A DNA stretch of 35,209 nt from a virus: the IMG/VR virus record IMGVR_UViG_3300046007_010838, positions 1 to 35,209 of that record. One strand, given 5' to 3'. The notes under the pieces were generated by a model. The model ran no database searches and was not told the origin of the DNA. It saw nothing but the letters and a program-made list of their open reading frames with translations. Every line of letters starts with the position of its first letter. Within the stretch, counting starts at the first letter, position 1. Below, piece after piece: positions 1-35,209 of this stretch. A program made the position numbers and the translations under genes.

Positions 1-746
1 AAACAAGGTGAACAACCGTCTATTGAGTAGATTCTTCTAGTTTGATCATACTTTATATCACTTCTACGAGCAACTAATCTACATACTGAGTTTAACTTAG
101 GTGTATTGATTTCATAAGGTGGTGTTATAAATAAATTATTATCTACTACGTTCTCAACAAAAGTTCTCATAGGAACTCTAGTTTTTTTATGATTATGAAT
201 ACCCATCATTTTATTAGAAACTTCTAAAGATGATTCACCTAATACTGAAAACATAAATACTCTCTCACGATTTTGAGGACATCCAAAGTCAGCACCATTA
301 AGTACCATCCAAGCTGAACCATAACCTAAAGAGTTAAGTTTTTCAATATAATCGTTAAATTTTTTGATGTGATTTTTGGAAACTAGATTTTTAACATTTT
401 CCATTAAAAGATACTTTGGTTTATTATGTTCTACGATTCTTTCTACTTCGTATAACAAGCCACTTCGAGTTCCTTTTTCAATACCACGTTGTACACCAGA
501 TATAGATATATCTTGGCAAGGAAACGAATATGTTAAAAAATCACAGTGAGGGAAATTTTTTTCATCAACTTTTGATACGTCACCTAAATTACCTTGTTCG
601 GTAGTGTGTAATGAATCATAAGCTTCGTTTGCTGATTTAAGAATGTCACAGTTTGCGACGTTACGGTATTTAATACCACTATACTTTAGTGCTAGTTCTT
701 GAGTACCATACCCTGAGAATAGACTTATAATTTTTAATTCTTCCAT
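1..746 (-). CDS. DNA (cytosine-5-)-methyltransferase, 3' end cut by window edge
   Basis: C5 cytosine methyltransferase that transfers a methyl group from S-adenosylmethionine to cytosine in DNA. I translated 248 residues from the ATG at 746. Motif I (FSGYGTQE, residues 10-17) binds the cofactor, motif IV (FPCQDIS) holds the catalytic Cys77, motif VI is ENV at 116-118, and motif VIII is QNRERVF at 158-164. The target-recognition region has just begun when the window ends, so the specificity and the last motifs cannot be seen. In a phage such an enzyme usually protects its DNA from host restriction. No partner nuclease is visible in the window. The family is certain; the role is inferred. Confidence 0.95.
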   Translation of the reverse strand, partial: MEELKIISLFSGYGTQELALKYSGIKYRNVANCDILKSANEAYDSLHTTEQGNLGDVSKVDEKNFPHCDFLTYSFPCQDISISGVQRGIEKGTRSGLLYEVERIVEHNKPKYLLMENVKNLVSKNHIKKFNDYIEKLNSLGYGSAWMVLNGADFGCPQNRERVFMFSVLGESSLEVSNKMMGIHNHKKTRVPMRTFVENVVDNNLFITPPYEINTPKLNSVCRLVARRSDIKYDQTRRIYSIDGCSPC

Positions 747-776
747 ATTAAATTATATGAAAGAATTAAAATTTGT

Positions 777-1250
777 TTAGTCTAAATGTCTAATATCTTT
801 GTGTGAAGATTTTAATTGATTCGAGTGAGACCACAATCTAGCAAATGGTGTAGTAAAGTAGTCATTATAGATTAAAGTATCATCAATATGAAGATCTATA
901 TTATTTTCTTTACAGTATTGAGCTTTTGTTGAATCCCAAAGAACATCATCGAATTTTTTCTGAACTGTTCCATCCGGAAACTCGATTTCTCCTAGTGTTT
1001 CTGCAGTTTTTAATAAGTGGTCATAAACTGAGAATTTATGAGTATAGTTGATACCACTTAGTTGTTTTTCTAATTTATCAGTCCATTCACCTCCGGTGAT
1101 TATATGAACTTCACCACCATTTTTTATAACAGAGTCTGCTAAAAATACAAAGAACTCTGGAAGAGCATCGATTACTCCGTGTATATCGATACCAATTTTG
1201 AATTTTGCTGTTGAACTTTCGTTCACTATACTACTAAATTTTGTTATCAT
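777..1250 (-). CDS. HAD-superfamily-like protein with D-x-H-G nucleophile motif
   Basis: A 157-residue protein with a HAD-like motif I, GIDIHGVID, with the nucleophile Asp at residue 22. The usual second Asp (general acid/base in DxDG) is His24. A late IDDTLIYND block could be the acidic motif IV. HAD enzymes are mainly phosphatases, but the Asp-to-His change may alter or remove the chemistry. The N-terminus (MITKFSSIVNES) vaguely resembles the targeting peptide of other genes here, which I do not rely on. A TTAATATATA-like box lies 4 nt before the ATG. It shares the strand with the SAK-type HAD gene at 2009-2842. Substrate unknown. Confidence 0.7.
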   Translation of the reverse strand: MITKFSSIVNESSTAKFKIGIDIHGVIDALPEFFVFLADSVIKNGGEVHIITGGEWTDKLEKQLSGINYTHKFSVYDHLLKTAETLGEIEFPDGTVQKKFDDVLWDSTKAQYCKENNIDLHIDDTLIYNDYFTTPFARLWSHSNQLKSSHKDIRHLD

Positions 1251-1254
1251 AATT

Positions 1255-1264
1255 TATATATTAA
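1255..1264 (-). promoter_or_regulatory. TTAATATATA start-proximal box
   Basis: TTAATATATA followed by a 4-nt AATT spacer and the ATG of the 777-1250 gene. It belongs to a recurrent class of boxes in this window (see findings). It could be a phage promoter that gives leaderless mRNA, or a translation-initiation element. Confidence 0.5.
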
Positions 1265-1650
1265 ATTATTTCTTCAATTTTCTTATCTCTCATTTCTGCA
1301 GTAGATAAAATTTCTTGTACAAAGATATGAAAATGTTTTGTATTATGTATTAAATCTAATGAAATATTTGTATGTACTCCCATTCCACCTGATGTTGAGG
1401 ATAATATTGGTTCTGAATGTGTTATAGTTCCCCAATAATTGAAACCATGTGGCTTAAAATATTCATTTGTACCATTTGTATCTACCCAATGTTCTATTAT
1501 AAATGATTTAGTTTCTGTTTCATTTGGATCAAACTCATATAAGATTGTATATTGTCCATTATCATAGTTTACATTTAAAAGTTTACTATAAGCAGGAACT
1601 ACAAATGAAGCTTGGTTATAACTTATATATACTGATTGTGTTGTTATCAT
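1261..1650 (-). CDS. hypothetical protein, 129 aa
   Basis: Not recognised. A 129-residue soluble protein with no signal peptide or membrane segment. It is rich in aromatic and His residues, with a central GTITHSEPIL stretch, a Gly/Ser turn (SSTSGGMG), and a KHFHIFVQE segment that looks like a beta strand; a small beta-rich domain is plausible. Its start overlaps the end of the upstream gene (1647-2009) by 4 nt, so the two are likely translationally coupled. No function can be assigned. Confidence 0.75.
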   Translation of the reverse strand: MITTQSVYISYNQASFVVPAYSKLLNVNYDNGQYTILYEFDPNETETKSFIIEHWVDTNGTNEYFKPHGFNYWGTITHSEPILSSTSGGMGVHTNISLDLIHNTKHFHIFVQEILSTAEMRDKKIEEII

Positions 1651-2009
1651 ATTCCTAGTTTATTTAATATTTTTTCTCTATAGAAACTTATATCATCAAC
1701 AATAAAAAGGTTTGAGTCGGTAATAATTAGATTATCAATAATCTCAATAATTTTTGATGTTGTTCTTAATGACATAGTTCCTACATTTTTATTACTTGTA
1801 ACTATTTGATTAATTTCTAAAGAATCAACCTCTGCATTTTCTGTATTAACGATACCTTTACATTTTTGTATAGCGTATTTATCTAAAAATTCTTTATTAT
1901 CTAGTATTTTTTTATAGTATTTATTTTCCATATCTACCATAACATAGGAAACAGTAGATTTCCCACCGAGGTGATTATGAATTAAATCTCCTACTTTAAC
2001 TAATTTCAT
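1647..2009 (-). CDS. hypothetical protein, 120 aa
   Basis: Not recognised. A 120-residue protein without signal or membrane segments, opening with MKLVKVGDLI and ending in a hydrophobic/charged helix. It sits between two same-strand genes, overlapping the upstream HAD-tRNA-binding gene by 1 nt and the downstream gene by 4 nt, so all three probably form one operon read from the promoter near 2850. This position makes a link to RNA metabolism possible but does not prove it. Confidence 0.75.
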   Translation of the reverse strand: MKLVKVGDLIHNHLGGKSTVSYVMVDMENKYYKKILDNKEFLDKYAIQKCKGIVNTENAEVDSLEINQIVTSNKNVGTMSLRTTSKIIEIIDNLIITDSNLFIVDDISFYREKILNKLGI

Positions 2010-2842
2010 TATAGTATTTTAGTACCTGGATTGGCATTTACGACAAATGTTGGTGTACCATTTTCTAATTCACCTGGCATAATCATCGCATGTGACTCAA
2101 TCCCCATCATTTTAACAGGTTTTAAATTTGTTATGAATAAGAAAGAGTATCCTTCTAATTTATCAACGTAGTTCTCACCTAATGAAGGTTTAATATTTGT
2201 TACAACAACTCTCGGTGTATCTTCACCAAAATCAACTTCTAACTTAATAAGTTTATCTGATTTAGGTACATCTGTTACTGATATAATCTTTCCTGTTTTA
2301 ATTTCTAATTTAGATGAAGCATCTAAAAATTCCGAAAATTCTATTTTATCTTTCATGTTTAATATATTTATTGCTTTAATTTTACATTCTTCTTTTAATC
2401 CTGGAATTCCTAATTTCCAGGGTTTTACTGGCTCTCCTGTTGAACAATTTACAAAATAGTATTGTTGTTCATCTAAGAAATCTTGTATATCATCTAAGAT
2501 AACATACTGAGTTACTTCTGGGTGTCTATCTAACCAAAGTTTAATTTCGTGACCTCTTTTTACTTGGTCGTAATAAACTATGTTGGTTGCTTCACATACA
2601 TCTACACAATCTGGTGTTATATCAATAACTTCACCTGGTAAATTACGTTCTTTCCAAAGTACCAACATTCGTTCTATTCCTTTATCTTTCCAAGTTGAGG
2701 AGATAACGATTTTTGCTCCTGTTTTCTCGATAACTTCCTTTAAGTTCTGGACGTACTCATTCCTGAAGATATGACCAAATTGGTCTTTATCTGCATAGTC
2801 TACGTTTAAAACTCCGTCTATGTCCAAAAATATCGTTTTCAT
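2009..2842 (-). CDS. SAK-type HAD phosphatase fused to a tRNA-binding OB-fold domain
   Basis: A 277-residue two-domain protein. Residues 1 to about 160 form a HAD domain of the kind found in 'Swiss army knife' RNA-repair proteins: FLDIDGVLNV (Asp7 nucleophile, Asp9 acid/base), ISSTW (48-51, Ser/Thr of motif II) and YVILDD (Asp117/118). Residues about 168-262 form an EMAPII/MetRS-C-type tRNA-binding OB domain: LEIKTGKIISV, then PKSDKLIKLEVD, and NLKPVKMMGIES. In known proteins this OB module grips structured RNA, mainly tRNA. The likely role is removal of a terminal phosphate from a damaged or processed tRNA; the joint architecture is the evidence, the substrate is inferred. A host-type promoter lies just upstream. 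Confidence 0.85.
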   Translation of the reverse strand: MKTIFLDIDGVLNVDYADKDQFGHIFRNEYVQNLKEVIEKTGAKIVISSTWKDKGIERMLVLWKERNLPGEVIDITPDCVDVCEATNIVYYDQVKRGHEIKLWLDRHPEVTQYVILDDIQDFLDEQQYYFVNCSTGEPVKPWKLGIPGLKEECKIKAINILNMKDKIEFSEFLDASSKLEIKTGKIISVTDVPKSDKLIKLEVDFGEDTPRVVVTNIKPSLGENYVDKLEGYSFLFITNLKPVKMMGIESHAMIMPGELENGTPTFVVNANPGTKIL

Positions 2843-2847
2843 AATAG

Positions 2848-2878
2848 CAAATATACAACTTAATTTTGATTTATTAAA
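2848..2878 (-). promoter_or_regulatory. Bacteroidota-type promoter for the HAD-tRNA-binding operon
   Basis: On the minus strand TATATTTG (2855-2848) matches the Bacteroidota -7 consensus TAnnTTTG, with TTTA exactly 19 nt further upstream in the -33 position. The ATG at 2842 is only 5 nt past the -7 box, so the transcript would have almost no leader. Confidence 0.6.
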
Positions 2879-3108
2879 AGAATTTTTTGATTTCTTGTTA
2901 GTTGTTTAATTCTCCATTCTTCTTTTGCTGCTAAAGATTTTGTTTCAAAAGATTGCTGATAAACTAGTTTTACTGGTGTTCTTGTCTTGGTATACTTAGC
3001 ACCTTTCTTCTTATTATGTGTATCGATTCTCTTTTCTAGATTATTGGTGATACCTGTATATAATGACTTAGAACTATCATTACATTCTATTATATAAACT
3101 TTCCACAT
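2860..3108 (-). CDS. GIY-YIG domain endonuclease, UPF0213/YhbQ-like
   Basis: An 82-residue single-domain GIY-YIG nuclease. VYIIEC (4-9) is the GIY half and LYTGITN (16-22) the YIG half. Arg27 in the LEKRIDTHN block is the usual catalytic Arg, and a late Glu (KEEWRIKQ) fits the metal-binding residue. Length and the KGAKYTKTRTPVKLVY segment match the small stand-alone UPF0213 (YhbQ-like) family, whose members cut DNA, rather than the larger homing endonucleases with DNA-binding tails. It may still be mobile-element derived. It starts 4 nt after a TATATA box. Confidence 0.9.
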   Translation of the reverse strand: MWKVYIIECNDSSKSLYTGITNNLEKRIDTHNKKKGAKYTKTRTPVKLVYQQSFETKSLAAKEEWRIKQLTRNQKILLINQN

Positions 3109-3112
3109 TATC

Positions 3113-3118
3113 TATATA
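3113..3118 (-). promoter_or_regulatory. TATATA start-proximal box
   Basis: AATATATA with a 4-nt GATA spacer before the ATG of the GIY-YIG gene; a member of the recurrent box class. Confidence 0.45.
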
Positions 3119-3180
3119 TTCACTTTCATGCAACATCATGATATATAACTAATAATAATATATATTTTTGTGTTTAAATT

Positions 3181-3190
3181 TTAATATATA
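3181..3190 (+). promoter_or_regulatory. TTAATATATA start-proximal box
   Basis: TTAATATATA followed by CTCTT and the ATG of the capsid-targeted gene at 3196; one of the clearest members of the class. Confidence 0.55.
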
Positions 3191-3195
3191 CTCTT

Positions 3196-3621
3196 ATGAA
3201 ATACATAAAACTATTTGAAAGTGAAGTAACATTAAGACAACCTTCTTATAAGAAAGGTGAAGTACTTATCTTTTCGGAAAGAGACGTTGATTATGTATTT
3301 GCGGAAAAATTATTAAAAAGATTAGGTCTGAAATTAATAGGAGAGCCATATGATAATACATTTTTAGTTAAATGTGATTCTGGTAAAGAAGTAGAAACCG
3401 CAGAAATGATAATTTCTAGATTTCCTGAATTTTTTAATAGTTATGAAAGAGAAGATATTAGAATGCCTTTTATTGTGGATAAGGTTGAAAAAATAACCGA
3501 TAAAGTTGCGGGTATAGAAGATTTCTTTGAAAGAATTGATAAGAAATTTGTAAATATTAAAAAGTATAATGATTATCTTGATGATATAATAAGTGAACTT
3601 GATAATTTAAAAATAAAATAA
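3196..3621 (+). CDS. putative packaged (internal head) protein with N-terminal targeting peptide, 141 aa
   Basis: The protein begins MKYIKLFESEV, the same type of N-terminus as eight or nine other genes here. It resembles the capsid-targeting sequence of T4 internal proteins (MKTYQEFIAEA), which the prohead protease cuts after a (L/I)xE site; here LFE|S fits. The rest is a charged, probably alpha/beta domain with a helical C-terminus (residues about 95-141). No known enzyme motif was found. I infer that it is packaged in the head and possibly injected. Two hairpins follow the gene. Confidence 0.75.
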   Translation: MKYIKLFESEVTLRQPSYKKGEVLIFSERDVDYVFAEKLLKRLGLKLIGEPYDNTFLVKCDSGKEVETAEMIISRFPEFFNSYEREDIRMPFIVDKVEKITDKVAGIEDFFERIDKKFVNIKKYNDYLDDIISELDNLKIK

Positions 3622-3624
3622 AAA

Positions 3625-3658
3625 ATGAAACCCTTACTCTTTCAAGTAAGGGTTTCAT
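3625..3658. terminator. hairpin terminator between convergent genes
   Basis: A 14-bp perfect stem (ATGAAACCCTTACT with its complement) around a 6-nt loop. The T-run lies on the minus-strand side, so it best ends minus-strand transcripts, though it also follows the 3196-3621 gene. Confidence 0.75.
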
Positions 3659-3665
3659 ATAATAA

Positions 3666-3716
3666 GTAAAGTTGTGTTACTCACTAACCACAGACTTTAC
3701 GAATTTTTATTTTTTC
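3666..3716 (+). terminator. second hairpin with T-tract
   Basis: GTAAAGTTGTG (3666-3676) pairs with CACAGACTTTAC (3689-3700) with one bulged base, followed by GAATTTTTATTTTTT. It suits a plus-strand terminator for the 3196-3621 gene. Confidence 0.5.
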
Positions 3717-3720
3717 ATAA

Positions 3721-3990
3721 TTATCTACATTCACCAATTTTAGGAATTTGTGAAGCAACTGTTGTCGTATGATTTCTTTCCCTCTGAACTCCTGTACAGT
3801 CATTAATTGTTATATAATAAGTAGAAAAATTCATCGCTGGATTCTGTGGTGTGCCTACTACATTAAAAGTAGTAGCCTCAACCACTCTGTCGCAATTACA
3901 ATCTTCAGCAATAGTTGCAGGTGTAGTGTCATCGTTTGACGAGCATGATGTAGCTATTAAAGCTACGCTAAGTAATAATAATTTTTTCAT
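3721..3990 (-). CDS. small predicted lipoprotein, 89 aa
   Basis: I start this gene at the ATG at 3990, not at an in-frame ATG at 4050, because the shorter form begins with a perfect lipoprotein signal: MKKLLLLSVALIATSCSSNDD. Cys16 would be lipidated, and the following Ser/Asn/Asp stretch resembles the Bacteroidota lipoprotein export signal that sends proteins to the cell surface. The mature part is about 74 residues with four further Cys (CNC, then two late Cys), which could form disulfides. It may alter the infected cell's surface, for example in superinfection exclusion, but that is a guess. Confidence 0.75.
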   Translation of the reverse strand: MKKLLLLSVALIATSCSSNDDTTPATIAEDCNCDRVVEATTFNVVGTPQNPAMNFSTYYITINDCTGVQRERNHTTTVASQIPKIGECR

Positions 3991-4072
3991 TAGTCGATTT
4001 GTTTTAAGTTTAAGGTGAAATAAATCTTTTTTAATTTCGTTTAGTTCCATATTGATACTTTTATTTTAATTG

Positions 4073-4246
4073 TGGTCCCACCTGGGCTCGAACCAGGGAC
4101 CTACTGATTTTTTTAATCATAAAGACTTGTGAAGGAATAAGGATTCGAACCTTGAACACAAAGTGTTAATAATTTACATTATTCAACATACCATTTGTTG
4201 CATTCCTGCATGAGTCAGTTGCTCTAACCAACTGAGCTATAGGACC
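4073..4246 (-). tRNA. tRNA-Met(CAU), interrupted by a 100-nt insertion in the anticodon loop
   Basis: Two blocks on the minus strand form one tRNA. Exon 1 (4246-4210, 37 nt) carries acceptor GGTCCTA, the D arm TAGCTCAGTTGGTTAGAGCA and the 5' anticodon stem ACTGA with CTCAT. Exon 2 (4109-4073, 37 nt) carries AA, TCAGT, the T arm with loop TTCGAGC, acceptor TGGGACC and A73. Joined, they give a 74-nt cloverleaf: 7-bp acceptor with one G-T pair, 5-bp anticodon stem, loop CTCATAA and anticodon CAU. G1-C72 argues for elongator tRNA-Met (or lysidine tRNA-Ile) rather than the initiator. CCA is not encoded. The break lies directly after the anticodon; the exact 3' junction is ambiguous within an A-run. 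Confidence 0.8.
4110..4209 (-). other. tRNA-like insertion inside the tRNA-Met gene
   Basis: The 100 nt that split the tRNA-Met gene resemble a degenerate tRNA. Starting right after the anticodon, 4209-4130 (80 nt) gives acceptor GCAGGAA/TTCCTTC (6 of 7 pairs), T8, D arm CAAC-AAATGGTAT-GTTG with the loop GG, an AT-only anticodon arm, a small variable arm AACAC-TTT-GTGTT as in class II tRNAs, and a T arm with loop TTCGAAT. The anticodon arm does not settle into a clean 7-nt loop, so I assign no identity. It is too short for a normal group I intron. It could be a nested tRNA, a pseudo-tRNA insertion, or an intron shaped like a tRNA. Confidence 0.6.
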
Positions 4247-4281
4247 AATTGTATTATTATATTACAATTTATAATTTTGTT

Positions 4282-4761
4282 TTATGAATTACTTAAAATA
4301 ATAATGTCAAAGTTTTTGCCAATTGCTTGATTGAATTTATTTAATTCATCTTCACTATTTTCTTTTGTAATAATAGAGTATTCACCTGCATCAGAAACAA
4401 ATCTATTATCACCTAACATAATTACCCATTTAGAAACTTCACCAGTATAATCATCTTGAGTTGCATCATTATAAATTATACTATCATTTGTGAAGTTAAC
4501 TTCACCATGTAATCTATATCCTCCATATGCTAAATCTTCATCATATTCATCAGCAACAAAGAAGATACCTACTTTAGTTCCAGATTTAACTTTAAGTTTT
4601 CTTTTAGGATCCATATATTCTAATACATCTTCTAAATCATCATGTTTCTCTTCATCAGTTAGAACACTACCAGAACTTAATATACAATCTTTATAGTTTG
4701 TTATTTTGTATTTACTACATAAGGTAATATCAAAATCACCATATTCAAAATTTGCTATCAT
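4282..4761 (-). CDS. hypothetical protein, 159 aa
   Basis: Not recognised. A soluble, acidic 159-residue protein with several predicted beta strands (SGTKVGIFFVADEY, SKWVIMLGDNRF, FDIIILSN at the end) and acidic helices (TDEEKHDDLEDVLEYM). It has no signal peptide, membrane segment or known catalytic motif. It stands alone between the interrupted tRNA and a divergent gene, under the best-matching host-type promoter in the window, which suggests early expression by the host RNA polymerase. Confidence 0.75.
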   Translation of the reverse strand: MIANFEYGDFDITLCSKYKITNYKDCILSSGSVLTDEEKHDDLEDVLEYMDPKRKLKVKSGTKVGIFFVADEYDEDLAYGGYRLHGEVNFTNDSIIYNDATQDDYTGEVSKWVIMLGDNRFVSDAGEYSIITKENSEDELNKFNQAIGKNFDIIILSNS

Positions 4762-4778
4762 ATTTTTTAATTAGAAAG

Positions 4779-4809
4779 CAAATATATAAAAACATTTTTA
4801 CACACCAAA
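4779..4809 (-). promoter_or_regulatory. Bacteroidota-type promoter, best match in window
   Basis: On the minus strand TTTG (4809-4806), exactly 19 nt, then TATATTTG (4786-4779): a full match to the TTTG-N19-TAnnTTTG consensus of the Bacteroidota primary sigma factor. It drives the 4282-4761 gene. Confidence 0.75.
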
Positions 4810-4810
4810 C

Positions 4811-4841
4811 ATTTTTAATCAAATTAAAATTCATATATTTG
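4811..4841 (+). promoter_or_regulatory. Bacteroidota-type promoter, divergent partner
   Basis: TATATTTG at 4834-4841 with ATTT 19 nt upstream; the ATG of the next gene follows at 4857. It overlaps the minus-strand promoter at 4779-4809, so the two may interfere with each other. Confidence 0.6.
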
Positions 4842-4856
4842 TAGAAATTTAGTTAT

Positions 4857-5225
4857 ATGAATATAATAATAAGAGGTGGTGTTGCACTTTCAGTATTAAG
4901 AGATGATTTAGATTATCCTTTTATTGGTAATTTAAGACCAGATATGATATGTGAAGATTTAAGCACATTTCATGCAGACCCAAACACAAGAGATATATTC
5001 TTATTAAGAGAATGGGGTAGATATAATGTAGTGACAATAGAAGATATTGAAGAAGAATTACAAGAGTTTAATGATAAAAAAATAAGATGGAGAAGTGAAG
5101 ACCATAGAAAGAAGTTATTTGATTATTATACTAAAGTTCATTTGATAATGAAGACATATAAAAGAGAAGAACAGATTAATAAAGTATTAAATAGTAATGA
5201 AATGCAATTTTATTTAGCATGTTAA
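4857..5225 (+). CDS. hypothetical protein, 122 aa
   Basis: Not recognised. A 122-residue soluble protein with a mixed N-terminal half (IIIRGGVALSVLRDDLDYP) and a helical, charged C-terminal half. No catalytic motif is evident. It is the first gene of a plus-strand cluster reaching 6904; its stop overlaps the next start by 7 nt (ATGTTAA), which implies coupled translation with the membrane protein that follows. Confidence 0.75.
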   Translation: MNIIIRGGVALSVLRDDLDYPFIGNLRPDMICEDLSTFHADPNTRDIFLLREWGRYNVVTIEDIEEELQEFNDKKIRWRSEDHRKKLFDYYTKVHLIMKTYKREEQINKVLNSNEMQFYLAC

Positions 5226-5722
5226 AAAACAAATTATACTTATTTGATAAGTGGTTATCCAAAGATAGAAATACATTACTTGTTTTATTATTGGTTGTTA
5301 GTTCTACACTTATGATTAGTTATGATCCTACACTATTTTATGGTATTGTGTTATTATCTATTATATGTTTTTATGTAGTTTTTGTAAAAGCAAAAATTTT
5401 AGGTGGTCAGTGGGAACTTGATAAATCAGTTTATGATGTTCCACAAGAAGGTGAAGTTATAGTTACAACTAAAGACTTTTATTGGGATGGTTCATTAAAA
5501 AGTTATTATATTCAAAATCATACAAGTAAACCTAATACTATTTTTATTAAAAAGGGTACCGAATTTAAAATTATTATCATTTCCGAAGGAAGTGAAGACT
5601 GGACTTTATCCTTACATAGTCAAGACGGAATAAATATTGTACTTAGTTACTTAGAGTCGAGAAAGTATTACAAAACAAAGTCTCAAATAAGAGAAGATAA
5701 ATTAAATAAATTATTAAAATAA
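5219..5722 (+). CDS. membrane protein with two N-terminal transmembrane helices, 167 aa
   Basis: Residues about 18-34 (TLLVLLLVVSSTLMISY) and 38-56 (FYGIVLLSIICFYVVFVKA) form two membrane helices joined by a very short loop. About 110 residues follow as a soluble domain, probably cytoplasmic, with beta-rich segments (GEVIVTTKDFYWDG, NTIFIKKGTEFKIIII). There is no signal peptidase site and no recognised family. It is coupled to the gene before it by a 7-nt overlap and precedes a nucleotidyltransferase by 6 nt. Confidence 0.75.
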   Translation: MLKNKLYLFDKWLSKDRNTLLVLLLVVSSTLMISYDPTLFYGIVLLSIICFYVVFVKAKILGGQWELDKSVYDVPQEGEVIVTTKDFYWDGSLKSYYIQNHTSKPNTIFIKKGTEFKIIIISEGSEDWTLSLHSQDGINIVLSYLESRKYYKTKSQIREDKLNKLLK

Positions 5723-5728
5723 AATAAT

Positions 5729-6439
5729 ATGGTAAAATTACTACCCGCAACATTTAGATGGATTCCTAAAGTAGAAGATATAATTAAAGTAGCTGGAATA
5801 CACCCAAGTCGTGTTTTCAACATTTATATATTCGGTTCACGTGTATACAATACTTATGATGTCAATTCTGATTGGGATATTATAATGGTTGCAAATAATT
5901 CAGTTGAAGCAGTTGAGTTAAATAAAACCACAAAAGATGAATTCTCATATAACTTACAGACACGTACTATAAAATATAACATTCACGTTTATACACCAGA
6001 TAGATTTCAAAAAGATTTAGATTGGCATCGTATGAATAATCTAGAATGTATTTTCGCACCAGACTGGGCTAAATTAAAAGAAGATAAAAAATTTGATTTT
6101 AAATTAGATTTAGGAAAGATTAGACATGCAACTTCACATGTTAGTTCTAACTCTTGGGTAAAATGTAAGAAAAAATTATTAGTTGAAGGAGAATATCATT
6201 CTGCAATTAAGTCATTCTTTCATTCGATTAGAATACCTATGTTTGCTACACAAATTGTAAGAAATGGTACTATAACCGATTTTACTACTGCAAATTTCAT
6301 TTGGAGAAAACTTAACTTTGAAGAAGTTCCTAATTACCAGAGAAAGGATTGTAGATGGGATTGGGATGGTTTAAACCTAGAGTTTAAGATTACATATAAT
6401 CTTATGTTAAGTTTATTTAGAAGAGTTACTACGAAATAA
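5729..6439 (+). CDS. Pol-beta-fold nucleotidyltransferase, RlaP-like
   Basis: A 236-residue protein with the nucleotidyltransferase signature FGSRVYNTYDVNSDWDIIMV: Gly36-Ser37 and the metal-binding pair Asp48/Asp50. The GSxxY(G/N)T...SDxD pattern is that of the RNA-repair-linked RlaP group and its relatives, as in the fuller member at 18014-19282. The third acidic residue, expected in the strand KYNIHVYT, seems to be replaced by Asn or His, so activity is uncertain. The C-terminal 130 residues are helical with many Trp and Lys. Likely reaction: NMP transfer to an RNA end or a protein. The fold is well supported; the substrate is not. Confidence 0.75.
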   Translation: MVKLLPATFRWIPKVEDIIKVAGIHPSRVFNIYIFGSRVYNTYDVNSDWDIIMVANNSVEAVELNKTTKDEFSYNLQTRTIKYNIHVYTPDRFQKDLDWHRMNNLECIFAPDWAKLKEDKKFDFKLDLGKIRHATSHVSSNSWVKCKKKLLVEGEYHSAIKSFFHSIRIPMFATQIVRNGTITDFTTANFIWRKLNFEEVPNYQRKDCRWDWDGLNLEFKITYNLMLSLFRRVTTK

Positions 6440-6672
6440 TGGATGAAGAATTAGAAAAATTATATCAAGATTTACTTACAAATAGACAAATCTATAGAGG
6501 TTTATTACAAGTTAATCCACCACAACCACATCAGAATTTAATTGATAATCCATTGATGTCTTATGATTTTACTTCTTTATATCCAAGTGTTCAAAAAAAG
6601 TATTATTATAGAATAAGTATGAAAGTTGATATTAGAAAAAGAAAAATTAAAAAAATATTTGAAAATGAATAA
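6439..6672 (+). CDS. small protein with a DFTSLYPS motif, 77 aa
   Basis: A 77-residue protein. The first 40 residues are helical and Gln/Pro-rich; residues 42-49 read YDFTSLYP and are followed by SV, matching motif A of family B DNA polymerases (DxxSLYPS). The rest is a Lys/Arg-rich tail. There is no room for a polymerase, so this is either chance, a relic, or a short peptide mimicking that motif. The start codon shares one base with the previous stop (TAATG), and the end overlaps the next start by 8 nt. Confidence 0.65.
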   Translation: MDEELEKLYQDLLTNRQIYRGLLQVNPPQPHQNLIDNPLMSYDFTSLYPSVQKKYYYRISMKVDIRKRKIKKIFENE

Positions 6673-6904
6673 TTTAGAAAAATTGAGAAAAAGACAAGAG
6701 TCAGAACCATTATCAGAATGTCATGAAAGTAATTTTAATAAGTGGTTAGAAAAAAATTTCATTGAGAATTCAAGTGGAATTTTTAATCTTATTACTAAAG
6801 TAAATTTAAAGGATGGTTCTATTATGAGAACTAATTCTGATGATTATAATGACTGGTATTATCAGAGAAGAAAAGAATATATTCATACTCACATATATTC
6901 ATAA
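6665..6904 (+). CDS. hypothetical protein, 79 aa
   Basis: Not recognised. I choose the ATG at 6665 over an in-frame ATG at 6626 because it gives the compact ATGAATAA overlap (8 nt) with the preceding stop, an arrangement seen again at 19891. The product is charged, with a helical start (MNNLEKLRKRQESEP) and an aromatic C-terminus (DDYNDWYYQRRKEY). A bidirectional terminator follows at once. Confidence 0.65.
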   Translation: MNNLEKLRKRQESEPLSECHESNFNKWLEKNFIENSSGIFNLITKVNLKDGSIMRTNSDDYNDWYYQRRKEYIHTHIYS

Positions 6905-6932
6905 AAAAACCCATCATTAAGATGGGTTTTTT
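6904..6932. terminator. bidirectional hairpin terminator
   Basis: AAAACCCATC-ATTAA-GATGGGTTTT with T-runs on both strands, placed between convergent genes ending at 6904 and 6917. Confidence 0.85.
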
Positions 6933-7273
6933 AGTATTCGTTCTAATTTATATTCTCTTAGTAGTATCTGTTTATTTAGTAAGTCTAATTTTAGAGGATT
7001 GTATCCACTCTTTAATATCATTGGTGAATATCCTTCTGTAATCTTTGGTTCTATAAGTACTGTATAAAAACCACCCACATGTAATATGTACTCTTTTATT
7101 TCATATTCTATATGAGAGAGATATGTTGGTGCAAAGAATTTACACCTCCATCCGATTGGATACCACTTTTCTAGTATTTGTAATTGTATTTCTACTGGTG
7201 TTTTACTAAAGCGTTTTGTTTCATTGGATTCATAATTCCAAAAAACTAATGCTTTCTTACCAAATGTACTCAT
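6917..7273 (-). CDS. hypothetical protein, 118 aa
   Basis: Not recognised. A basic, aromatic-rich 118-residue protein (FWNYESNETKRFSKTP near the start, WYPIGWRCKFF in the middle) with alternating strands and no signal or membrane segment. It is a monocistronic gene with its own host-type promoter (7289-7319) and a shared hairpin terminator, so probably early and independently expressed. Confidence 0.75.
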   Translation of the reverse strand: MSTFGKKALVFWNYESNETKRFSKTPVEIQLQILEKWYPIGWRCKFFAPTYLSHIEYEIKEYILHVGGFYTVLIEPKITEGYSPMILKSGYNPLKLDLLNKQILLREYKLERILKNPS

Positions 7274-7288
7274 TATATATAATTTTCA

Positions 7289-7319
7289 CAAATATAAGTA
7301 TAATTTATGAGAATGAAAT
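7289..7319 (-). promoter_or_regulatory. Bacteroidota-type promoter
   Basis: On the minus strand TATATTTG (7296-7289) with ATTT 19 nt upstream, 15 nt before the ATG at 7273. Confidence 0.55.
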
Positions 7320-7351
7320 AATAATATATAATAAAAAATTATATTATAATA

Positions 7352-8791
7352 ATGTTAAAAAAATATATTGATTTTATAACTGAATCTCACGATTTAATAA
7401 CAGAATCACAATTGATTGAACTTTTATTAGAATCTGATGTAATGTTTTCAGATAATTTTAAGAAAGTATTAGGTAAAATTGATAGTCCAGTTGCTAAAAA
7501 GATTTTAGATTTAGAGAAAAAGGACTTACCTGTAGTTGCTAACTACTTTGATATAGACCCAAAAAGAAATGATTATCTATATTTTACTCCAGATAGAAAA
7601 GCTCAAGAGATTTTAAATGATCCAAAAGAATTATATCGTTTTGTAGGAAATAATGGTGGATGGCTAACACATGGTGAAGCTAATAATGCAATTTTTGCTA
7701 GATTAGGATATGTTCCACAAGGTGATGTTTATAGACCTATGTCTACAGAAGTTGGTGAAGTTGTTGAGCAGATAGTTTCAGAGAAATCTGGTAAAACTTG
7801 GGTTTGGTTAAAATTCCAAAATGGTCAAGGTGTTTTCAATTTAGAGAAATTAAGACCTGTTGATGATAGACATAAGTTAGTTTGGTCAAAAAATCGTCAA
7901 GATGTTAGAGTTGGTAGATCAATGAATGCTCTTTTAACTTTGGCTGCTAAAGAAGATGATGCTGCTAAATTTACTGCAAGAGAAGTTGAAATCTTTGTAA
8001 ATTTATATAAAGCACAAATGGATAAGTTCAATGATAAATTCTCATTTTTTGATGTTGTTCAAGGAGGTGAAATTTATGATAGATATCAATATGGTAATTA
8101 CTATGATGCAAGTGGTACATTAGCAAACTCTTGTATGGCAGAAGCAGACTCTAGTTGGTTAGAACCATATACTGAAAATAAAACTGTATCATTAGTTATT
8201 TATAAATCACAAGATGATGATAGTAAAATTATTGGTCGTGCTATTCTTTGGGAATGTTTAGATGGTAAGAAAGTAATGGATAGAGTTTATACTAATTCTG
8301 ACTCTGATGTTGAGTTATTTAGACAATTTGCACAAGATAGTGGTTGGTGGTATAAATCAAATAATAATAGTTCTTATACTATAAATGCAGTAGGACCAGA
8401 AGGTCAAAGTATTGATCGTTTAGTAGTTCAAGTTCAATTACAAAAAAGACATGAAAACTTCCCTTATATGGATACTTTAAAATTTTATAGTCCAGAAACA
8501 GGAATTATATCAAATGAAAATCCAGAAAGTGGAGTAGTTTATTATTGTGAATCAACTGAAGGCTATTATGATACACTTTGTTCAACTTGTGAACAAGAAG
8601 GTACTATTACTTGTCCAACTTGTGATGGTGATGGTGAAGAAGTTTGTATTGAATGTAATGGAGACGGTGAAGTAGAAACTGATGGAGAATCAACAGAGTG
8701 CCCAACTTGTGATGGAAGGGGTAATCAAACTTGTTCACAATGTGATGGTGATGACCAGATTACTTGTCCAGACTGTGAAGGAGACTTCTAA
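7352..8791 (+). CDS. putative packaged protein with C-terminal DnaJ-like CxxC cluster, 479 aa
   Basis: The N-terminus MLKKYIDFITESHDLITES matches the capsid-targeting type seen elsewhere here, with two possible ITE|S cleavage sites. Residues about 30-400 form an unrecognised domain that shares blocks with the next gene: SCM, VSLVIYKSQDDDSKIIGRAILW, KVMDRVYT, and YMDTLKFYSPETGIIS. The last 70 residues hold six CxxC motifs (CSTC, CPTC, CIEC, CPTC, CSQC, CPDC) with GDGE spacers, like the zinc-binding CxxCxGxG domain of DnaJ, but with no J domain. It probably binds zinc and may act as a chaperone or nucleic-acid binder after packaging. It arose with 8852-10249 by tandem duplication. Confidence 0.75.
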   Translation: MLKKYIDFITESHDLITESQLIELLLESDVMFSDNFKKVLGKIDSPVAKKILDLEKKDLPVVANYFDIDPKRNDYLYFTPDRKAQEILNDPKELYRFVGNNGGWLTHGEANNAIFARLGYVPQGDVYRPMSTEVGEVVEQIVSEKSGKTWVWLKFQNGQGVFNLEKLRPVDDRHKLVWSKNRQDVRVGRSMNALLTLAAKEDDAAKFTAREVEIFVNLYKAQMDKFNDKFSFFDVVQGGEIYDRYQYGNYYDASGTLANSCMAEADSSWLEPYTENKTVSLVIYKSQDDDSKIIGRAILWECLDGKKVMDRVYTNSDSDVELFRQFAQDSGWWYKSNNNSSYTINAVGPEGQSIDRLVVQVQLQKRHENFPYMDTLKFYSPETGIISNENPESGVVYYCESTEGYYDTLCSTCEQEGTITCPTCDGDGEEVCIECNGDGEVETDGESTECPTCDGRGNQTCSQCDGDDQITCPDCEGDF

Positions 8792-8797
8792 AGAATT

Positions 8798-8825
8798 AAA
8801 AAATCCCTTTTTAAAGGGATTTTTT
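8798..8825 (+). terminator. hairpin terminator between the two paralogues
   Basis: AAAAAATCCCTTT-TT-AAAGGGATTTTTT, a classic stem with a T-run, so the two related genes are separate transcription units. Confidence 0.85.
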
Positions 8826-8837
8826 CATGATACTAAT

Positions 8838-8847
8838 TTAATATATA
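8838..8847 (+). promoter_or_regulatory. TTAATATATA start-proximal box
   Basis: TTAATATATA, then ACTT, then the ATG at 8852. It lies directly after a terminator, which supports a promoter reading for this class of box. Confidence 0.6.
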
Positions 8848-8851
8848 ACTT

Positions 8852-10249
8852 ATGATTTCAAAATATTTAGATTTTATTACAGAAAGTAAATTAGAACTTC
8901 TTTTAGAAGCTAAAATAGTATTTACTACTAATTTTATGGAAGTCTTAGATAAAATAGAATCTCCTATTGCAAAAAAACTTATTTCACTTAGAGGTGAAGA
9001 CAAAGATATTGATAGAAACTTTATTGATATAAATAAAGATAAGATTGATAGTGTCTTCTTTAAACCGCAGGATAAAATAGATAAAGTAAAATATAAGATT
9101 TTAAATAAAGGTTCTGTTTATGATAATTTATCTAAGGCTGCTCCAGGTATTATAAAAAATTTTACAGAACCTAGAAATGGTGAAAAAGGTATAATTACAA
9201 GAACAATGACTGTTGAAGAGTTGAATGAAATATCACCTAGTGGTATTTGGGAATATATTTACAATAATAATGATACTATTGTTGTTTTTCAATTTAGTTC
9301 TGGTTCAGATATATTTGATTTATTTACTACTAAAAGCAATTTAATACCAGACTATACTTCGATAAGAAGTACTGATGTAAATGTTGGTAGATTTGTTAGA
9401 GCATTTTTGACAAAACTAGGTGAGAAGTTTACTGATATAGAAATTGAAAACTTTGTTGATCAATATAAGAAGGTAATGCAAATGAAAACTGATATATTTT
9501 CAAGATTTAAAGAAGTTAAAGGAGAAGATATAAAACATTATTATTTAGTTGATAACTATGAATCAGAATCCGGTTCTTTAGGTGGTTCTTGTATGCGCCA
9601 CAGTAGATGTCAAGACTATTTTGATATTTATGTTAATAATCCTGATAAGGTATCGTTGGTTATTTTATTAAGTGAACAAGATTCTTCAAAAATCGCAGGA
9701 AGAGCCATTCTTTGGCTAGATGACAATGATAGATATATTATGGATAGAATCTATACTATTAGAACTGCTGATATACTTTTATTTACAGAGTATTGTAATT
9801 CAAAAGGTTATCTTCATAAAGAAAGTCAAAATTATAGTTCAACCACACCATTTATTGAAAATGGTATTGAATTGGATGGACAAGATTCAAAAGTAGTTAT
9901 TACTTTAAAGAAAGGTGAGTATAGTCCTTATCCTTATATGGATACGATGAAATTTTATAGTCCAGAAACTGGAGTAATATCTAATCGTTATATTAGAACT
10001 GCATATGGTTATATTGAACTAACTGATACTGATGGTGGTCCTAATGAAGATTATTGTCCAGTATGTTCTGATAGCAGTGAAGTTGATTGTCCAGAGTGTA
10101 ATGGAAGATCAGAAATACGTTGTACTGCTTGTAATGGTTCTGGTGGAGATGCTGGTAGTGAACCTTGTTCAGTATGTCAGGGTGGTGGTATGGTTCGTTG
10201 TGATATATGTGATGGTGATGGTCGAGTTGGATGTCCAGAATGTAATTAA
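8852..10249 (+). CDS. putative packaged protein with C-terminal DnaJ-like CxxC cluster, paralogue 2, 465 aa
   Basis: The N-terminus MISKYLDFITES has the targeting pattern with an ITE|S site. The middle shares blocks with the upstream paralogue: GRFVRAFLT vs GRSMNALLT, GGSCM vs ANSCM, KVSLVILLSEQDSSKIAGRAILW, IMDRIYT, and PYMDTMKFYSPETGVIS. The C-terminal 65 residues carry six CxxC motifs (CPVC, CPEC, CTAC, CSVC, CDIC, CPEC), the DnaJ-like zinc pattern without a J domain. The shared core diverges well beyond the motifs, so the duplication is old. Function unknown; packaging in the head is inferred from the N-terminus. Confidence 0.75.
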   Translation: MISKYLDFITESKLELLLEAKIVFTTNFMEVLDKIESPIAKKLISLRGEDKDIDRNFIDINKDKIDSVFFKPQDKIDKVKYKILNKGSVYDNLSKAAPGIIKNFTEPRNGEKGIITRTMTVEELNEISPSGIWEYIYNNNDTIVVFQFSSGSDIFDLFTTKSNLIPDYTSIRSTDVNVGRFVRAFLTKLGEKFTDIEIENFVDQYKKVMQMKTDIFSRFKEVKGEDIKHYYLVDNYESESGSLGGSCMRHSRCQDYFDIYVNNPDKVSLVILLSEQDSSKIAGRAILWLDDNDRYIMDRIYTIRTADILLFTEYCNSKGYLHKESQNYSSTTPFIENGIELDGQDSKVVITLKKGEYSPYPYMDTMKFYSPETGVISNRYIRTAYGYIELTDTDGGPNEDYCPVCSDSSEVDCPECNGRSEIRCTACNGSGGDAGSEPCSVCQGGGMVRCDICDGDGRVGCPECN

Positions 10250-10286
10250 AAAATAAAAACCACTCATTTGAGTGGTTTTTATTTTT
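10249..10286. terminator. bidirectional hairpin terminator
   Basis: A long stem of about 18 bp, AAAAATAAAAACCACTCA with its complement around TT, flanked by T-runs on both strands. It lies between convergent genes; its ACCACTCA core recurs in the terminator at 20233. Confidence 0.85.
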
Positions 10287-11028
10287 AAGATTTTCTTAAA
10301 ACTTCTTTAGTATAGTAATCCTCAAATCCATCTAGATAAGTAGTAATTGGAGTTGATTTATCAGTAATAATGATTTCATCAATAAATCCAAAGTCTAGTG
10401 CTTCTTGTGAGTTTAACCAATTATCTCTTCTAGCACTTTCGAGTACATAATCAAAATCTCTACCACTATTCTCTGCAAGCATCTTGAATAAGATATAGTT
10501 ATATTTTTCTGATTCCATTTGAGAGATACGATTATCTTCAACGTGTCCTGATGCTCCAGAAGAAACTTGGTGTATCATCACTTTAGAGAAGTTCAATGAA
10601 GAACGTTTTCCTTTAGTTCCTGATGATAATAAGATTGATCCCATAGATGCTGCCATACCTGTATTGATAGTTTCAACATCAGAGTTAATATATCTCATAA
10701 CATCAACCATTCCTAATCCTGCTAAAACTGAACCACCTGGTGAGTCAATGTGCATTTTGATGTCTTTTTTCTCAACAGAGTCTAAATACATCAATTGTGC
10801 TTGAACAACGGTTGACATTTGTGTGTTTACAACACCGGCAACCCATAATATACGATCTCGCATTAAGCGTGAGAAAATGTCCATCTGCGTTACTCTCATT
10901 TCTCTTTCTTCGAGAATATATGGTGTCATACTATTCTCTACTAAATTTTTTTCAAAGTAGTGTAAATTCATAGAAGAAATACCTTCACTTAAAGCGTATT
11001 TTTTAAAATCTTTTCCAAAATCTGTCAT
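10285..11028 (-). CDS. clpP: ClpP-like serine protease, Bacteroidota type
   Basis: A 247-residue ClpP. The catalytic triad is visible: Ser128 in GMAASMGS, His153 in VMIHQ, and Asp202 in RRDNWL. SPGGS (96-100) is the substrate-binding strand. The long N-terminus (GKDFKKYALSEGISS, MTPYILEEREM, TQMDIFSRLMRDRI) follows the Bacteroidota ClpP form rather than the Proteobacterial one, so it was probably taken from a host. ClpP forms a barrel that needs an ATPase partner; none is in the window, so it may join host ClpX or ClpC/ClpA. A role as prohead protease is conceivable but less likely, given its closeness to the cellular enzyme. Confidence 0.93.
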   Translation of the reverse strand: MTDFGKDFKKYALSEGISSMNLHYFEKNLVENSMTPYILEEREMRVTQMDIFSRLMRDRILWVAGVVNTQMSTVVQAQLMYLDSVEKKDIKMHIDSPGGSVLAGLGMVDVMRYINSDVETINTGMAASMGSILLSSGTKGKRSSLNFSKVMIHQVSSGASGHVEDNRISQMESEKYNYILFKMLAENSGRDFDYVLESARRDNWLNSQEALDFGFIDEIIITDKSTPITTYLDGFEDYYTKEVLRKS

Positions 11029-11094
11029 ATTTTTTAATTTAAAGTTTATTAAGTTAATATATTGAAATATGATAAAAGTTTATTCAAAATAATT

Positions 11095-11125
11095 TTTTAA
11101 TATCATTTACTTTTCCATATCTTTG
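11095..11125 (+). promoter_or_regulatory. Bacteroidota-type promoter
   Basis: TATCTTTG (11118-11125) with TTTT 19 nt upstream; the next ATG is at 11148. Confidence 0.6.
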
Positions 11126-11147
11126 TTTTTTAAACTAAAAATTATAT

Positions 11148-11765
11148 ATGAAAAACGCTTTTAAGTTATTTGACTTTATGGGAACTCCAGTTTATTTAAA
11201 ATACTGGTTCTTTATTTTACTTCCTTTATTTATGTTACAATCTGGTGGATTTACCGAACAAGGATTTTTAATCGGGTTAGACTACTTCTTATCAATCTTT
11301 GTTGCAGTCTTAGTACACGAATTAGCACATACCGCAGTTGCTAAGAAATTAAATCACTACGTAGAACATGTTTATCTAGACGTATTTAATGGTGCTGCTG
11401 CAATTGATACTACTTATTCTCCTTATAATCAAACAATCTTAATTGTTGCTGCCGGTCCACTATCTAATTTGGTATTGTGGTTTATTGGATCTTATTTAGG
11501 ACTGGATATATTTGCACAAGTGAATATGTTTTTATTTATCTTTAATATTTTACCTATTTACCCTATGGATGGTGGTCGAATTTGTAAAGCAATTTGTCAA
11601 TGGATAACTAAACCTTCGATTGGAAGAAAAATCAATGGATATATCTCAATTATTTGTAGTTCATTACTATTTATCTTCTCAATTATGACTGTCAATATAA
11701 TTATGGCTCTATTTGCTGTCTTTTTTATCTTTCTTTCATATAAAGAAATAGAACAAAAATATTAA
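11148..11765 (+). CDS. site-2-protease (M50) family intramembrane metalloprotease
   Basis: A 205-residue polytopic membrane protein with the two zinc-site motifs of the M50 family: HELAH (His57, Glu58, His61) within membrane segment FVAVLVHELAH, and NILPIYPMDGGR (133-144, Asp141 as third ligand). Hydrophobic helices lie near 20-35, 45-65, 95-115, 122-140 and 165-200. There is no PDZ or CBS domain, so it is a minimal SpoIVFB-like form. Such enzymes cut transmembrane segments of anti-sigma factors or signal peptides in the inner membrane. In a phage it might release a host regulator or process a phage membrane protein; both ideas are inference. Confidence 0.9.
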   Translation: MKNAFKLFDFMGTPVYLKYWFFILLPLFMLQSGGFTEQGFLIGLDYFLSIFVAVLVHELAHTAVAKKLNHYVEHVYLDVFNGAAAIDTTYSPYNQTILIVAAGPLSNLVLWFIGSYLGLDIFAQVNMFLFIFNILPIYPMDGGRICKAICQWITKPSIGRKINGYISIICSSLLFIFSIMTVNIIMALFAVFFIFLSYKEIEQKY

Positions 11766-11766
11766 A

Positions 11767-12276
11767 ATGTTAGACATTGGTAAAACAAATCTTTTCTTAA
11801 ATGATAAAGCTAATTATGTTGTTAGTCAACTAATAGATGATTATGATCTTATGGGTCACAATTGTTTGTTTTTAACTCATAAGAATGATTCTATTCATCT
11901 TAAATGTGCGTCTTGTACTTATACTACTTATGATTCAATACCAGATATTTTATCTGATAATTTATTTAGAGTGAATATTATTATTGTTGAGTCAAATAGA
12001 AAATTTAATTTTTTACTTGATTCTATAAGAGAAGTAACAGATTTACCAGTTATTATAGTTACTGATGATTTATCATATGATTACCCAGATTATAAATTTG
12101 ATTATATTTATAAACTAGAAAGAGATAGAACTTTCTCATTAAGTATGGATAAATTTGAAGAAGACTTTTTAAATAACTCACATATTAGTGATATTAAAAA
12201 TGGTTGGAGTATGTCATTAGCAGGTTTAAGAACACAATATATTAGAGATAAAAAAATTAACGATTTATTAAAATAA
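11767..12276 (+). CDS. hypothetical protein, 169 aa
   Basis: Not recognised. It starts 2 nt after the M50 protease gene, so they are co-transcribed. It has alternating hydrophobic strands and helices (FRVNIIIVESNRKFNFLLDSI, LPVIIVTDDLSYDYPDYKFDYIYKL) that look like a Rossmann-type alpha/beta fold, perhaps receiver-like, but without a convincing phosphorylation or nucleotide motif. The basic C-terminus ends RDKKINDLLK. Cytoplasmic by composition. Confidence 0.75.
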   Translation: MLDIGKTNLFLNDKANYVVSQLIDDYDLMGHNCLFLTHKNDSIHLKCASCTYTTYDSIPDILSDNLFRVNIIIVESNRKFNFLLDSIREVTDLPVIIVTDDLSYDYPDYKFDYIYKLERDRTFSLSMDKFEEDFLNNSHISDIKNGWSMSLAGLRTQYIRDKKINDLLK

Positions 12277-12278
12277 AA

Positions 12279-12704
12279 ATGAAAGCACACGTAATTGTAA
12301 AAAAAGGATATGAATATGATGATAATATCTATTCAGAATCAGAGGGTGGAAATCCTGAACTTATTTGTTTCTCAAAAGAAGATGCGGATAAAAAAGTAAA
12401 TGAGTTAAATAAACAGGAATTTAAAACAAGTTCGCTTAGTTACTATTCATATGATTTAGAGGATATATTAGATGTTGATATTGAAGAGTATCAAAATTTT
12501 AACAAATCTTTGATTGAGAAGTATGGTGAGATAAAAAAAAGAAATTCTTGGGATGATGATCAGAATATCTTACATCCAATGGCAAATGATGAAGAAACTG
12601 AACAATATATGAAAATGACATGTTTGAGTTTCTACGAAGTTAAAGCTACAGACATCGACGTTCAAAGTTTCAGAGATTATAAAATCAATGAAGTTCTAAA
12701 ATAG
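12279..12704 (+). CDS. hypothetical protein, 141 aa
   Basis: Not recognised. A 141-residue acidic protein that starts MKAHVIVKKGYEYDDNIY and is followed by a helical region with many Asp, Glu and Lys. It has no signal, membrane segment or known motif. It lies 2 nt after the previous stop, as the third gene of the transcription unit that begins with the M50 protease. Its SYYSYDLEDILDVDIEEY segment suggests a protein-interaction surface, which is only an impression. Confidence 0.75.
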   Translation: MKAHVIVKKGYEYDDNIYSESEGGNPELICFSKEDADKKVNELNKQEFKTSSLSYYSYDLEDILDVDIEEYQNFNKSLIEKYGEIKKRNSWDDDQNILHPMANDEETEQYMKMTCLSFYEVKATDIDVQSFRDYKINEVLK

Positions 12705-12720
12705 AAGATTTGAGAAAGAA

Positions 12721-12726
12721 TATATA
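12721..12726 (+). promoter_or_regulatory. TATATA start-proximal box
   Basis: AATATATA, then GATT, then the ATG at 12731; a member of the recurrent class. Confidence 0.45.
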
Positions 12727-12730
12727 GATT

Positions 12731-13618
12731 ATGAGATATATATTCTTTCTTTTTTTATTTATGTTATTTTCCTGTAAAACTAACAAGAATACAATTACAC
12801 CACCTTCGCCTTTAAAGGATTTAATTACTGAGGGTAATACCATCTATGATCGTGATGAAGATGGTGTTAGTGATATGTATGACAAATGTCCTGATTTAAA
12901 GGGTAGTGTGGAAAATATGGGTTGTCCTGATATTGAGGAGAATGAAAAGTATTCCGGAACAAAAGATAATATTGAAATTGTTAGATCACCAAAAGATACA
13001 GAACCTATAGTTACAAAAAATATTAAAACTAAACCTAATATAAAAGCAGAGACCACGGTAATTAAACCAAATGAAATTAGACCTAGAGGTTTAATAGCTT
13101 ACTCTGTTCCTAGTGAAATGGAAGTTGATGAAGATTATTTAGTAAAAGTAAGAATAAGTAAACAAAATGATAAAACTGTTTTACTGGTTGGTGATAGAGA
13201 AATCCCTATATCAGATAATTTAGATAGTGTTAAGATTGAATCGATAACAATTTCTCCAATAATGTCTGCTAGTTTATTATCAAGTAAAAAAGATTTTGAA
13301 ATAACTCCATTATCAACGGATATTCAAAATATAGATGATGAAGGATATACGGAATGGGCTTGGAGTGTAAGTCCTTTAAAAGGTGGTGAAAATAATTTAA
13401 AACTTAATGTAAAAATTAGAATAAAAGAGGATGGTAATGATTATTATAAAGACATTACTGTCTTTGAAAGAAAGATAAAAGTCAAGTCTAATCTTGGTTC
13501 CAGTATAAAAGATTTCATAGTTAAAAACTGGGAGTGGTTTATGGGTGTAATTTTTATCCCTCTTTTTCAGTGGCTTTGGTTATTGTGGAAGAGAAAAAAA
13601 GAAGAAAAAGATGTTTAA
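12731..13618 (+). CDS. lipoprotein with thrombospondin type-3 repeat and C-terminal membrane helix, 295 aa
   Basis: The signal peptide MRYIFFLFLFMLFSC ends in a lipobox with Cys15. Residues 40-67 hold a TSP3-type calcium motif (DRDEDGVSDMYDKCPDLKGS, then a paired Cys), common in Bacteroidota OmpA-like envelope proteins. A beta-rich domain follows (about 100-255), then a membrane helix with Trp (WFMGVIFIPLFQWLWLLW) and a basic tail, KRKKEEKDV. With both a lipid anchor and a C-terminal inner-membrane helix it could bridge the two membranes, as a one-protein spanin would, though the folded domain is larger than usual. The stop codon sits in the loop of the terminator hairpin. Confidence 0.8.
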   Translation: MRYIFFLFLFMLFSCKTNKNTITPPSPLKDLITEGNTIYDRDEDGVSDMYDKCPDLKGSVENMGCPDIEENEKYSGTKDNIEIVRSPKDTEPIVTKNIKTKPNIKAETTVIKPNEIRPRGLIAYSVPSEMEVDEDYLVKVRISKQNDKTVLLVGDREIPISDNLDSVKIESITISPIMSASLLSSKKDFEITPLSTDIQNIDDEGYTEWAWSVSPLKGGENNLKLNVKIRIKEDGNDYYKDITVFERKIKVKSNLGSSIKDFIVKNWEWFMGVIFIPLFQWLWLLWKRKKEEKDV

Positions 13619-13632
13619 TACATCTTTTTTTA
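13605..13632 (+). terminator. hairpin terminator overlapping a stop codon
   Basis: AAAAAGATGT-TTAAT-ACATCTTTTT; the TAA stop of the lipoprotein gene (13616-13618) lies in the loop. Confidence 0.75.
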
Positions 13633-13685
13633 TTTTAAACATAATTGTATTATTTGAATACAAATAAAAATATAATATAAATACT

Positions 13686-14918
13686 ATGGATAATATAAAT
13701 TTAGTAGAGTCTTTTTCAGAGTTAAAAGACATAAAAAACATTGATAAAGAATCAATGATTAAAGTAATGCAAGAAGTTTTTAAAACTATTATTGTTAAAA
13801 AGTATGGTTCTTCTGATAACTTTGACGTTATTGTAAATCCAAATAAAGGGGATTTAGAAATCTGGAGAAACAGAACTATTGTTGAAGATGATTATGAAGA
13901 CTTTGATGAAAACATTCATATTACATTGAGTGATGCACTTAAAGTAGAACCTGACTTTGAAGTTGGTGAGGATTTAACTGATGAAGTTAAGATTGCTGAT
14001 TTTGGTAGACGTTCGATATCTTCAGTTCGTCAAATACTTAAATCTAAAATTATGGATCTAGGTAAGGAATCTTTATATAAAAAATATAAAGATAGAGAAG
14101 GAGAAATATTCATATGTGAAGTATATCAAATTTTAAGAAAAGAAACTATTGTTATTGATGATGAAGGTAATGAATTTGTTTTACCAAAAACAGAGCAAAT
14201 ACCTGGTGATTTTTTCAGAAAAGGAGATTCAGTTAGAGCAATTTTACAAAATGTTTCTATTGAAAATGGTAAACTTTTTATGACATTATCAAGAACTTCC
14301 AATAAATTTTTAGAAAAGTTATTTGAACTTGAAATACCTGAGGTATTTGATGGATTAATAAGTGTTAAAGCAGTTGTTAGAGAACCAGGTTATAAGGCGA
14401 AAGTTGCAGTTGAATCTTATGATGATAGAATTGATCCTGTTGGAACTTGTGTTGGTGTCAAAGGAAGCAGAATTCACTCTATTGTGAGGGAGTTAAATAA
14501 TGAAAACATTGATGTTATTAATTATACTACTAATAAGTCTTTATACATAATGAGATCATTAGGACAAACTAAACCAAATGCTGAAATAAATGAAAATGAT
14601 AAAACTGCAACTGTGGTTATTCCTTCTGATAGTATTTCACTTGCCATTGGCAAGGGAGGCTTAAATATTAAATTAGCAAGTAAACTAACTGGTTATAAAA
14701 TAAATGTATTCTCTGATGTTGAACATAATGAAGACGTTTTATTAGAAGACTTTTCTGATGAAATCGATGGATGGATCATTGATGAGTTTAAAAAAGTTGG
14801 ATATGATACTGCCAAGAGTGTCTTGAAGGCGGATTTTAATTATCTTGTTAAACAAACAGATCTTGAAGAAGAAACAATAAGAGAAGTTGTTAAAATTCTT
14901 CAAAGAGAATTTGAATAA
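13686..14918 (+). CDS. nusA: transcription termination/antitermination factor NusA, Bacteroidota type
   Basis: A full-length 410-residue NusA. An N-terminal RNA-polymerase-binding domain (1 to about 125: KKYGSSDNFDVIVNPNKGD, LEIWRNRTIV, EPDFEVGED) is followed by an S1 domain (137-205), KH1 (about 225-282: DDRIDPVGTCVGVKGSRI, VRELNNENIDVINYT) and KH2 (IGKGGLNIKLASKLTGYKINV). The helical C-terminus (SDEIDGWIIDEFKKVGYDT...) is like that of flavobacterial NusA. NusA binds RNA polymerase and nascent RNA and sets pausing, termination and antitermination. No domain is missing, so it could replace or compete with host NusA. It has its own terminators on both sides. Confidence 0.95.
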   Translation: MDNINLVESFSELKDIKNIDKESMIKVMQEVFKTIIVKKYGSSDNFDVIVNPNKGDLEIWRNRTIVEDDYEDFDENIHITLSDALKVEPDFEVGEDLTDEVKIADFGRRSISSVRQILKSKIMDLGKESLYKKYKDREGEIFICEVYQILRKETIVIDDEGNEFVLPKTEQIPGDFFRKGDSVRAILQNVSIENGKLFMTLSRTSNKFLEKLFELEIPEVFDGLISVKAVVREPGYKAKVAVESYDDRIDPVGTCVGVKGSRIHSIVRELNNENIDVINYTTNKSLYIMRSLGQTKPNAEINENDKTATVVIPSDSISLAIGKGGLNIKLASKLTGYKINVFSDVEHNEDVLLEDFSDEIDGWIIDEFKKVGYDTAKSVLKADFNYLVKQTDLEEETIREVVKILQREFE

Positions 14919-14946
14919 AAAAAGAGACTCTATGAGTCTCTTTTTT
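14917..14946. terminator. bidirectional hairpin terminator
   Basis: AAAAAAAGAGACTC-TAT-GAGTCTCTTTTTT between the convergent nusA and nuclease genes. Confidence 0.85.
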
Positions 14947-15526
14947 ATTTTACTAAATAAAGTTTATAGTTATTTGACTTTGGTTTTTCGTTTATAAAGT
15001 AATACTTTTCAACCTTACTCTCATATTTTATAGTTTTTAAAAAAGCATCGGGTACTGTTGCACCTGTTGGTAGTTTAATTGACTTATCTGAAAATATAAG
15101 TTTTATTTCAACATTAACTATAAATTTCTTAGCTAGTTCTCTTTCATGTACTTCTAGTAATCTCCAAGCACCTCTATTTAAGAACTGATTTTGTAGTGTG
15201 CAGTTTAAATATGTAAATGTTTTAAGTAACATTATTTTATCACAATTAAAATCTGCTGCTGGTGCACAATGACCTTTATCATAGATATTATTCTCATAAT
15301 CTTTTGCATCTGATGTTTTGTGATCTTTTTCAGTATAGAAATCCATACCTTGTCTAGATGCTTTACCATCTTGACAAAGTACACGGTACTTAACTCTTAA
15401 TGGTTGTTCAAATTTTTCTGAATAACTGACTTCAAAAATATCTGTTTTTACTAACACACTATCTCTAATAACTTGAGAGTAACTAATAGTTGTTACAAAT
15501 AATAAAATTGATAATAGTTTCTTCAT
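14945..15526 (-). CDS. secreted DNA/RNA non-specific endonuclease (beta-beta-alpha-metal)
   Basis: A 193-residue protein with a Sec signal peptide (MKKLLSILLFVTTISYSQ, cut near residue 17-18) and the NUC signature DKGHCAPAADF, with catalytic His86, followed by the metal-binding Asn117 in QFLNRGAWRLLE. The DRGH motif reads DKGH, a mild change. Members hydrolyse DNA and RNA without much sequence preference. Export to the periplasm or medium suggests destruction of extracellular or incoming competing DNA, or nutrient recovery at lysis, rather than host chromosome breakdown in the cytoplasm. Confidence 0.9.
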   Translation of the reverse strand: MKKLLSILLFVTTISYSQVIRDSVLVKTDIFEVSYSEKFEQPLRVKYRVLCQDGKASRQGMDFYTEKDHKTSDAKDYENNIYDKGHCAPAADFNCDKIMLLKTFTYLNCTLQNQFLNRGAWRLLEVHERELAKKFIVNVEIKLIFSDKSIKLPTGATVPDAFLKTIKYESKVEKYYFINEKPKSNNYKLYLVK

Positions 15527-15566
15527 GTAGTTTTATTTTAATTTAAACAGTATATATTAAACTTAA

Positions 15567-15572
15567 TATATA
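15567..15572 (+). promoter_or_regulatory. TTAATATATA start-proximal box
   Basis: TTAATATATA, AAAAT spacer, then the ATG at 15578 of the small membrane protein. Confidence 0.5.
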
Positions 15573-15577
15573 AAAAT

Positions 15578-15730
15578 ATGAAGACATTCGCTTATATTTT
15601 AATAGTAGTTTCTTTGTTAATAGGAGTATTAATAGATATGAATTGTTTATCAGGAAGATTTCCGGTATTTAGTTCATTTGTAATATTTTTAACAGCTATT
15701 TATATTTTATCAATTAAGAAATCTAGTTAA
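15578..15730 (+). CDS. small membrane protein, 50 aa
   Basis: A 50-residue reading frame with two hydrophobic segments (FAYILIVVSLLIGVLI and FVIFLTAIYILSI) and a Lys/Ser end. It has a good TTAATATATA box before its ATG, which supports it being real. Holins and other small phage membrane proteins look like this, but it is not next to an endolysin, so no role is assigned. It overlaps the convergent mini-gene at 15723 by 8 nt. Confidence 0.6.
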   Translation: MKTFAYILIVVSLLIGVLIDMNCLSGRFPVFSSFVIFLTAIYILSIKKSS

Positions 15731-15893
15731 CAACTACATAGATCATAACTTTTGAGTGTTCTTTAATAAATTTTAGTTCACCATAGAAACCTTGTTCTTT
15801 TGCTTTCTTTGTATACTTTTCGTATATTTCATCAAAATTATTATCAATAACTTTGACTTTTTCAATTCCCAGTTTTTTTAATAATAGTTCCAT
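15723..15893 (-). CDS. hypothetical mini-protein, 56 aa
   Basis: A 56-residue frame, MELLLKKLGIEKVKVIDNNF at the start and a hydrophobic end, IYVVVN. Basic and helical with one or two strands. It lies 12 nt upstream of nothing else on its strand but directly follows the packaged-protein gene 15906-16583, so it is probably read with it. Not recognised. The coding case rests on its fill of an otherwise empty gap and codon-like composition. Confidence 0.55.
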   Translation of the reverse strand: MELLLKKLGIEKVKVIDNNFDEIYEKYTKKAKEQGFYGELKFIKEHSKVMIYVVVN

Positions 15894-15905
15894 AAACTAT
15901 ATATT

Positions 15906-16583
15906 TTACTTAATCTCCTTCAATGGTATTTCTGGATTGATGTCAAAACTATCATTTAGATATTTTTTGAGTTCATTTTCAATATAATGATCTGGTACTA
16001 ATTTATTATCATCTTCCTTCTCCATTTTATTACTAATAAATACTGTGAAGTCATTGACAACTTCAGGTTTAAGTGCATCGATCAATCTATCAGATACAAC
16101 AAATGCTCTTGAAAATCTATCTTTTAGAGGAACTTCACCTTCTGGTAACATCATATAAGTATCAATAGTTTTCTTTAAGAAGTCTGTATATTTAGATTGT
16201 GGTTCTAGATATTCAAATAATGTATCAAACACTCTATGTACTAAACGAGAGGAACCAAATATTGTTCCAACAATTGCAAGTACTGGAAAGAAAGGTGCTA
16301 GTGATAAAGGAATTGCAATTGGTAAGATATTAAATATATTTTTCTTTAGTGTAGTTTTCTTTTTTGCTTCAACTGCGTCTTTAAATATTGCTCTAAGAAT
16401 ACCAAATGTAAAATTCTCACCTTTGGAATGTAAGTAAGTAGCTAAGTGTCCTTGTTTAGATAAAGTAATTTGTTTTTTCAATTCTTCTTTATCAGTCACA
16501 CCCATTTTAATAAGTTGTGCTTTTATATTCTTATCGTATTTTTCTATTATTAAAAAATCACTATATTTCTTTAGTTTATTCAT
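15906..16583 (-). CDS. putative packaged protein with hydrophobic segment, 225 aa
   Basis: The N-terminus MNKLKKYSDFLIIEKYD fits the capsid-targeting pattern with a possible IIE|K cut. The middle holds a hydrophobic stretch of about 30 residues (IFNILPIAIPLSLAPFFPVL, then AIVGTIFG) that could insert in a membrane. The rest is helical and charged. A packaged protein with a membrane-active segment could take part in DNA entry or act on the host inner membrane just after injection; this is inference. Not matched to a known family. Confidence 0.7.
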   Translation of the reverse strand: MNKLKKYSDFLIIEKYDKNIKAQLIKMGVTDKEELKKQITLSKQGHLATYLHSKGENFTFGILRAIFKDAVEAKKKTTLKKNIFNILPIAIPLSLAPFFPVLAIVGTIFGSSRLVHRVFDTLFEYLEPQSKYTDFLKKTIDTYMMLPEGEVPLKDRFSRAFVVSDRLIDALKPEVVNDFTVFISNKMEKEDDNKLVPDHYIENELKKYLNDSFDINPEIPLKEIK

Positions 16584-16612
16584 TATCTAAAAACAAAGAT
16601 TAATTTTTACTA

Positions 16613-16618
16613 TATATA
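16613..16618 (+). promoter_or_regulatory. TATATA start-proximal box
   Basis: TATATATA, AAATT spacer, then the ATG of the topoisomerase gene at 16624. Confidence 0.45.
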
Positions 16619-16623
16619 AAATT

Positions 16624-17967
16624 ATGATAACAGAAAAAACAATTTCCGATTTCTTATCAAATGAGTATAAAGAGTTTGCAATGTACTCTATTGAGGGTAG
16701 AGCAATACCATCAGTTATTGATGGATTTAAACCAACACAGAGAAAAATCATTCATATTTCCAATCAAATTTGGAAAAATGGTAGTGAAAAAAATATAAAA
16801 GTATTCCAGTTAGCTGGTAAAGTTGCTTCTGATGCTTTTTACCATCACGGTAATACGAGTTTAGAAAATGCTATTGTAACGATGGCACAGAAATTTAAAA
16901 ATAATGCTGCTTTATTAGAAGAAGATGGTCAATTTGGTTCATTACGTTCTCCACAACCGGGTGCAGCAAGATATATTGGTACTAAATTAAGTGAGAACTT
17001 TAGATTAATTTATAAAGATTTTGACTTATTAGATTATAAAGAAGAAGAAGGTGAAATAATTGAACCAAAATACTTTTTACCAATCATTCCAACAGTTCTA
17101 TTAAATGGTTCTTCAGGAATTGCAGTTGGTTTTGCTTCTAATGTTCTAAATAGAGACATTAAAAGCATTATTGATTCATGTGTGAGAGTTATTGAAGGAA
17201 AGAAATTATCTAGTATTAAACCTTCTTTAAATGAGTTTACAGGTGAATTCATTCAGGATAGTGAAAATAGTAAAAGATGGATAATAAGGGGAAAGTTTCA
17301 AAAAGTAAATACCTCAACTGTTAAAATAAGTGAATTACCACCTTCAATGACATATGAAAAGTATGAGGAGATACTTGATAAGTTAGTTGATAATAAGGAT
17401 ATTGTATCATACGATGATAATTGTAAAGACAATGTTGATTATACAATAAAGTTTAATAGAGCTACTTTAGAGGGTTTGGATGATACAGCTTTAATAAAAC
17501 TTTTAAAGTTAGAAGAATCGTCAACAGAAATATTTACGACATTGGATGAGTTTGGAAAATTAAAAATATTTGAAACATCTGAAGAAATTATAGAATATTT
17601 CACCAAATTTAGATTGGCTTACTATAATATAAGAAAACAACATACTTTGGATAAACTTAATAGAGAATTAAAGATATTAAGTAATAGAGGTAGATTTATT
17701 AAAGCAATTCTTGATGAGAAATTAAAAATTAATAATGTATCAAAAATTGAAATTATAAAAGGTATTGAAACATTATGTTTAGAACAAATAGATGATTCAT
17801 ATGATTATTTGTTAAGAATGCCAATTTACTCTTTGACAAAAGAATTATTTGACAAAATGAAACAGGACTTCACTGCTAAAAAAGAAGAAATTAAAATATT
17901 AGAAGATACTGATCCAAAGGATATGTATCTCTTTGATTTAAGTGAATTAAAAAAGAAGTTTAAATAG
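16624..17967 (+). CDS. type II DNA topoisomerase, GyrA/ParC-like subunit (T4 gp52-like)
   Basis: A 447-residue breakage-reunion subunit, nearly the size of T4 gp52 (about 440). Early blocks match GyrA/ParC: YSIEGRAIPSVIDGFKPTQR (the R-x-(I/L)P-x-x-x-DG-x-KP-x-x-R core), YHHGNTSLENAIV, and DGQFGS. Catalytic Tyr117 lies in GAARYIG and attacks DNA. The family landmarks IIPTVLLNGSSGIAVGFASN and ELPPSM follow. The C-terminal DNA-wrapping beta-pinwheel of GyrA is absent, as in T4. The ATPase subunit(s) must lie elsewhere. T4 uses its enzyme in replication initiation and relief of supercoils. Confidence 0.93.
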   Translation: MITEKTISDFLSNEYKEFAMYSIEGRAIPSVIDGFKPTQRKIIHISNQIWKNGSEKNIKVFQLAGKVASDAFYHHGNTSLENAIVTMAQKFKNNAALLEEDGQFGSLRSPQPGAARYIGTKLSENFRLIYKDFDLLDYKEEEGEIIEPKYFLPIIPTVLLNGSSGIAVGFASNVLNRDIKSIIDSCVRVIEGKKLSSIKPSLNEFTGEFIQDSENSKRWIIRGKFQKVNTSTVKISELPPSMTYEKYEEILDKLVDNKDIVSYDDNCKDNVDYTIKFNRATLEGLDDTALIKLLKLEESSTEIFTTLDEFGKLKIFETSEEIIEYFTKFRLAYYNIRKQHTLDKLNRELKILSNRGRFIKAILDEKLKINNVSKIEIIKGIETLCLEQIDDSYDYLLRMPIYSLTKELFDKMKQDFTAKKEEIKILEDTDPKDMYLFDLSELKKKFK

Positions 17968-17997
17968 TTGAACATTTGATTTTTTTCACTATATTTG
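17967..17997 (+). promoter_or_regulatory. Bacteroidota-type promoter for the RlaP gene
   Basis: GTTG (17967-17970), exactly 19 nt, then TATATTTG (17990-17997), 16 nt before the ATG at 18014. Confidence 0.65.
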
Positions 17998-18013
17998 TAA
18001 AAACTATGTATAA

Positions 18014-19282
18014 ATGAAAGAACAATTACTACAACTTATAAATGAAAGATCACCGGGTGCTATACCACTTTTCTTGGTGGTTAGAGGTTCACATGCTTAT
18101 GGAACTAATATAGAGACATCCGATACTGACTTTGCAGGTGTATTTATACAACCAATGGATGATATTCTGGGTTTTAAATACAAACAACAAATAAATGATG
18201 ATAATAATGATATTGTAATCTATGAAATTCGTAGATTTTTAGAATTATTGGCTAGTAATAACCCAACCGTTTTAGAGTTATTGAATACCCCTGAGGATTG
18301 TATTCTTTATAAAGATCCTATCTTTGATTTATTATTAGAGAATAGAGATCAGTTTATCACTAAAATATGTGCAAACTCTTTTGGTGGTTATGCTAGAGCT
18401 CAAATTGGTAAAGCTAAAGGTCAGAATAAGAAACAAAACTGGGAAAAAGATAAGGTAACTCGTAAAGATTTACTTGACTTTTGTTACGTTATTCAAGGAA
18501 CAAAAGCTATTTCATGGAAAAAATGGAATGACGGTAGATTTGATGAACGATTTATTGGTGCTGTAAATGTTCCATATGCAAAAGATGTTTATACCTTATT
18601 CTATGATACTGAATCTGATATGATGTTCTCTGGTAAAGAGAAAAAAGAGTTAAGTGATATGATGATTCAACAACGTAAAGACTCTGGTCGAGCATTGGGT
18701 CTTGGTTATAAAGGATTGGTTAAAGTTGGATCGACTACTATTGATAGAAGTAAACTTACTAATATGACTGATGAACAAATTGATAGACTTGAGTTAGTTT
18801 TTCAAAAAGAAGCAGAAAAGAATTTAGGTGTTTCAAATCAATTGAGATTATCATCAATTCCAAAAGGACAAGAACCATTCTGTACTATTACTTATAACAA
18901 AGATGGATATTCAGAACATTGTAAAGATTTTAGAGAGTATGAAGAATGGTTATCAAAAAGAAATCTTCAAAGATGGGTAGATGTTAAGTCTCACGGTCAA
19001 CAAATTGATGGTAAGAATATGATGCACTGTCGTAGATTGATGGATATGGCTCGTGAAATTGCAGAGGGTAAGGGTATCCTTGTTAAAAGAGATAATGCAC
19101 AAGAACTTCTTTCAATTAGAAGAGGTGAAATAGATTTACAAACTTTGATTGATCATGTTGAAAGTGAGATTAAAGAAGTAGATACTTTATTTAAAGAATC
19201 AAATTTACCAGAGAAGGTAGATGAAAAATTTATAAATAGTTTATTAGTAAAAATAAGAAAAGAAGTTTATGGTATACAGTAA
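18014..19282 (+). CDS. RlaP-family nucleotidyltransferase (RNA-repair-associated Pol-beta superfamily)
   Basis: A 422-residue protein. The nucleotidyltransferase core is VRGSHAYGTNIETSDTDFAG with Gly25-Ser26 and Asp37/Asp39; a later acidic strand, IVIYEIRRFLELL, gives the third carboxylate, and NPTVLELLNTP follows. This is the pattern of RlaP, a family described as companions of RNA ligases in RNA-repair operons. The long C-terminal half is helical and carries repeated Lys/Arg-rich segments, one ending HCRRLMDMAREIAEGKG. Likely it adds nucleotides to, or modifies, a damaged RNA end. It heads a three-gene unit with short overlaps and has a host-type promoter, so early expression is likely. Confidence 0.88.
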   Translation: MKEQLLQLINERSPGAIPLFLVVRGSHAYGTNIETSDTDFAGVFIQPMDDILGFKYKQQINDDNNDIVIYEIRRFLELLASNNPTVLELLNTPEDCILYKDPIFDLLLENRDQFITKICANSFGGYARAQIGKAKGQNKKQNWEKDKVTRKDLLDFCYVIQGTKAISWKKWNDGRFDERFIGAVNVPYAKDVYTLFYDTESDMMFSGKEKKELSDMMIQQRKDSGRALGLGYKGLVKVGSTTIDRSKLTNMTDEQIDRLELVFQKEAEKNLGVSNQLRLSSIPKGQEPFCTITYNKDGYSEHCKDFREYEEWLSKRNLQRWVDVKSHGQQIDGKNMMHCRRLMDMAREIAEGKGILVKRDNAQELLSIRRGEIDLQTLIDHVESEIKEVDTLFKESNLPEKVDEKFINSLLVKIRKEVYGIQ

Positions 19283-19898
19283 CACTACAATTGTGGCAAT
19301 TATTATTGTATTTTTTGGTTTGGGATATTTATTTAATAATTTATTAAGAAAAATTATAGATGTTTATAATGAGAAAAACTATAAAAAAGAGATTGATAAT
19401 ATTTTTCAGTCTATATTAGATAATATCTATACTAATAAGACTAGTTTTAACAGCCGTATAAATAATACTGTTAGTGTTATGACCGAGTTAAGTGAAATTG
19501 GATCAGTAAATATTGTTTATCTAATGGATAGAAAGGATATTGCCGTCTTTAAAGGAGATAAATGTATTTATACGTCTGATTCTGTAGAGAAAAAATTGGT
19601 TGATGAAATTATTAGTGGTGTGGAGATTTTTTATAAACATGAAATAAATGATGTTGTAAATGTTATGGGAATGGTTTTCTCTCGTGACGAATTTGAGAAA
19701 AAGTTTGGCGTTAAAGTAGAAGATATGAAAAAAATGTCTTTTGGTCAAAAAGAAGAAATGTCTGATATTGATAAGATCAAGAAAAGAAACGAAGTTAAGT
19801 TTGATATAGATGATATATTAGATAGAATTGGTTCTGTTGGCATAGAAAATCTTACTCCGGAAGAAAGAAAGTTTTTAGATAATTATAATAATGAATAA
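19269..19898 (+). CDS. membrane-anchored protein with a C-terminal LTPEERKFLDNYN tail, 209 aa
   Basis: An N-terminal membrane helix (residues about 8-28, VAIIIVFFGLGYLFNNLL) anchors a cytoplasmic domain of about 140 residues, not recognised. The C-terminus, DDILDRIGSVGIENLTPEER then KFLDNYNNE, is a short helical pair like the DUF6576-type tails of Bacteroidota membrane proteins; the same tail ends the protein at 34669-35109. The gene overlaps the RlaP gene by 14 nt and the next gene by 8 nt, so the three are translated together. Confidence 0.75.
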   Translation: MVYSNTTIVAIIIVFFGLGYLFNNLLRKIIDVYNEKNYKKEIDNIFQSILDNIYTNKTSFNSRINNTVSVMTELSEIGSVNIVYLMDRKDIAVFKGDKCIYTSDSVEKKLVDEIISGVEIFYKHEINDVVNVMGMVFSRDEFEKKFGVKVEDMKKMSFGQKEEMSDIDKIKKRNEVKFDIDDILDRIGSVGIENLTPEERKFLDNYNNE

Positions 19899-20232
19899 TC
19901 TTTCATTAAATAGTTTTAACTCTAATTTTGGAGATTTTAACATAGTATCAATTCTAAGTGACTATGAGAACCATTGGGTTTTGGGATTGACATCTATTAT
20001 TATTGAAAAAGACAGTGTATATTTTTATATTCAAGATGAAAAAGATAAGATATCTGATGTTTCAAAGATGCCAACTTATATTAAAGAAGATTGGATAAAT
20101 TATAATAAACATGATTTAACTTTAGATATTATCAATAAACATATTAAATATTATAAAACTTATGATGAAGATATGTTTAATTTACTAATTACAATACGAA
20201 GAGATTTTATACTTACAAAGTATATTAAATAA
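19891..20232 (+). CDS. hypothetical protein, 113 aa
   Basis: Not recognised. It starts in the 8-nt ATGAATAA overlap with the previous stop. The protein is acidic with beta strands in the first half (FNIVSILSDYENHWVLGLTS, VYFYIQDEKDK) and helices later, ending with IRRDFILTKYIK. Third and last gene of the RlaP unit, ended by a strong hairpin. The close coupling suggests a shared process with RlaP, but no motif supports a specific role. Confidence 0.75.
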   Translation: MNNLSLNSFNSNFGDFNIVSILSDYENHWVLGLTSIIIEKDSVYFYIQDEKDKISDVSKMPTYIKEDWINYNKHDLTLDIINKHIKYYKTYDEDMFNLLITIRRDFILTKYIK

Positions 20233-20260
20233 AAAAAACCACTCAATTGAGTGGTTTTTT
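20233..20260. terminator. bidirectional hairpin terminator
   Basis: A perfect palindrome, AAAAAACCACTCAA with its complement, with T-runs on both sides. Its ACCACTCA core is the same as in the terminator at 10249-10286. Confidence 0.85.
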
Positions 20261-20269
20261 AATTTATAA

Positions 20270-20845
20270 TTAAAGTGGTAATTCTTCTTCATCTTTCTTT
20301 TTATTACCTTCTTCCTCTTCTTTGTCTTCCTCAGCTTCTCCTTGTGCAGGTGCTTGAGCTTGTCCTTGTGCAGGTGCTTGAGCTTGTCCTTGTGCAGGTG
20401 CTTGAGCTTGTCCTTGTACTGGTGTTTGAGCTTGTGGTTCTTCAAACTCTCCGTCAGCTGGTTCTTGAGCTTGTGGTTCAGTTTGTACTTGAGCTTGTGG
20501 TTCAGTTTGAGCTTGTGGTTCAGTTTGTACTTGAACCTGTCCTTGACCTTGTGCTTGAGTTTGACCACCCATTATCGCACCACCTGGAATCTTATCTATA
20601 TCTAAGAAAGTAGTTGTTACATATTTAATAATTTCTTCAGCAATATCTACATCTCCAAAAAACTGACGTAAGTTTTTACCGGTAGTATCTTTTACTTTTT
20701 TAACATAAGCGTTTATTAAAGATTGAGGTAAGTCAATCATAGTTTTTACTTTATAAAGATCGTTAACTTGGAAAACAGATTCTTTTATAATCTCTTCTCT
20801 ATTTTTTTGAATACGAAATTTTTCAAATGCTTTAACGTGTTTCAT
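20270..20845 (-). CDS. putative packaged or scaffold-like protein with Gln/Ala/Pro repeats, 191 aa
   Basis: The N-terminus MKHVKAFEKFRIQKNREEII with an IKE|S site at 19-21 fits the targeting pattern. Residues about 22-90 are a helical domain (DLPQSLINAYVKKV, FGDVDIAEEIIKYVTT). From about 95 on the protein is low-complexity: repeats of AQTEPQ and of AQGQAQAP, then an acidic tail (EEDKEEEEGNKKKDEEELPL). Acidic, disordered, targeted proteins resemble the head core (scaffold) components of T4-like phages that are degraded as the head matures; this is inference. The repeats come from a 24-bp tandem repeat in the DNA. Confidence 0.7.
   Translation of the reverse strand: MKHVKAFEKFRIQKNREEIIKESVFQVNDLYKVKTMIDLPQSLINAYVKKVKDTTGKNLRQFFGDVDIAEEIIKYVTTTFLDIDKIPGGAIMGGQTQAQGQGQVQVQTEPQAQTEPQAQVQTEPQAQEPADGEFEEPQAQTPVQGQAQAPAQGQAQAPAQGQAQAPAQGEAEEDKEEEEGNKKKDEEELPL
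20341..20436. repeat. 24-bp tandem repeat, three exact copies and one degenerate
   Basis: Exact 24-bp units at 20341-20364, 20365-20388 and 20389-20412, and a variant at 20413-20436. In the minus-strand gene each unit encodes eight residues of the AQGQAQAP type. A second related repeat family (units near AGCTTGTGGTTCAG) runs on to about 20535. Confidence 0.9.
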
Positions 20846-20913
20846 GTTTTTGTTTATTTTTTATATGATTTATATATTAAGAATAAAAAGCCATTTTTTG
20901 TATTTTTTATAAA

Positions 20914-21426
20914 TTATTGAATAATACCCAATGTTGCCAGTACTAATCCTATTATTACTACCGATCCACCTATTCCACCTACTACCATCTTTGTTTTTAA
21001 TCTTGATAATTGTTTATCTTTTTCATCAATTACTTTTTGTCTGTTTGTAACTTCTATTTCTAAGATTTGACTTTTTTGCATCCAAGCAAGTATTTCGCCT
21101 TGTAAAGCTTTTATTTTATCGTCTTTAATTAATATTTGTTTATCCAATTTAGTGATAACAACTTCCAACTTTGCAATTGTTTCATCCTTTTCATTGATTA
21201 CTTTTACACATATTGTTTCATAATCTTGCATTTCTTCTGATAACCTTTCAAATCTTTCTAAAATATTTGACTTGTTATTAAGTTTCATAGCTTGTGGTAT
21301 AGTCATTACTATAACTTTCTGTCCAAGAGAGTCTTTTTCAAACCTTGGATACTTAATTTGTTGTGTCACTTGTGAAAACATTGTTGTGAAAACAAATGTC
21401 ATTAGTAGTGTGAATAATTTTCTCAT
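20914..21426 (-). CDS. exported coiled-coil protein with C-terminal membrane helix, 170 aa
   Basis: A Sec signal peptide (MRKLFTLLMTFVFTTMFSQ, cut after residue 19 or near) is followed by a coiled coil (about 55-145, rich in Glu, Lys and Leu: EKDETIAKLEVVITKLDKQI) and a C-terminal glycine-containing membrane helix (GGIGGSVVIIGLVLATLGII). The product would be periplasmic with its end in a membrane. It follows the LysM gene 21441-22040 by 14 nt on the same strand. Together they look like an envelope-spanning or lysis pair, spanin-like in layout, though no spanin family is recognised. Confidence 0.7.
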   Translation of the reverse strand: MRKLFTLLMTFVFTTMFSQVTQQIKYPRFEKDSLGQKVIVMTIPQAMKLNNKSNILERFERLSEEMQDYETICVKVINEKDETIAKLEVVITKLDKQILIKDDKIKALQGEILAWMQKSQILEIEVTNRQKVIDEKDKQLSRLKTKMVVGGIGGSVVIIGLVLATLGIIQ

Positions 21427-21440
21427 CTCTTTTATTTTTT

Positions 21441-22040
21441 TTAATTATTGATTTTAATTGTTAAGATTTGTCCTACTTGTAAACCTTTTTTATTTAAAAA
21501 TTTATTTTGTTCAATTATTTCAGATACACTTATATTATATTCTTTTGATAGAGAGTATAATGTTTCTCTTGCATCTACCTTGTGTTTAACTATGGATGAA
21601 TTGTCAGTTATTTCAGTAGTTACTTTAGTAGATGTATTTTTTATTAAATCTTCTAAAAGTTCATCATCTGATAAAATCTTTGGATTTCTTTGAAGTTCTT
21701 CAATTTCTTTCCTTGTTTGTGACATACCACCTTGAAGTTTTGATAATTCAGCCTTTGCTTTTTCTGCATTTTGTTTAGCAACTACTGCATCAGCCTTTGC
21801 TTTACCTACTTCAACTGCCATCTTTCTATCTTCTACATCTTTTTTATTATAGATTTCTTGCCAAGCTAAAGCTTTTGCTTCTGCTGCTTCTTTCTCTTTT
21901 TCCAATTTTTTATATTCTTCTTCGAGTTCTTTAACTCTTTCTTTTGATGCATCATGTCCGCCAAAGTACCAAAATAGACCAAAACCCACTGTTGATATCA
22001 GAAGAAATAAAATTAGAAATTTATTGAAATCAAATTTCAT
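21441..22040 (-). CDS. membrane-anchored coiled-coil protein with C-terminal LysM domain, 199 aa
   Basis: An N-terminal membrane helix (residues about 8-25, FLILFLLISTVGFGLFWYF) is followed by a long charged coiled coil (about 32-120, KERVKELEEEYKKLEKEKEA, then AKADAVVAKQNAEKAKAEL) and a LysM domain (151-199: VDARETLYSLSKEYNISVSE and LQVGQILTIKIN). LysM binds peptidoglycan glycan chains. The likely topology is inner membrane anchor, periplasmic rod, cell-wall contact. It could act in lysis as an inner-membrane spanin-like partner of the 20914-21426 product, or it could be a structural tail-associated part; the first is favoured by pairing and topology. Confidence 0.8.
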   Translation of the reverse strand: MKFDFNKFLILFLLISTVGFGLFWYFGGHDASKERVKELEEEYKKLEKEKEAAEAKALAWQEIYNKKDVEDRKMAVEVGKAKADAVVAKQNAEKAKAELSKLQGGMSQTRKEIEELQRNPKILSDDELLEDLIKNTSTKVTTEITDNSSIVKHKVDARETLYSLSKEYNISVSEIIEQNKFLNKKGLQVGQILTIKINN

Positions 22041-22057
22041 ACTTTTTAGTATTTTTA

Positions 22058-22088
22058 TTTATATATTAAAAATTTATATATATCTTTG
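22058..22088 (+). promoter_or_regulatory. Bacteroidota-type promoter
   Basis: TATCTTTG (22081-22088) with TTTA 19 nt upstream; the ATG is at 22109. Confidence 0.55.
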
Positions 22089-22108
22089 TATAAAATTTTA
22101 ATAAAATT

Positions 22109-22618
22109 ATGGGAATAAAGAAATTAGTGTGCTTTGACTTTGATGATACTCTTTGTCATACCTTGAAACCAGAGGAAGGTAAACCTATCTGGAAAGAAAA
22201 ATTTGGTACAGATTGGCCACATAGAGGATGGTGGTCAAAACCAGAGAGTTTAGATATGGATATTTTTCCTGTCACTGTAAATCCTTATGTTTACCAAGAA
22301 TATTTAAAAGCGGTTTCTGATCCAGATAACTATGTTATTTTGGCAACAGGTCGTATTGAGAAATTAAGACCAGAAGTAGAAGCTATTTTGGATAATCTAA
22401 ACTTAGCATTTGATGCAGTTTATTTAAACACTGGTGGTGATACTTTTACTTTTAAATGTAGATTATTTGCTAAACTAATTGGTGAATTACAACCAGAGGA
22501 ATTCATCATGTATGATGATAGATTTGAGCATTTAGTTGAATTTGAAAAATGGGCTGAAACTATTGATTGTAAAATCACTATAATAGATGTAATAAACAAA
22601 ACAACAAAAATATTTTAA
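22109..22618 (+). CDS. Swiss-army-knife RNA-repair-type HAD phosphatase
   Basis: A 169-residue HAD protein of the SAK_1 type. CFDFDDTLCHT has nucleophile Asp10 and acid/base Asp12; the PIWKEKFG...GWWSKPESLD block is characteristic of this group. ILATGR (77-82) is motif II, Lys116 in TFKCRLF motif III, and MYDDRFEH (Asp136/137) motif IV. SAK-type HAD domains are found in RNA-repair proteins and are predicted to act on phosphorylated RNA ends. It stands with RlaP and the HAD-tRNA-binding fusion as a third repair-type enzyme in the window. A homing endonuclease gene follows it. Confidence 0.85.
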   Translation: MGIKKLVCFDFDDTLCHTLKPEEGKPIWKEKFGTDWPHRGWWSKPESLDMDIFPVTVNPYVYQEYLKAVSDPDNYVILATGRIEKLRPEVEAILDNLNLAFDAVYLNTGGDTFTFKCRLFAKLIGELQPEEFIMYDDRFEHLVEFEKWAETIDCKITIIDVINKTTKIF

Positions 22619-22633
22619 GGGAGTTTGATATAG

Positions 22634-22643
22634 TTAATATATA
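22634..22643 (+). promoter_or_regulatory. TTAATATATA start-proximal box
   Basis: TTAATATATA, CTAT spacer, then the ATG at 22648. Confidence 0.5.
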
Positions 22644-22647
22644 CTAT

Positions 22648-23565
22648 ATGTCAAAAAGAAAAACAATTGAAGAGTGGCAGGATGAAAGTAATATAATCCA
22701 TAATAAAGAGTTTGATATACTTCAAATACCTAAAAGTGGATTTGATAAAATAGATGTTTTGCATAAGAAGTGTGGAAATGTTTTAAAAGTATCTCCTCGT
22801 AATCACCTAAAAAGGTATTGTACTTATTGCTCTGGTAAAAAGCAGAAAACAAAGGAGGAATGTCAAGTTGAAAGTGATATAATTCATAATCGCGAGTTTA
22901 TTATTTTAGATACACCCAAAAATGTAAAGGAAAATATTAGAATTTTGCATAAGAAGTGTGGTTCTATAATTAATATGACTATAAATAATCATTTAAACCA
23001 TAAAAATGGTTGTAAAAAATGTTCAAAAAATTCATTAAAATCTAATGAATACTGGATAAATAAGTGTAAACAGATATGGGATGATGAATTTAAAATACTT
23101 GATTATGTTGATAATGTTTGGAAAAAAGTTAGAATTGAACATAGTTTGTGTGGAAGTATTTTAATAAAAGATATGAATAATTTAATTCATAATAAAAGAG
23201 GTTGTAGTATCTGTACTAGAAAATCATATGGTGAATTTTATGTAAAAGAATTTTTAGATAAAAAAAATATAAAATATGTAAATCAAAAGTCTTTTGATGG
23301 TTTGATTAATCCAAAAACTGATAGAAAGTTGAGGGTTGATTTTTATTTACCTGATTATGACCTGGTATTGGAAATAGATGGAGTTCAACATTATAAACCA
23401 ATAGAGCATTGGGGTGGTGAGAAATCCTATCTAGAACAAGTTTACAGAGATAATATAAAAAATGACTTTTTTGGAAATAAATTAATAAGAATAAATAATA
23501 AAAAAATAAAAGATATAGAAAAAATATGGCAACAATTACAAAAACAAGAACAAAATCACAAGTAG
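22648..23565 (+). CDS. homing-endonuclease-like protein: three zinc-ribbon-like repeats plus Vsr/PD-(D/E)xK nuclease
   Basis: A 305-residue mobile-element nuclease. Three repeats of about 65 residues each contain H-x3-CG and C-x2-C (LHKKCGNVLKV...CTYC; LHKKCGSIINM...CKKC; EHSLCGSILIK...CSIC), probably metal-bound DNA readers. The C-terminal 115 residues form a nuclease: RVDFYLPDYDLVLEIDGVQH with Asp231 and Glu242, then a conserved EQVYRDNIKNDFF helix and LIRINN. Such free-standing genes spread by cutting DNA that lacks them. Its end overlaps the clpS start by 40 nt, which suggests insertion directly against clpS. Confidence 0.85.
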   Translation: MSKRKTIEEWQDESNIIHNKEFDILQIPKSGFDKIDVLHKKCGNVLKVSPRNHLKRYCTYCSGKKQKTKEECQVESDIIHNREFIILDTPKNVKENIRILHKKCGSIINMTINNHLNHKNGCKKCSKNSLKSNEYWINKCKQIWDDEFKILDYVDNVWKKVRIEHSLCGSILIKDMNNLIHNKRGCSICTRKSYGEFYVKEFLDKKNIKYVNQKSFDGLINPKTDRKLRVDFYLPDYDLVLEIDGVQHYKPIEHWGGEKSYLEQVYRDNIKNDFFGNKLIRINNKKIKDIEKIWQQLQKQEQNHK

Positions 23566-23810
23566 ATGCAATTTTATCAAAACCATACAGACTAATATTA
23601 CATAATGATGATCATTCAACTTTTGACCACGTTATTAGTTGTCTTATGAAAGTATGTAAGCATGAATACGAACAAGCAACACAATGTGCTCATATTGTTC
23701 ACAATAATGGTAAGTGTGATGTTAAGTATGGTGATTTAGAAACCATTTCAGAAATGAAGAATTTACTAAAATCGGCGGGACTCTCAGTCACTATGGAAGT
23801 GAATGAATAA
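23526..23810 (+). CDS. clpS: ClpS-like N-degron adaptor, Bacteroidota type
   Basis: A 94-residue adaptor. LILHNDDHSTFDHVI (24-37) holds the Asn27-Asp28-Asp29 pocket; CKHEYEQATQCAHIVHNNGK holds the pocket His59; KCDVKYGDLETISEMKNLL follows. The CKHEYEQATQC and VHNNGKC signatures match flavobacterial ClpS better than other phyla. ClpS delivers proteins with Leu, Phe, Tyr or Trp at the N-terminus to ClpA/ClpC-ClpP. With the ClpP gene at 10285, the phage brings two parts of one proteolytic route. The start lies inside the end of the homing-endonuclease gene; no later Met would leave the binding pocket intact. Confidence 0.9.
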   Translation: MATITKTRTKSQVDAILSKPYRLILHNDDHSTFDHVISCLMKVCKHEYEQATQCAHIVHNNGKCDVKYGDLETISEMKNLLKSAGLSVTMEVNE

Positions 23811-23811
23811 A

Positions 23812-23839
23812 AAAAAGACATCTTATAAGATGTCTTTTT
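23812..23839. terminator. bidirectional hairpin terminator
   Basis: AAAAAGACATCTTA with its complement and T-runs on both strands, after clpS and before the convergent gene ending at 23861. Confidence 0.8.
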
Positions 23840-23860
23840 ATTTTAGAATGATTAAATTTT

Positions 23861-24958
23861 TTATTTTAAACCATGTATTTTAGGAATTGAAAGTGAAGGT
23901 TCTAAATCAATTTCTAAATCAAATTTTAAATAATCTTCTCCTTTTCTAATAGTTATATAACATTTCTCATCGCCATGATATACACCACCATCTACTTCAA
24001 ATCCTGGAAATAAATCTTCAAGCACATCTTTGATGTCTCTAAGTATTTTTTCTGGGTAAATTTCACCCCACTTCACCCCATTTTCAAAATCTTCTTCACT
24101 TTCATAACCAAACATTTTATAATGACTACTATCTATACAATCATGTGGGAATAAATCATTTAATTGTTTTTTCTTTGCTTCTAAATCAGGTAACTCATAA
24201 TCTGCATCTATATTAAGTGCTTCATTTGTAAATGATTCAAACTTTTTTAAATATTTCATAGTTTTAAAGCTCTCTACTACTTGTCCTACTGATTTTTCGA
24301 TAACTTCTTTACTTGTTGTTGTAAAGTAGTATCCAAGTTTTTCAAAATCATTTCTATTTGCAACTGATGCTCCATTCTGTCCTGGGAATGCAGTAATGAC
24401 TGAAAGAACTGTTTTATCACCTATTCTACCAAGTTTGGTACCAATAAAACTAAGAAATGTAGTTTTTTCACCTTCACCTTCTTTTACTTTTATACTAAAT
24501 TCATTTCCTCTAGAATCTTTATATTTATATAAATTCATAGATTTAAACTCTTCACTATTTGGATCTGATTTATGTAAATTTTCTATACCTACTGGTATTT
24601 TAGAGTCTAATCCAAGCCATTTAAACTTTTCTGCTTCTTCCGGGTTTGTTACTTTTGTTTCATTTGGTCCAAATCCTTTCGTCATTTCAGTTGATTTATT
24701 GTTTGATACTAAGGAAACTATTGCTTTTTTCAAGTCAACTCCTTTTTCAAATTTAGATCCGGGTATTGTTTCGTCAACATGTGACTCAGTTATATGCGTA
24801 AGATCATCGAGAAGTAGAATAAAATCTCCTGCTTCAAAAACACTTTCTTTGGTGGCAGTTACCTTACCTTTAAGAAATTGATTTGCGTCAATCATTTGTT
24901 GTATTTCTGAATAGATATTATCTTCCAGTGCTTCATTAAATTTTTGTAAATGTTTCAT
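23861..24958 (-). CDS. double-headed packaged protein, possibly with a BECR-type ribonuclease domain, 365 aa
   Basis: The N-terminus MKHLQKFNEALED has the targeting pattern. At Met234 (codon 24259-24257) a second one begins, MKYLKKFESFTNEAL, so two packaged proteins seem fused, or the second half is also made from its own start. Residues 48-60 (LLLDDLTHITESH) and 184-192 (VLSVITAFP) resemble the His block and the 'TAFP' strand of phage BECR (barnase/EndoU/ColicinE5-D/RelE-like) nucleases; that is a pattern impression, not a firm match. If correct, a packaged ribonuclease would enter the host with the DNA. The C-terminal 130 residues are acidic and unrecognised. Confidence 0.6.
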   Translation of the reverse strand: MKHLQKFNEALEDNIYSEIQQMIDANQFLKGKVTATKESVFEAGDFILLLDDLTHITESHVDETIPGSKFEKGVDLKKAIVSLVSNNKSTEMTKGFGPNETKVTNPEEAEKFKWLGLDSKIPVGIENLHKSDPNSEEFKSMNLYKYKDSRGNEFSIKVKEGEGEKTTFLSFIGTKLGRIGDKTVLSVITAFPGQNGASVANRNDFEKLGYYFTTTSKEVIEKSVGQVVESFKTMKYLKKFESFTNEALNIDADYELPDLEAKKKQLNDLFPHDCIDSSHYKMFGYESEEDFENGVKWGEIYPEKILRDIKDVLEDLFPGFEVDGGVYHGDEKCYITIRKGEDYLKFDLEIDLEPSLSIPKIHGLK

Positions 24959-25006
24959 AGATTTATTTTTTTTTAATTATTCTATATATTTAGCAATAAA
25001 ATTCAT

Positions 25007-27259
25007 TTATTTACCATTACTATTAAACCAATTTATACCAGTACTATTAACATCATTAACAGTTTTATTTCTGTTTAAAACTTTTCTTCTAACACTTAAT
25101 AACTGAGAATAGTCAACTGTTTCGGTATATTCAAGATTATTTAAACATTCTTCAACATAATTTTTAAATATAGTATCTTTTTGTAATGTATCTTCAACCA
25201 TTTCTTTGAAATCATTCTTAGAAAATATTGAAGTTGTATTCACAATAGTCATTACACAGTCGTCATGTCCAACATCTGCTGCATATCTAGTGTTACCCGC
25301 GGTCGTAGTGTGTTTAACAAATGTTGTAATCTCTCTAACAGTTTCCTCGTTATTTATAGAGAATCCTTTAGAAATCATTAAATCTTGATAATCTTTAACC
25401 ATCATATTCTTATTTTCACCTACTTTTAATCCAACCTTTTCTTCAGTTGCATCTGCTCTATGTTTATATCTAAAGAAAATAGATGAACCATATTGATTAT
25501 TGCCATCAAAAACGTGTGGTAGTTCTGCCAATAAGGTATTACCATAGTTATTTAACTCTAAAACTATTTTAACATTGTCTGGATTAAAATATTCAAATGC
25601 TAATATGTAAAGTAATTCTGCTAATTGTTTAACTGAAATTAAATTACTTCTAAATAAACCAAATTGTTCCAATCTAATAAAGTCGGTAACTGATTTATAG
25701 GAAGCTTTCTGTGATTCTATTAAATCCATATCCTTTTTAGATATTTTAAATATGTTCATAATAGAATAATCTTGTCCTAAACCTTCAGATATATCAACTG
25801 ATATAATAACCTTCTCAGTTTTTCTATTAATAGGTAGAAATATTTCGTCATCATCAATCCATTTCAAATCTTTATAACTAAATCGTAACTTATTTTCAAA
25901 TTCAAAAATCTCTTCAAACTTATAATTCTTCTTATTATTTAAAAGACTATCAATTATTGCCTCATTTAATAATGACTTACTTGAGTTGATAAATCTTAGA
26001 CCATATTCTTGATTAAAAGCATCCTCACCACCAATATCCTTTACTGCTTCTTCTTTCCAAGTTGTCATCTCACCAATTGCTCTTAAAGGAACTTCAAATC
26101 CTTTTGAATCAATAAATGTTAGATTTTTAACATCCTCATCTGTACATCTCTCATTATTAAATACAGAGATGATATCTTTTTGAAAATCTGAGTTGAACCC
26201 CATATGAGTTTTTGTTATATTCTCAGGATATGTTTCTCTAATACTACTAAATATTTGTTCTTTTGTTACACCATGTTCATATAATCTATGATTATTTAAT
26301 CTTAAATAAGTTACAAATCTTCCTGGTACTTGATGCCAGTAAACTCTCATTGCCTTATAGTTATTTTTAAGTGGATCCCCATCAGGTCTTTCTGCATCTG
26401 TTAACAACTTATGGAATAAGTTCATACCATTTGGTGTTGATGTAATAATAATCTTTGAATTTTGTACTGCTGATACGGTTGGATAAGCAGCGGTATAGTA
26501 TGGTTCTATAATATTTGAAGGAATATGTGCAAACTCATCAAGATAAAGTACGTCAATGGTAAAACCGATTGCTGGTGTTTTAGATCTTGCAGATGTTTTT
26601 ATTCTACATCCATTTTCAAATGTTAGTGACTTTTGATTCCAAGTTTTAATACCTGGTTTTAAAAAGAATGGTAATAACGAGTAGATAGATTTAATTTTAT
26701 CTACAATCTCAACTGCTGTATCTCCTTTATTGGCAACAATCATTATATTTTTATCATTACTAAATAAAATTGTATGTAACATAAATATTGATGCAGAGAT
26801 TGTATTATGTGATAATATACCATTTGTGTAAAATCTATGATTTGGATGATCAACTGTTAAATCAAACATTGATAAAGTATATCCTTTTTTACTAATAGAA
26901 TTTATTTTTTGAATACCTGTTTCTGTAATAATATAATCACCTTTTTTTAAATCTTTTACAAAAACCTCATTGAAATACTTATCAAATACTATATGATTAT
27001 CAGCACATTCAAGATGATAGTTATCTAAATCAATTCTATAAACATCAAATGGTTGAGTTGAGTGTATCTCACTTACTGGTTGGTATCCAGTATCTGTCTT
27101 AACTTTTAGATTATTAGTCTTTATTGAATATAATATTTTTTTAGAAATATCATTCTGGTCTAAATCATTATTTCTAAGTTCATAATTTTCAATATTTTCA
27201 ATAAGTTTATATAAAAAATAAGTTATTTTATTTTTTATTTTTTCAAAAAATTTATACAT
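25007..27259 (-). CDS. terminase large subunit, C-terminal part, preceded by split-intein C-fragment
   Basis: A 750-residue product. Residues 1-152 are the C-terminal part of an intein: block B His in LECADNHIVF (His89), then block F VDHPNHRFYTNGILSHN with the final His151-Asn152. The terminase resumes at Thr153 and runs to 750: Walker B VLYLDEF (Asp241-Glu242), the coupling motif TSTPNG, and the RNase H-like nuclease with Asp489 (SVDISEGLGQDYS), Glu568 (LELNNYG) and Asp666/667 (GHDD). Terminase packages DNA: an ATP motor plus headful nuclease. The Walker A loop is on the other fragment (27450-27968), so function needs trans-splicing or association of the halves. Confidence 0.93.
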   Translation of the reverse strand: MYKFFEKIKNKITYFLYKLIENIENYELRNNDLDQNDISKKILYSIKTNNLKVKTDTGYQPVSEIHSTQPFDVYRIDLDNYHLECADNHIVFDKYFNEVFVKDLKKGDYIITETGIQKINSISKKGYTLSMFDLTVDHPNHRFYTNGILSHNTISASIFMLHTILFSNDKNIMIVANKGDTAVEIVDKIKSIYSLLPFFLKPGIKTWNQKSLTFENGCRIKTSARSKTPAIGFTIDVLYLDEFAHIPSNIIEPYYTAAYPTVSAVQNSKIIITSTPNGMNLFHKLLTDAERPDGDPLKNNYKAMRVYWHQVPGRFVTYLRLNNHRLYEHGVTKEQIFSSIRETYPENITKTHMGFNSDFQKDIISVFNNERCTDEDVKNLTFIDSKGFEVPLRAIGEMTTWKEEAVKDIGGEDAFNQEYGLRFINSSKSLLNEAIIDSLLNNKKNYKFEEIFEFENKLRFSYKDLKWIDDDEIFLPINRKTEKVIISVDISEGLGQDYSIMNIFKISKKDMDLIESQKASYKSVTDFIRLEQFGLFRSNLISVKQLAELLYILAFEYFNPDNVKIVLELNNYGNTLLAELPHVFDGNNQYGSSIFFRYKHRADATEEKVGLKVGENKNMMVKDYQDLMISKGFSINNEETVREITTFVKHTTTAGNTRYAADVGHDDCVMTIVNTTSIFSKNDFKEMVEDTLQKDTIFKNYVEECLNNLEYTETVDYSQLLSVRRKVLNRNKTVNDVNSTGINWFNSNGK

Positions 27260-27453
27260 TTTTCAATTATTTTATTTTTATTTTCCTCACCAACTCTACT
27301 ATACTCTGAGTCCCATACATACAACACTTCATATCCATTATCTATTGCAGTTTTTAATTTTTCTTTATCCTTCAGCCATATATCTTTTGAGGTTATATTT
27401 TTTCTGAATGGATGTGGTGTATCATTCTCGTTGAATTTTAAAAGAGTAATTAG
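27235..27453 (-). pseudogene. remnant of a Vsr-like homing endonuclease in the gap of the split intein
   Basis: An open frame of 72 codons with no start codon, closed by stops on both sides. Its translation has the ending typical of Vsr-like intein- or intron-linked endonucleases: NDTPHPFRKN, SKDIWLKDKEKLKTAIDNGY, EVLYVWDSEYS and KIIEKCINFLKK. The N-terminal catalytic part is gone. It overlaps the start of the terminase C-part by 25 nt. It matches the known 'fractured gene' arrangement, where a free endonuclease gene sits between two halves of a split intein, here in decay. Confidence 0.75.
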
Positions 27454-27968
27454 TTAATTATGTCTATAATTTTATATAAAGAATATTTAATATAATCAAA
27501 TAAATTTTTATTTATTTTATACATGAATAATAATTTATACATAGGTATTTCTATTTTAGTAATATTGCCCTTATCATCTATAATTTCACATAAAACTCTG
27601 GTAATCAACTGATTACACTTACCCACCTGACGGCTGGCCATTAAAATATTAAATCTACTATTTACAAAGTTATCTAATATTTCTTTTTGGTACTCTCTTA
27701 ATTTAATTTGGCCTACCGACCCATCTTCTGTTTTTACTTTACAATATTGTTCTGTAAAGTAATGTACATCTAGAGCACATTTTATGTATTCTTCCTGCTC
27801 TTCAGGAGACATTCTAAAAGATACACCTGCTCTTCTTAATCCTACTTCGGATTTTAGCCAAGGATTTTGGTATCTTTTTATAACGATACCATCATTTATT
27901 TTATCTGTTGATTCATCTACCAGCTTCGTGGTAAAGATCATTTGTTTCTCTATTATTTCTTTTGCCAT
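27450..27968 (-). CDS. terminase large subunit, N-terminal part, followed by split-intein N-fragment
   Basis: A 172-residue product. Residues 1-117 are the N-terminus of the terminase ending exactly at Walker A, MASRQVGK. Cys118 then begins the intein N-fragment (CNQLITRVLCEIIDD, 55 residues). In an uninterrupted terminase the next residue would be Thr (SRQVGKT), and Thr is the first residue after the intein C-fragment in the other gene. Joining the two exteins gives a 715-residue enzyme. The intein N-fragment ends in a helical stretch (YIKYSLYKIIDIIN) similar to the start of the C-fragment (KITYFLYKLIENIENYE). The adaptor region before Walker A contains LREYQKEIL, typical of T4 gp17. Confidence 0.93.
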   Translation of the reverse strand: MAKEIIEKQMIFTTKLVDESTDKINDGIVIKRYQNPWLKSEVGLRRAGVSFRMSPEEQEEYIKCALDVHYFTEQYCKVKTEDGSVGQIKLREYQKEILDNFVNSRFNILMASRQVGKCNQLITRVLCEIIDDKGNITKIEIPMYKLLFMYKINKNLFDYIKYSLYKIIDIIN

Positions 27969-28016
27969 AATTGGACTTTAACTTTTTATATATATATTGT
28001 AAAAAACCGTTTACTT

Positions 28017-28640
28017 ATGTCAAAAAGTGAAGAACAAAGAATTAGACTACAAGATGAATTCGATCAAATCCAGTCAGAAAACTCGGAATTCGACATTTCT
28101 CTACACTTAGCAAAGCCAGAAGATTTACCTGATTTAGGTGAAATCGAGATATATGATTATGATGCTGATTTAACTGTAGCTACACAACAATCAATGGATG
28201 TATTAGAATCATTGGTTGATTTATATCTAAGTGATATACCAAAATTAAAAGAACATTCTTATATTAAGAATAAGATGAGAGAAGATGCTATGGTTTATGC
28301 AGAAGCTATTTTCCTATCAAAAATGACTAGAAAAAACTTCTTATCTCAATTGAGACAAGTTGATAATGGTGATAACGCAGCAAGAATGCATGAAGTTGTC
28401 AATCAAACAATTGGTCAGATTAGAGAGAATGGTAAGTTTTTATCAAATCAAAGAACTGAATTAGAGAAGTTCTATAAAACATTAAGAAAAGACTTAGGTT
28501 ATAATGAAATAGAAAATCCTGAAGTTAAACAAGCTGAGGCAGAAAGTCAAGCAGATTCATCTTCAGAGGGATTGGTTACTAATAATCGAGATCTAAATGA
28601 TTTGATTAAAAATGCGATGACTAAAAGAGATGAGAAATAA
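28017..28640 (+). CDS. helical acidic protein next to the terminase, small-subunit candidate, 207 aa
   Basis: I start at 28017 (MSKSEEQRIRLQDEF) because the longer in-frame start at 27942 adds an unlikely hydrophobic leader that overlaps the divergent terminase gene. The protein is acidic and almost entirely helical (VLESLVDLYLSDIPKLKEHS, ARMHEVVNQTIGQIRENGKF, LEKFYKTLRKDLGY) with a disordered acidic tail. Its position, divergent from the terminase large subunit, and its size and helical make-up would fit a terminase small subunit (T4 gp16-like), but no signature confirms it. Confidence 0.6.
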   Translation: MSKSEEQRIRLQDEFDQIQSENSEFDISLHLAKPEDLPDLGEIEIYDYDADLTVATQQSMDVLESLVDLYLSDIPKLKEHSYIKNKMREDAMVYAEAIFLSKMTRKNFLSQLRQVDNGDNAARMHEVVNQTIGQIRENGKFLSNQRTELEKFYKTLRKDLGYNEIENPEVKQAEAESQADSSSEGLVTNNRDLNDLIKNAMTKRDEK

Positions 28641-28670
28641 AAAAAGACTAACATTATGTTAGTCTTTTTT
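28640..28670. terminator. bidirectional hairpin terminator
   Basis: AAAAAAGACTAACAT with its complement and T-runs on both strands between convergent genes. Confidence 0.85.
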
Positions 28671-29510
28671 GTATATAAAATTTTCAAAGGTTCTTACAAT
28701 CTTATAAAGATTTAATTCTACTTTTGTTGTAATAAATGGATTTACTTTATTAAATGTAACTTGATTTATAATCAATTCACATTCTTCCATTTTAAGTACC
28801 TCTTTTACTTTCTTTTTTACTTCATCATCACTATTCTTTACTAGAAATTGAAGTACATCATTGATTCCTTTTGCTAATTTAATTGTATTGGTGTCATCAT
28901 CATATAAAGAAACTTTATTATATTTAGTTATTTCTTCTTCTGTAAACTTCGTATCAGCTGTTTTTAATCCAATTATATGTTGGAGTACCAATCTTACTTT
29001 TTTGTGTACTATATCGTCTCTATCTCTGTTATAGAATGTTTCTGATATGAAATAGAAGTTCTTTATTTTTAAACCAAAGTCTAATAGTTTTTCTTCTAAC
29101 TTTTCAATTAGTGATTCATAGTTTCTTTTAGAGTTTTTAGAACAAATAACATAAATATCATCTTGACTATTTTTAAGATGTCTTATATTTTCTAAATGTA
29201 ATGTAAAGTCACCATTATCGATAATATCTTTGCTCATAAACTCTTGCATTGAGAAAGCTAATTGTGATACATCAACATTTGCATTTTTCGCTTTTATTTT
29301 AATTCTATTTAGAAGTTCTTCACTAAACCAATATGATTCACCACTCATATCAAATTTGATATTATCTTTTCTATAAACACCTTTTCTTAAAAGATTAAAT
29401 TCTGATTTAGATATTCTTAATAAGGGTTTATTGGGATTTAGTTTATTAACTATCCAAACTTTACTATTCATAGTAATTAAACTATTTAGGTCGAAGAATT
29501 GTGCGTTCAT
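28659..29510 (-). CDS. conserved-looking unknown protein with HAD-like C-lobe pattern, 283 aa
   Basis: Not assigned with confidence. The first 90 residues (MNAQFFDLNSLITMNSKVW, YWFSEELLNRIKIKAK) have no known motif. From about 117 on an alpha/beta core shows DIYVICSKNSKRNYESLIEK, a strand-helix unit where HAD enzymes place motif II Ser/Thr, then KNFYFISETFYNRDRDD, VHKKVRLVLQH (a possible motif III Lys), and SLYDDDTNTIKLA (a possible acidic motif IV). There is no DxD motif I, so if it is HAD-derived it probably lacks phosphatase activity. It starts after a TATATA box, like the packaged-protein genes. Confidence 0.6.
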   Translation of the reverse strand: MNAQFFDLNSLITMNSKVWIVNKLNPNKPLLRISKSEFNLLRKGVYRKDNIKFDMSGESYWFSEELLNRIKIKAKNANVDVSQLAFSMQEFMSKDIIDNGDFTLHLENIRHLKNSQDDIYVICSKNSKRNYESLIEKLEEKLLDFGLKIKNFYFISETFYNRDRDDIVHKKVRLVLQHIIGLKTADTKFTEEEITKYNKVSLYDDDTNTIKLAKGINDVLQFLVKNSDDEVKKKVKEVLKMEECELIINQVTFNKVNPFITTKVELNLYKIVRTFENFIYKKD

Positions 29511-29515
29511 ATTAC

Positions 29516-29521
29516 TATATA
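29516..29521 (-). promoter_or_regulatory. TATATA start-proximal box
   Basis: TATATATA, GTAAT spacer, then the ATG at 29510. Confidence 0.45.
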
Positions 29522-29528
29522 TAAATAA

Positions 29529-29556
29529 AAAAACCTATCTTTTGTGATAGGTTTTT
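29529..29556. terminator. hairpin terminator
   Basis: AAAAACCTATC-TTTTGT-GATAGGTTTTT. It ends the minus-strand 29563-30018 transcript and separates it from the 28659 gene, which then needs its own promoter. Confidence 0.75.
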
Positions 29557-29562
29557 AGTTTT

Positions 29563-30018
29563 TTATCTTAATAATTTTCTACTTAGTGCAAAATCATATA
29601 ACACTGGTAAGTTTAAGTACTCTATAAAGTGTTTCCTCATTTCATCTAATGTTTTAGATCTGTTAATAATACTCATTACTAAAAATCCAAACTCTTCTTG
29701 GAATTCTAAATAACAATCACACCAAGGTCTATTATAATTTTCTAATGTTTTCCATTCTCTTTCACCGCCTGTTAGCCAGTATAAACTTTTTTCTGGTGAT
29801 ACATTATCTGTATCTATATCTCTAATTTCTAACTGCCAAATTGGATCATTTACATCACAACTTCTTAATAATAATGAAACTGCTTCTCCTAAATCTGTCG
29901 TTAACTCTTTTCCTATTTCAAAGAACCATTCATTTCCTTCTCTGCTTATTATAATTGTGTTATTGTCATAAATAATTTTAGTTCCAATTTCTTTCAGTAA
30001 AGTTTTTTTTCTTTTCAT
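29563..30018 (-). CDS. hypothetical protein, 151 aa
   Basis: Not recognised. A 151-residue protein with a basic start (MKRKKTLLKEIG), a beta-rich middle (TKIIYDNNTIIISREGNEWF, IWQLEIRDIDTD), and Trp-rich loops (PWCDCYLEFQEEFGF). It lies 19 nt after the 30038-30328 gene on the same strand and ends at a hairpin, so the two form one unit. No signal or membrane segment. Confidence 0.75.
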   Translation of the reverse strand: MKRKKTLLKEIGTKIIYDNNTIIISREGNEWFFEIGKELTTDLGEAVSLLLRSCDVNDPIWQLEIRDIDTDNVSPEKSLYWLTGGEREWKTLENYNRPWCDCYLEFQEEFGFLVMSIINRSKTLDEMRKHFIEYLNLPVLYDFALSRKLLR

Positions 30019-30037
30019 AGTAATTAATTATTTTTAT

Positions 30038-30328
30038 CTAGATAGGTTTGTTTAACCCACTCTTCCAAGTTCCTTTGAAGACTCCTTTCTCCCAAATACC
30101 ATTTTCCCAAGTACCATAGAATCCACCATTTTTAAATATACCATATTTCCAATTTCCAAATTTATAAATGCCTTCATGCCAAATTAAAGTTTCTTTTTTA
30201 ATTTCTATAACAGCGTCCTCAACTTCGGAATCAATTAACCAATTGAATCCAAAATCTTTTAACTTCTTTAAAATTTCTGATTTTGTTGTGATAGACTTAT
30301 CGTTATACTTTAATTCTTTAATTCCCAT
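30038..30328 (-). CDS. small protein with aromatic-Gly repeats (MORN/WG-like), 96 aa
   Basis: The first 50 residues form a small domain (LKKLKDFGFNWLIDSEVEDA). The rest is a run of five-residue-spaced repeats, GIYKFGNWKYGIFKNGGF then YGTWENGIWEKGVFKGTWKSG: about seven units of an (aromatic)-x-x-G type, expected to form a small beta sheet or solenoid like MORN-type repeats. Such short repeat proteins are common in large phages and probably mediate contacts. First gene of a two-gene unit. Confidence 0.75.
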   Translation of the reverse strand: MGIKELKYNDKSITTKSEILKKLKDFGFNWLIDSEVEDAVIEIKKETLIWHEGIYKFGNWKYGIFKNGGFYGTWENGIWEKGVFKGTWKSGLNKPI

Positions 30329-30442
30329 TTTTAATAATCTTTTTACGAGTATATATATTTTTTAACGTCTGACATTATTTTCCTCTTTCTTTAATTTTTC
30401 CTTAAAAATGAAGATTATCTCTGAAAATAAAATAAAATAAAT

Positions 30443-30471
30443 AAAAAAACCGAGATAATTCTCGGTTTTTT
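30443..30471. terminator. hairpin terminator
   Basis: AAAAAACCGAGA-ATAA-type loop-TCTCGGTTTTTT at the end of the 30470-30967 gene. The 140 nt between it and 30328 hold no gene that I can see. Confidence 0.8.
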
Positions 30472-30967
30472 ATAATATTTTTATAAGAAATGTTATATCG
30501 TCAACATCCTCATTATCTGATAATTCTTCAAACTCTTCTATTGATACTTTTTCTTCTTTTATTTTAACTAACATTTTAACCTTATCATAAGTTTTTTCAA
30601 CTAATTGTGATGTTAGTAAAATAAAATCTTTAACTTCTGATAGTTTAAAACTTTCTTTTTCAGTTCTACTAATATTTACTCTAAATATAGTCTTATATTT
30701 ACCGGTAACTATTTGACCTTCTTTATTTACATAAGTATCATTTTCACTAAATCCAACTATTATATTAAATCTATCATCATCTGATAAATAAGATACTTCA
30801 TTTCTGATTAATTGTGATAAATCTTTTTTTGGAAAGTCGTCTGGTAGAGTAGGTTTTAATTCAAATAAAATACCAACTAACTCAACAACTTCTTGTGTAT
30901 CAAGATCTTCGGGTTTAGTATATTTTATCTTACCTGAGAAATTCTCATATGTTTTTAAGTTTTTCAT
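30470..30967 (-). CDS. putative packaged protein, 165 aa
   Basis: The N-terminus MKNLKTYENFSGKIKY matches the first ten positions of the targeting pattern (MKxLKxYxxF), but no clear E(A/S) cleavage site follows, so processing may differ. The remaining protein has an alpha/beta look: VELVGILFELKPTLPDDFPK, DRFNIIVGFSENDTYV, YKTIFRVNISRTEKESFKL. Function unknown. It starts 5 nt after a TATATA box, sharing the upstream signal of several other packaged-protein genes, and is divergent from the 965-residue gene. Confidence 0.7.
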   Translation of the reverse strand: MKNLKTYENFSGKIKYTKPEDLDTQEVVELVGILFELKPTLPDDFPKKDLSQLIRNEVSYLSDDDRFNIIVGFSENDTYVNKEGQIVTGKYKTIFRVNISRTEKESFKLSEVKDFILLTSQLVEKTYDKVKMLVKIKEEKVSIEEFEELSDNEDVDDITFLIKIL

Positions 30968-30972
30968 ATGAG

Positions 30973-30978
30973 TATATA
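30973..30978 (-). promoter_or_regulatory. TATATA start-proximal box
   Basis: TATATATA, CTCAT spacer, then the ATG at 30967. Confidence 0.5.
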
Positions 30979-31038
30979 TAAAATAATAAAAAGTGAGAAA
31001 TTATATTTTATATATATGTAAAATATAATTTATTTATA

Positions 31039-33936
31039 ATGAAATACATTAATACTAGAGATGGATTTCTCTCAAAGAAAAAAACTTTCTTTGATTCTTT
31101 GATTCTTGAGGAATCGGGTCCATTTGCAAATGAAATTCCTTGGGGAGATTCTTTAGTTGGTAGATTAATTAACTCTTTTAGAAGAAAAGCGGGAATAGGA
31201 TATAACCTAACTAAGGTAAACTCACTATTAGATTCATTTAAGGCAGAGTTAGATATGTTGATTGCATCATCATTATCAAGAGATACGCAAAACGAGTTTG
31301 ATGTTCTTAGACTAAAAAATATATTCCACGATCTTAGAGAGCAATGTACTAATGATGTAGATGACCCTACTAAATTAAATACCCTTATTGGTGGTAATCA
31401 AAACTTATGGAATAATCAACAACAAAATGGTGGTGATTGGGCAAATGTTTTAACTCATGGTGTTTTAGTTGATGCACATGACTTTATTCAAAATACTATG
31501 GATAAAGAAACACTTGATAAAGCAGGTATACCAAGAGATGGTTTATTAGATAATATGACACTCTTTATTGATAATCTTAGAAGACTTACCGTTACTCAGA
31601 ATGCTAATAATCCAGTTGTTGTTGGGCGTCGTGGTTTTCCTCTTAATTTTAGTAATTTGGTTAACAGTTTAAGTAATGTTCGTGAAAGTTTTAAACTAAG
31701 TGGATACTATGATTTTATTTTTGAAGAAAAAGGTGTGGATTATCAAAATCTTAAAAATATAACAGATCCAAAAGAAATACAAATTCAGATTAATAAATTA
31801 AAAAATGAATTAAAAACTAATCGTCCTACTGAGCAAGTTAATAAAATTAATCAACATATTAAAGATTTGGAAACAAAACTTTCACCAAATGGTAAAAATC
31901 TACCTGCGGTAGTTGCTGATAATAAACCTGCTGCACCTAATGGTACTAATTTGCCGGTTATACAACAAGGTAAAGAAGTTGCTACTACTGACCAACAAGG
32001 AAAAGAAGTTGCTACTAATATTTCAAAAATTAAATTATTAAAACAACTTGCAATACAATTAGTTGCAAATTTGAAAGAACTAGATACAGAAGAAAAAATT
32101 TTAAATAATCAAACTGCACAGAGATTCTTACTTGTCTTAAAATCATTAGATGAAAATGATATTTCTCAACTATCAAGTAATAATACAGATTTAAAGATAA
32201 AGATTGATGATAAAGAATTAGCATTATCGGACGCAATTAATATATTTAGTCAATCTAAAGAGATTGAAAAGATACCAGGAAAAGCTACTGCTGAGAAACC
32301 TGATGCTGAGAAACCTGCAGACAAGTCTAAATTTGATACTAAAATTGAAACCCCAAAAGCAGGTGAAACTACTATTATGAAACCTGGTGAAGATGCGGAT
32401 GAAGAGACAGAGGACATTGAGGCACAAGTACAAAATGCTGGTTATAAATATACTGGATATACTCCTATCTATGAAGCAGCAACTGCAAGTGCAACCTTCT
32501 CAACTGTTGAAGGTGCCTGGGATATATTTTTAGATAATACTAATATTCCTAATGATTGGTTGGAAATTTCACAAAGAGAGATTGATAAATTAGTTGACTT
32601 AACTGATGGTTATTCAACTGGTAAATTACCACTTAACTTTAATATACAACTACATCCAGATCCAATTATTGGTATCTGTAGAATTTTCAAAAGAGCACAC
32701 GATTTATACTTTACTCCAATTATTCCTTCTGGAAGAACAAATGGTAAAGTATCTAATTTAACTTATAGAGAATATGAGAAATTAGGTGGAGTATCTGGAC
32801 AATCTGATCCAACTAGTCCTGGTTATGGCCCTTGGGCAGTTAAGAAAATTAGAGAAAAATGGAATGATGGGGTTTTGGCTATTATCCAAGATCAAAAATA
32901 TAGAAAAATCCTTTCTAATGTTAGATTTATTGTTCCTGGTTCAGAAGATGCAAATAATAGAACTGCGGAGTCAAAATTAATGAGATTTACTCAGTTTCAT
33001 AAAGTTTTTGAGGCGGAAACGAATAGAGAACCTGCAAGAGGTGGTCAATTAGGTGATGATAAAAAATCACACGGTCAAATATTATTTGACTTTATAAATG
33101 ATTTATTGGATAATAAAACTGCTGCAGATTTTGATGCCCAAAGAAGAGTATTATTAAGAAAATACTTTGAACCATTTGGTTTTAAATTACCAAAAGAAGA
33201 TAATCTTAATCCACCTGGTAATAGAAATCTTGGACCTCAGATTGATCCCAGGGATGATGCTCCAGATAATTCTCTTGTTTGGGAAAGAGATACTACAGCA
33301 CTTTTTACTAATAAAGATTATGAAGGTCCTATATATGTGTTACCGATTAAACAATCACCAACAGGACATAGAATTATATTTGCACACTTACTTAAAAAGG
33401 TAACTATTCATGGATTTAGTGATCAAAGTAGAGTTTGTTATTATGTTAAGTTTTTATTTGATAGTGAAAAAGCTATTGATAAACTAATAAATACTGCGCC
33501 AGAGTTCAGCGGGTTTACTAAGGCAAACTCATTGGATCTTCTTGGTGGTCAGAATGTAAGTAAAGTTTATTATGGTATAATTTGTTTACCTAATAATAGT
33601 AGAAAAATATCGATAGTTTATTCAAATGTTAATCCTGGTGGTAACTGGGATAACATTAATGGTGGTAAAGATCATTTCGAATTATTAAATGGTACTGGGG
33701 CCGGAGATATAAATAGAACTGGTGGTCAAGCTCCACTTACTGTATTTAGAGGTAAGTTACATAGTAAGAAAGCTGGTACAAAAACACCTGTAATAACTAA
33801 GCTTATTAATCCAATATTAGCTGAGAAATCAGGTCATGATAGTAACCTTTCTATGACACCACAGACAAGTACAAAATATAATAATGCAAAACTAATGGAT
33901 GCGTTAGTAGAAGAAGCAAAAAATAAATTTCAATAA
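31039..33936 (+). CDS. very large putative packaged/virion protein, 965 aa
   Basis: The largest gene here. It opens MKYINTRDGFLSKKKTFFDS and has a possible LEE|S cut at 23-26. Domains by composition: helical and Asn-rich 30-290; a linker with duplicated QQGKEVAT at about 310-330; a helical part 330-410; a Lys/Pro/Ala/Glu-rich disordered linker at about 415-470 (KATAEKPDAEKPADKSKFD); a long globular region 475-965 with Gly/Asn loops. No enzyme motif was found. It is read together with the next gene (3 nt apart). I infer an internal head or virion-associated protein. Confidence 0.7.
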   Translation: MKYINTRDGFLSKKKTFFDSLILEESGPFANEIPWGDSLVGRLINSFRRKAGIGYNLTKVNSLLDSFKAELDMLIASSLSRDTQNEFDVLRLKNIFHDLREQCTNDVDDPTKLNTLIGGNQNLWNNQQQNGGDWANVLTHGVLVDAHDFIQNTMDKETLDKAGIPRDGLLDNMTLFIDNLRRLTVTQNANNPVVVGRRGFPLNFSNLVNSLSNVRESFKLSGYYDFIFEEKGVDYQNLKNITDPKEIQIQINKLKNELKTNRPTEQVNKINQHIKDLETKLSPNGKNLPAVVADNKPAAPNGTNLPVIQQGKEVATTDQQGKEVATNISKIKLLKQLAIQLVANLKELDTEEKILNNQTAQRFLLVLKSLDENDISQLSSNNTDLKIKIDDKELALSDAINIFSQSKEIEKIPGKATAEKPDAEKPADKSKFDTKIETPKAGETTIMKPGEDADEETEDIEAQVQNAGYKYTGYTPIYEAATASATFSTVEGAWDIFLDNTNIPNDWLEISQREIDKLVDLTDGYSTGKLPLNFNIQLHPDPIIGICRIFKRAHDLYFTPIIPSGRTNGKVSNLTYREYEKLGGVSGQSDPTSPGYGPWAVKKIREKWNDGVLAIIQDQKYRKILSNVRFIVPGSEDANNRTAESKLMRFTQFHKVFEAETNREPARGGQLGDDKKSHGQILFDFINDLLDNKTAADFDAQRRVLLRKYFEPFGFKLPKEDNLNPPGNRNLGPQIDPRDDAPDNSLVWERDTTALFTNKDYEGPIYVLPIKQSPTGHRIIFAHLLKKVTIHGFSDQSRVCYYVKFLFDSEKAIDKLINTAPEFSGFTKANSLDLLGGQNVSKVYYGIICLPNNSRKISIVYSNVNPGGNWDNINGGKDHFELLNGTGAGDINRTGGQAPLTVFRGKLHSKKAGTKTPVITKLINPILAEKSGHDSNLSMTPQTSTKYNNAKLMDALVEEAKNKFQ

Positions 33937-33939
33937 TAT

Positions 33940-34635
33940 ATGAAACATTTAAAAAAATTTAACACTTTTAATGAGGCTTGGATTGGAAAACTAGGAGAAT
34001 TTGCTGGTAATATTCAGTCAAAAATAATGAGTGGAGCAACTAACTTTGCAAAGAAGTTCTCACTTACTGGAAATGATGAAGATTTAGCAAATAATATATT
34101 TACTTATATAAAATCTATTCCAGAAGACTATGATGCAAATGAAAGATATAACAAAGGTCAGATTTTAAGACCAGATAATACGGATTATTTTATAATTTTT
34201 AGTGATAAAATATTTCCTAATAATTCTGCAGAATTTAGAGTTGATATTGTGAAAGCATCAGATCCTAAACTTCATATAAGATATAACAATGATCTTCAAA
34301 AAGAACCTTTTAGAATTATTATAAGTAAGATAATTAAAAGTGATGGTCCTTCTACAAGTCAAATTGGTGTACTAAAAAGACATAATCCAGTTAATTCAAA
34401 TAGAATTAAGCCTAGTGGTGAAGTTGGTCAAACATCAACTCCTAATAATGTTGGTAAGGTTGGTGAAAGTGTAAAAATTGAATGTTCACAAGTAATTGCT
34501 AAAAAGATATTTGATTTGGTAAAACATAAATGGGAATTGACACATGCAAATACTAAAGGTGATGCAAGAGGTGGACAAAATACTAATCAAAGACAACCAA
34601 GTAGTGGTGGTAGAAAACTTACCTGGGGATTTTAA
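33940..34635 (+). CDS. putative packaged protein, 231 aa
   Basis: The N-terminus MKHLKKFNTFNEAW fits the targeting consensus closely, with cleavage expected at FNE|A as in the 23861 protein. A helical part (GEFAGNIQSKIMSGATNFAK) is followed by an alpha/beta domain (FIIFSDKIFPNN, FRVDIVKASDPKLHIRYNND) and a Gly/Asn/Gln-rich tail (GGQNTNQRQPSSGGRKLTWGF). The gene begins 3 nt after the 965-residue gene and is probably co-translated; the two products may work as a pair in the head. Confidence 0.75.
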   Translation: MKHLKKFNTFNEAWIGKLGEFAGNIQSKIMSGATNFAKKFSLTGNDEDLANNIFTYIKSIPEDYDANERYNKGQILRPDNTDYFIIFSDKIFPNNSAEFRVDIVKASDPKLHIRYNNDLQKEPFRIIISKIIKSDGPSTSQIGVLKRHNPVNSNRIKPSGEVGQTSTPNNVGKVGESVKIECSQVIAKKIFDLVKHKWELTHANTKGDARGGQNTNQRQPSSGGRKLTWGF

Positions 34636-34640
34636 AATAT

Positions 34641-34670
34641 AAAAAAAGAGACTTAAAGTCTCTTTTTTTT
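34641..34670. terminator. bidirectional hairpin terminator
   Basis: AAAAAAAGAGACTT with its complement around one A, T-runs on both strands, between convergent genes. Confidence 0.85.
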
Positions 34671-35109
34671 ATTTATTGTAATTATCTAGAAATAACTTTT
34701 CATCAACTGATAAAGATTGCATCCCAGACTTAGAAATTTTTTCTAAGATTAAATCTAATGATAAATGTTCAGTAGTGTTATTTAATACCGGTAAATCATT
34801 TAAAGTTAGTGATTCTAAACTAACAAGGTATTGTATAAAGTGTTCTGAAAAGTTTTGTCCCTCACTATCTTCAAATGCAATAACACATCCATTATCGGGA
34901 TTTAACCATACTTTAGTCCAACCTTTATGATCGATTCCAAAATGTTTAGCCATATATAGATCCTCAATTAAACCTTCACGTGTTTTAATTGGTGTTGCAA
35001 CATTTTCAAACTCTTTTGTTGGATAATTTATATTCATTCTATCAACTAGATACTTTATTTGTTCTCTTGTATCTAATTCTTCTAGATTTATTACTACTAA
35101 GTTTAACAT
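34669..35109 (-). CDS. hypothetical protein with C-terminal FLDNYN tail, 146 aa
   Basis: Not recognised apart from its end. About 110 residues of alpha/beta character (TREQIKYLVDRMNINYPTKE, WTKVWLNPDNGCVIAFED) precede a tail, LILEKISKSGMQSLSVDEKL then FLDNYNK, which matches the tail of the membrane protein at 19269-19898 and resembles DUF6576-like tails in Bacteroidota. The same helical tail on two unrelated bodies suggests a docking or stability signal. It has a host-type promoter at 35129-35159. Confidence 0.75.
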   Translation of the reverse strand: MLNLVVINLEELDTREQIKYLVDRMNINYPTKEFENVATPIKTREGLIEDLYMAKHFGIDHKGWTKVWLNPDNGCVIAFEDSEGQNFSEHFIQYLVSLESLTLNDLPVLNNTTEHLSLDLILEKISKSGMQSLSVDEKLFLDNYNK

Positions 35110-35128
35110 ATATCTTTATTTTATATCA

Positions 35129-35159
35129 CAAATATACTAAATTATTATTTATTAAAAAA
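35129..35159 (-). promoter_or_regulatory. Bacteroidota-type promoter
   Basis: On the minus strand TATATTTG (35136-35129) with TTTT 19 nt upstream, about 20 nt before the ATG at 35109. Confidence 0.55.
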
Positions 35160-35177
35160 ATAACTTTCACAAATTTA

Positions 35178-35183
35178 TATATA
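35178..35183 (+). promoter_or_regulatory. TATATA start-proximal box
   Basis: TATATATA, CATT spacer, then the ATG at 35188 of a gene that opens with the targeting peptide. Confidence 0.5.
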
Positions 35184-35187
35184 CATT

Positions 35188-35209
35188 ATGAAATTTTTAA
35201 AAAAATACA
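35188..35209 (+). CDS. start of a further putative packaged protein, cut by window edge
   Basis: Only seven codons are inside the window, MKFLKKY, but they match the targeting consensus (MKxLKxY) and follow a TATATA box by 4 nt. This is enough to predict another packaged-protein gene just beyond the edge. Confidence 0.5.

What the first reader, a model, noticed from the sequence alone, without database searches (positions are those of the whole stretch)
25007..27968. Terminase large subunit fractured by a split intein at Walker A, with a decaying endonuclease between the halves
The N-part ends ...SRQVGK|C..., the C-part resumes ...SHN|T..., exactly inside the Walker A loop SRQVGKT. The intein N-fragment is only 55 residues and the C-fragment 152, so the break lies early in the intein, unlike the better-known gp41-type split inteins. 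Between the halves is a start-less remnant of a Vsr-like endonuclease. This matches the published fractured-gene arrangement, caught here with the endonuclease already broken. The essential packaging motor would depend on protein trans-splicing.
Basis: partly seen in the sequence, partly recalled or inferred. Interest (0 to 1): 0.8.

Follow-up and report, generated by a model that had tools for sequence, protein, structure and literature searches.

The report
Split-intein phage packaging motor, endonuclease deleted
In this large virus of bacteria the gene for the DNA-packaging motor is broken in two inside its ATP-binding loop by a split intein, a self-splicing protein insert that should rejoin the halves; the DNA-cutting gene that normally sits between the halves and spreads the insert has been cut down to a stump, so the virus appears left with an obligatory splicing step.

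Summary
Confirmed. On the minus strand, a T4-gp17-type terminase large subunit (TerL) is split at SRQVGK|T (Walker A) into an N-half (117 extein + 55 intein residues) and a C-half (152 intein + 598 extein). All splicing residues checked (Cys1, block-B His, block-F Asp and His, penultimate His, Asn, Thr+1) are intact and conserved in the family. The 190 bp between the halves holds the last ~66 codons of a homing endonuclease. Against the nearest relative, L089, whose endonuclease is intact, it is one clean 838-bp deletion that removed the start and every catalytic-type residue. It is not a sequencing slip: the N stop and C start sit where relatives have them, and closely related terL genes lack the intein exactly at GK|T. 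The intein is mobile: window and L089 are 88% identical in the intein but 76% in the extein. The architecture is the known 'fractured gene' type, and atypically split TerL inteins (AceL, GOS) are known. Apparently new: the break lies inside an extra long helix, giving longer N-fragments (about 47-63 aa) than the 15-37 aa reported; endonuclease loss recurs (at least 10 state changes); the same site also occurs as contiguous inteins, with a swapped endonuclease, and with halves 12 or 80 kb apart. Splicing itself is untested.

The parts
27618..27968 (-). TerL N-extein (117 aa) ending SRQVGK (first part of Walker A)
   Evidence: aligned to T4 gp17; PHROG terminase large subunit
27453..27617 (-). 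Intein N-fragment, 55 aa: Cys1, two strands and first helix (about 33 aa), then an extra helical tail (about 22 aa)
   Evidence: secondary structure inferred from the AF2 model of the contiguous homologue L113
27450..27452 (-). Stop codon (TAA) of the N-half, at the position used by L089, L003, L015
27440..27441 (-). Breakpoint of the 838-bp deletion relative to L089
27238..27441 (-). Endonuclease remnant: C-terminal ~66-68 codons, open but start-less, overlapping the C-half start by 22 nt
26804..27259 (-). Intein C-fragment, 152 aa: 25-residue N-terminal helix (lead) plus Hint strands, ending LSHN
25007..26803 (-). TerL C-extein (598 aa plus stop): T of Walker A, Walker B LYLDEF, coupling motif STPNG, nuclease motifs SVDISEG / LELNNYG / GHDD
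   Evidence: (PF03237)
27450..27968 (-). Whole N-half gene
25007..27259 (-). Whole C-half gene

Best explanation
A mobile, atypically split intein sits between Lys and Thr of the TerL Walker A loop. The N-half and C-half are translated as two proteins. The short N-intein, with its helical tail, docks on the larger C-intein, with its helical lead, to rebuild one Hint fold. Cys1, the block B/F residues, penultimate His, Asn and Thr+1 then excise the intein and join GK to T, restoring the ATP-binding loop, so the packaging ATPase should only work after trans-splicing. The intein reached this phage lineage by horizontal transfer, presumably homing by the zinc-finger plus PD-(D/E)XK/Vsr-like endonuclease encoded between the halves. 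A recent single 838-bp deletion then removed that endonuclease and left the intein immobile but still required. Shown by sequence: the anatomy, the empty site in relatives, intact splicing residues, the deletion, the horizontal history. Inferred: expression, docking, splicing, homing activity, essentiality.
For: Anatomy. Intein-free relatives join exactly at GK|T, e.g. L010 (N-extein 99%, C-extein 93%) and L005 (97% over the whole extein). Split homologues with full-length endonuclease: L089, L002, L003, L015-L019, L021, L022, L028 and others. Cys1 in 89 of 89 N-fragments and SHN|T in 96 of 96 C-fragments examined (near-duplicate records included); A86, H89, D133, H141, S150, H151, N152 invariant in 40 C-inteins. 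Fold: window C-intein model pLDDT 90.5, best PDB match the split intein VidaL, then other inteins incl. CatC; sequence match to VidaL E=3e-8 and CatC E=8e-7. Deletion: flanks 82% and 92% identical to L089, offset 838 bp. Mobility: window-L089 C-extein dS 1.24 versus intein dS 0.25-0.38; window-L002 extein 94% but intein 50%; L115-L028 extein 99% but intein 43%. Constraint: intein dN/dS 0.16-0.20; the 66-codon remnant shows 14 synonymous and 4 nonsynonymous differences, so its divergence is mostly older than the deletion. N- and C-inteins covary beyond extein relatedness (partial Mantel r=0.50, p=0.0005).
Against: No splicing, expression or packaging data exist. The exact deletion junction was found in no other IMG/VR contig, so it rests on one assembly. 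The window is a 35-kb fragment; a second terL elsewhere cannot be excluded, and a distant relative (LR756501) does carry a terL-like paralogue. Endonuclease similarity follows the extein at least as well as the intein, so simple co-mobility of endonuclease and intein is not proved. No co-conversion tract from an L089-like donor was seen beside the site.
Confidence: 0.88

Rival explanations
1. Sequencing or assembly error: the true gene holds a continuous intein or an intact endonuclease.
For: Single contig; deletion junction not seen in another IMG/VR record. Continuous forms of this intein exist (L113, L144, L167, Kuja).
Against: N stop and C start lie where L089, L003 and L015 have them. The breakpoint has no repeat long enough to mislead an assembler. 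Endonuclease-less split forms recur in other contigs, e.g. L103/L104/L106 from three records and L128 beside L124.
Confidence: 0.04
2. Broken, non-functional terL: the gene is dying and packaging uses another terminase.
For: Endonuclease already gone; window is a fragment, other terL copies cannot be ruled out; a degenerate terL-like paralogue exists in the distant phage LR756501.
Against: All ATPase and nuclease motifs intact; C-extein and intein under purifying selection (dN/dS about 0.15-0.20); both halves open over their whole length; splicing residues intact.
Confidence: 0.05
3. RNA-level intervening sequence (group I or II intron) rather than protein splicing.
For: Other phages split terL by group I introns (ICP1, PMC10448857; Jug phages, PMC12363816).
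Against: No Rfam family reaches threshold in the window; the inserted stretches code for an intein fold on both sides, with the extein junction exactly at Cys1 and Asn/Thr+1.
Confidence: 0.02
4. The split intein has been kept as a regulator: trans-splicing times assembly of the packaging motor, which is why it outlives its endonuclease.
For: Endonuclease loss recurs while intein residues stay intact; halves persist even when 12.4 kb apart (LR756501) or about 80 kb apart (VmeM-32).
Against: Precise intein loss is simply rare once the endonuclease is gone, so persistence needs no benefit; many close relatives do without the intein.
Confidence: 0.12

Closest known systems
Fractured genes with split inteins (Dassa et al. 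2009, NAR 37:2560; paper not held here, known from memory and from citations)
   Same: Conserved phage enzyme gene broken by a split intein with a free-standing endonuclease gene, some Vsr-like, between the halves; relatives such as L089 and L003 fit fully.
   Different: In the window the endonuclease is deleted to its last ~66 codons; the break lies early in the intein, not at the canonical site of gp41-type split inteins.
AceL-TerL, GOS-TerL and their consensus Cat (atypically split TerL inteins, S2 split after first helix)
   Same: Inteins of terminase large subunits split early; the C-fragment core aligns to CatC from residue 43.
   Different: Reported N-fragments are 25-37 aa (PMC11766414) and 15-37 aa for all natural atypical ones (PMC13014065), here 55. 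Both fragments carry an extra helix missing from CatC. +1 residue is Thr here, Cys in GOS-TerL, so at least that insertion site must differ.
VidaL split intein (6vgv)
   Same: Best match by sequence and by fold to the window C-intein.
   Different: VidaL is split after strand 2 (S1; PMC13014065); the extra helical lead of the window C-fragment lies outside the region that aligns to it.
Contiguous TerL inteins at the P-loop Lys|Thr (mycobacteriophage TerL1-a, PMC5050341; Vibrio phage Kuja, L084)
   Same: Same position inside Walker A, between Lys and Thr.
   Different: One polypeptide, no split; Kuja has no recognisable match to the helical lead and tail.
EDxHD / Vsr-like homing endonucleases (I-Bth0305I)
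   Same: Intact homologues carry a zinc-finger N-terminus and a C-terminal REase-like domain (DUF559).
   Different: Profile found no convincing solved relative; the window copy has lost all catalytic-type residues.

Membership tests
Split intein (Hint fold, protein trans-splicing) | Nucleophile at intein position 1 | tested here: met
   Cys1 in the window and in 89 of 89 N-fragments
Split intein (Hint fold, protein trans-splicing) | Block B His, block F Asp/His, C-terminal His-Asn, nucleophile at +1 | tested here: met
   H89, D133, H141, H151, N152 invariant in A7; Thr+1
Split intein (Hint fold, protein trans-splicing) | Hint fold | tested here: met
   AF2 models of window C-intein and of contiguous L113, Foldseek matches to inteins E down to 9e-8
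Split intein (Hint fold, protein trans-splicing) | Ligated extein product | not testable with these tools
   needs expression
Fractured gene (Dassa type) | Conserved enzyme gene broken by a split intein at a site that is empty in homologues | tested here: met
Fractured gene (Dassa type) | Free-standing intact endonuclease gene between halves | tested here: not met
   Window has only a ~66-codon remnant; met in L089 and most relatives
Atypically split intein | Split near the N-terminus (S1 or S2) giving short IntN | tested here: met
   IntN 55 aa, break after first helix but inside a second, extra helix
Atypically split intein | IntN 15-37 aa (range reported so far, not a strict definition) | tested here: not met
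   55 aa here, about 47-63 aa in relatives, against the range in PMC13014065
EDxHD/Vsr-like homing endonuclease | Catalytic acidic and His residues of the nuclease core | tested here: not met
   Invariant E225, D239, E250, H257 (L089 numbering) all lie in the deleted part
Terminase large subunit, T4 gp17 type | Walker A/B, coupling motif, RNase H-type nuclease acids | tested here: met
   Walker A complete only after splicing

The most novel reading that the evidence does not exclude
This terL site preserves the whole life cycle of natural intein splitting in living phages. An endonuclease invades an intein that carries an extra long helix and breaks the gene inside that helix; the two half-helices, fixed on the fragments, keep the pair working. 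The endonuclease is then repeatedly swapped (even for an opposite-strand one), truncated or deleted, after which the halves stay as neighbours, drift 12-80 kb apart, or become one gene again. The window is a fresh deletion stage.
Probability: 0.4. Interest if true: 0.68.

Novelty: new variant of a known kind. Interest (0 to 1): 0.52.

Why it matters
Naturally split inteins without any endonuclease (such as cyanobacterial DnaE) are thought to descend from endonuclease-bearing ones, but intermediate stages are rarely seen. Here one insertion site offers intact, truncated, deleted, swapped, fused and dispersed forms in relatives, so the order of events and the role of the extra helix become testable. 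For phage biology, it implies that the packaging ATPase of a family of large phages often depends on protein trans-splicing in its ATP-binding loop. For protein engineering, it supplies dozens of new atypically split inteins with candidate natural docking helices and, from halves 12-80 kb apart, pairs that must find each other in trans.

Tried and rejected
Group I/II intron: no Rfam hit. Sequencing-error reading: rejected from conserved stop/start positions and relatives. Junction in a second IMG/VR contig: not found. Co-conversion tract from an L089-like donor: not seen. Re-fusion of the contiguous form L167 by simple in-frame deletion from L165: rejected, because the helix region differs while flanks are 94-96% identical, so an allele exchange is likelier; direction of split versus fused is left open. 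Solved relative of the endonuclease: none convincing (best E 0.28 and 0.07, the latter myosin). First alignment of mixed N and C fragments (A3) misplaced the N-fragments and was discarded. Folding a fused N+C window construct was not attempted because the tool takes unchanged window sequences only; the contiguous relative L113 was used instead. Promoter scan gave counts no higher than shuffles, so no regulatory claim is made. The original papers on fractured genes and GOS-TerL are not in the held library.

Full report
OBSERVATION. The window is a 35,209-bp viral record from IMG/VR, with no longer assembly held. On the minus strand two neighbouring genes make up one T4-type terminase large subunit. 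The N-half (27968-27450) has 117 residues of TerL ending SRQVGK, then 55 intein residues starting with Cys. The C-half (27259-25007) has 152 intein residues ending ILSHN and 598 of TerL starting with T. N-half 43-120 and C-half 153-291 align to adjoining stretches of T4 gp17 structures (3cpe: 117-194 and 192-328), which puts the break between Lys and Thr of Walker A. Walker B, the coupling motif and the three nuclease motifs are present.

WHAT LIES BETWEEN. The 190 bp between the genes hold an open frame without a start (27453-27238). Profiles on the window alone say little, but relatives settle it. In L003, L015, L002 and others the same place holds an intact gene of about 325-330 aa. It has an N-terminal zinc-finger region (ROS/MUCR-like, E 8e-4 to 4e-4) and a C-terminal restriction-endonuclease-like domain (DUF559, E 6.7e-6 for the L002 type). 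The closest relative, L089, has an intact 328-aa copy whose last 67 residues are 96% identical to the window's stump. Aligning the two loci, the left flank is 82% and the right flank 92% identical, with an offset of exactly 838 bp and a breakpoint at 27440/27441, just after the N-half stop. The deleted part includes the start, the zinc finger and all residues invariant in the nuclease core (E225, D239, E250, H257 in L089 numbering). Between window and L089 the remnant shows 14 synonymous but only 4 nonsynonymous differences (dN/dS 0.04). So most of that divergence arose while the gene was still coding, and the deletion is recent.

NOT A SEQUENCING SLIP. The N-half stop and the C-half start are where L089, L003 and L015 have them. 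Of the 80 best relatives in IMG/VR, about 64 carry the two exteins with no intein, joined directly at GK|T wherever both sides are on the contig. The nearest, L005, is 97% identical over the extein, with L006 next.

HOW IT SHOULD WORK. All residues needed for splicing are present and conserved: Cys1 in 89 of 89 N-fragments and SHN|T in 96 of 96 C-fragments, near-duplicate records included; H89, D133, H141, S150, H151 and N152 invariant in 40 C-inteins. The AF2 model of the window C-intein (pLDDT 90.5) is a Hint fold whose best PDB match is VidaL. It adds a 25-residue helix at its N-terminus. CatC, the consensus of AceL/GOS TerL inteins, aligns only from residue 43, so this lead is extra. The N-fragment likewise runs about 22 residues past the point where AceL-type N-fragments end (AceL end point from memory). 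In the contiguous homologue L113 the two pieces form one long helix (residues 37-68, after the first helix 21-33; pLDDT 89.5). The split therefore falls inside an extra helix after the usual S2 site. I infer, but did not show, that the half-helices help the fragments dock. N- and C-fragments covary beyond extein relatedness (partial Mantel 0.50, p 0.0005), as expected of a co-inherited or co-adapted pair.

HISTORY AND MOBILITY. On the extein tree the window sits among intein-free phages; on the intein tree its partner is L089. Window and L089 share 88% of the intein but 76% of the extein; dS is 0.25-0.38 in the intein against 1.24 in the C-extein. Conversely window and L002 share 94% of the extein but 50% of the intein, and L115 and L028 share 99% and 43%. 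The intein therefore moved, and alleles were exchanged. The endonuclease itself tracks extein similarity at least as well as intein similarity; perhaps it is tuned to target DNA, but I did not test this.

STATES OF THE SAME SITE. A second scan with a C-intein profile gave 80 loci. Among them: about 45 have a 0.9-1.3-kb gap, nearly all an endonuclease of the same family; 11 have a larger gap, some with an unrelated endonuclease family (PHROG 3339/559), in L020 (=L111), L105, L110 and L124 on the opposite strand; 14 have 300 bp or less, several with C-terminal stumps like the window's (L112, L127, L129, L136, L142); 3 are contiguous; in 6 the N-half was not on the contig piece held. In L153 a stump is fused in frame to the C-half. 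L136 holds stumps of both endonuclease families. L128 equals L124 (99% extein, 99% intein) minus the endonuclease. The tree needs at least 10 changes between endonuclease present and absent, and 3 between split and contiguous (quick tree, direction not inferred). In the 735-kb phage LR756501 the halves lie 12.4 kb apart. In Vibrio phage vB_VmeM-32 they lie about 80 kb apart. Vibrio phage Kuja has a contiguous mini-intein at the same place.

COMPARISON WITH THE KNOWN. This is the fractured-gene arrangement of Dassa et al. 2009 (paper not held; cited in PMC11766414, PMC10448857, PMC13014065; content from memory). The Lys|Thr P-loop site is a classic intein site (PMC5050341). Early-split TerL inteins are known: AceL-TerL with 25 and GOS-TerL with 37 N-terminal residues (PMC11766414); natural atypical splits reported so far have N-fragments of 15-37 aa and lie after strand 2 or helix 1 (PMC13014065). 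The window and its family differ by N-fragments of about 47-63 aa and by the split extra helix. It is a member of the split-intein and atypically-split classes by the features tested. It no longer meets the 'intact endonuclease between' feature of a full fractured gene.

VERDICT. Real, correctly read by the first stage, and a new variant of a known kind. The single locus is mildly novel; the family-wide series of endonuclease loss, exchange, fusion and dispersal is the more interesting part. Limits: one contig for the window's deletion, no expression data, a fragmentary genome, a quick tree, and AF2 models of single chains rather than of the two-fragment complex.

Noticed in passing
window 22648-23565 (+): A second, complete homing-endonuclease-like gene (305 aa, PHROG 559 E 6e-53, weak DUF559) lies 1.4 kb from the end of the C-half and overlaps the start of a ClpS-like gene (23526-23810).
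   Followed up: partly
L082 and L086 (LR756501, 735 kb): 609445-611493 and 623877-624356: The two halves of a split-intein TerL lie 12.4 kb apart with unrelated genes between; C-part ends LNLN|T instead of LSHN|T.
   Followed up: partly
L085 and L087 (Vibrio phage vB_VmeM-32): 1.1 kb and 80.0-80.3 kb: TerL C-half beside the tail sheath gene, N-half (34-aa intein-N) about 80 kb away on the opposite strand next to other packaging-like genes; the C-half also has a second intein at DE|C (Walker B).
   Followed up: partly
L088 1839-667 and L083 5931-6746: Extra truncated TerL ATPase-like paralogues whose Walker A has lost the Lys-Thr (SRQMGI) in two huge phages.
   Followed up: no
L020 3236-4963 (-), also L105, L110, L124: Gap between TerL halves holds a different, 575-aa class of homing endonuclease on the opposite strand.
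   Followed up: partly
L136 3448-3729: Short gap contains stumps of two unrelated endonucleases, one in each orientation, suggesting successive occupation.
   Followed up: partly
L115, L121, L149 (C-extein): The same TerL carries a second, contiguous intein of about 330-360 aa with a LAGLIDADG-like stretch, at the nuclease motif (GNDD|C / GHDD|C), besides the split one.
   Followed up: no
L137 3368-4500: In-frame TGA codons in both intein-N and gap gene suggest TGA=Trp; the gap gene has an HELSHAY (metalloprotease-like) motif and no Pfam match, so it is not an obvious endonuclease.
   Followed up: partly
L083 (LR756500) C-part end at about 4399: Intein-C ends ILSSQ|T rather than SHN|T: an unusual terminal Gln without the penultimate His.
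   Followed up: no
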